From positions 1 to 60,764 of the forward strand of contig JBDKUO010000014.1 of assembly GCA_039679645.1 (NCBI GenBank): 60,764 bases of DNA, read 5' to 3'. Shown here piece after piece: positions 1-60,764 of this stretch. A program made the translations under genes and the position numbers. The notes beneath the pieces were generated by a model, which saw only the letters and a program-made list of their open reading frames with translations, did no database searches and was not told where the DNA came from. Each line of letters starts with the position of its first letter. Positions within the stretch are counted from its first letter, which is position 1. The stretch comes from Armatimonadota bacterium (GTDB taxonomy: Bacteria; Armatimonadota; UBA5829).

Positions 1-103
1 CCGCAGTGATCGCGGCAGTCAACGTTGTCTTGCCATGGTCCACGTGACCTATCGTTCCAATGTTCACGTGCGGCTTCGTCCTCTCAAACCGCTGCTTTGC
101 CAT
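1..103 (-). CDS. tuf: Elongation factor Tu, 5' end only
   Basis: The reverse strand translates from ATG at 103 as [20 protein letters not shown] followed by [11 protein letters not shown]. This is the N-terminus of EF-Tu with its GHVDHGKT P-loop. EF-Tu is the GTPase that delivers aminoacyl-tRNA to the ribosome. A GGAGG ribosome binding site lies about 8 bases before the ATG. The gene runs off the left edge, so only about 34 codons are visible. It is the last gene seen in a sigma factor-tRNA-tRNA-tRNA-tuf array on the same strand. Confidence 0.97.
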
Positions 104-151
104 ATTATTTGCCTCCAAGAATAAGCTGATATACTAAATTACTATTTTGGT

Positions 152-207
152 GTTTCGAGAACTTGTTCCCGAAACTTTACATCGTATCGGGAATAAATTC
201 CCGATAC
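152..207. repeat. Two adjacent hairpin repeats between tRNA-Thr(GGT) and tuf
   Basis: Two inverted repeats lie head to tail. At 152-175 the arms are GTTTCGAGAAC and GTTCCCGAAAC. At 184-207 they are GTATCGGGAAT and ATTCCCGATAC, perfect over 11 bp with a 2-base loop. Both belong to the window-wide family of short hairpins whose inner core is GGGAAT/ATTCCC. No U-tract follows on the minus strand, so they do not look like terminators of the tRNA transcript. They would sit in the tuf leader. Confidence 0.7.
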
Positions 208-273
208 ACCGATTGCAGATTATCAGCAACCATCAACCGACAACCGTTAACTGATAACCGTTTTTCTAATTTA

Positions 274-348
274 TGGAGCCCACAATGGGATTCGGACCCA
301 TGACCTCCTCTTTACCAAAGAGGTGCGCTACCCCTGCGCCATGTGGGC
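274..348 (-). tRNA. tRNA-Thr (anticodon GGT)
   Basis: The minus strand folds as a tRNA. The acceptor arm is GCCCACA/TGTGGGC, the D-arm and the T-arm (with TTCGAA-like GTCCGAATC) are present, and a 7-base anticodon loop TTGGTAA reads GGT. The 3' CCA is encoded (TGG at 274-276 on the plus strand). It decodes ACC/ACU threonine codons. It is the third tRNA in the array before tuf. Confidence 0.95.
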
Positions 349-358
349 ACACGACACT

Positions 359-394
359 AAAAATCCGGCTGCCAAGCCCTAGCTTGAAGCCGGA
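359..394 (-). terminator. Hairpin with U-tract between tRNA-Tyr and tRNA-Thr(GGT)
   Basis: On the minus strand, arms TCCGGCT and AGCCGGA (364-394, with an inner AGC/GCT pair) are followed at once by TTTTTA (359-363). This is the form of an intrinsic terminator. It lies inside what otherwise looks like one tRNA-tuf transcript. It may therefore attenuate read-through, or mark the end of a shorter tRNA transcript. Confidence 0.55.
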
Positions 395-406
395 CGCTCA
401 AAACTA

Positions 407-491
407 TGGTGGGGGGAATTGGATTCGAACCAATGTAGGCATCGCCAACAGATTTACAGTCTGCCCCCTTTAGCCACTCGGGCATCCCCCC
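407..491 (-). tRNA. tRNA-Tyr (anticodon GTA)
   Basis: This is a class II tRNA of 85 nt on the minus strand. The acceptor stem is GGGGGGA/TCCCCCC, the anticodon loop CTGTAAA reads GTA, the long variable arm typical of bacterial tRNA-Tyr is present, the T-loop is GGTTCGAATCC, and CCA is encoded. Confidence 0.95.
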
Positions 492-536
492 AATTTTTAT
501 TTTATATTTTAGATTTTGTATGTAATATTTTTTGAT

Positions 537-612
537 TGGAGCCGACGATGGGACTCGAACCCGCAACCTGAGGTTTACAAAACCCCTGCTCTGCCAATTG
601 AGCTACGTCGGC
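537..612 (-). tRNA. tRNA-Thr (anticodon TGT)
   Basis: This is a 76-nt tRNA on the minus strand. The acceptor stem is GCCGACG/CGTCGGC, the D-arm is GCTC...GAGC, the anticodon loop TTTGTAA reads TGT, the T-loop is GGTTCGAGTCC, and CCA is encoded. Its first base at 612 directly follows the stop codon (613-615) of the sigma factor gene. The tRNA must therefore be cut out of the 3' end of that mRNA, unless an internal promoter exists. Confidence 0.95.
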
Positions 613-1260
613 TCAGTTTAGCTCCATCAGAGCGCGCCCGACTTTCCTCTTTGCCCGCTGCAGTGCGTTATCAACGACTTTTGGCGACTTTCGGAGCGCA
701 CAAGCCATCTGTTGATAGCTCCTGCCACCCATATATCCCTGCAACACACCGCGTTCCAGGTCGCTAAGGTTCCGAGATGCATGAGCGCACACAAACTTTA
801 TCGTCTGCCGCTGCATCAAAACACGCTCAGGATCGGCAACTCCGTCATCAGCCACTACATCGAGCAGACATCCGCCATCCTCACCACCAATGCCATGCGC
901 GTCCAGCGAGACACAATTATTAAGCACACCATGCTTAAACCTTGTCGCAGACTTTACAGCCGTGATAATTTGCCGGGTCACGCACAACTCAACAAACGAA
1001 CAGAACCGCACCCGCTTATCAGCCTGAAAGTCGCGAATGGCCTTGAAGAGGCCGATCATGCCCTCCTGGACCACGTCTTCCGCTTCGGCTCCAGTAAGGA
1101 AATAAGACCGTGCTTTACCCTCTACAAAGCCTTTATACTTCTTCAGCAGATATTCAGTCGCACGGGAGTCCCCCTCTCGCGCAAACTCAACTATCTGCTC
1201 GTCGCCCAGCCGCGAAAGCCGCGACGAAAATTTTGATTCCAAGAGCTCCGTGGGAGCCAT
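613..1260 (-). CDS. SigH-type RNA polymerase sigma factor
   Basis: This 215-residue sigma-70 family protein resembles SigH of spore-formers. Region 2 (about residues 30-105) holds the core-binding helix GAEAEDVVQEGMIGLFKAI and the -10 recognition stretch. Region 4 (about 160-210) holds a helix-turn-helix, GGRSYQQMACALRKSPKVVD. The start is set by GGAGG five bases before the ATG. The sigH-tRNA-tuf order matches the common bacterial order in which a sigma-H gene lies just upstream of the tuf/secE/rpl region. A near-perfect promoter lies 90 bases upstream. Whether it controls a sporulation-like or another stationary-phase programme cannot be told here. Confidence 0.9.
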   Translation of the reverse strand: MAPTELLESKFSSRLSRLGDEQIVEFAREGDSRATEYLLKKYKGFVEGKARSYFLTGAEAEDVVQEGMIGLFKAIRDFQADKRVRFCSFVELCVTRQIITAVKSATRFKHGVLNNCVSLDAHGIGGEDGGCLLDVVADDGVADPERVLMQRQTIKFVCAHASRNLSDLERGVLQGYMGGRSYQQMACALRKSPKVVDNALQRAKRKVGRALMELN

Positions 1261-1348
1261 ATTCTCCTCCGTTTCTTATCACAGAAACGGAACAGACCGG
1301 CTGCTGCCGGGATTCGCGCTCACCCCCGCGCAAGCTCAGACTCGATAT

Positions 1349-1377
1349 ATTATATTGGCATGCGCACAACCTGTCAA
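1349..1377 (-). promoter_or_regulatory. Sigma-70 promoter for sigH-tRNA-tuf
   Basis: On the minus strand TTGACA (1372-1377) and TATAAT (1349-1354) are separated by exactly 17 bases. Both hexamers match the consensus perfectly. Transcription would start near 1342 and run through the sigma factor, the three tRNAs and tuf. Confidence 0.85.
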
Positions 1378-1441
1378 TACCCTAAACAACCTAAAGAATA
1401 ATTGCCGGTAAAAACAGTGGTCACTAACTGGCTTTGACAAG

Positions 1442-2398
1442 TTACTTTTCCATTACAACTCGCTCGTCGAAACGGCCGCCCGGTTTCAATGACATCCCAC
1501 GAGCAAAATCTGGAGCGGACATCCGCTGTCTCGATTCCGCCTGGACCTCGCGCAATACCACAGCGCCGCTCTGCGCCGCGACCTTGATACCTTCCCGATT
1601 CACATCAATTATTTCACCAGGTTCTCCAGTCGCGCATTCACCACCGACGACAGCAGCACTCCAGACCTTTATAATTGTCCCGTTGAGCCGTGTAAATGCG
1701 CCTGGTTTGGGCGTGCAGCCTCTGATCAGGTTCACTACATCACTTGCAGAATGCCGCCAGTCTATGGCGCCTGCATCCCGTGAAAGCGAACGAGCAAGGC
1801 TTGCAAGTTCATCATCCTGAGCGACAGAGCTGATTTTTCCGGATTCAAGATCATCCAGGGTATCGATCAAAAGACCGGCTCCAAGTAGAGACAACCGCAC
1901 GGAAAGCTCTCCCGCAGTCTCATCCGGCAGGATATCGAGAGTTTTTTGAAGCAGGATATCGCCTGTGTCCCAGCCCTCATCCATCAGCATGGTCGTAACG
2001 CCTGTCTCGCGCTCGCCTGAGATTATGGCATGCTGAATTGGCGCAGCACCTCTATATTTCGGAAGAATGGAACCGTGAACATTCACAACACCGTGTTCGG
2101 GCCAATTAAGCAGGTCCGGTGTTATCTTCTGGCCGTATGCAACAACCACCATAGCCCCGATCGGACCATAGCTTTTGATGGATGCAAACGAGTCCGGATC
2201 ACTGATCTTCTCGGGCTGCAAAACAGGAATTCCATGGGCCAGGGCTACTTCCTTTATGGGACTAATGAGCATCTGCCGCCCACGCCCTCTTGGTTTGTCG
2301 GGCTGAGTGATCACTGCCGACACCTCATGCGCAGAAGCAATCAGCTTCTCCAGCGACGGCACGGCAAATGCGCTTGTCCCTGCAAATATTGTCTTCAA
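1442..2398 (-). CDS. fmt: Methionyl-tRNA formyltransferase
   Basis: Fmt formylates Met-tRNA(fMet) with 10-formyltetrahydrofolate to make the initiator tRNA. The protein has 318 residues, the usual length. The N-terminus MKTIFAGTSAFAVPSL is the Rossmann start. The HGSILPKYRGAAPIQHAI stretch near residue 110 carries the catalytic and folate-binding residues of the family. The C-terminal OB-like domain follows from about residue 205. It lies 75 bases downstream of def on the same strand, the standard def-fmt pairing. Confidence 0.96.
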   Translation of the reverse strand: MKTIFAGTSAFAVPSLEKLIASAHEVSAVITQPDKPRGRGRQMLISPIKEVALAHGIPVLQPEKISDPDSFASIKSYGPIGAMVVVAYGQKITPDLLNWPEHGVVNVHGSILPKYRGAAPIQHAIISGERETGVTTMLMDEGWDTGDILLQKTLDILPDETAGELSVRLSLLGAGLLIDTLDDLESGKISSVAQDDELASLARSLSRDAGAIDWRHSASDVVNLIRGCTPKPGAFTRLNGTIIKVWSAAVVGGECATGEPGEIIDVNREGIKVAAQSGAVVLREVQAESRQRMSAPDFARGMSLKPGGRFDERVVMEK

Positions 2399-2473
2399 CC
2401 CAACACCCCACCCTATTTAGTATTTTATATTTTGTATTGATTATTTACTGTGTATTGCATATGCGTGTTCGAG

Positions 2474-2965
2474 TTAGTCTTCTTCATACTCATCATCATC
2501 ATTGACCGGCACTGTCTCTAGTGTATCGGGATCCGCGCGGTCAATAAACATCGTCCCATCCAGATGGTCCATTTCATGCTGAAAGACCCGCGCTAACAGA
2601 TCGTTAGCCTTCATCTTGACCTTTCTGCCATCTTCATTTATACCGGTTACGACAACATGCGTCGCCCGCAGCACCTCTCCCTGCAAACCCGGTATGCTCA
2701 AACAACCCTCGACACCCCACTCCTCGCCGCTGGAACTGAGCATCACGGGGTTGACAAGAGCATGCAGCCCCTCACCAATATCATATACAAACAGACGAAG
2801 AGATCTGCCCACTTGAGGCCCGGCCAGACCATAACCATGGCTTACGGCCAGGACATTACACATCATCTCGATCAATGACCTGATATCGTCATTGAACTCC
2901 TCGATTTCATCTGCGTGCCTGCGAAGAATCTCATCGCCATACTTGACAATCTTGCTAGATTCCAT
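2474..2965 (-). CDS. def: Peptide deformylase
   Basis: Def removes the formyl group from nascent proteins, using a divalent metal. The 163-residue protein shows all three family motifs in order. Motif I is GYGLAGPQ (usually GLAAPQ; one Ala is Gly here), motif II is EGCLSIPG with the metal-binding Cys, and motif III is QHEMDHLDG with the HExxH metal site. An acidic tail (DDDEYEED) ends the protein. It is the first gene of the def-fmt pair. Confidence 0.96.
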   Translation of the reverse strand: MESSKIVKYGDEILRRHADEIEEFNDDIRSLIEMMCNVLAVSHGYGLAGPQVGRSLRLFVYDIGEGLHALVNPVMLSSSGEEWGVEGCLSIPGLQGEVLRATHVVVTGINEDGRKVKMKANDLLARVFQHEMDHLDGTMFIDRADPDTLETVPVNDDDEYEED

Positions 2966-3021
2966 ATTCCAAATAATACTCCCCCGAACTCCGGTCAGCT
3001 ACACATCGCCGCACCTATTAA

Positions 3022-3051
3022 ATTTAATCACCCAATGGCCTAAAAAGTCAA
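3022..3051 (-). promoter_or_regulatory. Possible sigma-70 promoter for def-fmt
   Basis: On the minus strand TTGACT (3046-3051) and TTAAAT (3022-3027) are 18 bases apart, about 57 bases upstream of the def ATG. The -10 is a weak match, so this is tentative. Confidence 0.35.
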
Positions 3052-3102
3052 TCTATACCCAGGACACATAAATATAAAACTACCAACCAGCAAAATTAGT
3101 TT

Positions 3103-3117
3103 TGGCACGTTTCTTGC
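3103..3117 (+). promoter_or_regulatory. Sigma-54 (-24/-12) promoter before the PEP-CTERM gene
   Basis: The sequence TGGCACGTTTCTTGC holds the invariant GG and GC doublets of a sigma-54 promoter with exactly 10 bases between them. It matches the TGGCAC-N5-TTGC consensus in full. Transcription would start near 3129, just upstream of the PEP-CTERM gene. Sigma-54 control through the PrsK/PrsR two-component pair is known for PEP-CTERM proteins of other bacteria. Confidence 0.8.
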
Positions 3118-3184
3118 AATCAATATACTTGAATGAAAGGACCGGGTGCGCTGCGCCTTATATCACAAGTGGAGATATGCCAAA

Positions 3185-3949
3185 TTGAAAAGAACAAAGA
3201 CAATAGTCATAGCTCTTATCTTAACGCTGTCGGCAGCGGTGTTGGGCACAGCCGCGGTTGCAGCAACCAGGACTGATCCCGGCTCATTCCTGGTATATAA
3301 AGCAGACAGCGTTGATTCGTTCGTCAAGCAGATATTATCCAATAAACGGGTTGCAGCGCGGTATGCCAGGCACTACGGTATTTCTCCCGACAAGTTGGGC
3401 AAATATTTCTTTGAAAACATCAGTATAAAAACACTGGACAAACCTTATGTGACTACCGTCTATTTCATATCCAACGGCAATGTCATAAAGCAAAAGCAGC
3501 GAGTTCTAAAAACCGGAAGCAAAGTATTTGTCGGGCCCAACGGACGTCCGCTGCTTGAGTGGCGCTGCGGTAACCCACTGGGGACCAAACTGCCGCCTGC
3601 TCCAAAACCTGTTGCGAAAAATACAGGTTCACCAGCGCCGGACTGGGCTGTGGCTCCGGCTCCAACCCTCGAAGTAGCTGCAGCAGCGGCTGAAGCGCTT
3701 CCGCAGGCTGTCCCGATTGCCGCGGCTCCGACACTTGCATTGCAAAATGCAATAGTTCCGGCAGCGGGAGGGTTCGCTTTCTCACAACCGCTTATGCTGC
3801 TCGGAGGAGCTCTCCCTATGCTTATCGGTGGTGTGGCTGTAAGAAATAATAATAGTACCACCCCGCCGGTCCCTGAACCGGCAAGCATTGTGACACTTCT
3901 TGTCGGAGCATCCGGCATTATATTGCGCGCAAAACGCAAGAAATATTAG
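3185..3949 (+). CDS. PEP-CTERM sorting domain protein
   Basis: This is a secreted protein of about 254 residues. With the TTG start it begins MKRTKTIVIALILTLSAAVL, a clear signal peptide ending near TAAVAA. GGAG stands 10 bases before this TTG. A GTG at 3146, with AAAGGA four bases before it, would add 13 residues and cannot be excluded. A globular part of about 100 residues follows, then an Ala/Pro-rich linker. The C-terminus has the PEP-CTERM tripartite signal: PVPEPAS, a hydrophobic helix (IVTLLVGASGIIL) and the basic tail RAKRKKY. This signal is cut by exosortase EpsH/XrtA-type enzymes, and such proteins are linked to exopolysaccharide. The first domain is not recognised. The gene stands alone behind a sigma-54 promoter. 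Confidence 0.85.
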   Translation: MKRTKTIVIALILTLSAAVLGTAAVAATRTDPGSFLVYKADSVDSFVKQILSNKRVAARYARHYGISPDKLGKYFFENISIKTLDKPYVTTVYFISNGNVIKQKQRVLKTGSKVFVGPNGRPLLEWRCGNPLGTKLPPAPKPVAKNTGSPAPDWAVAPAPTLEVAAAAAEALPQAVPIAAAPTLALQNAIVPAAGGFAFSQPLMLLGGALPMLIGGVAVRNNNSTTPPVPEPASIVTLLVGASGIILRAKRKKY

Positions 3950-4022
3950 ATTTAGTATTTTATATTTAGGATTGAAATTTGGGAGCCTGTTGCAAAGTGT
4001 ATTGCAGCAGGCTCTTATTGTT

Positions 4023-5072
4023 TTAGTTGCGGTATTGTGTGGCGGCTTTCACGTCGGAAATGACTTTTATCACGCTCAAAGCCTCATCCATTGTAATCGG
4101 GAAAGGCGCGCCTTCGCGGACGGAGGAGTATAGGTAGTCCCAGATTGAAGTCATATCGACCTTGAGCTGCGGCTCGACGGGAATAGTCTGCTCTACCCAT
4201 TCGAGCTTTTCGGGCAGACAGTAATCGCCTATATCCGGAGTGCCGGGGTTCGCGGACTTGTTTGAAAGCTCCTGGTTAGCGTCTATATAACGCAGTTTTA
4301 TAGTCTCTTCATCACTTGAAAGAGCCCCGCGCGTGCCCCATACCATATACACATCCTGGCCTAAAGCGGCGCCGAAGCATATCTCCATATCCACCATCCG
4401 ACCGTTCTCACCCATAAACACAATCTTGATATGGTCCTCCGCATTGCCGATGGTTGCAATGCTCTTGAGATCACTGAACATCGACTTAACAGGAGATTCC
4501 AGCAGGCGCAGGGCATGGTCAATGATGTGAGGGCCCCAGTTAAGCAGCATCCCCCCACCGCACTCGATGATTGTCTGCCAATCGCCGCGGCGTATATACT
4601 GCGCGCGCTGCAGCTTGATCTGATATACGTCTCCAAGAATTCCCGATGCAATGATCTCTCGAATATGCGTAAATGCAGGCTCGAAACGTCTGTTGTGGCG
4701 AATATAGAGCCTGTTTCCTGTCGATTCGGCTATCTTGGCCAGAGCAAGTGCGTCTTTATAAGTAGTACACATGGGCTTTTCGAGAAACACATATTTGCCG
4801 GCTTCCAAAGCCAGCTTTGCATGCGCAAAGTGATCAAGAGAGCGAGTTGCTATGTCCACCATCTCAACCTTGGGATCGGCTATGAGGTCCTCTACGCGCT
4901 CGTAAGCGGAGCAGCCGTAACGCTCGGCCATCATGTTACGCCGCTCCTGAATTATGTCGCATGCTGCGGCAATCCTGAACTTGGATTCCCTGCCCTCAAG
5001 CTCTTTCAAATGCATCGATTGTGTCGCCCGTCCGATGCCGACTATCCCCAGGTTGATTGGTCTGCTATTCAT
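4023..5072 (-). CDS. Gfo/Idh/MocA-family oxidoreductase
   Basis: This NAD(P)-dependent sugar or cyclitol dehydrogenase family member has about 349 residues. The N-terminal Rossmann fold has the GIVGIGRATQSMH nucleotide loop. The conserved EKP motif (VFLEKPMCTT) and the GPHIIDHA motif with the active-site His and Asp are present, followed by the C-terminal alpha/beta substrate domain. The ATG at 5072 (MNSRPINLGIVG) fits the family start, although an upstream TTG at 5102 is in frame. The substrate cannot be inferred. It is a single gene with no related neighbour. Confidence 0.88.
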   Translation of the reverse strand: MNSRPINLGIVGIGRATQSMHLKELEGRESKFRIAAACDIIQERRNMMAERYGCSAYERVEDLIADPKVEMVDIATRSLDHFAHAKLALEAGKYVFLEKPMCTTYKDALALAKIAESTGNRLYIRHNRRFEPAFTHIREIIASGILGDVYQIKLQRAQYIRRGDWQTIIECGGGMLLNWGPHIIDHALRLLESPVKSMFSDLKSIATIGNAEDHIKIVFMGENGRMVDMEICFGAALGQDVYMVWGTRGALSSDEETIKLRYIDANQELSNKSANPGTPDIGDYCLPEKLEWVEQTIPVEPQLKVDMTSIWDYLYSSVREGAPFPITMDEALSVIKVISDVKAATQYRN

Positions 5073-5181
5073 TGCCTGTATCAAAACCCCACTATTCAAC
5101 AATACTTGGACACAACAAACACCGCATTACCGAGCATCCTTCAATACAGCTAAAGTAATTCTCCACATTGTATGAGCGACA

Positions 5182-5308
5182 GCATTTGCCCACTAATGCC
5201 ATTTTGCATTGTAATCTCAAACGCAAATGCTTCGCCCGAACCCATTTACCACGGGTGAAACATTTGCGACAAGATTTTAGAAGCTAACCAAACTTGATTG
5301 GCAAATGC
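5182..5308. repeat. Intergenic repeats with GGCAAATGC inverted ends
   Basis: The gap between the oxidoreductase and polB (5073-5382) holds no gene. GCATTTGCC at 5182-5190 and GGCAAATGC at 5300-5308 form an inverted pair. Two related copies lie between them: CGCAAATGCTTCGCCC near 5221 and an inverted GGGTGAAACATTTGCG near 5256. This may be a degenerate mobile element or a REP-like cluster. Confidence 0.5.
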
Positions 5309-5367
5309 TTCACCCCTACAGGTCTGTGACACGCGCCCCAGGATGCTCGGATGTGTGTTGCTGATGG

Positions 5368-5373
5368 TATAAT
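5368..5373 (+). promoter_or_regulatory. Extended -10 element of the polB promoter
   Basis: TATAAT is preceded by TGG, giving an extended -10 (TGnTATAAT). No good -35 is seen 17 bases upstream. The predicted start near 5380 is only about three bases from the polB ATG, and no Shine-Dalgarno sequence is visible. The transcript may therefore be almost leaderless. Confidence 0.5.
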
Positions 5374-5382
5374 ATTTGAGTT

Positions 5383-7530
5383 ATGGAAAACGTTGAAAAA
5401 ATCCTTTTCGGCAGTGATCCGACAGAAGGAATAGTCGCAGTGGAGGTCGGAGTGGAGACCGCCGTCATATATCGACGCGTGGAAGGCGCGATGGTCACCC
5501 AGGAAGCGCCGTTCAAACGCTGGATCCTCACGACCGAAAAGCATCAGGTAGCAGACGCGCAGTGGACCGAGCTTGAGGGCAACGGCTATAGATTCCTCGC
5601 CGAGTTCGACAGCAGCAGCGCATATAATGCCGCACGATATTGGCTGCGTGACGCACACGCTCTGCACATCGCCATTCCCAACTCCGCAAAGCAGTATTTG
5701 ACCAGGACCGGCCAGACGCTCTTTAAGGGTATGGCATTTGATGATGCCGTGCGAATACAGCTCGACATAGAGACGCTTGCTCTGACACCGGACAAACCTG
5801 AGAATGAGATATTCATGATCTCGATCCGGGACAACCGAGGCTTCGAGACCCTGATTACCGGAGATGAAACGCAAATATTGAGAGATACGGTCTCATGTGT
5901 GCGTGAACGCGACCCGGACATAATAGAGGGCCACAATATATACGACTTCGATCTTGCTTACCTTGCGGCTCGCGCAAAGTATAGAGGCGTCAGGCTGGCA
6001 TTCGGACGCGACGGCACTGAGGTCACCTTCAGCCAAAAGCAGCAGTGCGCGATAGGCTACTACTCCAGACCGTTCACACCGGCTCATATCCATGGCAGGC
6101 ACATAATCGATACACTTCTGGCCGTGCAGAGGTGGGACGTATCCCGCGCGAGTCTGTCAAGTTATTCGCTCAAGGCCGCTGCGAAGGCTCTCGGCATTGC
6201 GGAAGATGACAGAGAGATTATCCCTCACGACCGGATAGCGCAGGAATGGCTGGATAATCCTGAACGAGTGAAGAAATACACGCTGCAGGATGTCAGGGAG
6301 ACCGATCTGCTGGCGGGTATAGTCTGCCCATATGAGTTTTATCTGACTCAGATGGTGCCGGACACATATGGCCACGCCGCAACATCCGGCACCGGCGAAA
6401 AGATCAATTCGATCTTCATTCGCCATTACCTCAGCAAAGGCCGTGCGATCCCGGAGCAGACTGAACAAAAAACGCTGCCGGGCGGTTATACCGAGGTGCG
6501 CACGACAGGCGTAATTGAGCGAATCGTAAAGTGCGACGTGGAGAGCCTGTACCCGAGCATTATGCTCACACATAAGATCAAGCCGAAAAACGACACGCTC
6601 GATATATTTCTGCCCGCTCTCGCGAACCTGGTGCAGAGGAGACTGGCCGCAAAGCGAAAGGCCAAAGAAACTCAAGGCCGTGAGCATGAATACTGGGATG
6701 GACTGCAGAGCGCGTTCAAAATCCTGATCAATTCATTCTACGGCTACCTGGCCGGACCTTTCAACTTCAACGACTATGAGGCCGCGGCGAAAGTCACAAC
6801 TACAGGCCAGAGGCTGGTCAAGCAGATAGTAGAAGAACTGGAAAAAGCTGGAAGCTTGGTGGTGGAAGTGGACACCGATGGAGTCTATTTCAGCCCGCCC
6901 GGCGAGATCGATTCCGAAGAAAAAGAGATTGACTATATAGAACGTATAGGCTCGGCGCTGCCTGTAGGCATAAGGTTGGCGCACGACGGGCGCTATAAAG
7001 CCATGATTTCAGTCAAGATCAAAAACTATGTGCTGGAGTCTTATGACGGCAGGAAGACGTTCAGAGGTTCGGCGCTGAGGTCGCGCGCGGATGAGCCGTT
7101 TGGATTGGACTTCATATCAAGCGCTGCTGAATATCTGCTGCGCGGTGAGAAAGAAAAAGCGGGCGAACTCTACAAATCGCTCTCCGAACAGATCAACAAT
7201 GGTCAACTGGGAATAGATAAATTCGCCCGGCGCGAGAGGATCACTGAGAAGACTTTCCACTCCACCGGCAAGAGGCGGATCGCACAAGCCGCAAAGGGGA
7301 CAAAGGTCGGACAATACGTGAGTATTTACCAGAAAAATGACGGCTCAATCGGGCTTGCGGGTGACTACTCGGGCGACGAGGACAGGCAATATTTGCTGGA
7401 AAAACTCTATAAGTTCGCAAGCCGCCTCAGGGAAGCATTTGGTGAAGACTTTGATGTGCTGTTCCCCAAACCATCAGCAAAGAAGCAAGCGGAGGCTGCA
7501 GGACAACAGACATTGGGCCTGTTCGACTGA
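5383..7530 (+). CDS. Family B DNA polymerase with 3'-5' exonuclease domain
   Basis: This 715-residue polymerase has the full archaeal/Pol II-like plan. Exonuclease motifs are Exo I DIET (D128, E130), Exo II NIYDFD (N185-D190) and Exo III YTLQD (Y299, D303). Polymerase motif A is CDVESLYPS (D385), motif B is KILINSFYG (K446) and motif C is DTD (497-499). All catalytic acids are present, so it should be an active proofreading polymerase. It is shorter than archaeal PolB (about 770-780 residues), mainly in the fingers between motifs A and B. The last residues, QQTLGLFD, fit the QxxLxLF beta-clamp-binding motif seen at the end of E. coli Pol II. It stands alone. A role in damage tolerance or repair is inferred only. 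Confidence 0.92.
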   Translation: MENVEKILFGSDPTEGIVAVEVGVETAVIYRRVEGAMVTQEAPFKRWILTTEKHQVADAQWTELEGNGYRFLAEFDSSSAYNAARYWLRDAHALHIAIPNSAKQYLTRTGQTLFKGMAFDDAVRIQLDIETLALTPDKPENEIFMISIRDNRGFETLITGDETQILRDTVSCVRERDPDIIEGHNIYDFDLAYLAARAKYRGVRLAFGRDGTEVTFSQKQQCAIGYYSRPFTPAHIHGRHIIDTLLAVQRWDVSRASLSSYSLKAAAKALGIAEDDREIIPHDRIAQEWLDNPERVKKYTLQDVRETDLLAGIVCPYEFYLTQMVPDTYGHAATSGTGEKINSIFIRHYLSKGRAIPEQTEQKTLPGGYTEVRTTGVIERIVKCDVESLYPSIMLTHKIKPKNDTLDIFLPALANLVQRRLAAKRKAKETQGREHEYWDGLQSAFKILINSFYGYLAGPFNFNDYEAAAKVTTTGQRLVKQIVEELEKAGSLVVEVDTDGVYFSPPGEIDSEEKEIDYIERIGSALPVGIRLAHDGRYKAMISVKIKNYVLESYDGRKTFRGSALRSRADEPFGLDFISSAAEYLLRGEKEKAGELYKSLSEQINNGQLGIDKFARRERITEKTFHSTGKRRIAQAAKGTKVGQYVSIYQKNDGSIGLAGDYSGDEDRQYLLEKLYKFASRLREAFGEDFDVLFPKPSAKKQAEAAGQQTLGLFD

Positions 7531-7651
7531 ATCAACATTCAGGCAAAGTCGCAAGGCATTGAGGGGTAATAAGTAAATGTGGACTCCACGTCCACCACAA
7601 ACAAAAAAATGCGGCCCTTTGATCAGCGTCCCCTCACTGGTTGAAGGGTCA

Positions 7652-7978
7652 TTAAACTGCTTCGGGGGGAACTTCAGGCGCAGGCAACATTCTACAACCT
7701 GTAGCTGCAAAATACAGTTGAATGCCTCTGCTTGCAACCTGAGAGCCCGCTATGGCCATTACGATAAGCAGGCAGATCCTGCCCATAAGCAATACTACTG
7801 ACTCCCCCAAGCGGTTGGTGGTGGTCTGCGTCGCTGAGACAGGCACTGTAGGTTTGAGAATTATAGCATTTGAGTTGAAATACCGATATGCCGCAATAAA
7901 CACAAAAACCAGTATAGCCACCCCGGCAAGAAAAACAAGCATACCTATTATGCGACCAGTCAAATCGCCCTTATGCAT
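7652..7978 (-). CDS. Small predicted membrane protein, function unknown
   Basis: This 108-residue protein has two predicted membrane helices, at residues about 10-30 (IIGMLVFLAGVAILVFVFIA) and 60-80 (VVLLMGRICLLIVMAIAG). They are separated by a polar, Thr-rich loop. A strong GGAGG lies six bases before the ATG, which supports it as a real gene. It is convergent with polB and divergent from the radical SAM gene. I do not recognise the family. Confidence 0.65.
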   Translation of the reverse strand: MHKGDLTGRIIGMLVFLAGVAILVFVFIAAYRYFNSNAIILKPTVPVSATQTTTNRLGESVVLLMGRICLLIVMAIAGSQVASRGIQLYFAATGCRMLPAPEVPPEAV

Positions 7979-8175
7979 CCAGAGCCTCCAAATCGGCCAA
8001 AATCACTGACGGCTCGGATGATCACTTGCCGAGCACTATTTCCTTATACCCCGCAGCAGCAAAATCCTTCGAGATTTGAATTAATCTAAACTCGATTTCA
8101 AACTAAACACCTCCGAGCATATGTCAACTACCTACCTGTTTAGAGCCGATCTGCGAGGGGCAAATATGAAGCAGT

Positions 8176-10662
8176 ATGAAAACACTCTTTCTCAATCCTC
8201 CATCTTTTCAAGGTTTCGACGGCGGCGCCGGTTCAAGATATCAGGCAAAAAGAGAAATAAAATCATTCTGGTATCCCACATGGCTCGCTCAGGCGGCTGC
8301 GCTTGTCGAATACGGAAGAGTTATTGATGCGCCGGCGGATGATTTGACTGTCGAGCAGGTCCTGAATATTTGCGCTGACTATGACCTTATTATTATCTAC
8401 ACAAGCACACCGTCATTTGCCAATGACTCTCGTCTGGCTGATAAAATAAAGCAATGCTACCCCGATGCTGTGATTGGGTTTGTTGGCCCGCATGTAAGTG
8501 TGCTGGCTGAGGAATCTTTGAGCTCGGCTAAGGCGGTTGACTTCGTGGTCAGGCGCGAGTTCGAGATTGCTGTCCAGCAGATATCGCAAGGACAGCCGCT
8601 CAGGGCGATAAATGGGATCAGTTGGCGAGATGGGACCGATATCCGCCATAACAGTGATTCAGAGCTTATTAGAGATCTGGACGCGCTGCCCTCCGTTATA
8701 GATATCTACAAGCGCGACCTTACTGTAGAAAACTACTATATCGGGTATCTGATGCACCCATATCTATCGATATACACGGGCAGAGGCTGCCCCGGGCGAT
8801 GCACTTATTGTCTGTGGCCGCAGACTATATCGGGCCATGAATATCGGGTTCGCAGTCCACGATCAGTGTGTAAGGAACTGGCCAGAGCAAAAGACATGTT
8901 TCCGCAGGTAAAGGAGTTTTTCATAGACGATGACACTTTTACCGCCAATACCGGGAGAGCGGAAGAGACTGCAAAGCTGCTCGGTTCGCTTGGGATCATG
9001 TGGTCGACAAGCAGCCGAGCTAATGTGCCTTACGATACACTAAAAGCGCTTAAGGAATCCGGGTTGCGGCTGCTGATGGTGGGGTATGAATCAGGCAGCG
9101 ATGATATTCTCAAAAACGTTCGCAAGGGAATAAGCACCGACATGGCTCGCAGGTTCACTAAAGACTGCAAGTCCCTTGATATCGCTATTCACGGAACGTT
9201 TTGTCTGGGACTGCCGGGTGAGACGAAGCAGACAATCGAGCAGACTATTCGCTATGCATGCGAGCTTGGCCCCGACACAATACAGGTCTCTATTGCGGCA
9301 CCCTACCCCGGTACAGAGTTTTACGATCAAGCGGTATCCAATGGCTGGCTTGCGCCTTCTGAGCTGGTTTCGCAGGACGGGACGCAGGTCTGCCCGATGC
9401 ATTATGAAAACATATCAGCCGATGAAATCAGTGAAGGCGTTGACCGGCTCTACAAGCGGTTTTATTTCAGGCCGAAGGTGATGGCTCGAATAGCGCTGCA
9501 GATGGCTAAAGACAGTGAGGTCAGAAAGAGAAGACTGCGCGAGGGAAAAGAGTTTCTTGGGTTCCTGAAACAGCATCGCAACAGTGCGCAAAAAAACGAG
9601 TCTACATTCAAACAGGTAATGAAAAACGGCGGACCGGGATTCTGCCAGTTCGCAATTACGGATGCCTGCAACGCGGCATGCAAATTCTGCAACTTCAGAG
9701 TCGATATGAGCATGAAACGCACATATGTCTCGCTGGAAAACGCCGTGGCGGCGCAAAATATATTGGCTCGAAACGGCATAAGATATATCGCCTACATTGG
9801 CGGTGAGCCTACAATCCACCCCAGCCTTGCCGATATGATCACGCACGCGAAATCACATGGTATGAAAACAATCATCTGCACCAATGGCTCGGTGCTATCG
9901 GGGGACAGGATAAGTGAATATGTCGAAGCGGGTCTGGACAGTGCGATCATATCGGTGGACGCGCCGTCTGTCGAAGCGCATGAACAAAATAGAGGCATTG
10001 ATGGGCTCTGCTCTCGAATCGCATATGCAAATATCATTTTGCATGATGCAGGCGTAGAGACCACTGCATCGGTGACGCTGAGCAAATTGCTCGGAGACCT
10101 CTCCAGGCTGCCTGACTTTCTGGAATCGCTCAACTTTCGCCAGGTGACATTCTCATATCCGCTAAAAAGTCTTGGATCGAGCTTTCGCAGCTACTCGGAC
10201 TCCGATCTGTTAGATTATACGGACGATGAGCTTGTGGACGCATTCGAGAACGTAATTAAGATGAAGCGGAGATTTCGAGTGGTGAACCCGACTGCCTCGC
10301 TAAGAGAAATGCAGAGGTTTATCAGAGGTGAAAAGCAACGCTTTCCTTGCCTTGCAGGATTGAAATATTTCTATCTGGACTGGAACCTGGATATGTATCG
10401 GTGTCACGCATGGCCGGAGCGTATGTGCTCGATATTCGACTTTGATTCATCAAAACTTGTACGTGACGGCTGCACGCGGTGCATGATCGACTGTTACAGA
10501 GATGCAAGCGTGCTCCATGAAGTCGGCATGGCTATTTTCGACGCCAAATGCAGTCTTTTTCATGGCTGTCCGGGCAAGGCTGCTGCGCGTCTTTTCAACA
10601 CAAACACATTTGAGGCGGCTAAGTCCGTTCTGGAGGATATGAGTTGGATCAAAAAACTCTAG
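8176..10662 (+). CDS. HpnJ-type B12-binding radical SAM protein fused to a second radical SAM domain
   Basis: This is an 828-residue protein. Residues 1-465 look like HpnJ, a hopanoid-biosynthesis radical SAM enzyme. The start MKTLFLNPPSFQGFDGGAGS and the following SFWYPTWLAQ stretch are typical, then comes a cobalamin-binding Rossmann domain (to about 170) and a radical SAM core with C205, C209, C212. From about 490 a second radical SAM core begins with C498, C502, C505, followed by a Cys-rich C-terminal region with GCTRCMIDC that resembles SPASM/Twitch auxiliary cluster domains. HpnJ is linked to cyclitol formation on bacteriohopanepolyols. The second half is unassigned. The best ribosome site (GAGGGG) serves an out-of-frame ATG at 8166, so initiation at 8176 is set by family similarity. 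It overlaps the next gene by 19 bases. Confidence 0.85.
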   Translation: MKTLFLNPPSFQGFDGGAGSRYQAKREIKSFWYPTWLAQAAALVEYGRVIDAPADDLTVEQVLNICADYDLIIIYTSTPSFANDSRLADKIKQCYPDAVIGFVGPHVSVLAEESLSSAKAVDFVVRREFEIAVQQISQGQPLRAINGISWRDGTDIRHNSDSELIRDLDALPSVIDIYKRDLTVENYYIGYLMHPYLSIYTGRGCPGRCTYCLWPQTISGHEYRVRSPRSVCKELARAKDMFPQVKEFFIDDDTFTANTGRAEETAKLLGSLGIMWSTSSRANVPYDTLKALKESGLRLLMVGYESGSDDILKNVRKGISTDMARRFTKDCKSLDIAIHGTFCLGLPGETKQTIEQTIRYACELGPDTIQVSIAAPYPGTEFYDQAVSNGWLAPSELVSQDGTQVCPMHYENISADEISEGVDRLYKRFYFRPKVMARIALQMAKDSEVRKRRLREGKEFLGFLKQHRNSAQKNESTFKQVMKNGGPGFCQFAITDACNAACKFCNFRVDMSMKRTYVSLENAVAAQNILARNGIRYIAYIGGEPTIHPSLADMITHAKSHGMKTIICTNGSVLSGDRISEYVEAGLDSAIISVDAPSVEAHEQNRGIDGLCSRIAYANIILHDAGVETTASVTLSKLLGDLSRLPDFLESLNFRQVTFSYPLKSLGSSFRSYSDSDLLDYTDDELVDAFENVIKMKRRFRVVNPTASLREMQRFIRGEKQRFPCLAGLKYFYLDWNLDMYRCHAWPERMCSIFDFDSSKLVRDGCTRCMIDCYRDASVLHEVGMAIFDAKCSLFHGCPGKAAARLFNTNTFEAAKSVLEDMSWIKKL

Positions 10663-11078
10663 AGAAAGCCGCGCCACAAAGAGATAAGATGCGTATATCA
10701 AGGCTCAGCAGAAACAAAATAAAGGTGCTCATCGCGATGTTCTTCGCTGTTATATTCGGAGCATTCGGAGATATATCCATTCGCTACGGAATGCGCGCTG
10801 TGGAGGCGACAAAACATGCTTGCATATACAGTCATTTTGTCTGCGCGGCTACCAATCCGTTTGTATGGATCGGAGTGCTGCTGCTGGTGCTGTTTTTTAT
10901 ACTCTATCTTACATCACTCTCGTGGGAAGAACTCAGTTATGTGCTGCCGCTGACTGCTGCTGACTATGTGCTTGTAACAATCTTGGCGTTTTTCCTGCTT
11001 GGCGAGGATGTCTCGCCTATGCGCTGGGCGGGGAGCCTGCTTGTGGCAACGGGAATTGCGCTTGTGGTGAGGACTTAA
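10644..11078 (+). CDS. EamA/SMR-type small transporter, first subunit
   Basis: This 144-residue protein has four predicted membrane helices and a short basic N-terminus. GGAGG seven bases before TTG at 10644 supports that start, which overlaps the radical SAM stop. An ATG at 10689 would remove 15 residues. The LPLTAADYVLVTILAFFLLGEDV stretch is typical of half-size EamA (DMT superfamily) proteins. Together with the next gene it could form a heterodimer, as ArnE/ArnF do. Coupling to the HpnJ fusion suggests transport of a hopanoid or related lipid, which is inference only. Confidence 0.78.
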   Translation: MDQKTLEKAAPQRDKMRISRLSRNKIKVLIAMFFAVIFGAFGDISIRYGMRAVEATKHACIYSHFVCAATNPFVWIGVLLLVLFFILYLTSLSWEELSYVLPLTAADYVLVTILAFFLLGEDVSPMRWAGSLLVATGIALVVRT

Positions 11079-11453
11079 ATGCTTAGAGTTGGAATTGCTC
11101 TCGGGCTGGCAATACTGTTCGGCGCAATCGGCGACATCCTTATGAGTAAAGGCATGCAGGAAAATGGCGCTGTAAGCATCCGCCACATCAAGGACTTGCC
11201 GAAAGTAGCCAAACTCGTCTTTTCGCGGCCTCTGGTGATCCTTGGAGTAGTATCAATGGCGATTTACTTCGGGTCATACGTGGCGGCGCTCGGATGGATA
11301 GACGTCAGTGTGGCAAACCCACTTACGGCTCTGAGCTACCTCATCGCCAGCGCATATGCGGCTTTTGTTATGAAAGAGAAGCTTGGTATAGTGCGTGCCG
11401 TGGGAATATTGCTGATAGTTCTAGGGGCAATTTTGGTAGGGTTGAGTTCATGA
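11079..11453 (+). CDS. EamA/SMR-type small transporter, second subunit
   Basis: This 124-residue protein has four predicted helices and clear similarity to the previous gene product: FGAIGDILMSKGM here against FGAFGDISIRYGM there. Its ATG directly follows the TAA of the first subunit, so the two are translated together. The C-terminal half has the EamA motif ANPLTALSYLIASAYAAF. Paired half-size DMT proteins usually act as one antiparallel heterodimer. Confidence 0.8.
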   Translation: MLRVGIALGLAILFGAIGDILMSKGMQENGAVSIRHIKDLPKVAKLVFSRPLVILGVVSMAIYFGSYVAALGWIDVSVANPLTALSYLIASAYAAFVMKEKLGIVRAVGILLIVLGAILVGLSS

Positions 11454-11491
11454 GAATTATTACTTAGTATTGAGTATTGAGTATTTGGCGG

Positions 11492-12355
11492 TTATTTGGT
11501 CAGGTCTTCGTAGAATAAAAACTGCTGCGCCCAGCCTGCATATTTGCCGTATCGGCTGCCGAATGTGCAGGATATGCATTTGTACACATTATCTGTGATG
11601 GTCTTGGCCTTCAACTCGGGCAGAAACAGCTTGTGGGCAAGTTGACGAACGTGCGTATCGACAGGCACAGCCTCGTCCTTATCCAAAGAAAACAGGCAGA
11701 CACAATCAGCTATCTTTGGGCCTACCCCTGGCAGATCCAGCAAAGCACGCTTGTCATCGGGATAATGCATATCTCGAAGTGAGGAGAGCCAGCCGTCACC
11801 CCGCTTGATTATCTCCAGAGCCACATTCCTGACAAGGCGACCTCTGAAGCCGAGAGCTTTGTTATTATGAAGCACTGCTGGATCAGCATTTGCAATCGTC
11901 TCAGGGGTCGGAAACGCATAATAGCACGAGCCTCCGACTTCGCAGACCAGATCGCCGTATGTAACTGCAAGAGTCTCCACGGCGTTCATAATCCTCGGGA
12001 TGTTATTGGCGGCAGAACAGACAAATGAGAAAAGAGCCTCTGTCGGGTCCTGACGAAAGAGACGTAGACCCCGGAACTTATTCGTAAGTTCAGCCAGATG
12101 AGGGTCCGACTTGCCCAAAGCAGCATAGATGGCGTTTACATCATCATTGAGGCGGAGATAGTCCTCAACCAGAGGCTTGTCGGAATGCGGATGAGTCCTC
12201 CATAGCAAACAACCATCCTTCACCTCAAGCTCGACCAGCTTATCTCTGACTACACCTGCCCAAACGCCACCGCGTTTGCGCCATCGAAATGCCTGCCCGC
12301 AGGTCATTGTCAGATCGAGGTCTAAAGGCTGCCCCTGAAGGTCTATCTTTTCCAT
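11492..12355 (-). CDS. ogg: OGG1-type 8-oxoguanine DNA glycosylase/AP lyase
   Basis: This 287-residue base excision repair enzyme resembles eukaryotic and clostridial OGG1. The N-terminal domain (1-110) has GQAFRWRK, matching the OGG1 N-domain. The HhH-GPD motif is LLDLPGVGPKIADCVCLFSL, with the catalytic Lys directly after GVGP, followed by PVDTHVRQLA with the conserved Asp. These correspond to K249 and D268 of human OGG1. It excises 8-oxoG opposite C. The gene stands 30 bases downstream of hicB on the same strand but has no clear functional tie to it. Confidence 0.92.
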   Translation of the reverse strand: MEKIDLQGQPLDLDLTMTCGQAFRWRKRGGVWAGVVRDKLVELEVKDGCLLWRTHPHSDKPLVEDYLRLNDDVNAIYAALGKSDPHLAELTNKFRGLRLFRQDPTEALFSFVCSAANNIPRIMNAVETLAVTYGDLVCEVGGSCYYAFPTPETIANADPAVLHNNKALGFRGRLVRNVALEIIKRGDGWLSSLRDMHYPDDKRALLDLPGVGPKIADCVCLFSLDKDEAVPVDTHVRQLAHKLFLPELKAKTITDNVYKCISCTFGSRYGKYAGWAQQFLFYEDLTK

Positions 12356-12385
12356 CCGAGCCTCCCCTGCTGTCGGTAGTCCAGA

Positions 12386-12790
12386 TTAAGGAGTTCCCAG
12401 CTTTTCTCTCAACGCTTCCTGGAGGAGTTGGGAAAAGTTAATTCCTTTTTCAGACGCTTTCTTGTTCAGCCATTCCGGTATGGTAAGTGTCTTCTTGACA
12501 TATACAGGCTTAATCCGCCTGCGTATCAGCTCCATATCCACATCTATCAGAACCGCACGCTGATCTGATCCAAGCTCGACATCCATAAGTTTTGTTGGTT
12601 CGGGTATCGGGGTGCCATCCTGCAAATCGGCATAGAGTCTGGATCCCAATGCATCCCGCGCCATTCGCATTGCGTCAAAATCCGTATCAGCTTCTGATAT
12701 ACAGCCGGGCAGATCGGGAAAAGTAATCGTAATGCCGTCATCCGAATAATCGAAAACAGCCGGATAAACATAGTGATCATTTCTTTTCAC
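12386..12790 (-). CDS. hicB: HicB-family antitoxin with ribbon-helix-helix domain
   Basis: This 134-residue antitoxin has the HicB core at residues 8-60 (YPAVFDYSDDGITITFPDLP, then GCISEADTDFDAM). A C-terminal ribbon-helix-helix DNA-binding domain at about 97-130 (KKTLTIPEWLNKKASE, then NFSQLLQEAL) completes it. It binds and inhibits HicA and, through the ribbon-helix-helix, should repress its own promoter. It follows hicA by 33 bases, the toxin-first order typical of hicAB. Confidence 0.92.
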   Translation of the reverse strand: MKRNDHYVYPAVFDYSDDGITITFPDLPGCISEADTDFDAMRMARDALGSRLYADLQDGTPIPEPTKLMDVELGSDQRAVLIDVDMELIRRRIKPVYVKKTLTIPEWLNKKASEKGINFSQLLQEALREKLGTP

Positions 12791-12823
12791 AGCGTGCTCT
12801 CCATGCAGACAAGCTGGATATTG

Positions 12824-13018
12824 TTAATCCAGCAGCCCTGCTTGTTTGAGAATGCTTGCCAATGTCTTAGGTTTCAAGTCGTTGTTATGGAAAGGCACGG
12901 TAATCTTGTTCGGATAATTGGAGTGCTCGAACTGTCTGTGACCTCCAACAGCCGGGATTTCGTGCCACCCATTCTTCTTCAGCAGCCTGATGACTTGCCT
13001 TGGAGTCATCAATTTCAT
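12824..13018 (-). CDS. hicA: HicA-family mRNA interferase toxin
   Basis: This 64-residue HicA has the double-stranded RNA-binding-like fold. The sequence KLMTPRQVIRLLKKNGW begins the helix. The catalytic His lies in the GGHRQFEH stretch typical of the family, followed by KITVPFHNNDLKPKTL. It cleaves mRNA when free of HicB. It is the first gene of the hicAB operon, with a strong promoter just upstream. Confidence 0.92.
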   Translation of the reverse strand: MKLMTPRQVIRLLKKNGWHEIPAVGGHRQFEHSNYPNKITVPFHNNDLKPKTLASILKQAGLLD

Positions 13019-13045
13019 TGTCCGGCTTCCTCATTCTACATATGG

Positions 13046-13078
13046 ATTATACCACAAAGTCAACACGTGTCAACACGT
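13046..13078 (-). promoter_or_regulatory. hicAB promoter with tandem decamer operator
   Basis: On the minus strand TTGACA (13068-13073) and TATAAT (13046-13051) are 16 bases apart, about 28 bases upstream of hicA. Two perfect copies of ACGTGTTGAC (13059-13068 and 13069-13078) overlap the -35. Such spaced repeats are the kind of site a ribbon-helix-helix dimer binds, so this is the likely HicB/HicAB operator. Confidence 0.75.
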
Positions 13079-13162
13079 ATTATAGACGGGTCGGAGGCAG
13101 GTATACCCCCGACCATCATGGCAGTAACTCATAACGCACAACTCGGAACTCGCAACATTGTT

Positions 13163-14473
13163 TTAGAACGCAGTCCCGCTGAGGAACGTGAACTTGCCCG
13201 TCTTGATTGCCGGAGCAAGAATACCGTCGTCGAGGATGAGGTCTTTGCCCACCATCTCGACTTTGGCCAGAGCCTCGACAATACTCTGATTGAACCTCAA
13301 ATTTTTGACCGGCGCGACTATCTTGCCGTCCTCAATCAAAAATGTACCATCACGTGTCATACCCGAAACGGCAGCAGTCATCAGATGGGTTATATTTGCA
13401 TAGTGGAAGCGCGTCATCATGATTCCGCGTTTGGTGGATGCGATCATCTCAGGAATGGTTGCATCACCAGGACCCATTATCAGATTGATACCGCCGGAAT
13501 GACCTGTCGACTTCTTGCCTTCGCGATGAGCTGTATATGAACCGTAGAGCACTCCGCTTGCCACACCGTTTCTGATGATGTCTACATGCTGCTTTGCAAC
13601 GCCTTCGCTATCAAACGGCGCTGCTATTGTTCGCGGATCACGACCATCATCCCAAATGCTTATTTTGTCGCTGACAATCTTTTGACCCATCTTGCCACAC
13701 ATGAAGGAATGGCCTTCCTGATATGACATAGCGCCCATGCCTGCATAACGAAAATCATAAAGCATATCGCAGACCGCGTAAGGCAGCATAATACACTCAT
13801 AATCGCCCGGAGGAACATCCACCGGATTACGACTCTCGTAGGCTCTCGCTGAAGCTTCTGCACCTATCGCTCCCGGTTGAATCTTTGAACTGTCCATGAA
13901 ATGACCCTGTGCATAACCGAAACCGCCGTCGGGACCGGTCACAACACACGTGAGCCGCGCATCAGTGCCTTGATAATATGAATCGACACCAAGGCTGTTC
14001 ATAACGCCGTGCTCAGATGCGCTCACATTGTATGAACCGGCTGCAGTCCCACCAATGCGGTCGGATTCGATTACAATCTGACGAACAGCATTAGCTCTAT
14101 CCTCGGGCGTCATATCTGCAGTGCTCCGGAAGTATGACTCGACCTCGGGAATACGTTCCACAGGCTCGGGAAGAGAGACAAAATCAGGGTTCTCGTCCTG
14201 ATGATGAACCATTGCGATGGCTTTATCCACAAGGTCACGAATCCCCTGCTCGCTGATATCATTTCCGCTGCAGGAGGCTACCTTCTTGCCGAAGACCGCG
14301 CGTACCCCGATGCCGACATTCTCAAAGCCCATATTCTGGTGGATCGTGGAGTTTGCAAAACGAGTCAGAGCTGACGTTCCTGTGCGGATGCTGACCTCTG
14401 TCTGGTCCGCGCTAGAATGGCTCAATGCGATCTGCATCAACGATCTTAATTTATCCTGACCAAGTAATTTCAT
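13163..14473 (-). CDS. TldE/PmbA-family peptidase subunit
   Basis: This 436-residue member of the TldD/PmbA family is the TldE-like partner that lacks the metal-binding HExxxH motif. The N-terminal domain has SVRTG-like strand sequences (VSIRTGTSALTRFANSTIHQ). The C-terminal domain contains the HREGKKSTGHSGGINL region and a glycine-rich barrel. TldD and TldE form a heterodimeric metalloprotease, known for processing microcin B17 and CcdA. It overlaps tldD by 4 bases (ATGA), so the two are translationally coupled. Confidence 0.9.
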   Translation of the reverse strand: MKLLGQDKLRSLMQIALSHSSADQTEVSIRTGTSALTRFANSTIHQNMGFENVGIGVRAVFGKKVASCSGNDISEQGIRDLVDKAIAMVHHQDENPDFVSLPEPVERIPEVESYFRSTADMTPEDRANAVRQIVIESDRIGGTAAGSYNVSASEHGVMNSLGVDSYYQGTDARLTCVVTGPDGGFGYAQGHFMDSSKIQPGAIGAEASARAYESRNPVDVPPGDYECIMLPYAVCDMLYDFRYAGMGAMSYQEGHSFMCGKMGQKIVSDKISIWDDGRDPRTIAAPFDSEGVAKQHVDIIRNGVASGVLYGSYTAHREGKKSTGHSGGINLIMGPGDATIPEMIASTKRGIMMTRFHYANITHLMTAAVSGMTRDGTFLIEDGKIVAPVKNLRFNQSIVEALAKVEMVGKDLILDDGILAPAIKTGKFTFLSGTAF

Positions 14474-15930
14474 TTCGCACCTCCCATTCTTACGTCGGTA
14501 AACCTTGACGGAGCAGCTCCATTTCCAACATGAGCGAGCTGCGCAGGTTCGCCCTTACCGCAATTGGGCACTCCATACAGATGCCAGTCGTCCTGGCCGC
14601 AGATCGCATCACACGAGCCCCAGAACTCCGGGGTCATACCAGAATATATCGGGTTCTTGAGGATCCGCCCGAGCGAGCCGTCCTTGATCTCCCACGCGAT
14701 CTCAGTGCCGAACAGGAAGTTCAGGCGCTTGTCGTCGATGCTCCAGCTCTTGACGTCGGCGGCGTAGATGCCGTCGGGAGTGTCGGCTATCAGTTCATCG
14801 AAAGACCAGTCACCCGGCATCAGACTGACATTCGTCATCCTGATGATGGGCATATAGTTCCAATTGACTGAGCGCATAGCGCCTGTGCTTCGCTGACCGA
14901 GCTGGATAGCAGTCTCTCTGGAACTAAGATATCCTTTGAAGATACCGTCCTCAACTACATTGAAACACTGGCCCGGAACTCCCTCGTCGTCAAAGCTGAA
15001 AGAACCGAGACCGCCGGGTATTGTAGCATCGGCGGTCATATTGACCAGATCGGAACCATAGCGGAAGCAATTGAGCTTTTCAGGTGTAAGAAAGCTTGTT
15101 CCGGCAAATGACGATTCCATTCCGAATACACGATCAAGCTCCACCGGGTGGCCGCATGATTCATGCACCTGGAGCGCAAGGATCGAACCCTGAAGTATCA
15201 ACGACTTAGGTCCTGCGGGGCATACAGGAGCATCGAGCAGCGCCACAGCCTCACTTCTTACTTCCTGGGCATGTTCGAGCATTTCAAGCGACTGCACGAA
15301 CTCATAGCCCTCTGCGGCGTAATCGCCTCCGAATGCGCCCGGATAAGACCTGGTCTGTACTTCGGAGTTCTCTATCGCCGTAGCGGAGATTCCCGCGCCG
15401 CTCTCGATCCTTGTCTGCTCAATATATGCGCCTTCAGTGCTCGCGAAGACCTGATCGAACTTAAAAAACTCCATAAAACTATCAGTTACCTTAACCTTGG
15501 GATCCTGCCTGAGAACCTCATCGGCATCCTTAAGGTAAGCTATCTTCTCATCAAGCGAAACGTCAAACGGGTTAATCTTCCAATCGGTCTTAAACGATCC
15601 TTCGTGAACCTCCACGGGCGCAAGCTTTACATCTTTTATCTTCACCCGCGCAGACGCACGAGCGATACGCACCGCTTCTTCAGCGATCCTTCCGCCTGCC
15701 TCATCGGTCACGATGGGACTGGATGCAAATCCCCACGCTCCATCGAGCAGAACCCGCACATTGAACCCGTAGCTCGATGACTGGTTTAAGCCTTCAACTT
15801 TGCCTGTTCTCAGGCTTATCGACTCATTGTCACGACGGACAATGCGCATATCGGCATAGTCCGCTCCCAGCTTCTTTGCCTGACTGAGAACCTTCTCGCA
15901 AAACTGCCTGCAGTCAACTGAATCTTCCAT
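14470..15930 (-). CDS. tldD: TldD-family metalloprotease subunit
   Basis: This protein of about 486 residues has the HESCGH metal site (HExxxH) in LQVHESCGHPVELDR, as in active TldD. GGAGG four bases before ATG at 15930 (MEDSVDCRQF) sets the start, and an in-frame codon at 15963 is less likely. It pairs with the overlapping tldE gene. The complex is thought to enter unfolded peptides into a closed chamber. The natural substrate here is unknown. Confidence 0.92.
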   Translation of the reverse strand: MEDSVDCRQFCEKVLSQAKKLGADYADMRIVRRDNESISLRTGKVEGLNQSSSYGFNVRVLLDGAWGFASSPIVTDEAGGRIAEEAVRIARASARVKIKDVKLAPVEVHEGSFKTDWKINPFDVSLDEKIAYLKDADEVLRQDPKVKVTDSFMEFFKFDQVFASTEGAYIEQTRIESGAGISATAIENSEVQTRSYPGAFGGDYAAEGYEFVQSLEMLEHAQEVRSEAVALLDAPVCPAGPKSLILQGSILALQVHESCGHPVELDRVFGMESSFAGTSFLTPEKLNCFRYGSDLVNMTADATIPGGLGSFSFDDEGVPGQCFNVVEDGIFKGYLSSRETAIQLGQRSTGAMRSVNWNYMPIIRMTNVSLMPGDWSFDELIADTPDGIYAADVKSWSIDDKRLNFLFGTEIAWEIKDGSLGRILKNPIYSGMTPEFWGSCDAICGQDDWHLYGVPNCGKGEPAQLAHVGNGAAPSRFTDVRMGGAK

Positions 15931-16065
15931 ATTTCCTCCAAGCCGCCTGCCCAAATCAATCAATGGACATATATTTCCGTGTGCGGCAATCTTTGCCTGT
16001 CATCTCTGGACATATTATAGAATCAAACCTCGGACTCCTGCAAATCAGAAGTAAGAGGTAAGAAG

Positions 16066-16824
16066 TTAGATTTCTATCTTCAGCCCGTCATAGGCTAACT
16101 GCACATCGGGTGGGAGTGCACGGTTGGTTTGGTCGTGCTCCAGACGATGAGCTATGTGAGTGAAAAATGCCCGGCGGGGTTTGAGTTTGCATATAATGGA
16201 GAGCGCTTCGCTTACGCAAAAATGTGTCTCGTGCGGCTCATGACGGATAACGCCCAGCACGAGCGTATCCAGACCTCTCAGCAGTTCTTCCGAGGATGCG
16301 GGGATGCGGCTGCAGTCTGTTATGTAGCCGAAGTCACCTATTCGATAGCCGTAAATCGACAACTCACCGTGAAAGATCGGAACGGGCGTTACGCCTACCC
16401 CCATATCGTCAAAAGGACCGTCGAGTTCGACCAGATCGAGTTGAGGTTTGCCGCCGCCAATTTGGGTCGGCACAAACACATATTGAAAGGCTCTGCGCAC
16501 ACACTCCAGCGTCCTGCCTGAGCCAAAGCAGGGCATGGGTTTGCCTGAGATATCATTGAAGCGGCGTATGTCATCCAGACCGAAGATGTGATCTGCATGA
16601 GCGTGAGTGAGGAGAACCGCATCTACACGGCGGATGTTCTCTCTCAAAACCTGCGCACGCATGTCGGGACCTGTGTCGATCAGAATATTGACTCCATCGG
16701 ACTCCACAAACACGGACGAGCGAGTCCGCTTATTATGCGGATTAGCCGACGTGCAGACGGGGCAATCACAGCCGATCATGGGGACTCCGTGCGAAGTACC
16801 TGTGCCCAGAAACGTTACTCTCAT
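16066..16824 (-). CDS. MBL-fold hydrolase, PhnP-like
   Basis: This 252-residue metallo-beta-lactamase-fold protein starts MRVTFLGTGTSHGVPMIGCDCP. It has the metal motif THAHADHIFGLDD (HxHxDH) and an early CDCPVC cysteine cluster, as in PhnP-type phosphoribosyl cyclic phosphodiesterases. It diverges from the thiamine operon. No phosphonate genes are near, so the substrate is open. Confidence 0.87.
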   Translation of the reverse strand: MRVTFLGTGTSHGVPMIGCDCPVCTSANPHNKRTRSSVFVESDGVNILIDTGPDMRAQVLRENIRRVDAVLLTHAHADHIFGLDDIRRFNDISGKPMPCFGSGRTLECVRRAFQYVFVPTQIGGGKPQLDLVELDGPFDDMGVGVTPVPIFHGELSIYGYRIGDFGYITDCSRIPASSEELLRGLDTLVLGVIRHEPHETHFCVSEALSIICKLKPRRAFFTHIAHRLEHDQTNRALPPDVQLAYDGLKIEI

Positions 16825-16876
16825 TTCATTTGCTCCGTAATCATGCTAGCCCGGGCATGCGGATGTGTCAAATGGT

Positions 16877-16905
16877 TTGACAGGGCATTTATCGAGTGGT
16901 AAACT
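16877..16905 (+). promoter_or_regulatory. Sigma-70 promoter of the thiE-thiC operon
   Basis: TTGACA (16877-16882) and TAAACT (16900-16905) are separated by 17 bases. Transcription would begin near 16912, just before the TPP riboswitch. Confidence 0.8.
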
Positions 16906-16930
16906 TGATTTGACCGCTAGAGCGGAGAGC

Positions 16931-17020
16931 CGCTGGGGGTGCCTTAATTTTTGAGGCTGAGAAGCTCATATGGGCTAACCCTTGGAACCTGAGATCGGGT
17001 AATGCCGACGAAGGGAAGCG
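16931..17020 (+). promoter_or_regulatory. TPP riboswitch (THI element)
   Basis: The conserved THI-box parts appear in order: GGGGGTGCC, GGCTGAGA, ACCCTTGGAACCTGA, CGGGTAATGCCGACGAAGG and GAAGCG. P1 closes between CGCT at 16931-16934 and AGCG at 17017-17020. It binds thiamine pyrophosphate and sits between the promoter and thiE. Confidence 0.96.
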
Positions 17021-17037
17021 GAGATGGAACCTTTGCA

Positions 17038-17081
17038 GCCGCGAGTCCCGTCTCCCGGGATTGGCGGCTTTTCGTGTTTTT
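17038..17081 (+). terminator. Riboswitch-linked intrinsic terminator
   Basis: A 13-bp stem pairs GCCGCGAGTCCCG (17038-17050) with CGGGATTGGCGGC (17056-17068), with one mismatch and one G-T pair. A U-rich run (TTTTCGTGTTTTT, 17069-17081) follows. It ends just before the thiE ribosome site, so TPP binding should stop transcription here. Confidence 0.88.
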
Positions 17082-17093
17082 GAGGACTTAGTA

Positions 17094-17732
17094 TTGGTTG
17101 GACAATTATCAGGACTCTACGTTATAACAGATTCGCAGCTCCAACCCGGACGCACGCATGCACAGATCGCCCGGGCAGCAGTCGAAGGTGGAGCCAGATT
17201 TATTCAGATCAGGGATAAGCACGCCTCGGACCGTGAGTTTTATGAAGCCGCGCTTGAGGTCAGAGATATCACGGAGGCGGCAGGCGTGATGTTTTTCGTC
17301 AACGACAGGCTCGATGTCGCCGCGGCGGTAGGTGCAGACGGCGTGAACATCGGCCAGAATGATCTGCCGGTGGATATTGCGCGGGGACTGCTTGGCGAAA
17401 AAGTGATCATCGGCGTATCGGCGGACAGCATTGAACAGGCGAAACAGGCGCAGGAAGACGGCGCGGATTACGTAGGGTTCGGTCCGATCTTTACGACTAC
17501 AACCAAGCTCGACGCTGGACCCGTTTCAGGCCTTGAGACGCTCCGAAAAGTTTGTCATGAAGTATCGATCCCGGTGATCGCAATTGGCGGGATATCTCTC
17601 GAAAATATCGGTTCGGTTGCGGCAAATGGGGCGGCATGCGCGGCAGTAGTGTCGGCTGTCGTCTGCGCGGACGATATGGTCGCTGCAACATCTGACTTAG
17701 CTAAAGAATTTACAAAATTTGTAGGATGGTAA
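17094..17732 (+). CDS. thiE: Thiamine-phosphate synthase
   Basis: ThiE joins hydroxymethylpyrimidine pyrophosphate and thiazole phosphate to make thiamine phosphate. The protein has about 212 residues and a TIM barrel. Motifs include IQIRDKHAS (diphosphate/HMP binding), HIGQNDLP-like VNIGQNDLPVD, and DYVGFGPIFTTTTK near the phosphate loop, then PVIAIGGI. The TTG at 17094, with GAGGA seven bases upstream, is preferred. A start at 17061 would lie inside the terminator hairpin. Expression is under the TPP riboswitch. Confidence 0.94.
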   Translation: MVGQLSGLYVITDSQLQPGRTHAQIARAAVEGGARFIQIRDKHASDREFYEAALEVRDITEAAGVMFFVNDRLDVAAAVGADGVNIGQNDLPVDIARGLLGEKVIIGVSADSIEQAKQAQEDGADYVGFGPIFTTTTKLDAGPVSGLETLRKVCHEVSIPVIAIGGISLENIGSVAANGAACAAVVSAVVCADDMVAATSDLAKEFTKFVGW

Positions 17733-17832
17733 AGATGCAAGGTAACAGGTAATAGGGAACAGGCAACAGACCGAGCTAACCTCTTTCTGTTACCTGTTGC
17801 CCGTGATCTGTTGCTTCAGTTGAGGTAGAATA
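17733..17832. repeat. GGTAACAGG-type inverted repeat between thiE and thiC
   Basis: Near-copies of GGTAACAGG and GGCAACAG (17743-17771) face inverted copies CTGTTACCTGTTGCC and TCTGTTGC (17787-17816). This could fold into a long imperfect hairpin in the thiE-thiC mRNA. A related repeat (GGGTGACAGGTGAT) lies between sbp and ftsA near 26435. Confidence 0.5.
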
Positions 17833-19119
17833 TTGACACAATTGGAAGCAGCCCGAAAGGGCAAGATAACCCCTGAGATGGAACTGGTGGCAAGGGATGA
17901 GCGGATTAATATAGACTTGCTTGTTCGGCGCATCGCGGAGGGGAAAATTTGTATTCCAAAGAATGCAAGACGTGATTTTGCGTCACCAAGGGGCGTAGGG
18001 CTGGGCCTAAGGACCAAAGTGAACGCCAATATCGGAACATCCGCAGCGTATCCTGACCTTAAGGATGAACTGATCAAGCTCAACGTGGCGATAGAAGCAG
18101 GGGCTGATGCTGTGATGGACCTCTCCACAGGCGGAGACCTGACCGGCATCCGCAAAGTTATACTGGACAAATGTCCTGTTCCGGTTGGGACGGTCCCTAT
18201 CTATGAGGCGGCTGTCAATATCGCGAAAGAGCGCGGAGCCATAACTCGTATCACAGGGGACGATCTGCTTGATGTAATAGAGCGGCAGGCAAAGCAGGGT
18301 GTGGACTTTATGACAGTCCACTGCGGGATCACAAAAGAGTCTATAAAAAGGCTGCGCGATCAGGGGCGTGTGACGGATGTCGTGAGCCGCGGCGGGGCAT
18401 TTTTGGTAAAGTGGATCATCGCGAACGACAAAGAAAACCCGCTATATGAGAGATATGACGATCTGCTTGCGATTGCGCGGGACTACGACATTACCCTCAG
18501 CTTGGGAGACGGGTTCAGGCCGGGATGCACCGCCGACGCAACGGACAGAGCGCAGATTCAGGAGCTTATTATCCTGGGTGAGCTGGTCAAGCGCGCCAGG
18601 GAGGCCGGCGTCCAGACTATGGTCGAGGGGCCGGGGCATGTGCCGCTGGATCAGATTGCTGCGAATATGGCCATTCAGAAGCGGCTTTGCGAAGGCGCAC
18701 CGTTTTATGTGCTTGGTCCTCTGGTAACCGACATTGCACCGGGTTATGATCACATAACATCGGCAATTGGCGGAGCTATCGCGGCAACAAACGGCGCAGA
18801 TTTCCTTTGCTACGTCACTCCATCCGAACACCTGGGCTTGCCGACTGCGAAGGATGTGAAGGACGGCGTTATAGCCTCTCGAATCGCAGGACATGCTGCG
18901 GATTTGGTTAAGGGCATACCAGGCGCTAAGGAGTGGGATCTTGCGATGAGTAAGGCGCGCAAGGCTCGTGACTGGAACAAGCAGATAGAGCTTGCAATCG
19001 ACCCGGTGCGCGCGAAGGAACTGCGTGACCAGCGCTCCGGCGGATCGGAAGACGTCTGCTCTATGTGCGGCGAGTTGTGCGCGATGAAGGTCGTAGAGGA
19101 ATACTTGAAGAAATCTTAG
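17833..19119 (+). CDS. thiC: Phosphomethylpyrimidine synthase
   Basis: ThiC is a radical SAM enzyme that rearranges aminoimidazole ribotide into the pyrimidine of thiamine. This is the short 428-residue form without the N-terminal extension. Recognisable stretches are NIGTSAAYPDL, DLSTGGDL, the VEGPGHVPLDQI loop and the C-terminal cluster site CSMCGELC (CX2CX3C). The start is TTG with GAGGT six bases upstream. It follows thiE by 100 bases and should share its riboswitch control. Confidence 0.95.
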   Translation: MTQLEAARKGKITPEMELVARDERINIDLLVRRIAEGKICIPKNARRDFASPRGVGLGLRTKVNANIGTSAAYPDLKDELIKLNVAIEAGADAVMDLSTGGDLTGIRKVILDKCPVPVGTVPIYEAAVNIAKERGAITRITGDDLLDVIERQAKQGVDFMTVHCGITKESIKRLRDQGRVTDVVSRGGAFLVKWIIANDKENPLYERYDDLLAIARDYDITLSLGDGFRPGCTADATDRAQIQELIILGELVKRAREAGVQTMVEGPGHVPLDQIAANMAIQKRLCEGAPFYVLGPLVTDIAPGYDHITSAIGGAIAATNGADFLCYVTPSEHLGLPTAKDVKDGVIASRIAGHAADLVKGIPGAKEWDLAMSKARKARDWNKQIELAIDPVRAKELRDQRSGGSEDVCSMCGELCAMKVVEEYLKKS

Positions 19120-19449
19120 ATTTGGGATTTTATATTGAGTATTGACTGTTATGCTTCGGGAACAACGCTGATGCATACCAACACAATTTATATGTAGCGT
19201 GAGTTCCCGAAGCTTGCAATGCGTTATAAGGTTGGTGAAGCTGCGGGAATTGATGTTATGTTTGATTTATAAGGCTGCGAGTCAGCGGCATTTCCGCAGC
19301 ATAGCGGTGGGGACGACCGTCAGAAACGCTGAAGATTACGATGGCGCAAGGTTTCAGCGATTCAGTTATTCAGCGTCTCAGCGGTTTATAGCAGATTCCT
19401 CGTTCCTCGGAATGACATGATCTATAAGCTGAGCTATGGAGCAATAAGC
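19120..19449. repeat. Gene-free gap with several repeats
   Basis: This stretch has an AT-rich TTTGGGATTTTATATTGAG segment just after thiC. A hairpin follows with 11-bp arms GCTTCGGGAAC/GTTCCCGAAGC (19153-19163 and 19203-19213). Then comes a degenerate GCTGCGG...CCGCAGC inverted repeat near 19242-19300, TTCAGCG-type short tandem repeats near 19350, and a copy of the AGATTCCTCG/CGGAATGAC repeat at about 19390-19418. No convincing gene is seen. Confidence 0.55.
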
Positions 19450-19662
19450 ATGACTAATGATGAACTCAAAGCAAAAGCAAAGATGTGCCTGGAGTGTCCG
19501 ATCTGCAGGAGTGGACGCAAGAACCAGCGAGGGCTTGCATATCTATTCGTAAAGCTCGTAGACCGTAAAGTCTGCCCTGCGTGCAAGGCGTTTGAAGAGG
19601 TCACTGGGCAGAAGGCTTTTGAGCCTATTACTCAGGATGCTATTGATAAAATCACGGGATAA
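19450..19662 (+). CDS. Small Cys-rich protein, possible zinc ribbon
   Basis: This 70-residue protein starts MTNDELKAKAKMCLEC, with GGAG about nine bases upstream. The cysteines fall as CLECPIC near the N-terminus and CPAC near residue 45, and two such pairs could hold a metal ion. It lies 17 bases before the next gene, so the two may be co-transcribed. I do not recognise the family. Confidence 0.6.
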   Translation: MTNDELKAKAKMCLECPICRSGRKNQRGLAYLFVKLVDRKVCPACKAFEEVTGQKAFEPITQDAIDKITG

Positions 19663-19679
19663 ACCCCAGGAATAGTTCG

Positions 19680-20519
19680 ATGAAGCTAACCTACCACATT
19701 GCACCATCAGGCTGGACTGCAGACTCTCCCAACCCATTCTCACAAGACGGCAGCTACAATGGCTGGAGCTGCTTTCAGATCGAAAATGACCTCGACCGAG
19801 AGTTTGTGCATGGCAAGGCCAAGAGCGGCCTTTTTCATATGCGGTTCGGACCAAATGTGGATAGAATAGAGGCCAGGCTTGCGGATTTTCTGCGCTACGA
19901 ACCTCAGCACGGCAGGCAAGTGATTATGGCTTGCCCGGATAATATTGACGTAGATTCTCTCGTCGAGCGCGTCTTGGCTGAACATCCTGAGGGAAGCTTC
20001 ATCACACACGAAGAATCAAGATGGCTTGTGCATTCAACCGATCTGCAGGCTTGGGAAAGCATTAAGAAATGCGGCGAGCTGCGGTCGCTGGCACGATTGA
20101 ACAGAGAAGGTGGGAATGTGCTCGCACTCGGAATGATGGAACTTGGAGAACCGAGTGACTATGCTGAGTACGTTATGCTCGGTGTGCCGGGTTATATCGG
20201 GCCCGAGAATGTGGTGGCGTCAAGAAAAGTCGGCAGGATATTCACGGAAGAGGATACACCATATACGCCGGGTGCACGTCTATATTTCGATGGGCATCGT
20301 ATAATAGAAGACGGCCTGGCTGCATATGATGGCGTGCATCCGATTAAGGTGCACGATCATCTGCCGCTTGAGCCATATCTTGTTCTTGCAGTTACGGCTG
20401 CAACTGTTGATCCTGAATCGACTGTTAGCGAATGGACACCGAGACAGTTTCTTGATGCTGCAGATGCTCATTTTTTCAATTTTGCCAATTACACACAATG
20501 TCATTCCGAACGAATGTGA
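19680..20519 (+). CDS. Hypothetical protein of 279 residues
   Basis: I do not recognise this family. It is a soluble, mixed alpha/beta protein with no signal peptide. The middle (about residues 118-150, WLVHSTDLQAWESIKKCGEL) faintly recalls the His-x-Thr start of ADP-ribosyl transferase or KptA-like folds, but this is weak. The last residues, TQCHSERM, and the stop codon come from a dispersed 30-bp repeat (20500-20529), so the native C-terminus may have been replaced. Confidence 0.65.
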   Translation: MKLTYHIAPSGWTADSPNPFSQDGSYNGWSCFQIENDLDREFVHGKAKSGLFHMRFGPNVDRIEARLADFLRYEPQHGRQVIMACPDNIDVDSLVERVLAEHPEGSFITHEESRWLVHSTDLQAWESIKKCGELRSLARLNREGGNVLALGMMELGEPSDYAEYVMLGVPGYIGPENVVASRKVGRIFTEEDTPYTPGARLYFDGHRIIEDGLAAYDGVHPIKVHDHLPLEPYLVLAVTAATVDPESTVSEWTPRQFLDAADAHFFNFANYTQCHSERM

Positions 20520-20529
20520 GGAATCTGCT
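20500..20529 (-). repeat. Copy of the 30-bp AGCAGATTCCTC...GGAATGAC repeat
   Basis: On the minus strand this 30-bp segment is identical to 32080-32109 on the plus strand. It runs from AGCAGATTCCTC to TTCGGAATGAC. It overlaps the end of the 279-residue gene and supplies its stop codon. The following 160 bases before thiL hold related debris (CAGATTTCTCGCTACGCTC, GCTCGAAATGAC). Confidence 0.75.
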
Positions 20530-20697
20530 TTTCAAGCGTTTCAACAGCAGATTTCTCGCTACGCTCCTAAGAAAACGTCTATGTGCTGACGACAAACAAA
20601 GGGTTCGCATCCAAACGTTTTTCTAATCGAAACAAGTGGGCAACCCCCACTGGGGGCTCGAAATGACTCCACGACAGGATAATTTTACTGACCGCTG

Positions 20698-21696
20698 ATG
20701 AAAATATCTCAACTGGGCGGCGAGGCCGCCCTTATTAATTTAATAAGAGACAAATTCGGCGCGGTGACCGATGCCAACCTCGCTCTGGCAATAGGTGACG
20801 ACGCGGCGTTAATTCGATGCGGCGAGTCGTATATGATCGTCACAACTGATCTGCTGGTCGAAAAGACTCACTTTCGGATGGATATTAACGAGGCGTATCT
20901 GCTGGGTTGGAAGAGCGTGGCTGTCAATATCAGCGATGTGGCGGCGATGGGCGGGAATCCTACTTACTCTTTCGTCTCTATAGGTCTGCCGGATGTGGAT
21001 GTAGCGCTGGTCGAGAAGATCTATGAGGGTATGTATGACGTCTCCAATGCATTCGGAAGCGTGATCGCGGGCGGGGACACTGTCGGAAGCGAATGCGGGA
21101 TTGTCATCAACGTCACGCAGCTTGGGACTGTCGAGCAAGACAAAGCTGCCAGAAGAAGCGGCGCTAAGGTTGGTGACTCGATTATCGTTACCAATACTCT
21201 CGGCGACTCTCTGGCAGGGTTGCAGTTGCTTCTCAAGTATGGCATGGACGAAGCCAGACGGATAAGCGAGTTTCTGGTCGAAAGACATCTCAAACCAGAG
21301 CCCAGGGTATATGAGGCTCGCGCAGCTGTCGAGACGAGTGTGGTCCGCTCAATGATGGACCTGAGCGACGGGCTGTCATCAGACCTTGCGAAGCTGTGCG
21401 AGGCGTCCGGTATTGGGGCTAAAGTCTTTGCCGAAAAGCTCCCCACCTCTGAAATGCTGCATATTGCGGCTGCTCGGTTGGATACTGACCCTGGCACTCT
21501 GGCCGCAAGCGGCGGCGAGGACTATGAACTGCTCCTCACCTGCGCATCCATGGACGCCGATACGGTAATCAACGCGATCAAATCTGCAGGATCGAGCGCG
21601 GCTGTGATAGGCGAAGTGGTTGACGAAAGCGGGGTTGCACTGGTATCCTCAAGTGGAGACAGGCAGCCTATGCCTCATGGCTGGAGCCATTTCTGA
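20698..21696 (+). CDS. thiL: Thiamine-monophosphate kinase
   Basis: ThiL phosphorylates thiamine phosphate to the active cofactor TPP. The 332-residue protein belongs to the PurM/SelD fold. It shows IGDDAALI near the N-terminus, VTTDLLVEKTHFR, the AVNISDVAAMGG metal/ATP motif, and DLSDGLSSDLAKLCEASG in the C-terminal domain. It completes the thiamine set seen with thiE and thiC, but lies outside the riboswitch unit. Confidence 0.95.
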   Translation: MKISQLGGEAALINLIRDKFGAVTDANLALAIGDDAALIRCGESYMIVTTDLLVEKTHFRMDINEAYLLGWKSVAVNISDVAAMGGNPTYSFVSIGLPDVDVALVEKIYEGMYDVSNAFGSVIAGGDTVGSECGIVINVTQLGTVEQDKAARRSGAKVGDSIIVTNTLGDSLAGLQLLLKYGMDEARRISEFLVERHLKPEPRVYEARAAVETSVVRSMMDLSDGLSSDLAKLCEASGIGAKVFAEKLPTSEMLHIAAARLDTDPGTLAASGGEDYELLLTCASMDADTVINAIKSAGSSAAVIGEVVDESGVALVSSSGDRQPMPHGWSHF

Positions 21697-21760
21697 TTTT
21701 ATATTTAGTATTTTATATTTAGTATTTTATTTTTGGTTTGATGTTGGGGTGTGTTCTGAA

Positions 21761-22645
21761 GTGAAAGAGACAGTCGCATCATCTGAGTTTCAAGTCAGGG
21801 ACCCGTTCGTGTTGCCCGTGCCTGAAGAACGCAGATATTACCTATATGGCACCATGCTGACCAAAGAAGAGCGAACTATTGGGGCATACTTCAGCATAGA
21901 ATTAAAGCACTGGACAGGGCCGGTTGTCATCTTCAGGACAGACGGCAAGTTCTGGGCAGATAAAGACTACTGGGCGCCTGAAGTCCATAAGTATCAGGGC
22001 AAATATTATATGTTTGCCAGTTTCAAGTCTGATAACCACTGCCGTGCTACGCAGATTTTGGTATCAGAGAAGCCGCTCGGCCCGTTCAAGCCTTTGACCG
22101 ACAAGCCGATCACTCCGCAGGAATGGGAATGCCTTGACGGCACGTTTTTCGTTGATGATGCTGGGAAGCCATGGATCGTCTTCTGCCATGAGTGGCTTCA
22201 GGTAAGCGACGGTGAAATATGGGCACTGCCACTTACTGAGGACCTAAAAGAGGCGGCTGGCAGACCTGTGCTGCTGTTTAAGGCATCTGACGCGCTATGG
22301 ACAAAAAGTGTCTCGGGATCGGATTCCCACACCAAGGATATGGTCACTGATGGCCCATTTGTATACCGTACGGCTGATGGCACTCTGCTGATGATCTGGT
22401 CGAGCTTTGGAAAAAACGGGTATGCGATGGGAATTGCGCAGTCCGAATCCGGAAAAATACAAGGTCCTTGGAAGCAGTTGGCGAAGCCATTGTTTGAAGC
22501 AGACGGCGGCCACGGTATGCTCTTTCGTGATTTTGATGGAAGGCTGATCTGCGCGCTGCACAAACCTAATGTGTCGCCAAACGAACGGCTTAATCTGATA
22601 CCAATATCCGAGTCCGGCAGCAAATTAATCCTGCCGAATGAATGA
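21761..22645 (+). CDS. Glycoside hydrolase family 43 protein
   Basis: This protein of about 294 residues has a five-bladed propeller plan. FQVRDPFVLPVPEE carries the catalytic base Asp, and the YWAPEVHKYQGKYYMFASF blade is typical of GH43. CLDGTFFVDDAGKPW carries the pKa-modulating Asp. The acid position usually read as EGP appears as VTDGPFVYR, a variant found in some GH43 members. The likely substrate is an arabinan or xylan oligosaccharide. No signal peptide is evident. The start is uncertain (GTG at 21749 or 21761). The stop overlaps tsaE by 4 bases, although the functions are unrelated. Confidence 0.82.
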   Translation: MKETVASSEFQVRDPFVLPVPEERRYYLYGTMLTKEERTIGAYFSIELKHWTGPVVIFRTDGKFWADKDYWAPEVHKYQGKYYMFASFKSDNHCRATQILVSEKPLGPFKPLTDKPITPQEWECLDGTFFVDDAGKPWIVFCHEWLQVSDGEIWALPLTEDLKEAAGRPVLLFKASDALWTKSVSGSDSHTKDMVTDGPFVYRTADGTLLMIWSSFGKNGYAMGIAQSESGKIQGPWKQLAKPLFEADGGHGMLFRDFDGRLICALHKPNVSPNERLNLIPISESGSKLILPNE

Positions 22646-23127
22646 CCGGGCAAATAGAGAATATGCGTAAAACAATACAAACAAACAGCGCCGAGGAGAC
22701 GATGGCTCTCGGCGAAAGATTGGGAAAGATACTGTGTCCGGGTGCTGTCCTGGCGCTTTTCGGTGACTTGGGCGCGGGCAAGACCACTTTCACAAAGGGA
22801 ATAGCTAGAGGCCTCGGGCTGGCTGACGATGTACACAGCCCTACCTTTACTCTTATTCACGAGCACATAGGCCCAACCCCTCTCTATCATGTCGATCTAT
22901 ACCGGCTGGAAAGTGAAGCTGAGGTGGATTCTCTCGGTATCGAAGAATATATCTACAGCGAGGGAATAACAATCATAGAATGGGCAGACAGAATGAGATC
23001 GATGCTGCCGCCGGAGAGGCTGGATATTGAGCTGAAAATGAAGGGCGATAATGATCGAGAAATGATTTTCGAGACCACCTCGCCCAGGCTGCAGGCCATC
23101 GTCGAGGAGATAAGTAAGAAATGCTGA
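22642..23127 (+). CDS. tsaE: tRNA t6A modification ATPase TsaE
   Basis: This 161-residue P-loop ATPase has the Walker A FGDLGAGKTTFTKGI at about residue 38 and the HVDLYRL stretch. TsaE works with TsaB and TsaD to make threonylcarbamoyladenosine at position 37 of ANN-decoding tRNAs. ATG at 22642 overlaps the previous stop (ATGA), and ATG at 22663 is an alternative. It overlaps tsaB by 7 bases. Confidence 0.94.
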   Translation: MTGQIENMRKTIQTNSAEETMALGERLGKILCPGAVLALFGDLGAGKTTFTKGIARGLGLADDVHSPTFTLIHEHIGPTPLYHVDLYRLESEAEVDSLGIEEYIYSEGITIIEWADRMRSMLPPERLDIELKMKGDNDREMIFETTSPRLQAIVEEISKKC

Positions 23128-23828
23128 CAGTTGCAATCGATTCATCACAGGATATGTGCACGCTCGCGCTCGGGCGCAAAACACAACTCCTGTCTGAATA
23201 TCATTTTCACCACAAAATGAGCCTGCTGCGTAGACTTGTGCCCAATATCGAGATGATGCTCTCTGATGCCGGCCATAAGCCTCAAGATTTGGACGCAGTG
23301 TTCGTATCTCTGGGACCCGGTTCGTTCACGGGCCTCAGGATAGGAATAACGACCGCTAAAACGCTGGCATGGACACTTGGAAAGCCTATAATAGGCGTGC
23401 CTACGCTCGACGCAATCGCAATGGGCGCGGCGGATACTGCCGTCGAGATAATATGCCCCATGATCTTTGCGCGGGCAAATGAAGTCTACTGGACGCTGAT
23501 GGACTCGACTGCTGAAGTAAGACTGGCTGAATATGAGGTTTCGCCTGTATCCGACGTGCTTCTCGGGGTTGAGAAAAGAGGCTTGAAAGCCTGTTTTTGC
23601 GGCACTGGAGCCACTCGCAATGCAGAAAAGATAAGGCACAAGTTCGGCAACGAGGCTGTTGTGACCAAACCCTGGACAGACTTCGCAAGAGGCGCGGCTC
23701 TGCTCGATCTGGGTAACAAGCGATTGAGTGAGGGGCACATTGATGATGCTATCACACTCACCCCGATGTATATACGCAAACCAACGCCTGTTGTGAAGTT
23801 GGAAGCAGGCGAACTGGATATTAAATAA
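23121..23828 (+). CDS. tsaB: tRNA t6A modification protein TsaB
   Basis: This 235-residue protein of the ASKHA fold starts MLTVAIDSSQDMCTLAL and has the family stretch FVSLGPGSFTGLRIGI. TsaB is the scaffold that dimerises with TsaD in the t6A synthase. It overlaps tsaE and forms the usual tsaE-tsaB pair. tsaD is not in the window. Confidence 0.94.
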   Translation: MLTVAIDSSQDMCTLALGRKTQLLSEYHFHHKMSLLRRLVPNIEMMLSDAGHKPQDLDAVFVSLGPGSFTGLRIGITTAKTLAWTLGKPIIGVPTLDAIAMGAADTAVEIICPMIFARANEVYWTLMDSTAEVRLAEYEVSPVSDVLLGVEKRGLKACFCGTGATRNAEKIRHKFGNEAVVTKPWTDFARGAALLDLGNKRLSEGHIDDAITLTPMYIRKPTPVVKLEAGELDIK

Positions 23829-23961
23829 TGACAGATGTTTCGCTTTTCTCGAAGCGGCTGTCTGCAGAGTGGTAAAGTGCTCCCACCCCGGCTTTCTTAC
23901 CAGAAGAGGTAGGCAGCATCAATATTAGCTCTATATCTTCACCAGCTTCATATTAGCAGCA

Positions 23962-23989
23962 AAACGGCCCGGGATTCAAACCCCGGGCC
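23962..23989 (-). terminator. Probable terminator of the dcw operon after ftsZ
   Basis: On the minus strand GGCCCGGGG and CCCGGGCC pair around TTTGAAT (23966-23989) and are followed by GTTTT (23961-23965). It stands 28 bases after the ftsZ stop. It has the same GGGATT/AATCCC-like core as other hairpins of the window, so it may be a repeat copy used as a terminator. Confidence 0.6.
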
Positions 23990-24016
23990 ATCATTGTAAT
24001 TGATTGGACTGCAGTC

Positions 24017-25108
24017 TTATCTTCTGCGAAGGAATGCGGGAATGTCCAGCTCGCCTTCGGGAAGCAGAGTTGGCTCCACACCAAGAGTTGCCGACGGAGT
24101 TGGAGGCATACCCTCGCCGACAGCGGCCATTGCCTTTGCTTCAGCCATCTGATGGCGTTCCTGACCGTCAAATCCCGTCGCTAAAACAGTTATGCGAACC
24201 TCATTGTGCATAGACTCGTCTATGACCGTGCCGAAGATGATGTTGACATCGTCTGTATCGCAGGCCTTGTAGACTATGTCGGCGGCGTCATAGACCTCGG
24301 AAAGAGTCAGATCGGGTCCGCCGGTGATATTGATGAGCACGCCGCGCGCGCCGTCGATTGTCGTCTCCAGAAGAGGACTTGCGCAGGCTATCTGAGCTGC
24401 ATGGGCTGCTTTCTGCTCGCCGCTTCCAAAGCCGATACCCATAAGAGCCGTACCCTGGTCCTGCATGATCGCCTTCACATCGGCAAAGTCCACGTTGATC
24501 ATACCCGGAATTGTGATAATATCGGATATGCCCTGCACGCCCTGCCTCACCACATCGTCAGCGACTTTGAACGCATCCGTAAGGGTAGCTTTCTTGTCTA
24601 CGACATCCAGCAGGCGATCATTGGGAATGGTTATAAGCGTGTCAACCCGCTCTCGAAGTCCCTTGACGCCTCCGTCGGCTACTCTTGCCCGGCGAGGACC
24701 CTCGAACCCGAACGGTCTGGTCACGACTGCGACCGTCAGCGCGCCCATCTCCTTGCTCATCTCGGCGATAACAGGAGCAGCGCCGGTCCCCGTGCCGCCG
24801 CCCATACCAGCCGTTATAAATACCATGTCGGCTCCCTCAAGAAGCCTCCTTATCTCGGGCTTGCTTTCCTCAGCGGACTCCCGGCCCATCTCAGGATTGC
24901 CTCCGGCACCCAAGCCCCTGGTTAGATTTGCGCCGAGTTGGAGCTTGCTTTTGGCGGCAGAGAGTTCAAGCACCTGAGTGTCGGTATTCATTGCTAAAAA
25001 GTCAACACCGGTAAGGCCGGCATCTATCATTCGGCCAACAGCGTTCATACCGCCGCCGCCGACCCCGATCACTTTGATTTTTGCATAACTGTCGCCAGTA
25101 TTACTCAT
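24017..25108 (-). CDS. ftsZ: Cell division GTPase FtsZ
   Basis: FtsZ polymerises into the Z-ring that guides division. The protein has about 363 residues. The N-terminal GTPase domain has [17 protein letters not shown] and the tubulin signature [10 protein letters not shown]. The T7 synergy loop region is [10 protein letters not shown]. The C-terminus ends in DIPAFLRRR, the conserved peptide that binds FtsA. The ATG at 25108 ([13 protein letters not shown]) fits the family, and the open frame extends upstream to 25162. It is the last gene of the dcw cluster. Confidence 0.97.
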
Positions 25109-25179
25109 ATTGGGACCCCAGCTCCTCTCGCCTATAAAAATATGAATTTTATGAACCGCCATCCGGGCGGTCTACTGCT

Positions 25180-26415
25180 TCAACGTCTTGCCTTGCGAAG
25201 CCTGAACATATCAAGCAGGCTCTGTTTAAGTGTAACGCTTTTTTCTTCCTCACGCAAGTCCGAATGCTGCTTTGCAGCAAATAAAACCAGACCAACAGCG
25301 GTGGTATATATAGGGCTTTGCACCGTATCGCTCAGGCCGCCTACATTGCGCGGCAGGCCGAGCCTAATAGGCATCCCAAGTGTATTTTCGGCAAGCTCGA
25401 CTGTGCCGGGCATCTGGCAGCCGCCGCCGGTCAGCACAGCGCCCGCAGGGAGCAGATCGATATAACCGGATTTGATCAGTTCCTCGCGGACCATCTGGAA
25501 GATTTCCTGCATCCTCGGCTCGATTATCTTGGCCAATATTTCACGAGGCAGTTCCGTAGGCGACTCCTCGCCGAGGCTAACTATCTCAAAAGAGTCTTCA
25601 GGCTCGATCATGCTTGCAGTCGCCGTGCCGTATTTGATCTTCGCCTTCTCGGCTTCTTCCTGCGCCGCGCGGAGACCGACTGCAATGTCTTTGGTCACAT
25701 GGTTGCCGCCGACCGGAAGCACCGCTGTATAAAAGATTTCGCCGTTGACGAAGACTGCGACATCCGTTGTGCCGCCGCCTATATCGACCAGAGCTACACC
25801 AAGGTCTTTCTCAGCCGGAATAATCGCAGAATGGCTCGTCGCTATAGGTTCGAGGACGGTCATATCGATCTCAAGACCGGCGCGCTGCACGCATTTGGCT
25901 ATATTGTCCAAAAATGAAGTAGAGCCGGTGACGATGTGAGTCTCGACTTCGAGCCTGCTGCCGGACATACCTACAGGGTCTTTCACGCCGTCCTGGCCGT
26001 CGAGAGTGAAATCGCGCGGAATTGAATGGATTATCTCGCGCTCAGGAGGCAATACGATGACCTTGGACGCATCGACTACGCGCTCGACATCAGACGGCGT
26101 AACCTCTCTGTCGGAACTCGATATCGCAATGACACCGCGGCTATTAAGAGATGATATGTGCTCGCCGGTCACGCCGACTACAACCGACTTGATGGAGACC
26201 GTGCCACCCATCTTCTGGGCCTTATCCGTGGCGGAGAGTATTGCCTCAGTGGTGGAGTCGAGATCGACTACAACACCCTTGCGCAGTCCGCTGGACGGTG
26301 TCAGACCAACGCCGATAATGTCGGCGCTCTGAGCGTCGAGATCAACGTCGGCCAGTACGCAGCAGGTCTTTGTGGTTCCTATATCCAGACCCGCGATGAA
26401 TTCTTTTCGGCTCAA
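25180..26415 (-). CDS. ftsA: Cell division protein FtsA
   Basis: FtsA is an actin-like ATPase that tethers FtsZ to the membrane. The protein has about 411 residues and starts from TTG at 26415 (MSRKEFIAGLDIGTTKT), with GGGAG six bases upstream. Actin-fold motifs are GLDIGTTKT (phosphate 1) and ALVDIGGGTTDVAVF (phosphate 2), with GAVLTGGGCQMPG near the adenosine site. The C-terminal amphipathic helix is basic (LLDMFRLRKARR). It lies 71 bases before ftsZ. Confidence 0.95.
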   Translation of the reverse strand: MSRKEFIAGLDIGTTKTCCVLADVDLDAQSADIIGVGLTPSSGLRKGVVVDLDSTTEAILSATDKAQKMGGTVSIKSVVVGVTGEHISSLNSRGVIAISSSDREVTPSDVERVVDASKVIVLPPEREIIHSIPRDFTLDGQDGVKDPVGMSGSRLEVETHIVTGSTSFLDNIAKCVQRAGLEIDMTVLEPIATSHSAIIPAEKDLGVALVDIGGGTTDVAVFVNGEIFYTAVLPVGGNHVTKDIAVGLRAAQEEAEKAKIKYGTATASMIEPEDSFEIVSLGEESPTELPREILAKIIEPRMQEIFQMVREELIKSGYIDLLPAGAVLTGGGCQMPGTVELAENTLGMPIRLGLPRNVGGLSDTVQSPIYTTAVGLVLFAAKQHSDLREEEKSVTLKQSLLDMFRLRKARR

Positions 26416-26492
26416 TGTGTTCTCCCAAAGATGTTGGGTGACAGGTGATAAAAACGGGCGTCCAACACCTAACACCCATCACCAATCGCCTG

Positions 26493-26849
26493 TTAAGATT
26501 CTTTTTTTCTGTTCATACTGGTCTGAGTCAGCCAATAGCGGCGGATGAGAGAAAGGTTCAGGAACACTCTCCATCCCAAAACAACAACCGCTGCCATGTA
26601 AATGTCCACACCAATCTGGTCACCAAGATAGGCCAGTCCGGCAGCCAGCAGTGTGTTCATGACGAAACCTGATATGAAAATGTCGTCGTGAAACTTGCCC
26701 TCTATACCGGCTCGAATGCCGCCGAAGACGGAATCCAACCCGGCGAGTGTTGCCAGCGACAAATATGGCGCAAAATCAGAAGGCACCCTGATCGGCGCCC
26801 AATAAACCATAAAACCCAACGCTAAACCAACTACGGGCAGCCAAATCAT
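26493..26849 (-). CDS. sbp: Small basic protein Sbp (DUF1290)
   Basis: This 118-residue membrane protein has about three helices and matches the small basic protein family placed between divIB and ftsA in Firmicutes. The stretch LSLATLAGLDSVFGGIRAGIEG is characteristic. Its function is unknown. It overlaps the DUF881 gene by 4 bases. The 77-base gap to ftsA holds a GGTGACAGGTGAT-type repeat. Confidence 0.88.
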   Translation of the reverse strand: MIWLPVVGLALGFMVYWAPIRVPSDFAPYLSLATLAGLDSVFGGIRAGIEGKFHDDIFISGFVMNTLLAAGLAYLGDQIGVDIYMAAVVVLGWRVFLNLSLIRRYWLTQTSMNRKKES

Positions 26850-27625
26850 CTTTCTCTCCGAATAACTTTTGCTTTTTCTTTTGAAGCAGCGACCGGCTGC
26901 GCTACGTTAAAGCGCGTGCTGCCTGCATACGCCGGGATCAGTATGTCCTGCTGCTTCCTGACTTCGACCATATCAAGCAAAAACAGCGCATCTGCCACAC
27001 CGCCCGGTAATGTCAGCGCCTTGTCCAGCACGCTCTGCTTGCCGATTGCCCTTATAACATACGGCGGCGCAACCTGGACTGAGTTGACAAGCACAACAGG
27101 TCCTACACATCTCACTGACGAGTTAGCGATGAGCCGTTGATCGTTAATCGAGATAGCCTCCGCCCCTGAAGCAAAGAGCTCATCGACTATCGCACGAATG
27201 TCCGTATCATGAACGACATAGTTCTCTATGACATCCGCACGGGTCTCGGTCGGGTCGAGCTTGGGACTGTCATGCAGAGTGACCACTATCCCCGCACCGC
27301 GCACGGCAACCGTGCCCGCAAGCATCTTTGACTCGTTCAGGGTCCGCTCAAGACTCTTTGCGCCTGTCAGACCGGCCGCCTGCTGTCTTGCCAGGTCTTC
27401 ATTGCGCTGCTTATAATCAGCCAGTTCTTTGCGCAGTTGCAAATTTTCCTGCTTAGTGGCGCTGAATGCCGCACGCAAAGCAGGCAGACGGTTGGGCACG
27501 CCTTCGTTGGCTGCCTGACGCTGTGTTTTTAGTGACAGCGCAAGCAGCATACCGAGGACTATGCAGAGCGCGGTGACTTGAAAGACCCACGTTTTGCCCC
27601 TATAGGATGACATTAGGATTGACAT
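26846..27625 (-). CDS. DUF881 family protein (YlxW/YlxX-like)
   Basis: This 259-residue protein has one N-terminal membrane helix (about 13-31), a coiled-coil segment rich in Gln/Glu/Lys (about 45-85) and the DUF881 domain from 95 onward. Typical stretches are GAGIVVTLHDSP, ELFASGAEAISINDQR and PPYVIRAIG. Such genes lie between divIB and sbp in Gram-positive dcw clusters. A division role is presumed but not established. Confidence 0.88.
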   Translation of the reverse strand: MSILMSSYRGKTWVFQVTALCIVLGMLLALSLKTQRQAANEGVPNRLPALRAAFSATKQENLQLRKELADYKQRNEDLARQQAAGLTGAKSLERTLNESKMLAGTVAVRGAGIVVTLHDSPKLDPTETRADVIENYVVHDTDIRAIVDELFASGAEAISINDQRLIANSSVRCVGPVVLVNSVQVAPPYVIRAIGKQSVLDKALTLPGGVADALFLLDMVEVRKQQDILIPAYAGSTRFNVAQPVAASKEKAKVIRRER

Positions 27626-27637
27626 TTTAATTAATTG

Positions 27638-28441
27638 TTATGATGCGTTCTGCGCGACGACCTTCGGCTTCCACACGGGAGCGCTGGGACAGCTCAGGTC
27701 TATGTATATCGCTTCCCTGGCAATAGACGGACGGTATTCGAGTGCGCGCCGCAGCAGTGACATTTTCCTTGCTATATCATCAGGCTGACCAAGCTTGACG
27801 TAAAAACCACTGACCATATTTAAGCATATATCACCGTCATGGTCAATGGAAATTTTGCCGACCCTCAGTTTCTTTTCATTGGCCGATCTAACAATCTCAA
27901 GCGCGCCGCGCACCTGTTCCGAGCTTGCAATCCTGCCCGGCTGCAACTCTTGAGAATCCGAAATTTCTATGAGCGGAATGCCGTTGACCGGAGCGCCGGT
28001 CTTGTGAAATATCAAACCATCGCACTGAATAAGGCAGTTGGATTGACCATCGGTTACCACAGCATCGGCTTTGCGCTCGGTCACCCGGACCCACATCTTA
28101 TCCGGAAAGGCTCTGCCGATCTTTACTGACTCGACCTCATTCAACGCCAATATAGCTGAACGCACCGGTCCTTTTCGGACGCAGAGAATATTCTGACCCT
28201 TCATCGAACCGGCATATTTATTGACCAGGTGCTTGTCACACAGGCTGGTACCCTTTATGCTGACGCTCTTCACACCCAGATTGGGCGTTCGGAAAGCATA
28301 TGTGATCGAGCCCGACAAAATAGCCGACATAAGCAGGCAGGAAAACAGCAGCTTGTAGTTCGGTCTTTTTCGATTGCGGGATGATTTCTTTACCGCACGT
28401 GAACTGCGCCGAGCGCTAGTCCTGGTTGTGGTTTTCCTCAC
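27638..28441 (-). CDS. ftsQ: Cell division protein FtsQ/DivIB
   Basis: This protein of about 267 residues has a strongly basic N-terminus (RKTTTRTSARRSSRAVKKSS), one membrane helix (about 35-55) and a POTRA domain starting at VKSVSIKG. A beta domain follows. FtsQ links FtsB/FtsL to the divisome. GTG at 28441 is preferred, with GGAGG about 10 bases upstream. The open frame reaches 28498. Confidence 0.9.
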   Translation of the reverse strand: MRKTTTRTSARRSSRAVKKSSRNRKRPNYKLLFSCLLMSAILSGSITYAFRTPNLGVKSVSIKGTSLCDKHLVNKYAGSMKGQNILCVRKGPVRSAILALNEVESVKIGRAFPDKMWVRVTERKADAVVTDGQSNCLIQCDGLIFHKTGAPVNGIPLIEISDSQELQPGRIASSEQVRGALEIVRSANEKKLRVGKISIDHDGDICLNMVSGFYVKLGQPDDIARKMSLLRRALEYRPSIAREAIYIDLSCPSAPVWKPKVVAQNAS

Positions 28442-28531
28442 CTTCGAGTTCCCTCCCTGAAAATAGCTGAGAGCCGAGGACGATACGCCCTGAAACATCG
28501 GCTCAGTTGTCAGCGATCTTTGTCGCTGCTG

Positions 28532-29590
28532 CTATTCGTAATCTTCCAGTGCATACTCGATCAGCATATCAAGCAACTTGCCAAACGGTATACCTGCAGC
28601 CGCTGCCGCCTGCGGAAGCAGACTGGTGGGCGTCATACCAGGAATCGTGTTTACTTCTAGCGCATACATGCCGTCCGCACCGATGATGATGTCGGTTCTG
28701 GATACGCCCCGGCATCCAAGAGACTTATGAGCCATAAGCGCAAGTTCCTGCGCTCTTGCAGTGGCATCGTCGCTGATCTTTGCAGGCACAATCTCCTCTG
28801 TGGCGCCCGGAGTATATTTGGCCTCGTAATCATAGAAGCCCTTGGCCGGGACTATCTCAACAACCGGAAGCGCAAACGGCTTGTCATTGCCCAGCACACC
28901 GACTGTGAACTCCCTGCCCTCGATAAACTTCTCAATGACTATGCTGGTATCATATCCGGCTGCCCGGCTAATTGCATTATTCAACTCATCCGGCGATATT
29001 ACCTTCGTCATTCCGATAGTCGATCCCTGGCGGCTCGGCTTTACCATGACCGGGTAACCCATCTTTTCGACTTCTGAAGCTACACCGGCTTCATCCCACT
29101 TGCCGTTAATACAGCAGAAATCGACTGACGGAGGCACGGGAACACCGTCTCCGGAGAGCACCTTCTTAGCCATCGACTTATCCATAGCGAGAGCGCTGGC
29201 AAGCACACCAGAGCCGGTATATGGAACGCCCAGCAGATCAAGAAAGCCTTGAACCGTGCCGTCTTCTCCGAACCTGCCGTGCAGCGCCAAAAACACCACA
29301 TCCGGACGCAGGCCGGACTTCTCGCTTGCTATCTCCTGCATGGAGGTCAACTTGTTGGCGCCACAAAGCGCTGCTCCGGCATCAGCTACGGCCTTGACCT
29401 CTGTCGATGCGCCCTGCAGGCACTGCCGCCTGGTGCCGGGTATAAGAGCGGCGTCGACACCGACTGTTTCGTATTTGTTTGCATCGAGCGCCTCAAGTAT
29501 TTGCTTGCCTGTGGATAACGAGACGCCGCGTTCTGAGGATAACCCGCCCATCATTACGGCGACTCTGATCTTTGATTTTCGTTCTACCAT
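28532..29590 (-). CDS. ddl: D-alanine--D-alanine ligase
   Basis: Ddl joins two D-Ala residues for the peptidoglycan stem. The 352-residue ATP-grasp enzyme starts with VAVMMGGLSSERGVSLSTG and has MVKPSRQGSTIGMTKV (ATP-binding), EFTVGVLG and EVNTIPGMTPTSLLP (metal ligands and substrate). It overlaps murB by 7 bases, so the two are coupled. Confidence 0.96.
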   Translation of the reverse strand: MVERKSKIRVAVMMGGLSSERGVSLSTGKQILEALDANKYETVGVDAALIPGTRRQCLQGASTEVKAVADAGAALCGANKLTSMQEIASEKSGLRPDVVFLALHGRFGEDGTVQGFLDLLGVPYTGSGVLASALAMDKSMAKKVLSGDGVPVPPSVDFCCINGKWDEAGVASEVEKMGYPVMVKPSRQGSTIGMTKVISPDELNNAISRAAGYDTSIVIEKFIEGREFTVGVLGNDKPFALPVVEIVPAKGFYDYEAKYTPGATEEIVPAKISDDATARAQELALMAHKSLGCRGVSRTDIIIGADGMYALEVNTIPGMTPTSLLPQAAAAAGIPFGKLLDMLIEYALEDYE

Positions 29591-30486
29591 TGCCCTACTC
29601 GTCTGACCTCATATTCCAAATCTATTCCTTGTATATCTTTGACTAACTTTCTGACCTTTTCCGCTAACGTATACAAATCGGAAGCGGTTGCGTTGTGTGC
29701 ATTCATGATAAAGTTTGAGTGGATTTCTGATACAACGGCTCCGCCCTCACGCATGCCTTTGCAGCCCGCGCCATCTATCAATTTACCGGCGCTAAGACCC
29801 GTGGGATTCTTGAAAAAGCACCCTGCGCTCTTGCCCTGCGGCTGAGTCTCGGCACGGTGCTTTCGCACTGCCTCCAGATTGGCTGCGATTGCTGTGCCGT
29901 CTCCGGGTTTCATCTTAAACACGGCATACGTGATAATAAGCGACTTATCATATTGAAAGCGGCTGTTTCGATATGTAAAGCCGCACTTGTCCCTGGACAG
30001 CGCAATCTTTTCACCCGTGCTAGTAACCGCTCGAACGCCCTCGGTAACTTCATCTATATAGCCCCGGTGAGTCCCGGCGTTCATCACGATGGCTCCACCG
30101 ACACTGCCGGGGACTGTGCCGACACCCTCAAGGCCGCTCAGATTATTCTTTGCAGCCATATCGGCGACTTTCGATATACGTGCCGCTGATCCAGCGACGA
30201 TCCGTCTGCCCTGGACTGTAATGCTTGTAAACTCACCAACGAGCTTAATTACAACTCCTCGAATGCCTTTATCCGAAACCAGCAGGTTGGCTCCGTCGCC
30301 TATCACCATCCAGGGTATCTCATGTTCAGACATGTATAGCATTAAGTCTGAAAGTTCATCTTCATTTGGAGCTTCAACAAAATAATCCGCCGGTCCGCCG
30401 ACGCCGAGAGTGGTGTAAGGGGCCATCGGCTCGTTTTCGATTACTCGCCCGGTTACGATGCGCTTCAGATCATCAATAGTGCTCAT
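29584..30486 (-). CDS. murB: UDP-N-acetylenolpyruvoylglucosamine reductase
   Basis: MurB uses NADPH and FAD to make UDP-MurNAc. The 300-residue protein shows TTLGVGGPADYF and VIGDGANLLVSDKGIRG for FAD binding, GTVPGSVGGAIVMNAGTHRG, and the active-site Ser in GKSAGCFFKNP. It is the type with a short substrate loop. It overlaps murC by 4 bases and ddl by 7. Confidence 0.96.
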   Translation of the reverse strand: MSTIDDLKRIVTGRVIENEPMAPYTTLGVGGPADYFVEAPNEDELSDLMLYMSEHEIPWMVIGDGANLLVSDKGIRGVVIKLVGEFTSITVQGRRIVAGSAARISKVADMAAKNNLSGLEGVGTVPGSVGGAIVMNAGTHRGYIDEVTEGVRAVTSTGEKIALSRDKCGFTYRNSRFQYDKSLIITYAVFKMKPGDGTAIAANLEAVRKHRAETQPQGKSAGCFFKNPTGLSAGKLIDGAGCKGMREGGAVVSEIHSNFIMNAHNATASDLYTLAEKVRKLVKDIQGIDLEYEVRRVGQW

Positions 30487-31865
30487 GACGCACTCCTTGA
30501 ACGAAGATACTCTGCCAGGCTCTCGCCCACTGTTCGTACATCCCCCGCACCAAGAACGATTACCATATCTCCGTTTGTAATAGTGCTCGCAAGTTTGCCT
30601 GCGATGGTGTCTTTATCGGGGGAATAGCTTACATCTGTATAGCCGTTTGCGCGCATTTGATTGACGATGTTTTCGGCGCTCACACCCTCTATAGGCAGCT
30701 CGCGTGCCGCGTAGATCGATGCAATTATCACATGGTCGGCATGCGAAAGGGCTTCCGCAAACTCTACGCAAAAGTCGCGCGTCCTGGAATAAAGGTGCGG
30801 TTGGAAGACTGCAGTGATTCGTTTGTCGGGATATGCTTTGCGCGCGCCTGAGAGAGTCGCTTTAATCTCAGTCGGATGGTGAGCGTAGTCATCGACTACC
30901 ATTATCCCGGCATCATTATAAAGGACCTCGAACCGGCGGCCTGTCCCTCTGAACTGGGCAAGCCCGCCTCGGATCGAATCAAAATCCACACCAATCTCAA
31001 AGGCGACGCCTGCAGCGGCAAGTGAATCGAGCACATTTTGTATGCCCGGAACGCCGATAGTTATCTTGCCGAGTGTCTGCCCACCGCGAACCAGTGTATA
31101 TGTCGGCTCGGGCTTGGAAATGTCAACATCCGCTGCAAGCAGATCGGGTGAACCTGTAGTGCCGTACCAGACAATTCTTTTCTTGCAGCCGTCCAATACT
31201 TTACGCACACAAGCTTCGTCCGAGCAAGCAACCACCAGGCCGTTATCGTCGGAACCGTCTACAAACTTGCGAAAAGCCTTCTCGACATTATCGATCGTCT
31301 TATAATGATCAAGATGATCGGCCTCTATATTGGTGATTACCGATATTGAAGGCTTCAGGTGAAGAAATGAGCCGAATGCCTCGCATGCCTCGGTCACTAT
31401 AACCGATCCGTCACCGATACGGACATTGCCTCCTGCTGATTTCATATCGCTGCCGAAGAGGACTGTGGCATCTATCGCTGCTTGATCCAGAATAGCACCT
31501 ATCATAGACGTGGTGGTGGTCTTGCCGTGTGTGCCTGCGACCCCGACACGGTGTTTATACGGCTCCATTATATGTCCAAGAGCAACCGGGCGCACCAGAG
31601 TCGGAATGCCGCGTTTGATAGCCTCGGCAAGCTCAGGATTACTCGGTTTGATTGCGGCATTATAGACCACAACGTCCGCTCCATCGATATTTTCAGGGCA
31701 ATGGCCGATACTGACCTTGATGCCGGACTCGCGCAGGCGCAGTGTGTTCCCGCTCTCCTGACGGTCCGAGCCGGTAACGATATTGCCCTGTTCGTGTAGA
31801 ATTTTGGCGATGGCGCTCATACTCACACCGCCTATTGCTATAAAATGGTAATGCTTTCTATCCAA
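30483..31865 (-). CDS. murC: UDP-N-acetylmuramate--L-alanine ligase
   Basis: This 460-residue Mur ligase adds L-Ala to UDP-MurNAc. The N-terminal UDP-binding motif reads HFIAIGGVSMSAIA, where GGIGMSG is usual. The ATP loop is GTHGKTTTTSM, and DYAHHPTEIKATLSGAR and FQPHLYSRT follow. The start is TTG with GAGGA just upstream. A 283-base repeat-filled gap separates it from murG. Confidence 0.95.
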   Translation of the reverse strand: MDRKHYHFIAIGGVSMSAIAKILHEQGNIVTGSDRQESGNTLRLRESGIKVSIGHCPENIDGADVVVYNAAIKPSNPELAEAIKRGIPTLVRPVALGHIMEPYKHRVGVAGTHGKTTTTSMIGAILDQAAIDATVLFGSDMKSAGGNVRIGDGSVIVTEACEAFGSFLHLKPSISVITNIEADHLDHYKTIDNVEKAFRKFVDGSDDNGLVVACSDEACVRKVLDGCKKRIVWYGTTGSPDLLAADVDISKPEPTYTLVRGGQTLGKITIGVPGIQNVLDSLAAAGVAFEIGVDFDSIRGGLAQFRGTGRRFEVLYNDAGIMVVDDYAHHPTEIKATLSGARKAYPDKRITAVFQPHLYSRTRDFCVEFAEALSHADHVIIASIYAARELPIEGVSAENIVNQMRANGYTDVSYSPDKDTIAGKLASTITNGDMVIVLGAGDVRTVGESLAEYLRSRSAS

Positions 31866-32148
31866 AATAGGTCCTCAAAATTTTTTTGCTTCGGCCAAAG
31901 CCGAGTTCGAAAAACTTGCCACCTTTGGTGGCGGCTCCGGCCGCTTCGCAACCGAAGCAACAAAAAACGGGATTGAATCCCGGAGATTCTTAACGGGTGC
32001 GATCGGATATCGCACCCGAACATAGAAGCAACGAATCAGTTGCGCCCTCACCCTATCCCTCTCCCCCAGGAGAGGGAACAGCAGATTCCTCACATTCGTT
32101 CGGAATGACTGAGCTTGAAATAATCAATATAAAATATGAATTACAAAA
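31866..32148. repeat. Repeat-filled gap between murG and murC
   Basis: No gene is seen. In order it holds GCCACC/GGTGGC and GCGGC/GCCGC hairpins (31918-31945) and a two-hairpin composite element at 31968-32020. A CCTCTCCC...GGAGAGGG palindrome lies near 32055-32076, a 30-bp AGCAGATTCCTC repeat at 32080-32109, and an AATAATCAATATAAAATA module at 32118-32151 that runs into the murG 3' end. All lie within the dcw transcript. Confidence 0.75.
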
Positions 32149-33222
32149 TCATGTGGTGCCGATTGCTGTCTGCGCTACGCTTTTTGCTGCATCTATCTTC
32201 GCAAGAGATGCGCTGGCATCAGCCATTTTCTGCAGTTTGTCCGGTGATGACCGAATATCGGATACGAAACCGGCAAGTATGTCGGATGTCAATGAAAACT
32301 CATCACATACGATCCCCGCATTGTGATCAGCAAGATACTCGGCGTTGTGCCTCTGCTCATCCGAGACCGCATGCGGATACGGGACCAGTATACTCGGCAA
32401 ACCGGCTGCTGTGATCTCAGCAATCGTGGATGCCCCGCTTCTGCATATCACCAGATCAGCAGCGGCGACAGACTGCGGCATATCCAGATAAGCCCTTACA
32501 TGATAGTCATCAGACTCAGCCGATTTACTCTCTTCATAGTTGCGCTGACCCACCTGATGCAATATCTGAGTGTTTCCGTCATTGATTTTCGGCCACATAT
32601 CGAATACGAGTTCGTTGAGCCTTTTCGCGCCCTGACTCCCGCCGACTACCAGAATTGTGAATGCATCTTGCTTTAGACTTAGCATCTTCCTTGCTTCGTT
32701 CTTGCCGGGCAGAGACCCAAACTCAGTGCGGATCGGCAGACCCGTTAGAATCACCTTCTCCTTAGGAAAAAAGCTCGATGATGAGTCAAAAGAAATGCAG
32801 ACCTTATCGGCAATATGCGAAAGCCATCGGTTTGTTCTGCCTGGAATGGTGTTTTGCTCGTGAATGACTATCTTTAGCGCGAGAGTACGCGCCGCGACCA
32901 GCACCGAAGCAGTCGTATATCCGCCCGTACCGATCACAACGTCCGGCCCAAAGTCTTTGAGTATCCGTCTTGCCCGGAAGACACCGGCAAGCAGTTTGCC
33001 AAAGGAGGACATGTTTTTGAGCGACACTGACTTCGTAAGAGGCGCACTCGGCACCGCCTGAAACGGGATGCCTGACTCCCTGGCAATAGAGCCCTCAGGT
33101 CCATGCGAACTACCGACGAATAGTAGTTCTATACCCGGATCGATTTCGCGAAGAGCCTGACCCACGCTTATTGCGGGATATATGTGACCGCCTGTGCCCC
33201 CGCCCGTCAATACTATTTTCAT
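32149..33222 (-). CDS. murG: UDP-GlcNAc:lipid I transferase
   Basis: MurG makes lipid II from lipid I at the inner membrane face. The 357-residue GT28 enzyme starts MKIVLTGGGTGGHIYPAISV with the glycine loop GGTGGH. It has VVGGSQGAKRLNE at the start of the second domain and ICRSGASTIAEITAAG for UDP-GlcNAc binding. Its first 113 bases overlap the end of ftsW in another frame. Confidence 0.96.
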   Translation of the reverse strand: MKIVLTGGGTGGHIYPAISVGQALREIDPGIELLFVGSSHGPEGSIARESGIPFQAVPSAPLTKSVSLKNMSSFGKLLAGVFRARRILKDFGPDVVIGTGGYTTASVLVAARTLALKIVIHEQNTIPGRTNRWLSHIADKVCISFDSSSSFFPKEKVILTGLPIRTEFGSLPGKNEARKMLSLKQDAFTILVVGGSQGAKRLNELVFDMWPKINDGNTQILHQVGQRNYEESKSAESDDYHVRAYLDMPQSVAAADLVICRSGASTIAEITAAGLPSILVPYPHAVSDEQRHNAEYLADHNAGIVCDEFSLTSDILAGFVSDIRSSPDKLQKMADASASLAKIDAAKSVAQTAIGTT

Positions 33223-34354
33223 ATAGTTCTCGTTCTTCCAGTTCTACGTTTACCTGCCGCGAAACCGAGAGCAGCAGCCCTGCAGCAACCAGCATCGATA
33301 TCAGTGATGACCCGCCATAGCTGATGAACGGCATCGGCACGCCTGTCGCCGGGATCGACGCGCTCACAACCGCAATATTTATAACCGCCTGCATCCCTAT
33401 TATGGAACTCAGCCCCACGGCGAGCAGGTTGCCGTATGTGCTCTTGGACCTGCGCGCCACATCCAGGCCGCGATAGGTCAAAAACAAAAATGCACCCAGC
33501 AGCAGCACGCATCCTATCAAACCAGCCTCCTCGCCAAGAGTGGCAATAATGAAGTCGGTCGAAGCTGCAGGTATATAAAGCTTCTCGCGCCCCTCGCACA
33601 GCCCGACACCAGTCAAGCCGCCCGTACCCAGCGCAAGCAGAGAATGGATCACCTGATAACCGTCGCCGTAAGGATCCTTCCAAGGGTTGAGCCAGACCCA
33701 TATTCGCTGCAGTCGATATGGCTCAAACAATACTGCCAGACCCGCGAGGCCACAGCCAGCAGTCGCTAATGCCAGCAGATGACGCTTCTTTGCACCTGCT
33801 GCATATAACATTATAAAACATGTGGCGATGATTGTGATCGCTGTGCCCAGGTCAGGCTCAATAAAAATCAACCCGGCCATTACGGCAACTACCATTCCCG
33901 GTGCGGCCCAATTGCCACTGATCCGCCTTACGAGCATTTTTCGCTTGGCAAATATCCCTGCCAGATACATCACAATCGCGACTTTTGCTATCTCGGAGGG
34001 CTGCAAGTTGAGCGGACCAAGCGGAATCCACCGGCAGGCACCGTTGACCTTGCGTCCGATACCTGGAACCATAACTGCAACAAGCAGCGCAATCGAGATC
34101 AGCAAGAGCGGCGCGGTCCATTTGATGAAGCTGGAGAAACGCAACCGCATTGCCCAGAACATCAGGCCGAGACCGGCAGCCGCAAAGATAAGCTGGCGCT
34201 TGACCATATACCAGATGTCAAAATGAGCCCACTTTGCATCGCCCATCTTCGCATAGCTTGCATCGAAGACGAGCAGCATCCCGGCAATAAGCAGCACAAT
34301 AACTGCACCCAAAACGCCGATATCCGGCACACCGAGCTTGGCTTCCTTTCTCAT
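33110..34354 (-). CDS. ftsW: Peptidoglycan glycosyltransferase FtsW
   Basis: This SEDS-family polymerase works with FtsI in septal wall synthesis. It has about 414 residues and around ten membrane helices. Conserved stretches are PLGPLNLQPSEIAKVA, the FIEPDLGTAITI region with the catalytic-site Asp, and PFISYGGSSLISML. GGGGAG seven bases before ATG at 34354 (MRKEAKLGVPD) sets the start. The C-terminal tail is basic and Arg/Ser-rich (from about residue 385) and is encoded by DNA that also encodes the MurG N-terminus. Confidence 0.94.
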   Translation of the reverse strand: MRKEAKLGVPDIGVLGAVIVLLIAGMLLVFDASYAKMGDAKWAHFDIWYMVKRQLIFAAAGLGLMFWAMRLRFSSFIKWTAPLLLISIALLVAVMVPGIGRKVNGACRWIPLGPLNLQPSEIAKVAIVMYLAGIFAKRKMLVRRISGNWAAPGMVVAVMAGLIFIEPDLGTAITIIATCFIMLYAAGAKKRHLLALATAGCGLAGLAVLFEPYRLQRIWVWLNPWKDPYGDGYQVIHSLLALGTGGLTGVGLCEGREKLYIPAASTDFIIATLGEEAGLIGCVLLLGAFLFLTYRGLDVARRSKSTYGNLLAVGLSSIIGMQAVINIAVVSASIPATGVPMPFISYGGSSLISMLVAAGLLLSVSRQVNVELEERELYENSIDGRGHRRSHISRNKRGSGSSRNRSGYRTTIRR

Positions 34355-34644
34355 CCTGCTTCTCCCCTTCTCAACCTTATCGAGTAATGTCCCGGCGGTT
34401 AAAACCGCGGCAACAACCACACAAAGTCGGCCTGCGCCGACTTACCTCTCCCCTGGCCCCTCTCCGACGCGGAGAGGGAAACATGTGTGCAAAAGCATCA
34501 CGCTCATGGGGGATAAATATCCCCCATACCCCGGTCCGGGATTCAAATCCCGGACCATCAGAAATCCCGGACCATCAGTGCTCAGGCCTCCAGGTAAGAT
34601 ACCTGGAGGCATATCAACCATCAACATCTTTCGACGTTATGACG
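34355..34644. repeat. Repeat-filled gap between murD and ftsW
   Basis: This gap holds a GCGGTT/AACCGC hairpin (34395-34408), an AGTCGGC/GCCGACT hairpin (34425-34442) and a CTCTCC...GGAGAG palindrome. Hairpins GGGGGAT/ATCCCCC (34506-34527) and GGTCCGGGATT/AATCCCGGACC (34533-34556) follow, then a partial direct duplication of the last (34563-34578) and the palindrome GCCTCCAGGTA/TACCTGGAGGC (34586-34610). The octamer array starts at 34633. No gene is seen. Confidence 0.75.
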
Positions 34645-34667
34645 TTATGACGTTGTGACGCTATGAC
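34633..34667. repeat. GACGTTAT octamer tandem array
   Basis: Four tandem octamers (GACGTTAT, GACGTTAT, GACGTTGT, GACGCTAT) overlap the 3' end of murD and contain its TAA stop codon at 34645-34647. A second array with the same unit ends ftsI near 40805-40872. Confidence 0.85.
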
Positions 34668-36045
34668 TTTTCGACTCAACAATCTCTTTGAACACCTGTC
34701 CACGGTGCTCGAATGAGTCGAACATATCGAAACTGGCGCAGGCAGGAGTAAGAACTATAACATCGCCCGGCTCGGCAAGTCTCTGCGCCTTATCGACTGC
34801 ATCCTGCATGGAATCCGCCCGTGAGACCGCAGTGTAGCCGACTTTCTCGGCAGCGGACTCGATCAAACCCGCGTCAGCACCTATCAATACGACATGTTTT
34901 GCCTTGCGCTTGAACGCCTCGGCCAAAGGAGTATAATCGAAGCCCTTGTCTTTGCCTCCGGCGATCACTATCTGAGGCTCGTCTATAGCCTCGACGGAAC
35001 GCACTGCGGCGTCTACATTCGTGCACATCGAGTTGTTTATATACTCCACGCCGTCTATCACAGCGACAGGCTCCAAGCGGTGCTCGACAGGTTTGAAATC
35101 CCTGACGGCCTTAAGAATACTCTCAGTTTTTGCGCCCATAGCAAGCGCCGCACAGGATGCAGCAAGGACATTCTCTACATTGTGCTCACCCCGAAGCGGT
35201 ATATCCGAGCGTTTGCAGACGACATGCTCTACACCATCGAGCCTTACGATCAGATCATCACCGCGCACAAACCCACCCTCGGCTACATCGGATTGACGAG
35301 CAAACCTGATCACATGGCCATTAAGGCTTTGGGCAAGGGATACAGTGAATTTGTTCTCCGCATTTATGACCGCATAGTCACTTTCTGACTGATTCTCGAA
35401 TATGCGCGCTTTAAGAGAGGCATATTCCTCAACGCTGGAGTGGCGGTCCAGGTGGTCGGCAGACACATTGAGCAGCATAGCTACTTTTGGCTTGAATGAG
35501 CTTATCCACTCAAGCTGAAACGTGCTTATCTCGGCAACTATCACGCTATCCTCGCTCGCCTGATAAGCAGCAGTTATCAATGGAAGCCTGATATCCCCTG
35601 CAACAACGTTACCTGCGATATATGTCTCGCGGCCATCGGCCATCATGATCTTGCCGGTGAGGACCGTGGTTGTCGTCTTGCCGTTTGTGCCGGTTATTGC
35701 AATGATCGGGGCCTTAGAGAGACGATATGCCAGCTCGATCTCAGCGATAACCTCTATTCCGCGACTTGCGGCTTCCGCAAAGACGGGCATATTTTTCGGC
35801 ACACCAGGGCTGGTGATCAGCTGATCGATGCCGTTAAGATCGACCGAATCTGTACCTGCCCTGACCACTGCGCCGATTTTTGATGCGAAGTCAATCGCAT
35901 CTGAAAGCTCGGACGGGTCCTTTTTATCATATATAACAACGCGCGCGCCAAGCTGCCGCATAACTTCTGCGACCGCAAGGCCAGTCCGCGCCATACCTAT
36001 TATTGCTATCGATTTATCTTTGTAGTTCAAAATATCAGCTCTCAT
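34645..36045 (-). CDS. murD: UDP-N-acetylmuramoyl-L-alanine--D-glutamate ligase
   Basis: This 466-residue Mur ligase adds D-Glu. It starts with KDKSIAIIGMARTGLAVAEV (UDP-binding). It has ITGTNGKTTTTVLTGK as ATP loop and VEHRLEPVAVIDGVEYINNS with the family HRxE motif. A conserved C-terminal ACASFDMFDSFEHRGQVF segment ends the family homology. The last residues (about SHSVTTS) come from an octamer repeat and are probably not part of the original fold. Confidence 0.95.
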   Translation of the reverse strand: MRADILNYKDKSIAIIGMARTGLAVAEVMRQLGARVVIYDKKDPSELSDAIDFASKIGAVVRAGTDSVDLNGIDQLITSPGVPKNMPVFAEAASRGIEVIAEIELAYRLSKAPIIAITGTNGKTTTTVLTGKIMMADGRETYIAGNVVAGDIRLPLITAAYQASEDSVIVAEISTFQLEWISSFKPKVAMLLNVSADHLDRHSSVEEYASLKARIFENQSESDYAVINAENKFTVSLAQSLNGHVIRFARQSDVAEGGFVRGDDLIVRLDGVEHVVCKRSDIPLRGEHNVENVLAASCAALAMGAKTESILKAVRDFKPVEHRLEPVAVIDGVEYINNSMCTNVDAAVRSVEAIDEPQIVIAGGKDKGFDYTPLAEAFKRKAKHVVLIGADAGLIESAAEKVGYTAVSRADSMQDAVDKAQRLAEPGDVIVLTPACASFDMFDSFEHRGQVFKEIVESKSHSVTTS

Positions 36046-36049
36046 AGTA

Positions 36050-36102
36050 GGGATTAGAGATCCCGGGATTCTGTTTCGGGTGCAATCGGATATCGCACCC
36101 GA
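36050..36102 (+). repeat. Two-hairpin composite repeat, copy B
   Basis: A GGGATT..GATCCC-type hairpin (36050-36064) is followed by GGGATTCTG. A hairpin TCGGGTGCAAT/ATCGCACCCGA with loop CGGAT (36076-36102) comes next. It nearly fills the 77-base gap between mraY and murD. Confidence 0.8.
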
Positions 36103-36122
36103 TCAAAGACTGATCAAGACCT

Positions 36123-37082
36123 TCATTGCATCAAAAAAGCCAGAGCAGCACACACGACTCCTGCAATCCAAAACCGAACAACAATTGTCTGCTCATGCCA
36201 GCCCATCATCTCAAAATGGTGATGCACGGGACTCTTCAAAAATACGCGCCTGCCTGTGCCCGTTGTAATGCGCGTAAATTTGAATACCGCCCATTGAAGC
36301 GCAGACGACAGACCATCCAGTATAAAGACCAAACCGGCAATGATCAAGACTATCTCCGAGTGACTGATCAATGCCACTGCAGGCAGAACAGACCCAATAG
36401 CAAGTGAGCCTGTATCCCCCATGAAGACCTTGGCAGGATTCGCATTGAACCACAAAAAGCCCAGACATCCTCCAAACAATGCCAACAGCAGAGGTGAAAA
36501 GCCATAAGCTCCCATGCAACAAAGAAGTGGAAGACACACCAATCCGGTCAGACCGGCGACCAATCCGTCCAGACCATCCGTGATATTCACAAAATTAGCC
36601 ATACCGGCAATAAACAGAACCGCAAATGCCTGATACCAGATGCCTGATAGAATAGTATGGCCAAACGCCGTGAGAATCATGTCATGACCTGTCACAGTCA
36701 TCCAATAGACGAACCCAGCAGCAAAGATGAACTGCATGGCTGCTTTTGGCTTGCTCGATATTCCACGTATACCCTTTATAGGGCGCACTGTAAGATAATC
36801 GTCGACAAACCCCAGCGCGCAATAGGCAAGCATTAAAACGACCACTGCTGCAAGGTTAGAGTGGTCTTGTTTAGGCTCCAAACTTGGCGCCAATCCTGCC
36901 AACACACCAAGGACTATAATCAGACCGCCCATTGTGGGAGTTCCAGCCTTTGCCTGGTGTGACTGCGGGCCGTCTTCACTAATCTTCTGACCCATCTTTA
37001 CTCGCGCCAGTATTTTTATAATATAAGGCCCGGCGACGATTGAGACAATAAACGCCAGCGGGAAAGCATACAACTCAGGCAC
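36123..37082 (-). CDS. mraY: Phospho-N-acetylmuramoyl-pentapeptide-transferase
   Basis: MraY attaches phospho-MurNAc-pentapeptide to undecaprenyl phosphate to make lipid I. The 319-residue protein has about ten membrane helices. Family motifs are GTPTMGGLIIV, LGFVDDYLTVR (catalytic Asp pair), NFVNITDGLDGL and FMGDTGSLAIGSVL, and PVHHHFEMMGW carries the loop histidines. It overlaps murF by 8 bases. Confidence 0.96.
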   Translation of the reverse strand: MPELYAFPLAFIVSIVAGPYIIKILARVKMGQKISEDGPQSHQAKAGTPTMGGLIIVLGVLAGLAPSLEPKQDHSNLAAVVVLMLAYCALGFVDDYLTVRPIKGIRGISSKPKAAMQFIFAAGFVYWMTVTGHDMILTAFGHTILSGIWYQAFAVLFIAGMANFVNITDGLDGLVAGLTGLVCLPLLCCMGAYGFSPLLLALFGGCLGFLWFNANPAKVFMGDTGSLAIGSVLPAVALISHSEIVLIIAGLVFILDGLSSALQWAVFKFTRITTGTGRRVFLKSPVHHHFEMMGWHEQTIVVRFWIAGVVCAALAFLMQ

Positions 37083-38445
37083 CTGTCAGACCCTCCACAA
37101 CCCGTTCCATCCTCATTGCGCGTGAGCCTTTGACCAGCACCACATCGCCGTCTTTGACCTTGGACCCAAGCTCGCGCGCGGCAAGGGAACTCTCATCGAA
37201 CTCGCTGACCACATTTACCGGCATACCGGCGTCTATCGCGCCTCTTGCTATAAGCTTGGCAAGCTGGCCGACAACTACGAGCATATCTACACCATTCTCT
37301 TTAACCGCTTTGCCTATCTCCATATGAGCATTTACGGCATGGTCGCCTAGTTCGAGCATATCTCCCAAAACTGCAATCTTGCGGCCGCCCTCCATCATCG
37401 CGAGCGTCTTGAGTGCGCTGTGAACAGATGCCGGGCTGGCATTGTATGTGTCGTCGATCACTACAGCGCCGCGGCGAGTTGGGATCACATTCGATCTCTT
37501 CTCGGGAGCTTTATAACTCGCGAGCGCATTTTGCATATAATCGTGCGGAATATTCAGAACCTCACCCACGGCAATGGCTGCAAGCGCATCCTTTATATTG
37601 TGTTCACCCGGCACGGGAATGCGCACGTTAAACGACCCGCTTGGGGTGCGAACCTCAAATGCGCAGCATCCCTTTGAATCCAGACCGGCTGAGGCGGCGT
37701 TTACGTCGGCTTGGGGGTTCTCACCAAATGAGACGACTCTGCACTTCGCGCGTTTTGCCAGATATTCATAATAGGCGTCGTCCGCATTGAGGATCGCTGC
37801 GCCATCGGTCGGTAAATAATCCAAAATTTCGCCTTTTGCATTGGCGATGGCGTCCATACTTCCCAAAAGCTCGATATGTGACATGTGAATATTAGTGATC
37901 ACACCTATAGACGGCTTGGCGATCTTGGCAAGATATGTGATCTGACCGGCGCCGCGCATAGCCATCTCGACCACTGCGGTTTTGTGCTTAGCTGAAAGCT
38001 CGAAAAGTGTTAACGGCAGGCCGATCTCATTATTGAAATTGCCCGCACTCTTGAGGACGGGGCCGTTGGCTGCTGTTACTGCGGCAATCATCTCTTTGGT
38101 GGTGGTCTTGCCTACGCTGCCTGTGACGCCGATCATAGTCGGGGTGAACTTGGTGCGATAATAGGCTGCAAGATTGCCTAGGGCAGTCAGAGTATCATCT
38201 ACCCGTATAGCCAGGCATCTTGCCTCGACCTTGCGCGAGACGACCACACCCGATGCGCCCTTACTCAGCGCATCTGCAAGGAACTTGTGTCCCTCGGAGC
38301 TTTCGCCTGTGAGAGCAAAGAACAGGTCGCCGGGTTTGATGGTGCGGGTATCGGTGCTGACGCCCGTGATCTTGGTATCAGGACCGCCTGAGAGCAGTTC
38401 ACCTTTCACCGCCTGCACTACTTCTTCAGCTTTTATTGTTTGCAT
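37075..38445 (-). CDS. murF: UDP-MurNAc-tripeptide--D-Ala-D-Ala ligase
   Basis: MurF adds the D-Ala-D-Ala made by Ddl. It has about 456 residues from ATG 38445 (MQTIKAEEVVQAVKG), and the open frame extends upstream to 38526. It has GDLFFALTGESSEGHKF (UDP-binding), GVTGSVGKTTTKEMIA (ATP loop), the MEMAMRG-like VVEMAMRGAGQI and IDDTYNASPASV. It overlaps mraY by 8 bases. Confidence 0.95.
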   Translation of the reverse strand: MQTIKAEEVVQAVKGELLSGGPDTKITGVSTDTRTIKPGDLFFALTGESSEGHKFLADALSKGASGVVVSRKVEARCLAIRVDDTLTALGNLAAYYRTKFTPTMIGVTGSVGKTTTKEMIAAVTAANGPVLKSAGNFNNEIGLPLTLFELSAKHKTAVVEMAMRGAGQITYLAKIAKPSIGVITNIHMSHIELLGSMDAIANAKGEILDYLPTDGAAILNADDAYYEYLAKRAKCRVVSFGENPQADVNAASAGLDSKGCCAFEVRTPSGSFNVRIPVPGEHNIKDALAAIAVGEVLNIPHDYMQNALASYKAPEKRSNVIPTRRGAVVIDDTYNASPASVHSALKTLAMMEGGRKIAVLGDMLELGDHAVNAHMEIGKAVKENGVDMLVVVGQLAKLIARGAIDAGMPVNVVSEFDESSLAARELGSKVKDGDVVLVKGSRAMRMERVVEGLTGA

Positions 38446-38837
38446 ATTTGCCCGCCTAAAGGATCTATCACGAAAACACGAAAGGGAGAAAACACGGAAA
38501 GATTCTATAATTTCGCGCTTTTGCAATTAAATCGATCAGAAATCTGTCATTGTAACGTATGGCTCACAGCAGATTCCTCGTCATTCTTCCTCGGAATGAC
38601 AAAATCTGAAAGCCCTCTGTTTTGTAATCAGTTATCGCAATCCGAAATTGCGAGATTCTATTTCGGTCGCGATCGGATATCGCGCCCGAACGATAAACCG
38701 CAGCTTGATCGCATAAATAATCAATGTAAAATACTCATTACTAAATCAGAAGATTCCTCGTCATTCTTCCTCGGAATGACTGTAGGTGAGCGCATCGGCT
38801 GCCATGCTCACACTTTGCTCAGCCCATAACTCTCAAC
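38446..38837. repeat. Repeat-filled gap between murF and murE
   Basis: About 390 bases without a gene. It holds two identical 30-bp copies of the AGATTCCTCG...GGAATGAC repeat (38571-38600 and 38751-38780). Between them are a two-hairpin composite element (38636-38690) and an AATAATCAATGTAAAATA module (38715-38749). A run of AACTCATAAC-type short repeats precedes the murE stop. Confidence 0.8.
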
Positions 38838-40331
38838 TCATAACCCACAACACTTAACTCTTAACTCGAGGGCGTGAGATGCCTGCTCCCTATCGTCAAA
38901 GTGGATCGTTCGGTTAGCAAAAATTTGATAGTCTTCGTGACCTTTACCGGCTATCACAACCAGATCGCCGGTCTCGGCCATATTTATAGCCTCACAAATG
39001 GCCTGGGCACGGTCCGGCTCCACTGTGACATTTGATTTTTTATCCTCGGGAATGCCGGCTAGAATATCTTTGATTATGGCATCCGGGTCCTCTTTGCGAG
39101 GATTATCGGACGTGATTACGACCAGGTCCGCCAAATCCACACCGATCTTGCCCATAATCGGGCGCTTGCCTTTGTCTCTGTTGCCGCCGCAGCCGAAGAC
39201 TGCGATAAGGCGTTTATCCGTAAGAGTCCTGGCGGTCTGAAGGACGTTTTCCAGCTCGTCCGGAGTGTGGGCATAGTCCACGATCACTCCAAAATCTTGC
39301 CCGCATTCGACCGATTCAAACCTGCCGGGCACACTTGTCGCCTTTGCCAGCCCCTTGCTGATCGTGTCCAAGTCCAGACCTAAAGCGATGCCGACAGATG
39401 CAGCAGAAAGGGCGTTATACACGTTAAACGCCCCGCCGATTGACATACGGACCGGGACAGACTTGCCCCTGCCGGTCATATTGAACGAAACTGACTTCTC
39501 GGTGACTTTCGCGTCGCTTGCAACTACATCTGCCTTGGGGTCCATACCGAATGTGATTACGCTGCCGTCGGAGGCGGCTATGACTTTGTCGGCCTTGGAA
39601 TCATCCAGGTTGATTGCAGCATAGAAGCTCTTGCCGGACGTCTTGGGAAGGTCACGGAAGAGAATTATCTTTGCGTCGAGATAGGCTTCTTCTGTAATGT
39701 GAAAGTCGAGGTGATCGCGTGCAATGTTCGTAAAGACTCCGCAATCGAACTCGCAGCCTATCGTGCGGCCCTCATACAGGCCGTGCGAGCTGACCTCCAT
39801 CGCCACCACCTGAGCGCCCATATCGACCATTTGAGCAAGTATCCGCTGGACATCGAGGCTCTCGGGAGTGGTGTGCTCGGTCTCTATGAACTCGCCGTCG
39901 ATCTTCGCGCCGAGTGTGCCGATAAGACCGGATTTCATACCGGCGGTCTGGAAAATTGATTGGATAAGATGAGTGACGGTCGTCTTGCCGCTTGTGCCTG
40001 TGACACCGATCAGTTTTATCTTTCTGGAGGGGTAATCATAGAACGGAGCAGCTATCTCTCCCATAGCTATCCTGCCGTTATCGGCAACGACATACGGCAC
40101 GCCCCTATCCAATGCCTCCTGTACCTCACGCTCGGCAACTATCGCGACTGCGCCGGAATCCAGCGCGCTCGTAATGAACTGATGGCCGTCGAACGAGCCG
40201 CCCTGCATGGCAACAAATATATACCCGGGCTTTACCTTGCGGCTGTCATACGCTATGCCTGTCACTTCGACATCGTTTGCATTGACGACCCGGCAGCCCG
40301 TTATTGATTTAGTAAGCTCTGTAAATCTCAT
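38838..40331 (-). CDS. murE: UDP-MurNAc-L-Ala-D-Glu--diaminopimelate ligase
   Basis: This 497-residue Mur ligase adds the third stem residue. It has VKPGYIFVAMQGGSFDGHQF (UDP-binding) and GVTGTSGKTTVTHLI (ATP loop). The signature TSDNPRKEDP is the DNPR motif of enzymes that add meso-diaminopimelate rather than lysine. VDYAHTPDELENVL and VIAGKGHEDYQ are also present. The wall is thus predicted to be of the DAP type. A long repeat-rich gap of 515 bases separates it from ftsI. Confidence 0.95.
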   Translation of the reverse strand: MRFTELTKSITGCRVVNANDVEVTGIAYDSRKVKPGYIFVAMQGGSFDGHQFITSALDSGAVAIVAEREVQEALDRGVPYVVADNGRIAMGEIAAPFYDYPSRKIKLIGVTGTSGKTTVTHLIQSIFQTAGMKSGLIGTLGAKIDGEFIETEHTTPESLDVQRILAQMVDMGAQVVAMEVSSHGLYEGRTIGCEFDCGVFTNIARDHLDFHITEEAYLDAKIILFRDLPKTSGKSFYAAINLDDSKADKVIAASDGSVITFGMDPKADVVASDAKVTEKSVSFNMTGRGKSVPVRMSIGGAFNVYNALSAASVGIALGLDLDTISKGLAKATSVPGRFESVECGQDFGVIVDYAHTPDELENVLQTARTLTDKRLIAVFGCGGNRDKGKRPIMGKIGVDLADLVVITSDNPRKEDPDAIIKDILAGIPEDKKSNVTVEPDRAQAICEAINMAETGDLVVIAGKGHEDYQIFANRTIHFDDREQASHALELRVKCCGL

Positions 40332-40846
40332 ACCTTATATTATAACGCCCCCAGAGGATTTAGTATTGAGTATTTTGTATTGAGTATTTTTGATTTTTGA
40401 TTTTGGTGCGCGATTGCTCACTTTGGCATAAAGCAGATCCCTCGCCAGGCTCGGAATGACATACTCATCAATACTAACAGCAAGCCTGCCACTCCTGCCC
40501 AAATATAAAATCTCAAATACGCAATAATAAATAAAAATGGGGTTGCGTGAGGTCCCACAAGAATTATGTATTCATCTTGTCTGGCCTTACACAACCCCTC
40601 ACGAGCGAATGGTCATAATTCGGCTGACCAGCCGCCTGCTCCTCGCAAATCGCCCAGACACGAGGAGTCTAAACTTGATCCGTTTAGTTTCGGGAATGAA
40701 TTCCCGAAACACCCGCAACACCAATAATTGTATGGGACCGCGGAGGAAGAGTTGGGCTCGCCCAAGATCCCTTCCGCTCCCTGGTTTCCGCTGTCCCAAA
40801 ATTTACGTCATAACGTCATAACGTCACAACGTCATGCGTCATCGCG
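40332..40846. repeat. Repeat-filled gap between murE and ftsI
   Basis: No gene is seen in 515 bases. In order it holds TTTAGTATTGAGTATTTTG-type AT-rich repeats (40361-40405) and a GCAGATCCCTC...CGGAATGAC repeat (about 40432-40460). A long imperfect hairpin (40539-40598) is closed by GGGGTTG/CAACCCC. The hairpin GTTTCGGGAAT/ATTCCCGAAAC (40687-40710) and a branched inverted repeat (40733-40798) closed by TGGGACCGCGGA/TCCGCTGTCCCA follow. The ACGTCATA octamer array begins at 40805. Confidence 0.75.
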
Positions 40847-40872
40847 TCATAAGGTCGCAACGTCATAATGTC
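40805..40872. repeat. ACGTCATA octamer tandem array
   Basis: About eight imperfect octamers (ACGTCATA and variants) overlap the 3' end of ftsI and supply its TGA stop (40847-40849). The unit is the reverse complement of the TATGACGT unit at the end of murD. Confidence 0.82.
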
Positions 40873-42652
40873 TATATCTGCTGTATGCTACACGCTTAGG
40901 GTCGTCGTCGCGCTTGGGTCTGGTCTCGTTACCGCCGGGAGCATCCGACGGGACTTTGAGATACCAAAGCGACTTCTCGCCTATCTCCTGAAAGACCGGG
41001 CTGGCCACAGTTGCGCCCCAGTGTGAACCCTTTGGTGATTTGGCGACAACCGCAATCACCAGCCTGGGCTTCGTCGCCGGGGCAAAACCCATGAAAGATG
41101 CAATAAACGATCCAGGCTCATATCCTCGGCCATTGGCTCTGGCGACCTGCGCGCTGCCTGTCTTGCCTGCGACTGTGCGACCATCGATGCGTGCAGTCTT
41201 GCCGGTGCCGTTTTCTACGCAGCTTCTAAGCAGCTTTGTCGCCATAAGCGCAGCATCTTTAGATATCACACGAGTCTTCTTACCAGGCTTGAATGCCGTA
41301 TATATCGAACCATCCGAGTTGCGTATCTCACGGATTATTTTCGGCTCGACACGCACACCGCCATTGGCGATGGTCGCATAAACACTCGTCATCTGAAGCG
41401 GAGTGACCGCCAGACCCTGGCCAAAGCCGATATTGGCAAGTCTGATAGGCCGCCAGTCATCAGGAGGCTCTATAGAACCTACAGCCTCACAGCCGAAACC
41501 GGCATCGGGTCTATCCAAAAGGCCAAAAGCCTTTTCATACTTATATAGCTTCTCTGAGCCCAGCCTTAACGCCAGATGCGCCGCGGCAATGTTGCACGAC
41601 TGCTCGATCATTCTGAACATATTTGTGCTGCCATGACCGTTTAGGTACGGTCTGTGAAGCACGCATCGTATACGTCCGCCGGCCATTTTTTCACGGCCAG
41701 TGCAGTATGCAATTGCGGCATTCGGACTGATACCCTCATTTAATGCGGCGGAGGCTGTGACCGTCTTTAGAGTACTGCCCGGCTCGTAAAGATCGGCAAC
41801 AGCACGATTACGCCAGAGCGAAGGATTAGACTTGCGAGCCTTGTTCGGATCATACGTCGGATAGTTGGCAAGCGCGAGAATCTCACCGGTCGCCGGATCC
41901 ATCACTACTGCGCATGCGCTTTTGGGATGGTATTTTTCAGCCATATTAGAAAGCGCCTGCTCGGCTATGTGCTGGATAGTCATATCTATTGTCAGATAGA
42001 CATTCTTGCCGTCTTCGGGCTGACATTCGATATGGCGGGTCTCCGGGATTACTCTGCGCGCACCATCAAGCTCGGCTCGATACTTGCCGTCGGTCCCTTT
42101 CAGAATGCTGTTGCCGACATGTTCGATACCTTCGGCACCTGTATTGTCAAGGTTCGTAAAACCTATTATCTGCGCAGCCAGCGGACCGGTTGGATATACT
42201 CGCTTCACATCACGCTGGACACCGATACCCGGCAGCTTTGTGCGATTCTTCCAAACCGCATCGCCTATCCTCGCATCGATCTGACGCCCGAGCCAGACAA
42301 AATGATGTGTGCCGTTGAGTTTGGCTTCGATGCTTCCTGGTTCGGTATCAAGCAGCGATGCAACCTGAACTGCTGTCTTGGAAGGATCGGGCATTTCTCT
42401 AAGATTTGCAAAGATCGAAGCTGTCTCTATATTGACCGCGAGAGGATTGCCGTTGCGGTCACAGATTGATCCCCTCGAAGCCGGAATTGCAATTTCTCTG
42501 AAACGTATTGCAGTGGCCCTATCTTTGAAATGGTCGTGGCGCATGACTTGCAGGAAAAACAGCCTCCCCGCAATCGCTGCATAAAGCAGCGAAAACACGA
42601 GGAATAGCCAGGTCGTTCTTTTTCTTACAAATCCTCGATGCTTCGGGGCCAT
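40847..42652 (-). CDS. ftsI: Septal peptidoglycan transpeptidase (class B PBP)
   Basis: FtsI cross-links septal peptidoglycan. It has about 601 residues from ATG 42652 (MAPKHRGFVRKRTTW), with a membrane anchor at about 13-32. A PBP dimerisation domain and a transpeptidase domain follow, with EPGSTLKT (SxxK), QSCNIA (SxN) and AGKTGSAQ (KTG). No PASTA domain is present. The open frame continues to a GTG at 42724, but that part is a repeat palindrome, so the ATG is preferred although its ribosome site is weak. The last residues (RYRHYDVATL) derive from the octamer array. Confidence 0.93.
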   Translation of the reverse strand: MAPKHRGFVRKRTTWLFLVFSLLYAAIAGRLFFLQVMRHDHFKDRATAIRFREIAIPASRGSICDRNGNPLAVNIETASIFANLREMPDPSKTAVQVASLLDTEPGSIEAKLNGTHHFVWLGRQIDARIGDAVWKNRTKLPGIGVQRDVKRVYPTGPLAAQIIGFTNLDNTGAEGIEHVGNSILKGTDGKYRAELDGARRVIPETRHIECQPEDGKNVYLTIDMTIQHIAEQALSNMAEKYHPKSACAVVMDPATGEILALANYPTYDPNKARKSNPSLWRNRAVADLYEPGSTLKTVTASAALNEGISPNAAIAYCTGREKMAGGRIRCVLHRPYLNGHGSTNMFRMIEQSCNIAAAHLALRLGSEKLYKYEKAFGLLDRPDAGFGCEAVGSIEPPDDWRPIRLANIGFGQGLAVTPLQMTSVYATIANGGVRVEPKIIREIRNSDGSIYTAFKPGKKTRVISKDAALMATKLLRSCVENGTGKTARIDGRTVAGKTGSAQVARANGRGYEPGSFIASFMGFAPATKPRLVIAVVAKSPKGSHWGATVASPVFQEIGEKSLWYLKVPSDAPGGNETRPKRDDDPKRVAYSRYRHYDVATL

Positions 42653-42684
42653 TTGTTCCCACGCTCTCTTGCAATTTCTGCTTT

Positions 42685-42710
42685 TGCCTCCAGTAAGATA
42701 CCTGGAGGCA
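42685..42710. repeat. GCCTCCAG(GTA) palindrome between ftsL and ftsI
   Basis: TGCCTCCAG and CCTGGAGGCA pair around TAAGATA. This copy has lost one or two bases compared with the perfect copies at 34586-34610 and 48186-48212. It would form a hairpin just before ftsI translation starts. Confidence 0.8.
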
Positions 42711-42728
42711 TACAAATCGTCCACGCAC

Positions 42729-43103
42729 TCAGCGACTTGCTACGGTTTGTGGCTGGTTGACATAATCGTAATTGGTCGCATAGACCATTCCCGCTCTTTC
42801 TGCGGCGGCTGTTACAATATGTGGACTTGAAAGACGGGAGTACTCTACTTTGAGCCTCTCGTTCTTGAGCTTTTCAGCGCGGCACTCTGATGTGAGCCTG
42901 CTGCGATTGTAGCCGGTGATAGTCACATTGGCATAGACAGCAACCCACCCGAAGAGCATAGCAACCCCGATCACAGGCATAAGCATCCGTACGACGCGCC
43001 TAAAACGCGCGTAACGAAGCCGTCTGGTTCGAGCACGCATTGCTCTCGGGCTGCGGCAAACAGTGGTGCCGGTATCTACTTTTTGTCTAAGCGCAACTGC
43101 CAT
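42729..43103 (-). CDS. ftsL: Cell division protein FtsL
   Basis: This 124-residue bitopic protein has a strongly basic N-terminus (RARTRRLRYARFRRVVR), one membrane helix at about residues 42-58 and a periplasmic coiled coil (LTSECRAEKLKNERLKVEY). Its size, topology and place between rsmH and ftsI identify it as FtsL. It scaffolds FtsQ and FtsB and activates FtsWI. Confidence 0.88.
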   Translation of the reverse strand: MAVALRQKVDTGTTVCRSPRAMRARTRRLRYARFRRVVRMLMPVIGVAMLFGWVAVYANVTITGYNRSRLTSECRAEKLKNERLKVEYSRLSSPHIVTAAAERAGMVYATNYDYVNQPQTVASR

Positions 43104-43150
43104 CCCAGTCCCTCATTTTGTGATATGACAACAGGCCAAATAGCATGCTG

Positions 43151-44095
43151 TCATATCGCGATTCGCTCCCCCACCCGCAATCTTGAGCTGCGGCTGCGTG
43201 GGTTCTCCTTTATCTCGTCGGCGCTCGGAGTTATCGGTTTTCTTGTAATGACCTTAAGAATCTCTTTTGCGCCGCATACACATCCCGGAAGTCTCGGAGG
43301 GCAAGTGCAATGCCCGGAGTAACGCCGGAAGGTGTTCTTAACAATCCTATCTTCAAGGCTGTGGAACGATATAACGCCCACACGCCCACCAATTTTCAAA
43401 GCCTCTATCGCTGCAGGAACACCCTGCTCTACAGACTCCAGCTCGTGATTGACGACTATCCTGATCGCCTGAAACGTGCGGGTCGCCGGATGTATGTCCT
43501 GCTGCCATCTGTATTTTGCAGGAATCGCCGCGGTCACTATATCCGCAAGCTCGGCGGTCCTGATGATCGGTTCCTTTTGGCGCCTGGCAACTATAGCCTT
43601 TGCTATACGCCTTGAATACCGCTCCTCGCCATATCGCCAGATCAGATCGGCAAGATTGACCTCGTTATAAGAGTTGACAATGTCAGCCGCGGTTGGAGTA
43701 TCCTCCAGCTTGGACATTCTCATGTCCAACTCTTCATCTCTGGAAAACGTAAAGCCCCTCTGCGAATCAAGCTGATGCGAGGAGACTCCCAGGTCGAAAA
43801 GCGCGCCGTCCAACTCTCGAATTCCCAGTGAATCGAGAATGGAGCCGATATCGCGAAAATTACCGCGCACCAGCTTGACGCTTTCGCCATAGTCTTTGAG
43901 GCGCTCACCGGAATACTCAAGTGCTTCCGGGTCGCGGTCGATCCCTACTAGAGTGCCTGTCCTGCCAATCTTTTCAAGGATCGCCGCCGAGTGGCCGCCT
44001 CCACCCAGAGTCGCATCAAGAAAAACGCCGCCCTCCCGTGGGTCGAGCAGCGATATGATCTCATTAACCAGGACCGGTTTGTGATACTCCGGCAT
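43151..44095 (-). CDS. rsmH: 16S rRNA m4C1402 methyltransferase
   Basis: RsmH (MraW) methylates the base of C1402 in 16S rRNA. The 314-residue protein starts MPEYHKPVLVNEIISLL. It has FLDATLGGGGHSAAIL (SAM-binding), LFDLGVSSHQLDSQRGFTFS and VISFHSLEDRIVK. It overlaps the end of mraZ by 32 bases. Confidence 0.96.
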   Translation of the reverse strand: MPEYHKPVLVNEIISLLDPREGGVFLDATLGGGGHSAAILEKIGRTGTLVGIDRDPEALEYSGERLKDYGESVKLVRGNFRDIGSILDSLGIRELDGALFDLGVSSHQLDSQRGFTFSRDEELDMRMSKLEDTPTAADIVNSYNEVNLADLIWRYGEERYSRRIAKAIVARRQKEPIIRTAELADIVTAAIPAKYRWQQDIHPATRTFQAIRIVVNHELESVEQGVPAAIEALKIGGRVGVISFHSLEDRIVKNTFRRYSGHCTCPPRLPGCVCGAKEILKVITRKPITPSADEIKENPRSRSSRLRVGERIAI

Positions 44096-44564
44096 CCTGC
44101 GCTCCTGCCCCCATATTGCCGGTCGCTCCTAAAAGCGCCGCGCCGGAGGATATCAAATCAGCTACGCTGTCGTTTTCATTCTGATATTTCTCAAGTTCCT
44201 GTGGAGACCATAGCTCTACGCATTTCCCTCGGCCATAGACAACCACATCATCAGTGATGCCCGCATAACGGCGGTGCTCAGGTGTAAGCTGGACCCTGAA
44301 CTGGCTGTCCGCACCGGCTGTGACCATCTCACCAAAGAAATGGCGATGTAGCCGGGTGACATGCGGGTTCAGGAGCAGTTCGAGAGGCCCGCCGAAGCTG
44401 TTAAGCTGCTCTTCAAGCTGAGTCTTCCACTCAAGCGGAAAAACGCACAGGCACCCCAAACCTTTCGTTATGATGAACTCTTCGCCGAGCTCATAACGAA
44501 ACTTCTTGGGCATTACGAACCTGCCCGCCGTGTCCAGAGAGTGAGTATATGACCCACCGAACAT
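44064..44564 (-). CDS. mraZ: Transcriptional regulator MraZ
   Basis: This 166-residue protein has two SpoVT/AbrB-like repeats. It starts MFGGSYTHSLDTAGRFVMPK and its second repeat holds VQLTPEHRRYAGITDDVVV. MraZ forms a ring and represses its own dcw promoter in several bacteria. It is the first gene of the cluster. The extra C-terminal stretch of about 25 residues (GAALLGATGNMGAGAQ) is low-complexity and encoded partly in the rsmH overlap. Confidence 0.94.
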   Translation of the reverse strand: MFGGSYTHSLDTAGRFVMPKKFRYELGEEFIITKGLGCLCVFPLEWKTQLEEQLNSFGGPLELLLNPHVTRLHRHFFGEMVTAGADSQFRVQLTPEHRRYAGITDDVVVYGRGKCVELWSPQELEKYQNENDSVADLISSGAALLGATGNMGAGAQDAGVSQTGPG

Positions 44565-44648
44565 GCTTAGTCTCCAATGCGACTCTAGCTGGTTTCCAAC
44601 AAATCACCAATCAATAACCAGAATCCGCACATTAAAAGGTTGTATGCC

Positions 44649-44673
44649 CCATCAATATTCCATGAAGTTGCCA
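44649..44673 (-). promoter_or_regulatory. Candidate MraZ boxes upstream of mraZ
   Basis: On the minus strand TGG occurs three times at exact 11-base spacing: TGGCAACTTCA, TGGAATATTGA and TGGGG. They lie between the promoter and the mraZ ATG. Known MraZ sites are TGGGN repeats at about 10-base spacing, so the match is close but not exact. Confidence 0.45.
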
Positions 44674-44690
44674 ACCGATCAGATAGTGAG

Positions 44691-44719
44691 AGTTTACCAG
44701 CAGACATGATGTTTGTCAA
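44691..44719 (-). promoter_or_regulatory. Sigma-70 promoter of the dcw cluster
   Basis: TTGACA (44714-44719) and TAAACT (44691-44696) on the minus strand are 17 bases apart. The expected start is near 44684, about 120 bases before mraZ. Confidence 0.8.
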
Positions 44720-44794
44720 GGGCTTGTAAGAAAATTGTTGGACATTTTTTCGCAAAAGGACCTTGGTAAGCCCAAATGATGTGTAGATGCGTAC

Positions 44795-44808
44795 CGAACA
44801 GATGTTCG
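44795..44808. promoter_or_regulatory. Candidate LexA (SOS) box
   Basis: CGAACAGATGTTCG is a perfect match to the Gram-positive-type LexA consensus CGAACRNRYGTTCG. It stands about 76 bases upstream of the dcw -35. No other gene begins close by. Confidence 0.4.
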
Positions 44809-44906
44809 TTTGAAGAAATTGCGACAGAAGAGCGGAGCGAGGACACGTAAACCACCCGAGGAATAAGAAAACGTGGAGATTCAGGGCAAGAATGGCCATA
44901 AAAATG

Positions 44907-45170
44907 CGTCCGAGGCAGGAATCCCTCGGACGATCAGGATATCAATAAACGAGATAAAGCGTCAGATACTTGGAGACCCTAACATGATCGTAGAGTAGAA
45001 AGCACAAGATTCCGGCAGGTGTGTCCATGATATTTGCGTCCGGTGCAGGAGATCAGGACTGTAGCTTGAGTCCCCGTAGGGGGACTTTGTGTAGTTGTGG
45101 CAGCGGTTTCAACCGCCCTGCGACTGAAGTCACGGCTGCAACAACACAAAGTCGGCCTTCGCCGACTAAG
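44907..45170. repeat. Hairpin repeats between mraZ promoter and GH172 genes
   Basis: The gene-free stretch 44810-45220 holds the hairpin GTCCGAGG/CCTCGGAC with a GGAAT core (44908-44931), an AGTCCCC/GGGGACT hairpin (45069-45086), GCGGTT/AACCGC (45103-45116) and AGTCGGC/GCCGACT (45150-45167). The last two also occur together at 34395-34442 and 55866-55940. Confidence 0.75.
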
Positions 45171-45220
45171 AAGTGTGCTGTTCACACTCAGTCAAATTCG
45201 CATTAGGCGTAAATACGGAG

Positions 45221-46423
45221 TTATTTGGAATCCGATATCAGCCCGACTATCCGCTTCTCATAAGGCTCTACGGCAGGAATGTCATCTACCGGGCTGTTCA
45301 GATAAAAATAGGCGGTCGCACACCAATCGTCGCTGCGCTCAAAGGTGCCGTTTTCCTGGCCGGCTTTCACGATCTCCGGGGTCAATTTGGTCTTGCCGTC
45401 TCCGGTCGCGAGCAGCGTGACATCCGGATGGGTTGCCAGATGCCCGATCATCCTTTCCTTATAATAGTAGCCTATCTGCTGGATTGTCACACGGATATCC
45501 TTATCGAAATAGATCGGGTCGGGGCCGTGCATTCTATAGAACGCATACTGGCTCTTGCCGAGGTCTGATATAGTGCAGCCGTGCCAGAGGTGAGAGTATA
45601 CCCCCATACCATATCCGCTGGAGGCATAGTCCTCCGTTCCGGTGCCGCACAGTGTGGGATTATCGGTATCGCCATCTATATATGCCTTGAACTCTCCTTC
45701 GCCCCACCACGCCCATGCGTTGTCTTTTCTGTTGACATTCACGCCTATGCAGGAACCAAGGAAACGTCCCTTTCCGGTCACTTTCGGTAGAATCTCAAAA
45801 TCTCGACGCAATGTGGTGGGATTCTCATGATTAAAGTGTGCGTGAAAATAGCCAGTATCGCCACCGTGCTTGTCACCGATGGTATAATCGACATCGTAAT
45901 AGAAATCCCCCGCCGGTTTATTCGATTCGTTGGCTACGGTTATCTTGAAACCCTTTTTGAAAGGCATCGGGATGCGGCAATTGAACGAGCGGCCTTCGGG
46001 ACTATCGAACCAGGCGTTTTCAAACGCTACCGGCTGACCGAGCGGCTGACAGAAAAAGTCACCCAAAGGAGCTTCTACTGCGGGTTTTTCGGCTCCATCC
46101 CAATACATACGGATGACAAGCCCCCTTAACTGCTCGGGGTTTCGATCACTTATAGTGATCCATATCCGGCGCACAGTACCGCTTGAATTTTCGGCATGCG
46201 CGAGCACTCGGCTCCACCCCGGCAGAAAGCCGCAGCACGCCATACCTTTGCGACCGAACTTTTCTCTGCCGCCCTCACCCTTATTGCCGTCCTGGTTCTC
46301 CATACTCGCCCATCGTGTCCGGACACCTGTGGGCAATTTATACATCGGCTCTTCATCCTGAGCAGTACAAGCTGACGAAAGCGCCAACACTCCCAATAAA
46401 ATGACTGCAGCGATTCTGTTCAT
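45221..46423 (-). CDS. GH172 family (DUF2961) glycoside hydrolase, copy 2
   Basis: This secreted protein has about 400 residues and starts MNRIAAVILLGVLALSSACT, with GGAGG eight bases upstream. The signal peptide ends in SSAC, which could be a weak lipobox. The DUF2961/GH172 fold is shown by SGTVRRIWITI, PLGDFFCQPLG, RIPMPFKKGFKI, the WWGEGEFKAYIDGD segment and CGTGTEDY, which hold the conserved acidic active-site residues. The family includes difructose-anhydride enzymes and arabinofuranosidases. It follows its paralogue by 30 bases. Confidence 0.88.
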   Translation of the reverse strand: MNRIAAVILLGVLALSSACTAQDEEPMYKLPTGVRTRWASMENQDGNKGEGGREKFGRKGMACCGFLPGWSRVLAHAENSSGTVRRIWITISDRNPEQLRGLVIRMYWDGAEKPAVEAPLGDFFCQPLGQPVAFENAWFDSPEGRSFNCRIPMPFKKGFKITVANESNKPAGDFYYDVDYTIGDKHGGDTGYFHAHFNHENPTTLRRDFEILPKVTGKGRFLGSCIGVNVNRKDNAWAWWGEGEFKAYIDGDTDNPTLCGTGTEDYASSGYGMGVYSHLWHGCTISDLGKSQYAFYRMHGPDPIYFDKDIRVTIQQIGYYYKERMIGHLATHPDVTLLATGDGKTKLTPEIVKAGQENGTFERSDDWCATAYFYLNSPVDDIPAVEPYEKRIVGLISDSK

Positions 46424-46453
46424 TAACTCTGCCTCCACGATTTCATTGATGGT

Positions 46454-47668
46454 CTACTTGGAATCTGAGACCAGCCCTGCTATTCGCTTCTCATAAGGCT
46501 CTATGGCGGGGAGATTGTCTGTCGGGCTGTTCAGGTAGAAGTATGCGGTCGCGCACCAATCGTCAACACGCTCGAATGCAGCAAAATCAGGGCCTGCTAA
46601 TGCATTTTCAGGAGTAAGTTTGGTCTTGCCGTCTCCGGTCGCAAGGAAATTGACATCCGGATGGGTTTCCAAATGCCCGATCATATCCGCCTTACTGTAG
46701 CAGCCTATCTGCTGCATGGTCGCGCGAAAATCCTTGTCGAAGTAGATAGGATCTGGGCCGTGCAATCGATAAAACGCATACTTGCCTTTATCGAAATCGG
46801 CTATTGTGCAGCCGTGCCAGAGGTGAGAATACAGCCCCATGCCATATCCGGTCGAAATATAATCCTCGGTGCCGGTGCCGCACAGAGTAGGATTATCCGT
46901 ATCGCCATCGATATACGCTTTGAACTCACCTTCGCCCCACCACATTTCGCCATTGTCTTTCGTGTTCACATTCACCCCTACGCAGCAGCCGAGGAAACGA
47001 CCCTTGCCGGTCACTTTAGGCAGAATCTCAAAGTCTTTGCGTTGCGTGGTAGGGTTCTCGTGACTAAAGTGCGCATGGAAATAGCCCGTGTCGGAGCCGT
47101 GCTTGTCACCGAGGGTGTAATCGACATCATAGAAGAAGTCTCCGGGCACTCTAATCGATTCATTGGTTACGGTTATTTTGAAGCCCTTCTTGAAAGGCAT
47201 CGGAATGCGGCAGTTGAACGAACGTCCCTCGGGATTATCGAACCAGGCATTTTCAAATACCACCGGCTGGCCGAGCGGCTGGCAGAAGAAATCACCCAGA
47301 GGAACTTCCACAGCGGGTTTGCTCTCCCCATCCCAGTACATGCGAAGCACAAGGCCTCTCAGCCGTTCGGGGCTTCTTTCGGTCATTGTGATCCATATCC
47401 GGCGCACCGTGCCGCTTGTATTTTGGGCATGAGCCATAACTACAGTCTGATTCGGCTCGATCCCGATACATGCATAGCCCTTGCGTCCGAATTTGGTCTT
47501 GCCGCCCTCGCCCTTCTTGCCGTCGGGGTTCTCCATACTCGCCCATCGTGTCTGCACGCCTTTGGGCAGCTTATACATCGGTCCTTCGTCCTGGGCAATA
47601 CTCACCGATGATATAGCAAACACACCCAACGCAGCTATGGCTGCAATCAGAATACTTAACCTCTTCAT
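46454..47668 (-). CDS. GH172 family (DUF2961) glycoside hydrolase, copy 1
   Basis: This protein of about 404 residues has a signal peptide (MKRLSILIAAIAALGVFAIS, cut near SIA-Q) and the same GH172 motifs as its neighbour: PLGDFFCQPLG, WWGEGEFKAYIDGD, CGTGTEDY. The two proteins align along their whole length with few gaps, which indicates a tandem duplication. The ATG at 47668 has GGGGG eight bases upstream. The upstream gap 47669-47968 carries the perfect hairpin GGGGTGGGATT/AATCCCACCCC (47822-47847). Confidence 0.88.
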   Translation of the reverse strand: MKRLSILIAAIAALGVFAISSVSIAQDEGPMYKLPKGVQTRWASMENPDGKKGEGGKTKFGRKGYACIGIEPNQTVVMAHAQNTSGTVRRIWITMTERSPERLRGLVLRMYWDGESKPAVEVPLGDFFCQPLGQPVVFENAWFDNPEGRSFNCRIPMPFKKGFKITVTNESIRVPGDFFYDVDYTLGDKHGSDTGYFHAHFSHENPTTQRKDFEILPKVTGKGRFLGCCVGVNVNTKDNGEMWWGEGEFKAYIDGDTDNPTLCGTGTEDYISTGYGMGLYSHLWHGCTIADFDKGKYAFYRLHGPDPIYFDKDFRATMQQIGCYSKADMIGHLETHPDVNFLATGDGKTKLTPENALAGPDFAAFERVDDWCATAYFYLNSPTDNLPAIEPYEKRIAGLVSDSK

Positions 47669-47821
47669 CAATTAAGCCCCCAACCATGTTCTGATTGAAT
47701 TTATAGCTCAGCTTAGCATTTATGTGCATAATGGTCAATCATGTAAAGTGGGGAGCGCGAGGTCGAGTTAGATGTTGTTCTAGAATGAATGTGAACGAAA
47801 CGATTCAATCAATAGGAAATA

Positions 47822-47847
47822 GGGGTGGGATTCGAAAATCCCACCCC
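47822..47847. repeat. GGGGTGGGATT hairpin
   Basis: GGGGTGGGATT and AATCCCACCCC pair perfectly over 11 bp with loop CGAA. It belongs to the GGGATT/AATCCC-core family. It lies about 150 bases upstream of the first GH172 gene. Confidence 0.8.
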
Positions 47848-47968
47848 AGAAATGATCACTCAACACTGACAGAGGGTTTCTAAAAGTGCATGCATAACAA
47901 TACAATGACCACATATGCAATTATCATAATACGGGTGCCACTAAGTCTAAAATGAAAGGAGAATAACT

Positions 47969-48181
47969 ATGGCCGCATTAAATTGGGAAGACCTTGAATC
48001 TAATGGAGTTGCCTTTTGTGCTGACACAGTAGCGAGAGCTAAGGTACCAGGTGGGTGGCTGGTTGCATTTCACACATCTGGAACTGGGATTATTGATGAT
48101 AGCTATGGTTATGGTGGCCTAACATTTTACCCAGACCCCAACCATGAGTGGGACGGCAACTCTCTTTTATCACCCTCATAA
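47969..48181 (+). CDS. Small conserved-looking protein of 70 residues
   Basis: It starts MAALNWEDLESNGVAFCADT, with AGGAG eight bases upstream. RAKVPGGWLV near residue 23 and GLTFYPDPNHEWDG near residue 50 recall short single-domain proteins of other bacteria with the pattern AKVPGGWLV...FVPDPxHxW. It has no signal peptide or membrane helix. Function is unknown. Confidence 0.62.
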   Translation: MAALNWEDLESNGVAFCADTVARAKVPGGWLVAFHTSGTGIIDDSYGYGGLTFYPDPNHEWDGNSLLSPS

Positions 48182-48523
48182 GTATTGCCTCCAGGTAAGA
48201 TACCTGGAGGCATAAAGAACGGCAGTCAGTTTCCGCAATCTGAAATTGCGGGATTCTTTTTCGGTCGCGATCGGATATCGCGCCCGAACAAAGACGTCAT
48301 CTGATTCCACAGCTTGCAGCTTTATCTGGGGAAACTGGAATTAATAAACACTTCCGGGAATCCCACGGACGATCAAGACTGAGATTGAAACACCATTCAA
48401 ATAATCAATATAAAATATCAATTACTAAATCAGTTGCGCCCTCACCCCAACCCTCTCCCCCAGGAGAGGGAGAAGGCCTATCTCAACTCACAACCCAACA
48501 CTCATAACTCGCAACTTATACTA
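48182..48523. repeat. Repeat-filled gap before the UPF0182 gene
   Basis: No gene is seen. It contains the palindrome TGCCTCCAGGTA/TACCTGGAGGCA (48186-48212), two-hairpin composite copy D (48233-48288) and a partial GGGAATCCC hairpin near 48355. An AATAATCAATATAAAATA module (48399-48433) and a CCCTCTCCC..GGAGAGGG palindrome (about 48441-48470) follow. The order of modules resembles the murG-murC and murF-murE gaps. Confidence 0.8.
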
Positions 48524-51325
48524 TTATTTCGACTTAGCCTTCAGCTCGTTAAGAGTCTTCTCCAGAGCTTTGACCTGATTGCCATATTCGCTCCAGTCTC
48601 CACGTCTCTGTGCATCCTGGGCAGCGCCGTACTGCGAGACGGCCTGATCGATCAGGCGCTTCACCTCTTCATTTGCGGCTGCTCCCGGAACCTGTGGCGA
48701 AGGCTTACCCGCTGCATGTTTGCCTGTCGATATCGGCTTTGCGGCAGGTGTAGGCTGGGTGATCTGCTCGCCGACTATGTCCGTCAGTGCTTCGGCAAGA
48801 GTCGGCTGCATGGAGACTCTGTTGCCGAGAGCGACTATCACCCGCTTAAGCTCAGGTATCTTTGTTGTGGTGGATTCTAAATACACCGGCATCACATACA
48901 TCAGCGACGTCTCGATAGGCACTACGAGCATGTTTCCACTGCTGACCTGTGAGCCTTCGCGGTTCCACAGGCTGATCTGTTGCGATATCACGGTATCCTG
49001 GCGCGCACGAGCTGCCACCTGCTGCGGGCCGTATACGTTCTTGTCCCTCGGGAACTGATAGAGCACAAGACGGCCATAATCCTCGGCGTCGCATTTGGCA
49101 CACATCCATGCGACCATGTTGAATTTGCCCGCTCGGATGAACGGAGTCATCAATATAAACTCCTCGCTCTTGCCGTTCGGAAGCTTCATTATTACATAAT
49201 AAGGCTCCATCGGACTGGATTCATTATCACTGGTGCCGGTAAGATCGGCCTGACTGGCAATCTCCCAGGAATCGCTGTTATTGTAAAAGACTGTCGGGTC
49301 AGTCTGATGATAGCGCTCATAGACATCCGTCTGAATGCGGAAGAGGTCCTCTGGGTAACGAATATGCTCGCGCAGCTCGGCAGGCATCTTCGAGATCGGC
49401 TTGAACGCGGACGGGAACATCGCGCGATAGGTCTTGATGATCGGGTCGTCAAGCGGCTTATCGATTACATATGCATTAACTCTACCCGTGTATGCGTCCA
49501 CGACCACCTTCACAGAGTTTCTGATATAATTGAAGTCCATCGTGTCCGAAGGTGAGTGTTGAGAGTACGGATAGGCGTCGGTAGTCGTATAGCCGTCCCA
49601 CATCCAGTATAGTCTGCCCTTTACAGTCACCAGGTATGGGTCTCCATCAAACTGCAGGAACGAATATATCGAACTGACGCGGTCTTTGACATCCCTCTTG
49701 AACAGGATTTTGCTATCCGACTTCAAGTTCTGGTTAAGCAGGATGTTCAAGTCCTGGAAACGCAGCGCAAAAAGAATCTTACGGAAGAAACCTCCTATGC
49801 CGACTCCGCCATCACCCTCGTAGGAAACCTCTTTGGTTCCGGCGCCTTTGGGATAATCGAACTCCTTTGCGCTGGTGTCCACAAAGACGTAATTGTTGGT
49901 CATTTCACCAAAATACACACCGACCTTATCCAACGGAATGTCGACAGTGGTCTTGGGCGGAATGTCGTAGACAAAGAAATTCGGCAAGCCCTCGCTGCTG
50001 ACTTCGTTGACCGGGCTCATACAAAAGCCGTAGCCGTGAGTATATTGCAGGTGCAAATTGATCCATGTCTGAGAGTTGACCGGCAGCGTGTCCTGATCGA
50101 GTTCTCTCGCGGAGAGCCATACCTGCCTATAGCGTTTCTGGCCCGTATTCTTATCGGTAAGCCAGTAGCGGTCCACATCGACATCCTGGAAATGATAATA
50201 CTGCTGAAGAGTCTGGATCTGATTATATGCGCTCTGGAGATGGTCCTGGTCCCAGAGACGGATGTTCTGAATTGTGGTATCGTTGGCCTCGATCTGCGCC
50301 GCCGTAAGAGAAGTGTCCGCCGCAAACGGCCTTGCTGCGATTTGGTCAAGTCCATAAGCGACCTGCGTTGCCTTGATCGCGCGCTCGATATATGGCATTT
50401 CTTTTTCGAGCTGATTCGGCTTCACGACCAGCCGTTCCAGCACTTCAGGATATATGCTGCCGACAAGTAACGAAACGCCGATAACCAGCCCGAAACCGAT
50501 CGCGGCGAACCCCAGACCACGCTTGCGAATATTATACAAAACCAGCAGCCCGCCTATTATCGCGGTGACCAGCAATATCCACAGCGCAGGAATCCTTGCG
50601 TGCACATCGGCATATCCGGCGCCGTCATAAATGCTTCCCCTGCCGAGAACAAGCTGATACATGCCCAATCGGTAGCCCCAAGCCTTTAAGAAGAACATCA
50701 GCGCGATCAATACTCCGATATGCGCCTTAACGCCGGGCGAGAACTGCACACCGTTGCCGACAACCTCGATGGCTTCATCGGCATAATGCAGCGCTATGGC
50801 GGCTATTGTGGATATGACAAGCGCAACGAAGAGCCAGTTATATATATAATTGTAGAAAGGCAGCTTGAAGACATAGAAACCGATATCCAAACTAAACTGA
50901 GGGTCATTGACGCCGAATGGGCTCGCATGGATGTATTTGAGCCACTGCTCCCAGTGCGTGGCGGCCTCAAGCCCAACCAGCACCGATAAAACAATGCTCC
51001 CAAGAAAGATCACCAGCCCGATACCGCGGCGGGCAAGTCTACCCAATCTTTCCATAAGCTGCTGCTCCAGACCCATAGGTGACGGCGGCGGCGCTATACG
51101 ACGGGCATACCAGAGGTTGCCATATATTATGGTAAAGAAGAGCAGACCCATCACGACACCAAGCAAGGCTTTGGTGCCTAATATCTTGGTGAATACATCA
51201 CCGAACCCCAGGTCTTTGAACCAGAGCCAATCCGTATACATACCGACCAGCGCTCCTCCGAATATAAGGAGAAGCATTACGATAACAATTACAATCGGCC
51301 AGAAGTATGCTTTCAGTCTACTCAT
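48524..51325 (-). CDS. UPF0182 (COG1615) large membrane protein
   Basis: This 933-residue protein starts from ATG 51325 (MSRLKAYFWPIVIVIV), with GGAGG eight bases upstream. The first 330 residues have about seven membrane helices, with DWLWFKDLGFGDVF after the first one. The rest is a large soluble domain with family sequences such as TYGFCMSPVNEV-like HGYGFCMSPVNEVSSEGLP, FYVYDIPP-like FFVYDIPP and the YGRLVLYQFPRDKNVYGPQQ region. The last 80 residues are Pro/Ala-rich and then helical. The family is widespread but its function is not known. Confidence 0.92.
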   Translation of the reverse strand: MSRLKAYFWPIVIVIVMLLLIFGGALVGMYTDWLWFKDLGFGDVFTKILGTKALLGVVMGLLFFTIIYGNLWYARRIAPPPSPMGLEQQLMERLGRLARRGIGLVIFLGSIVLSVLVGLEAATHWEQWLKYIHASPFGVNDPQFSLDIGFYVFKLPFYNYIYNWLFVALVISTIAAIALHYADEAIEVVGNGVQFSPGVKAHIGVLIALMFFLKAWGYRLGMYQLVLGRGSIYDGAGYADVHARIPALWILLVTAIIGGLLVLYNIRKRGLGFAAIGFGLVIGVSLLVGSIYPEVLERLVVKPNQLEKEMPYIERAIKATQVAYGLDQIAARPFAADTSLTAAQIEANDTTIQNIRLWDQDHLQSAYNQIQTLQQYYHFQDVDVDRYWLTDKNTGQKRYRQVWLSARELDQDTLPVNSQTWINLHLQYTHGYGFCMSPVNEVSSEGLPNFFVYDIPPKTTVDIPLDKVGVYFGEMTNNYVFVDTSAKEFDYPKGAGTKEVSYEGDGGVGIGGFFRKILFALRFQDLNILLNQNLKSDSKILFKRDVKDRVSSIYSFLQFDGDPYLVTVKGRLYWMWDGYTTTDAYPYSQHSPSDTMDFNYIRNSVKVVVDAYTGRVNAYVIDKPLDDPIIKTYRAMFPSAFKPISKMPAELREHIRYPEDLFRIQTDVYERYHQTDPTVFYNNSDSWEIASQADLTGTSDNESSPMEPYYVIMKLPNGKSEEFILMTPFIRAGKFNMVAWMCAKCDAEDYGRLVLYQFPRDKNVYGPQQVAARARQDTVISQQISLWNREGSQVSSGNMLVVPIETSLMYVMPVYLESTTTKIPELKRVIVALGNRVSMQPTLAEALTDIVGEQITQPTPAAKPISTGKHAAGKPSPQVPGAAANEEVKRLIDQAVSQYGAAQDAQRRGDWSEYGNQVKALEKTLNELKAKSK

Positions 51326-51495
51326 TTTACAAATCCTCCAAGTCTTTGGGCTGCCGACGGCAGCAGACCAGCCGCCGGGATTATACCATTTACCCAAACA
51401 TAGAGCAAGAAAGCAAAATGTTGCACCAGCTCTGCAGTTGTGATATTCTGAGTGAAAACTGTGCAATGCGTTGCATATTGCGAGGAGGCAAGAGA

Positions 51496-52980
51496 GTGGG
51501 TCATATCGGAATTGCTATTGTTGTAATATATGTTCTCGTCATGCTCGGCATCGGTTTCTGGGCAATGCGCAAGACAAAAAGCGTAGGTGACTTCTTCCTG
51601 GGCGGAAGGTCGATCGGACCATGGATGTCGGCCTTCGCTTACGGAACGTCATATTTCTCAGCCGTGCTCTTTATCGGTTATGCGGGGAGCCTCGGATGGG
51701 GTTTCGGCATCCACACAATGTGGATTGTGATCGGAAACTCGATAATCGGCAGTCTGCTTGCATGGTGGATACTGGCTTCCAAAACACGAACGATGACTGC
51801 CCGGCTAAACTCCATGACCATGCCCGACTTTCTGTCGGCAAGGTTCGCTTGCCCGGCGCTGAAGGTCATTGCCGCTTTGATTATATTCCTATTCCTGGTG
51901 CCGTATTCGGCATCGGTCTACACCGGGCTGAGTTATCTCTTCGAGAAAGTACTGCATATACCATATGAATACGCGCTGGGCTTCCTGGCCGCGCTCACCG
52001 GCGTTTATCTGATTATGGGCGGGTATTTTGCGCTCACCGTCACCGATCTCATCAGAGGAATTGTCGAACTCTTTGGTGTCATCATAATGGTATACTTCCT
52101 GGCATCACAGGTCGGAGGGTTCGGAAGCGCAACCCATCAACTGCTTAGGCCGGAAAACTCACCCGCGCTGCTGCCCAGGTCTACAGGGTTTCCAGGATGG
52201 CTAACGCTGCTCTCGCTGGTTATAGTGACCAGTTTCGGACCATGGGGAATGCCTCAGATGGTGCAGAAGTTCTACTCGATCAAGAGCAAAGAATATATAA
52301 AGAGCGCGATGATCGTATGCACGATCTTTTCTATTTTGATGTCGTTTGGAGCTTATTACACCGGCGCGTTGACTCACCTGTTTGTCGGACACGACAGCGA
52401 GATGGCACAGATCGTAGCGAGCAAGCAGCTCGATCAGTTGATTCCGGCGTTTATGATAAATCACACTCCCCCATCGATCTTTCTTGTGATTTTGGTGCTT
52501 GTGTTTTCAGCTTCGATGTCGTCGCTTTCATCTCTGGTGCTGGTATCCAGCTCAGCAATAGCAATGGACATCTACAGTGGAATCATTAACCCGAGTGCTT
52601 CAAAGCGCGCTGTCATGACATGGATGCGAGTATTGTGCGGAGTGTTTGTGGCAGCCTCGCTGTTTATCGCGCTCAAAAAACCGACCACTATCGTCAATTT
52701 GATGGTAATCTCGTGGGGTGTGCTGGCAGGTTCGTTCGCCGCTCCTTATGTTTATGGTTTGTACTGGAGGAAAACAACACGAGCCGGAGCATTCAGTGGT
52801 CTGATAGCAGGGTTTGCAATATCGGTCGGGTTGTATGTAATCAAGGGCAAGGACTTCGTGCCGATGGCAGGCGCGCTGGCGATCATACTCCCATTTATTA
52901 TTGTGCCAATTGTAAGCGCATTTACAAAGCCACTTCCCAAAGAAGTCGTTGCTCAGGCATTTCTCGACAGCAAAGAATAG
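51496..52980 (+). CDS. Sodium/solute symporter (SSS family)
   Basis: This 494-residue transporter has about 13 membrane helices. GTG at 51496 (MGHIGIAIVVIYVLVMLGIG) has GGAGG seven bases upstream. Family stretches are SVGDFFLGGRSIGPWMSAF, LNSMTMPDFLSARF, VTSFGPWGMPQMVQKF and VFSASMSSLSSLVLVSSSA, the last corresponding to the Na2 site helix. The relatives are PutP- and pantothenate-like sodium symporters, and the substrate is not clear. It diverges from the UPF0182 gene. Confidence 0.9.
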   Translation: MGHIGIAIVVIYVLVMLGIGFWAMRKTKSVGDFFLGGRSIGPWMSAFAYGTSYFSAVLFIGYAGSLGWGFGIHTMWIVIGNSIIGSLLAWWILASKTRTMTARLNSMTMPDFLSARFACPALKVIAALIIFLFLVPYSASVYTGLSYLFEKVLHIPYEYALGFLAALTGVYLIMGGYFALTVTDLIRGIVELFGVIIMVYFLASQVGGFGSATHQLLRPENSPALLPRSTGFPGWLTLLSLVIVTSFGPWGMPQMVQKFYSIKSKEYIKSAMIVCTIFSILMSFGAYYTGALTHLFVGHDSEMAQIVASKQLDQLIPAFMINHTPPSIFLVILVLVFSASMSSLSSLVLVSSSAIAMDIYSGIINPSASKRAVMTWMRVLCGVFVAASLFIALKKPTTIVNLMVISWGVLAGSFAAPYVYGLYWRKTTRAGAFSGLIAGFAISVGLYVIKGKDFVPMAGALAIILPFIIVPIVSAFTKPLPKEVVAQAFLDSKE

Positions 52981-53042
52981 CATAAAACTCTTCACTAGCG
53001 CTAAATATTCAATTATTTACGGAATTTACTATATTAAAGGGG

Positions 53043-53071
53043 TTGACAAATAGCAATTATCGGGATATCAT
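53043..53071 (+). promoter_or_regulatory. Sigma-70 promoter for the STAS gene
   Basis: TTGACA (53043-53048) and TATCAT (53066-53071) are 17 bases apart. The predicted 140-base leader contains the hairpin at 53124-53150 (arms GCGTCCGG/CCGGACGC, core GGAATGATTC). Confidence 0.7.
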
Positions 53072-53123
53072 AACCAACACCTTGCATTTTCGGGTTTGCT
53101 GTTATTTAGTCTCGATATTTTAT

Positions 53124-53150
53124 GCGTCCGGGGAATGATTCTCCGGACGC
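53124..53150. repeat. GCGTCCGG hairpin in the STAS leader
   Basis: GCGTCCGG and CCGGACGC flank GGGAATGATTCT. It is a copy of the same hairpin family (GGAAT/ATTC core). Confidence 0.75.
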
Positions 53151-53217
53151 ACTAAACAAGCAGTAGAGCAATAGTAAGTCGGCAATAAACTCAACGCATC
53201 AACGAAGGGTCGTGAGC

Positions 53218-53553
53218 ATGGACGCCATAAAGGGACTTACATTGTGGAATGCGCACGAAGGTGATCAGGTTGTCATCTATGCGCAAGGTGAATTGGATTT
53301 CGCTACAACTCCTCACCTTATACAGACCATTAGAAATCTGAAGGATGAGGCAATCGATAAATATATAATTGATTGTGAAGAAGTGACATTTATTGACAGC
53401 GAAACTCTGAAATATGTCCTGGGCCTCAGAAGAGACTTCGCGCAATGCGGCAGAAGGCTGTGGTTTCGCAAATGCAGCCCGCAGGTCAGGAGAATACTTG
53501 ATCTACTGGGACTGAGCGATCAGCTTGTTATCAGCGACACCCCCGATTCCTGA
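53218..53553 (+). CDS. STAS-domain anti-sigma factor antagonist-like protein
   Basis: This 111-residue single STAS domain starts MDAIKGLTLWNAHEGDQVVI (a GTG at 53212 is also possible). The strand YAQGELDFATTPHLIQTI and the loop TFIDSETLKYVLGLRR correspond to the SpoIIAA-type phosphorylation loop, with the Ser of IDSET at the expected place. Such proteins bind anti-sigma kinases. No partner kinase is in the window. Confidence 0.88.
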   Translation: MDAIKGLTLWNAHEGDQVVIYAQGELDFATTPHLIQTIRNLKDEAIDKYIIDCEEVTFIDSETLKYVLGLRRDFAQCGRRLWFRKCSPQVRRILDLLGLSDQLVISDTPDS

Positions 53554-53645
53554 ACTTCCACTTCCATGCTTTATTTGAGAGGATATTGGCGGAACAAAAT
53601 GGAATATAATAACGTCAATAGCGAGGGAGTGAGAGTATCCTCTAA

Positions 53646-54401
53646 ATGAGCCAAGAAGTCACATACGAAGAAATTGCCAAAGATATCGCCTCATATGTAG
53701 GAGAACTGGGCGGTGATGTTCAACGCGATATCGTCGCGCCCGCGATGCTTGACGCCATCGGGCCGGCCAACGGCAAACAGATATTGGACCTGTTTTGCGG
53801 TGCGGGTTACCTTTCAAGGAGACTGGCATCGCTTGGAGCGGATGTGACCGCTGTTGACAGCTCCGAAAGACTCATCGGAATAGCAGGTGAGATCAACGAC
53901 CGCGAAGATGATGAGATAAGATACGCGGTAGCGGAACCGACTGATCTGTCCGTTATCGAAGACAGCACATTTGACGATGTGGTCTGCAATATGGGCCTGA
54001 TGATGACTCACGACCTTGCCGGAACAGTGGCGGAGCTTGCCAGACTGGTCAAGCTGGGAGGCAGGTTCATATTTTCAGTGCTGCACCCGTGCTTCAATAT
54101 GCCCGACGCGTGCTGGATCAATGACCCGGACGGCAGGCAGCTTTATGAAGCCGTAGATAATTATTATACCGAGACCTGGTGGCCGTCCGAACTGGCAGCT
54201 AGCCTCAGGAGCGGCCAGAAAAAAGTTAAGCATCGCACCCTTTCACGCTATGTAAACGCTCTGGGAGCGCGCGGATTTACTGTGCGCAGAATAATTGAAC
54301 CCAGACCCACTCCGGAAACTCTGGCAATAAAACCCCATCTTGAAGTCTACAACCGTGTACCTGCCGCAATAATTGTTGAAGCGGTATTCCCCTATCTCTG
54401 A
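53646..54401 (+). CDS. Class I SAM-dependent methyltransferase
   Basis: This 251-residue protein has motif I ILDLFCGAGYLSRRLASLGA, followed by VTAVDSSERLIGIA (acidic loop) and DVVCNMGLMMTHDLAGTVAE. A C-terminal half with LHPCFNMPDACWIND follows. The fold and motifs fit UbiE/COQ5-like small-molecule methyltransferases. The substrate is unknown. Confidence 0.87.
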   Translation: MSQEVTYEEIAKDIASYVGELGGDVQRDIVAPAMLDAIGPANGKQILDLFCGAGYLSRRLASLGADVTAVDSSERLIGIAGEINDREDDEIRYAVAEPTDLSVIEDSTFDDVVCNMGLMMTHDLAGTVAELARLVKLGGRFIFSVLHPCFNMPDACWINDPDGRQLYEAVDNYYTETWWPSELAASLRSGQKKVKHRTLSRYVNALGARGFTVRRIIEPRPTPETLAIKPHLEVYNRVPAAIIVEAVFPYL

Positions 54402-54498
54402 TCCCGTTTTGTATTTCGCGCTATCAGGGTACGCTAACAGGGGCGGAGGTTAAAGCACCTCTGCCGGTAGCAATTACCTATTTTGGGAGGCTGGTATA

Positions 54499-54786
54499 AT
54501 GGTAGTCGCCGAGTTCAGCATTACACCATTGGGCGAGGATGAATTGAAGCCGTTTATAGATGCGGCAGTGCGAGAAGTGGAGAAGTCGGGTCTTAAGTAT
54601 GAAGTCGACGCAATGGCCACGACAGTCGAAGGGGATTTGGAGGATATACTGAACGTTATCAAGAATGCCCATACAGCAGTCAAGGCCATGGGCGTGGAAC
54701 GAGCACTGCTGGAGATCCGTATAGATGACAGCTCGGAAGGCGTCACAATAGAAGAAGAAGTAGCCGATTACAGGGCGGCGGTTTAG
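54499..54786 (+). CDS. MTH1187-type thiamine-binding protein (DUF77)
   Basis: This 95-residue protein begins MVVAEFSITPLGEDELKPFI and has GLKYEVDAMATTVEGDLEDI and VERALLEIRIDD. This is the pattern of the MTH1187/YkoF-like family known to bind thiamine or its pyrimidine. GGGAGG ten bases upstream sets the start. No TPP riboswitch is seen before it. A GGCGGAGGT/ACCTCTGCC hairpin lies upstream (about 54442-54465). It ends four bases before the next gene. Confidence 0.85.
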   Translation: MVVAEFSITPLGEDELKPFIDAAVREVEKSGLKYEVDAMATTVEGDLEDILNVIKNAHTAVKAMGVERALLEIRIDDSSEGVTIEEEVADYRAAV

Positions 54787-54790
54787 CTAG

Positions 54791-55741
54791 ATGGCAGGAA
54801 AAGGCGTCAGCGCGCGGTTAATATCGCAGATATGGAAAGCGTTCAAGCAGCTTAACCCGGGAAATGTGGGCAGGGAGGCCGGCATTGCAGTAAAGCTGGG
54901 GATCATCTGCTCACAAAGCGTGGTTCAGGATGCAGCCGCATATCTGCTTAAAGATGATATGGCAGCTTATGACAGAGCAGGTGATGCGCTGCTGCTGATT
55001 CCAGAGCCGAGCGACCCGGCGGCAAATGATTTACTGCAGAAGTGCGATATAGTCCTTAAATGGATTGGCAGCCCAGAGGCATTTCCTGCGATCAAACAGG
55101 AAAGAATATTCGAGTTTGCCAATGGAAGCGATCTTGAACCTGTAATAATGGATATACTGCGCGCGCCCTATCTCAAATATGCTCACCTGCCCCTTGCAAG
55201 AGCATTCCCCGCATTTCGGCCTGAGGTAAGTGTGCAGGTGATACAAAATGTGAGCGTGGAAAACGCAATATTCGTCATATCCACTTCCTTGGGAAATGTG
55301 ATTCCAAATCCTCTGCAGCCGCTGGCGTCTGTCGCCGAGTCGGTGGGTGATCTGGCTGTCCTGACGGCCAATCAGTTCCGAATGGTCTTCAGGCTGGCGG
55401 CTGCGTACGACAAAAAGCTGGGCTATAAAGAGCAGATGCCTGAACTGATGACCGTGTTGGGCGCTGCTTTCGGATGGAGGTCCATTGCACGGGAGCTTGT
55501 CGGAATGATCCCTCTGGGTGGGGGGATTGTCCCGAAAGCGGCCATTGCCTTTGCCGGGACATGGGCAATTGGCGACGCTGCGGCTTATTATTACAGGACT
55601 GGCCGGAAGCTCACTAATGAAGAGATAAGGCAGCGCTTTGAAGCAGCCATGACCAAAGGCAGAGCAAGCGCTGAGGACATTCTGGGCAAAATGAAGCAGA
55701 CATATGGTGAGCAGGTAGGGCGGTTCATTAAGAAAGGCTGA
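54791..55741 (+). CDS. DUF697-like membrane-associated protein
   Basis: This 316-residue protein has a C-terminal half that resembles DUF697. LAVLTANQFRMVFRLAAAYDKK, then WRSIARELVGMIPLGGGIVPKAAIAFAGT and WAIGDAAAYYYRTGRKL form two amphipathic or membrane helices and a helix hairpin. DUF697 usually follows an Era-like GTPase domain, but here the N-terminal 150 residues have no P-loop. It probably associates with the membrane. Function is unknown. Confidence 0.75.
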   Translation: MAGKGVSARLISQIWKAFKQLNPGNVGREAGIAVKLGIICSQSVVQDAAAYLLKDDMAAYDRAGDALLLIPEPSDPAANDLLQKCDIVLKWIGSPEAFPAIKQERIFEFANGSDLEPVIMDILRAPYLKYAHLPLARAFPAFRPEVSVQVIQNVSVENAIFVISTSLGNVIPNPLQPLASVAESVGDLAVLTANQFRMVFRLAAAYDKKLGYKEQMPELMTVLGAAFGWRSIARELVGMIPLGGGIVPKAAIAFAGTWAIGDAAAYYYRTGRKLTNEEIRQRFEAAMTKGRASAEDILGKMKQTYGEQVGRFIKKG

Positions 55742-55767
55742 TTGCCGGAAGGGTTCCGGCAGACGTG

Positions 55768-55792
55768 GGACCGGGGAAAGATTCTCCGGTCC
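55768..55792. repeat. GGACCGG hairpin
   Basis: GGACCGG and CCGGTCC flank GGAAAGATTCT. It is preceded by a second hairpin GCCGGAA/TTCCGGC (55744-55760) just after the DUF697 stop. Neither has a U-tract. Confidence 0.7.
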
Positions 55793-55811
55793 AACATATT
55801 CCACCATTCTA

Positions 55812-56027
55812 CTATTCCACCCAGGGCAAACGCATCAAAATGCTATTCACCTTGTTTTGGCCTCTGCGGTTAAAACCGCGGCTAAGAAAAACACGAAGTG
55901 TCCCTTCGGACACTAAGATTTCAGTCGGCGGAGGCCGACTTTGTGAGTTTACAGCAGTGACTTTAGTCGCAAAGGCACCATTTTGCCAAACACAAAATTA
56001 AGATGCGTTTGCCCTGCTATTCCACCC
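55812..56027. mobile_element. MITE-like element with terminal inverted repeats and flanking duplication
   Basis: AGGGCAAACGCATC (55823-55836) and its exact inverse GATGCGTTTGCCCT (56002-56015) bound about 193 bases. The 11-bp sequence CTATTCCACCC stands directly outside on the left (55812-55822) and, one base away, on the right (56017-56027), as a target site duplication would. The inside has no open frame but carries GCGGTT/AACCGC, AGTGTCC/GGACACT and AGTCGGC/GCCGACT hairpins. No transposase is present, so it would need one elsewhere. Confidence 0.65.
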
Positions 56028-56083
56028 TTGACCTTCCAAGACACAAAAGTCTATACTGAAAATGGTATACAGGCGACAAGCCG

Positions 56084-58234
56084 ATGCATATTATCCCGAT
56101 CACAAACCTCACGGGGCTGTATGTGTCCCAGACGCCTGAAGGGTTCCACCCTGCCAAATATCACCCAGAAAGCAAATTCTTTATGAAATTGAATCAGCAA
56201 TCCAATGGAGAAGAAATCCAGAGCTCCCATTCGGAAAGCCCATACTCCATCACCGAGAAAATACGTGACTATTTCCAGATATCTCAAACCACAGGGCTGA
56301 TAGCACTGGCGCTGCTGGTGGGAGCAGGCTCCGGATTGGGAGCAGTATTGTACGTCCATATGATCGAATGGTCAAAGCGGCTGTTCATGGGCGGGTCGCA
56401 TAGCCTGATGCCTGCAGTCGGACCGCTATGGATCGTCATCTCCACAACACTCGGCGGAGCTGTCTGCGGACTGCTGGTACATTATTTTGCTGCCGGCAAA
56501 GGTGGAGACGGCCTGCCGGAAATTATGGCTGCGGTGGCCGAAAACGGCGGAAAGATCCGCGCGAGGTTTGCAGTCACTAAGATCGTTACGTCCGCAATTA
56601 CTATAGGATCAGGCGGGTCTGCAGGCCGGGAAGGACCGATGGCGCAAATCGGAGCTTGCCTGGGTTCATCTATCGGACAAATACTCAGGCTGGACGACGA
56701 TAAGATCAGGCTGCTGGTGGCATGCGGATCGGCAGGAGCAATAGCATCGGCATTTAATGCTCCGATTGGCGGCGCATTGTTTGCTCTGGAAATTATACTG
56801 CGCACGTTTAATACACGATCTTTTGGAGCAGTGGTGCTTGCAACAGTTGCCTCCGCGACGGTCTCGCATGCATTTCTCGGCAATAGCCCCGCGTTCATAG
56901 CACCCAAATATTCATTGAAAAGCGCTTGGGAGCTGCTGCTGTATGTTCTGATGGGAGTGTTGTGCGCTTTTGCAGCAGTGCTTTTCATAAAGATGTTTCA
57001 TGGCGCTGAAGCTCTCTTCAAGAAGCTGCGCATATGGTGGCCGATAAAGCCCATGATCGGAGGAGCGCTGGTCGGCGTGATGGGAATATGGATGCCGAGA
57101 GTGCTGGCGGGCGGATATGACACAATGACCTGGGCGCTCGCGGGAAAAGCCTCCTTGATCGTTATGGCGGCACTAATCATCTGCAAGATGATCGCGACCT
57201 CGCTTACATTAGGCTCAGGCGGGTCGGGCGGGACATTTGCTCCATCGCTGTTCATTGGCTGCGCGATGGGCTATACATTCGGCCATATTGTAAACTCAAT
57301 CTTTCCGCATATAACAGCCGGACCGGGAGCATATGCGCTTGTGGCGATGGGAGCGTTCTTTGCGGGAGCAGTGAGGGCGCCGATGACCGCGATCCTGATC
57401 ATATTTGAAATGACTAACGACTACAATGTTATGCTGCCGCTTATGGCGGCGGTCGTCGTAAGCACCATCATATGCGAACGAGTTTGTAAAGGTGATATAT
57501 ACACACTCAAACTCCTGCAGCGCGGCATAGACCTGACTAAATCACGCGCAATGGACCGACTGGACAACATTACGGTTCGTCGGGCTATGACAAGTGACTT
57601 CGAGACAGTCGACGTCAACATGCCGCTAGGCGAGCTTATAAAGAAATTTGCCGACAGCGGCCATCATGGATTCCCGGTGACTATGAGTGATGACAGGCTC
57701 TGGGGAATCGTAACGCTTAAAGATATCGGGGCAATGTCTGAAGATCAGATCAACAGCCTCACCGTGCGCGATGTCGCAACAAGCCCAGCGCGCACCGTCC
57801 GGCCAGATCAGAGTCTGCATGAAGCTATAAAGCAGTTCGGGATCGGCAATGTAGGCAGGCTGCCTGTGGTGGATCGCTCTGACCCTGACAAACTGATTGG
57901 AATCCTGCGCAGGAGCGACATAATAGAAGCATATGCAGCGAATTTGCGCAGACGAGAGAAAAACGAGCATTCGGCGGCGTTTTCAGTCGATGTAGAATCG
58001 CCCGGCATCATGCCCTTAGCTCTCACGCTCGACAGAAACTCACCCTGGCGCGAAAGATGCGTGGCTGATCTGGGTGTTTCAAAGGATGCGCTGATTGTGT
58101 CAGTCGAGCGGGCAGGCAAGGCCATACTCCCACGTGGGGATACAATACTCGAAGCAGGCGACAAGCTTACTCTAGTCGCTGAGTCCCAGGCAGCGACCAA
58201 AATACGCGAGCAATGGGAAAACTGGGCGAAATAA
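56084..58234 (+). CDS. ClC chloride channel/antiporter with CBS pair and TrkA-C domain
   Basis: This 716-residue protein has a ClC membrane domain (about 60-470) with GSGGSAGREGPMAQIGA, including the gating Glu in GREGP, and GSGGSGGTFAPSLFIG. Two CBS domains follow (about 500-625; RRAMTSDFETVDVNMPL and VRDVATSPARTVRPDQSL). A C-terminal TrkA-C/RCK-C-like domain (about 640-716; DLGVSKDALIVSVERAGKAI) ends the protein. The CBS and TrkA-C parts suggest control by nucleotides or ions. The start is uncertain: ATG 56084 or ATG 56183 (MKLNQQSNGEE), neither with a good ribosome site. Confidence 0.92.
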   Translation: MHIIPITNLTGLYVSQTPEGFHPAKYHPESKFFMKLNQQSNGEEIQSSHSESPYSITEKIRDYFQISQTTGLIALALLVGAGSGLGAVLYVHMIEWSKRLFMGGSHSLMPAVGPLWIVISTTLGGAVCGLLVHYFAAGKGGDGLPEIMAAVAENGGKIRARFAVTKIVTSAITIGSGGSAGREGPMAQIGACLGSSIGQILRLDDDKIRLLVACGSAGAIASAFNAPIGGALFALEIILRTFNTRSFGAVVLATVASATVSHAFLGNSPAFIAPKYSLKSAWELLLYVLMGVLCAFAAVLFIKMFHGAEALFKKLRIWWPIKPMIGGALVGVMGIWMPRVLAGGYDTMTWALAGKASLIVMAALIICKMIATSLTLGSGGSGGTFAPSLFIGCAMGYTFGHIVNSIFPHITAGPGAYALVAMGAFFAGAVRAPMTAILIIFEMTNDYNVMLPLMAAVVVSTIICERVCKGDIYTLKLLQRGIDLTKSRAMDRLDNITVRRAMTSDFETVDVNMPLGELIKKFADSGHHGFPVTMSDDRLWGIVTLKDIGAMSEDQINSLTVRDVATSPARTVRPDQSLHEAIKQFGIGNVGRLPVVDRSDPDKLIGILRRSDIIEAYAANLRRREKNEHSAAFSVDVESPGIMPLALTLDRNSPWRERCVADLGVSKDALIVSVERAGKAILPRGDTILEAGDKLTLVAESQAATKIREQWENWAK

Positions 58235-58340
58235 ATCTGACAACAAACCGTTAATTATGTTCTGGCTGTTTAGATGAGCCTTGACCGGGGTAAGATTCCC
58301 GGGTAGTTATCAACATCGACTTCCGGATGGAGGAAGACCG

Positions 58341-59777
58341 TTGCATACAGAACATTTTTCACTACTTAAAGTCAAACCCGGTAATCCCATGCTTTTTTCA
58401 GGTCCTATCGCCCGTGTGGTTGGGCCGCATCTCAAAGACAGCAAGTTGATTAAGGCAGTTGCATCGGCAGGTGTCCTCAAAGGCAGCAGAGAGATTGAAC
58501 TGCTGGGTATGAAGACCGAACTTACTCACGACGGGACATTCTCGGCTTGGGCAACTGGTCCGATGGGCAAGCTTCCTAAAGCAAAAGAAGCGGTCGAAGG
58601 TGTTCAAAAAGCAATAAGAAACCGCGGCAAGCCTCTAGTGGTGCGCGAAAATGGGACTCTTGTCTACACGTCATATCAACCGCCGGTGCCGACAAATGCT
58701 TCGATGAAACTGCTTGGCAGCCGTCTCTCACTCGAAATAAGCGGGCACCCACAGCCCACCGTATGCACTCTTCAGGTCACCACCAGATGCCAGGCAAACT
58801 GTATTCACTGCAGCGCCGCGCGCCACAAACGTGAGCACGAGCCTGAGATGACGACGCAGGACTGGAAGAGGATCGTGCGTGAATCCGAGCAGTTGGGAGC
58901 CGTGACTATAATCTTCACAGGCGGAGAGCCGCTGCTTCGACCCGACATATTTGAACTGATCGATTGGGTGGACAAAAACGAGGCTGTGGTCGGGATATTC
59001 TCCAATGGACTGCTGTTGAGCGATGAAAATGTCAAGAGGCTGGTTGACGCCGGACTTTGGTTCATACATGTCTCAATCGATTCGCCTGATGCGAGCCAGC
59101 ATGACGAGATGCGGCGCGTGCCGGGATGTTTCGATAAGGCTATAGCGGGTCTGACTCGCGCAAAGAATGCAGGAATCCTTACCGGAATCTCTACATATGC
59201 GACCCCCGAACGCCTTAGAAACGGCCAGGTGGTCGAACTGATAGAGATGACAAAGAGATATGGGTTCGACGAGATCACGATCTTTGATGTGGTCCCCACA
59301 GGCAGGCTGCTTCATGAAGACAGGAAACATCTTCTAACAGATGAGGATAAGGATCAGCTCTGCCGGATCGAAAATGAATACAACGAAGGGCATCCTCTTC
59401 CGCAGGTGATCACGCAGGCTCATGTAAACGGGCCGACAGGTGTCGGATGCTACGCCGGATGGTGCCAGTTCTATATGACCGCCTACGGCGAGATGACTCC
59501 GTGCGACTTCACGCCTCTTGCATTCGGCAACGCCCGGGACGAAAGTGTGGAGACAATCTGGAACCGGATGATCAGCCACAAAGGCTATTGCAATCACAAG
59601 AACAGTTGCCGCATGCAGGACCCGCAGTTCCGATCAAACTGGGTAGACAAAATCCCGACCAGTGGGCCGTTCCCCTACCCTGTCGAGAAATTCGCCCAGC
59701 TTGCGGATATCGACCCGGATTGCGAAATTGAATTTGAGGCGACAGATGGTTATTCGTCTATAGGAATCAAGGGCTGA
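58341..59777 (+). CDS. Radical SAM protein with SPASM-like C-terminal domain
   Basis: This protein has about 478 residues. TTG at 58341, with GGAGG seven bases upstream, is the likely start. The first 135 residues are an N-terminal domain I do not recognise. The radical SAM core has C150, C154, C157 (TRCQANCIHC), FTGGEPLLRPDIFELI and SIDSPDASQHDEM. The C-terminal part has CYAGWCQFYMTAYGEMTPCD followed by CNHKNSC, as in SPASM-domain proteins that bind extra iron-sulfur clusters. Relatives act in heme d1, PQQ or peptide modification. No partner peptide gene is visible. Confidence 0.85.
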   Translation: MHTEHFSLLKVKPGNPMLFSGPIARVVGPHLKDSKLIKAVASAGVLKGSREIELLGMKTELTHDGTFSAWATGPMGKLPKAKEAVEGVQKAIRNRGKPLVVRENGTLVYTSYQPPVPTNASMKLLGSRLSLEISGHPQPTVCTLQVTTRCQANCIHCSAARHKREHEPEMTTQDWKRIVRESEQLGAVTIIFTGGEPLLRPDIFELIDWVDKNEAVVGIFSNGLLLSDENVKRLVDAGLWFIHVSIDSPDASQHDEMRRVPGCFDKAIAGLTRAKNAGILTGISTYATPERLRNGQVVELIEMTKRYGFDEITIFDVVPTGRLLHEDRKHLLTDEDKDQLCRIENEYNEGHPLPQVITQAHVNGPTGVGCYAGWCQFYMTAYGEMTPCDFTPLAFGNARDESVETIWNRMISHKGYCNHKNSCRMQDPQFRSNWVDKIPTSGPFPYPVEKFAQLADIDPDCEIEFEATDGYSSIGIKG

Positions 59778-59818
59778 TTGTGCTCTGGGCTTCGGGGCAT
59801 TCGCCCGCGAAGCATTCC

Positions 59819-60529
59819 TTATAAATACAGGCTGACTCCGAGAGTCAGATTGAAATGTGTGTTTCGATTCGGCCAGAGATAGCCTATCTGGGCGCTATAG
59901 TTCAACGATTCTTTGGGAGAATAGACAAAGGCAGCAGTCAACTGGTTAGTATTGAGGGCAGACGGCCTGTCGAGTCGGGTCAACTGGGAATACTCCAGCG
60001 CGGCAAGTTTGTGCGTGGAGAAGATTCTGCCCGCCGCGAATGAGATATACCTGAGGTCTGAAGCGTTGTCGTCGCCGACCCACACGTGCCCGAGATTAGC
60101 CAGCAAGATCACAGGCATCACCGGATACTGAACGATAAACAGAGACCCGAAATCGTTCTTGTGCGACTTGCCGCCCACACCCTCGTTAATCGCATAAAGC
60201 GATGAGATAGCCACTGACGGCTCGCGCAGTCCATCTCCGACAAAGCGCCACTTCACACCTAGATTTGGTCCAAGGCGCACATCCGGCCCGACATTGTTCC
60301 ACAGATATCCGTAACCCATCTTTGCGTCTAGACTCTTTGTCGCGCCGAATGTGAAAGAGCCTCCGGCTACGCGCTGTGGCCCGCCAAAGCTGGAATTATA
60401 GTATGACTGCGCTTGAACCCTGCCGGCAGGCACTGTAACTGCATCGCCGGTGTAGAGCTGGCTGGTGAGTGATGCGAAGACTGTAGTCGGGATGGTCAAG
60501 CAAAATATGATAGTGATGAGGAGTCTCAT
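59819..60529 (-). CDS. Predicted outer-membrane beta-barrel protein
   Basis: This 236-residue protein has a signal peptide (MRLLITIIFCLTIPTTVFAS). Alternating hydrophobic and polar strands rich in Tyr, Gly and Phe follow, for example AQSYYNSSFGGPQRVAGGSF and LNYSAQIGYLWPNRNTHFNL, and the C-terminus ends in SLYL. This is the pattern of a small barrel and suggests a cell with an outer membrane. It is convergent with the radical SAM gene. Function is unknown. Confidence 0.7.
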   Translation of the reverse strand: MRLLITIIFCLTIPTTVFASLTSQLYTGDAVTVPAGRVQAQSYYNSSFGGPQRVAGGSFTFGATKSLDAKMGYGYLWNNVGPDVRLGPNLGVKWRFVGDGLREPSVAISSLYAINEGVGGKSHKNDFGSLFIVQYPVMPVILLANLGHVWVGDDNASDLRYISFAAGRIFSTHKLAALEYSQLTRLDRPSALNTNQLTAAFVYSPKESLNYSAQIGYLWPNRNTHFNLTLGVSLYL

Positions 60530-60596
60530 TGAGGTCTCCGGGAATATTAGTCTCGGCTATTATTACCCGGTTCGGATGGCTGTGAACCTTGTTCCC

Positions 60597-60620
60597 GTCT
60601 GGGATTAAAATCCCAGATAC
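60597..60620. repeat. TCTGGGATT hairpin
   Basis: TCTGGGATT and AATCCCAGA pair around AA. It belongs to the GGGATT/AATCCC-core family and lies upstream of the barrel gene. Confidence 0.75.
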
Positions 60621-60624
60621 GTTT

Positions 60625-60764
60625 GGTCCGGGATTCAAGAGGCTGTCTCATAATCACAAAAATTCAAATCGTCAAGAAACTCACGAAGTGAGGATTAGCA
60701 GGAAAGGGCTTCCCAGAAGTGTAATGACATCTGAGACCTGCCGATAACGCTAATTCTGTTCGAT
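60625..60764. mobile_element. Possible insertion sequence end interrupting a hairpin repeat
   Basis: GGTCCGGGATTCAA (60625-60638) is the left half of the hairpin seen complete at 34533-34556. Instead of AATCCCGGACC it continues as GAGGCTGTCTCATAATCAC, which resembles the GGCTGTCTCA ends of several insertion sequence families. The remaining 110 bases hold no gene. The element would continue beyond the window. Confidence 0.45.

Follow-up and report, generated by a model that had tools for sequence, protein, structure and literature searches.

A probable ISAs1-family miniature transposon carrying a REPIN-like palindrome pair in an Armatimonadota genome

REP and REPIN palindromes are generally regarded as dependent on RAYT tyrosine transposases. 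A REPIN is an inverted pair of REP sequences (PMC3116915), and the arrangement of REP sequences with RAYT genes has been described (PMC3733652); in REPIN/BIME elements each unit consists of one palindrome of 20–40 bp. Insertion sequences of the ISAs1 family have ends of another kind: ISArsp11 has the inverted repeat CAGGGCTGATGCAAAGTCG and a 10-bp direct repeat (PMC6305408), and the ends of an ISAs1 example in the literature start with CAGGGCTGATGC. A review of miniature inverted-repeat elements (MITEs) does not mention ISAs1 (PMC10969869). A MITE with a repeat interior instead of a decayed transposase is BrickBuilt of Porphyromonas gingivalis, whose cargo is reported to be a minisatellite (PMC4596501).

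The element studied here lies in a stretch of 60,764 nucleotides, the window. It is very probably a non-autonomous ISAs1-family transposon (MITE) whose cargo is a REPIN-like palindrome pair. Copy numbers were obtained by searching its own genome (G000, 3.41 Mb in 69 contigs). The features in the window were the following:

55812–55821, no strand: left target-site duplication CTATTCCACC, 10 bp, with the boundary set by the 10-bp duplications at L002, L005 and L059
55822–56016, plus strand: MITE of family A, 195 bp, non-coding
55822–55836, plus strand: left terminal inverted repeat CAGGGCAAACGCATC
55866–55970, plus strand: REPIN/BIME-like dimer, an inverted pair of two-hairpin units
55866–55879, plus strand: outer hairpin 1, GCGGTTAAAACCGC
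55897–55914, plus strand: inner hairpin 2, AGTGTCCCTTCGGACACT
55923–55940, plus strand: inner hairpin 3, AGTCGGCGGAGGCCGACT
55957–55970, plus strand: outer hairpin 4, GTGACTTTAGTCGC, with a decayed tag in front of it that reads ACAGC instead of the GTAGC of most copies
56002–56016, minus strand: right terminal inverted repeat
56017–56026, no strand: right target-site duplication CTATTCCACC, 10 bp
34395–34511, plus strand: free module of the same kind, with no MITE ends
44992–45216, minus strand: two further free modules of this kind, likewise with no MITE ends

The original prediction of a MITE was right, and its 14-bp inverted ends and 11-bp direct duplication are real but shifted by one base, the actual values being 15 and 10 bp. 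The eleventh base, a C, is part of the element at the left end but of the flanking DNA at the right end, and it was not counted in the duplication because in other copies the 10-bp duplication directly abuts CAGGG. The inverted arms (55822–55841 and 55997–56016) are 20 nt long and 90% complementary, with the outermost 15 positions perfect, and they start with CAGGG as the ends of an ISAs1-family MITE should. A perfect 15-bp inverted repeat flanked by a direct repeat of at least 9/10 occurs exactly once in the window, while 30 base-shuffled windows contained none with such flanks and none even with the inverted repeat alone. No ORF of at least 80 aa overlaps the 195 bp, as had been predicted, and multiple near-identical copies exist, as described below; both are expected of an ISAs1-family MITE. 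Upstream of the element, a 316-aa ORF (54791–55741) had no Pfam or NCBIfam match.

Five full-length copies of family A, 92–100% identical, were found at unrelated sites in G000, together with about eight further copies that have decayed or run into a contig end (four of them are truncated in the latter way). The original prediction had proposed a search for same-ended pairs at a spacing of about 190 bases; multiple copies were indeed recovered, at about 195 bp and each with its own target duplication. These duplications are 10/10 at L001, L002 and L005 (CTATTCCACC, ACCCAATACC and TAAAATAGGG), 9/10 at L004 (TTTTTAATAT/TTTGTAATAT) and 8/10 at L003 (CATGGTCGGC/CATAGTTGGC), so that, as in ISAs1-family MITEs, a target duplication of 8–10 bp differs among the copies. 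Allowing at most one mismatch, GGGCAAACGCATC matched 31 times in G000 versus 2 for the reversed control pattern. L001 and L002 diverge by about 1% and have different target duplications, which suggests fairly recent movement. Several contigs (C6, C7, C25, C26, C32, C34, C45 and C46) end inside MITEs, about 124–149 bp in; therefore, the assembly underestimates the copy number. In G004, a genome of the same genus, the loci orthologous to L001, L002, L005 and L059 are recognizable and contain neither terminal repeats nor element. The expected empty sites were thus found as absences and not as base-perfect empty sites, because the flanks have diverged (roughly 75–89% identity) and the junctions themselves have drifted.

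Which transposase would act on these ends was analyzed in the own genome and in its relatives. A profile search detected no PF13808/ISAs1 transposase in the G000 assembly; the predicted transposase gene with matching ends was found in relatives and not in the own assembly. Intact ISAs1-family insertion sequences of relatives, one of them in the same genus, have the ends CAGGGC.A.CGCAT and 9–10-bp duplications. In the same class, the element at L125 has the ends (T/C)AGGGCGAACGCATCTA and a 9-bp duplication; in the same genus, that at L128 has the ends CAGGGCAATCGCATG, near-same with two differences, and the 10-bp duplication AATGAGAGCA; in the same phylum, that at L148 has the ends CAGGGCGAACGCATCTTAAT, and that at L129 carries the ends of the MITE too, with a 9–10-bp duplication. 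The transposases at L125, L128 and L148 scored 384–425 bits against NCBIfam transpos_ISAs1 (cut-off 70). Autonomous ISAs1 elements with the same ends were therefore seen in relatives only (L125, L129 and L148, plus the decayed L093 and the near-same L128), and no intact one with exactly the ends of the MITE was found in the same genus; in G004, which belongs to it, positions 8 and 15 of the ends are different.

The same genus (G001) also contains a relic, L093:1501–1885, which is a decayed and internally deleted ISAs1 copy of about 385 bp. Its first 21 bases are the left end of the MITE (55822–55842), and its right third encodes a piece of 37 residues from the ISAs1 C-terminus that shares 54% identity with L128 (E 7e-11; 45 bits, versus at most 21 in 200 shuffles). 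This relic is, to judge by its sequence, an intermediate between an insertion sequence and a MITE. Because the ISAs1 ends and 9–10-bp duplications of the relatives match those of the element, and the left end of L093 is identical, the element was classified as an ISAs1-type MITE. It shares with ISAs1-family insertion sequences and the MITEs derived from them the ends that start with CAGGGC, the duplication of 9–10 bp and the 21-bp left end of the relic. By contrast, it is geneless and 195 bp long, and its interior is a palindrome pair and not leftover transposase.

Two candidate helpers were rejected. The transposase beside the CAGGGCAAACGCATCTTAAT end in L090 belongs to an unrelated, truncated and nested insertion sequence with the ends AACCAATTGGTGCTAGTT, which has its own ends in other genomes, and the two PF01609 transposases of G000 are not ISAs1 and have unrelated ends. 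It could be argued from these same genes, the only PF01609 ones of the own genome being outside ISAs1 and the one in L090 adjoining such an end, that the ends came from another DDE family (e.g., IS4, IS5 or ISL3) and resemble ISAs1 by convergence. This reading is highly improbable, given that both sets of genes have ends of their own, that several ISAs1 elements have the ends of the MITE with 9–10-bp duplications, and that the relic joins these ends to an ISAs1 C-terminus. A separate insertion sequence of about 1 kb with the ends AACCAATTGGTGCTAGTTT was also observed in other genomes of the phylum (L115, L116, L122 and L118); the N-terminal part of its transposase, as read in L090, had no Pfam match. 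A literature search with the terminal repeat sequences returned only a coincidental string match in a Caulobacter paper, unrelated by its title.

The interior of the ISAs1-type MITE was analyzed as a family of its own. The dimer matched model R1 with 108 bits (E 2.4e-21), this sequence being part of the training set of the model. An alignment of 22 dimers from eight genomes (107 columns) showed strong covariation: standard pairs occupy 95.8% of the pair cells, and both sides changed in 73 cells versus 26 in shuffles, a control that kinship among the dimer sequences can inflate. The signal was destroyed by sliding the partners. At several positions of the two inner hairpins, three to four different pair types occur, and the fold of the interior as DNA has a z of -8.2. 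The tag beside the palindrome, for which GTAG (or GTRG/GYAG) would be expected in a REP, can be recognized as GTAG in one of the two units in most copies; it is degenerate elsewhere, with GTTG, TTAG or GTGG in others and ACAG in the copy of the window. Among the loci L001 to L021 of the own genome, free dimers usually have a GCGGTT hairpin followed by a GTCGGC hairpin, and the MITE copies and L014 have GTGTCC instead; the centre of the dimer seems to have been inverted once.

The name REPIN/BIME-like was given to this interior on account of relatives, in which the pair flanks genes for IS200-like (RAYT-type) transposases, in the arrangement described for REP and RAYT. In common with REPIN/BIME elements and their RAYTs, the interior consists of two palindromic units in inverted orientation, is dispersed and intergenic, and lies beside Y1 (IS200-like) genes in relatives; the GTAG tag of REPs is kept only in part. 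It differs from them in having two hairpins per unit, about 50 nt, in sitting within a DDE-type MITE and in the lack of a matching RAYT in its own genome.

The same inverted pair also occurs free in many copies. The covariance model detected dimers in 19 of 61 genomes, and free modules without MITE ends are numerous in G000 and present in 18 of the 60 other genomes searched. The matches per genome, listed up to about 65, take in both strands of each palindrome, so the 63 in G000 correspond to roughly 30 dimers, about a dozen of them in MITE copies and the rest free. As the original prediction had noted, the hairpin modules recur elsewhere in the window, at 34395–34511 and 44992–45216, there without inverted ends: neither site matched GGGC.AACGCATC. 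Its proposal that transposition spread the modules holds for the dozen or so MITE-borne dimers but not for the free ones, which flank IS200-type genes in relatives. MITE transposition covers only part of the spread, because the free copies lack MITE ends, and most of the dispersal is better explained as being of the REP/REPIN type.

The association with RAYT-type genes was observed in several relatives. In G020, the gene at L157:1417–1857 for a 146-aa Y1 (IS200-like) transposase has three dimers on each side, and its 153-aa homologue in G016 has one on each side. Dimers also adjoin RAYT-type genes in G029 and in G002, of the same genus, where a single gene beside a dimer is broken into two frames (L229 and L243, contig C93); this broken gene suggests that the tyrosine transposase may have been lost in the genus. 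A dimer was found within the fetched flanks (E ≤ 0.01) at 13 of 30 RAYT loci, L229 and L243 being one broken gene, versus none of the 33 loci with ISAs1 or other Y1 genes that served as controls; since the model was trained on some RAYT-flanking dimers (L218/L157, L219/L065 and L221/L067), only the other RAYT loci are independent evidence. No RAYT of the matching group was detected in G000, the sole genome without one among the nine dimer-rich genomes sampled. The association of dimer richness with RAYT had a Fisher p of 0.0003 at a threshold picked after seeing the data, and that of presence or absence of any dimer was weak (p = 0.09).

Allowing one mismatch in the ends revealed another family, B, in G000. 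It is 207 bp long, with the ends CAGGGC(G/A/T)AACGCATC, and its copies in the own genome are:

L059:1499–1705: family B copy, with the 10/10 target duplication GGAAACTGGC
L035:1499–1705: family B copy
L057:1309–1515: family B copy
L044, L047–L049, L052–L054 and L056: partial copies of family B

The interior of family B differs from that of family A and likewise contains hairpins, including GCAGATTT..AATCTGC and GGCATCTCTGATGCC. It did not match the dimer model R1; therefore, divergence from family A does not by itself account for family B, and its interior is possibly a second captured palindrome pair. One set of ends with different interiors indicates that the ends would be what is recognized.

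These data bear on whether the element could be a REPIN cluster mobilized by a RAYT, its outer inverted repeat being just one more arm of the REP fold and no transposon end. The REPIN-like interior and the dimers that flank RAYT-type genes in relatives fit such a reading. Nevertheless, it is very unlikely: the CAGGGC ends are missing from the free dimers, these same ends flank both the family B interior and ISAs1 transposase genes, and target duplications of 10 bp are what DDE transposition would leave, whereas IS200/REP elements are not known to make any. Finally, a functional RNA with a regulatory or attenuator role, conserved ahead of the ClC channel gene at 56084 and flanked by a direct repeat due to chance, would agree with the intergenic position 68 bp before that gene and with the strong RNA fold of the element (z -9.5), but it is extremely improbable, and already refuted as a locus-specific element, as the same 195 bp lie before unrelated genes with other duplications, the G004 orthologous locus lacks them and Rfam gave no match. 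A secondary effect of the MITE on the neighboring gene is possible. The ClC gene itself gave only hits of 43–44% identity, in other phyla.

For the ISAs1-type MITE with a palindrome cargo, a plausible origin would be an ISAs1 copy that lost its gene by internal deletion, for which the half-deleted relic in the same-genus genome offers a model. Before or after the deletion of the gene, a palindrome of two units, of the kind found with IS200-like (RAYT) transposases, would have arrived between the ends. An ISAs1-family DDE transposase acting in trans would then bind the CAGGGC(A/G)AACGCATC ends, cut out or copy the 195-bp unit and insert it with a 10-bp staggered cut, and each later jump would also copy the palindrome pair with no need of the transposase of that pair. 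As the autonomous helper is absent from the assembled genome, the family may now be idle or reliant on an unassembled or transient helper.

As an ISAs1-type MITE, the element adds a family to a class that is well known. Its novelty, judged against open-access full texts, lies in the combination of a MITE with a REPIN-like dimer as cargo; an earlier description elsewhere is possible. BrickBuilt is a parallel in design, but the cargo here is a REPIN-like dimer that is also found outside the MITE. A REPIN-like pair carried by a DDE-family miniature transposon provides a concrete case in which to test if REP sequences can persist after the loss of their own transposase by travelling on a different element. 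It is also a practical warning that RAYT activity cannot always be read from the number of REP copies.

A broader and decidedly tentative proposal, which we consider rather doubtful, is that, in this lineage, palindrome pairs are captured again and again by ISAs1-type MITEs, which become the means of their dispersal once the palindromes have lost their own tyrosine transposase, a transposase swap by which REPINs would become DDE-type MITEs. If this were true, family B, which has these ends around a different inverted set of hairpins, would represent a second and independent capture.

Additionally, a third and shorter element type with the ends GGGCAATCGCATC was detected in G000 in a few copies (L040 and L051). 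The ends of these copies resemble those of the intact same-genus ISAs1 element at L128.
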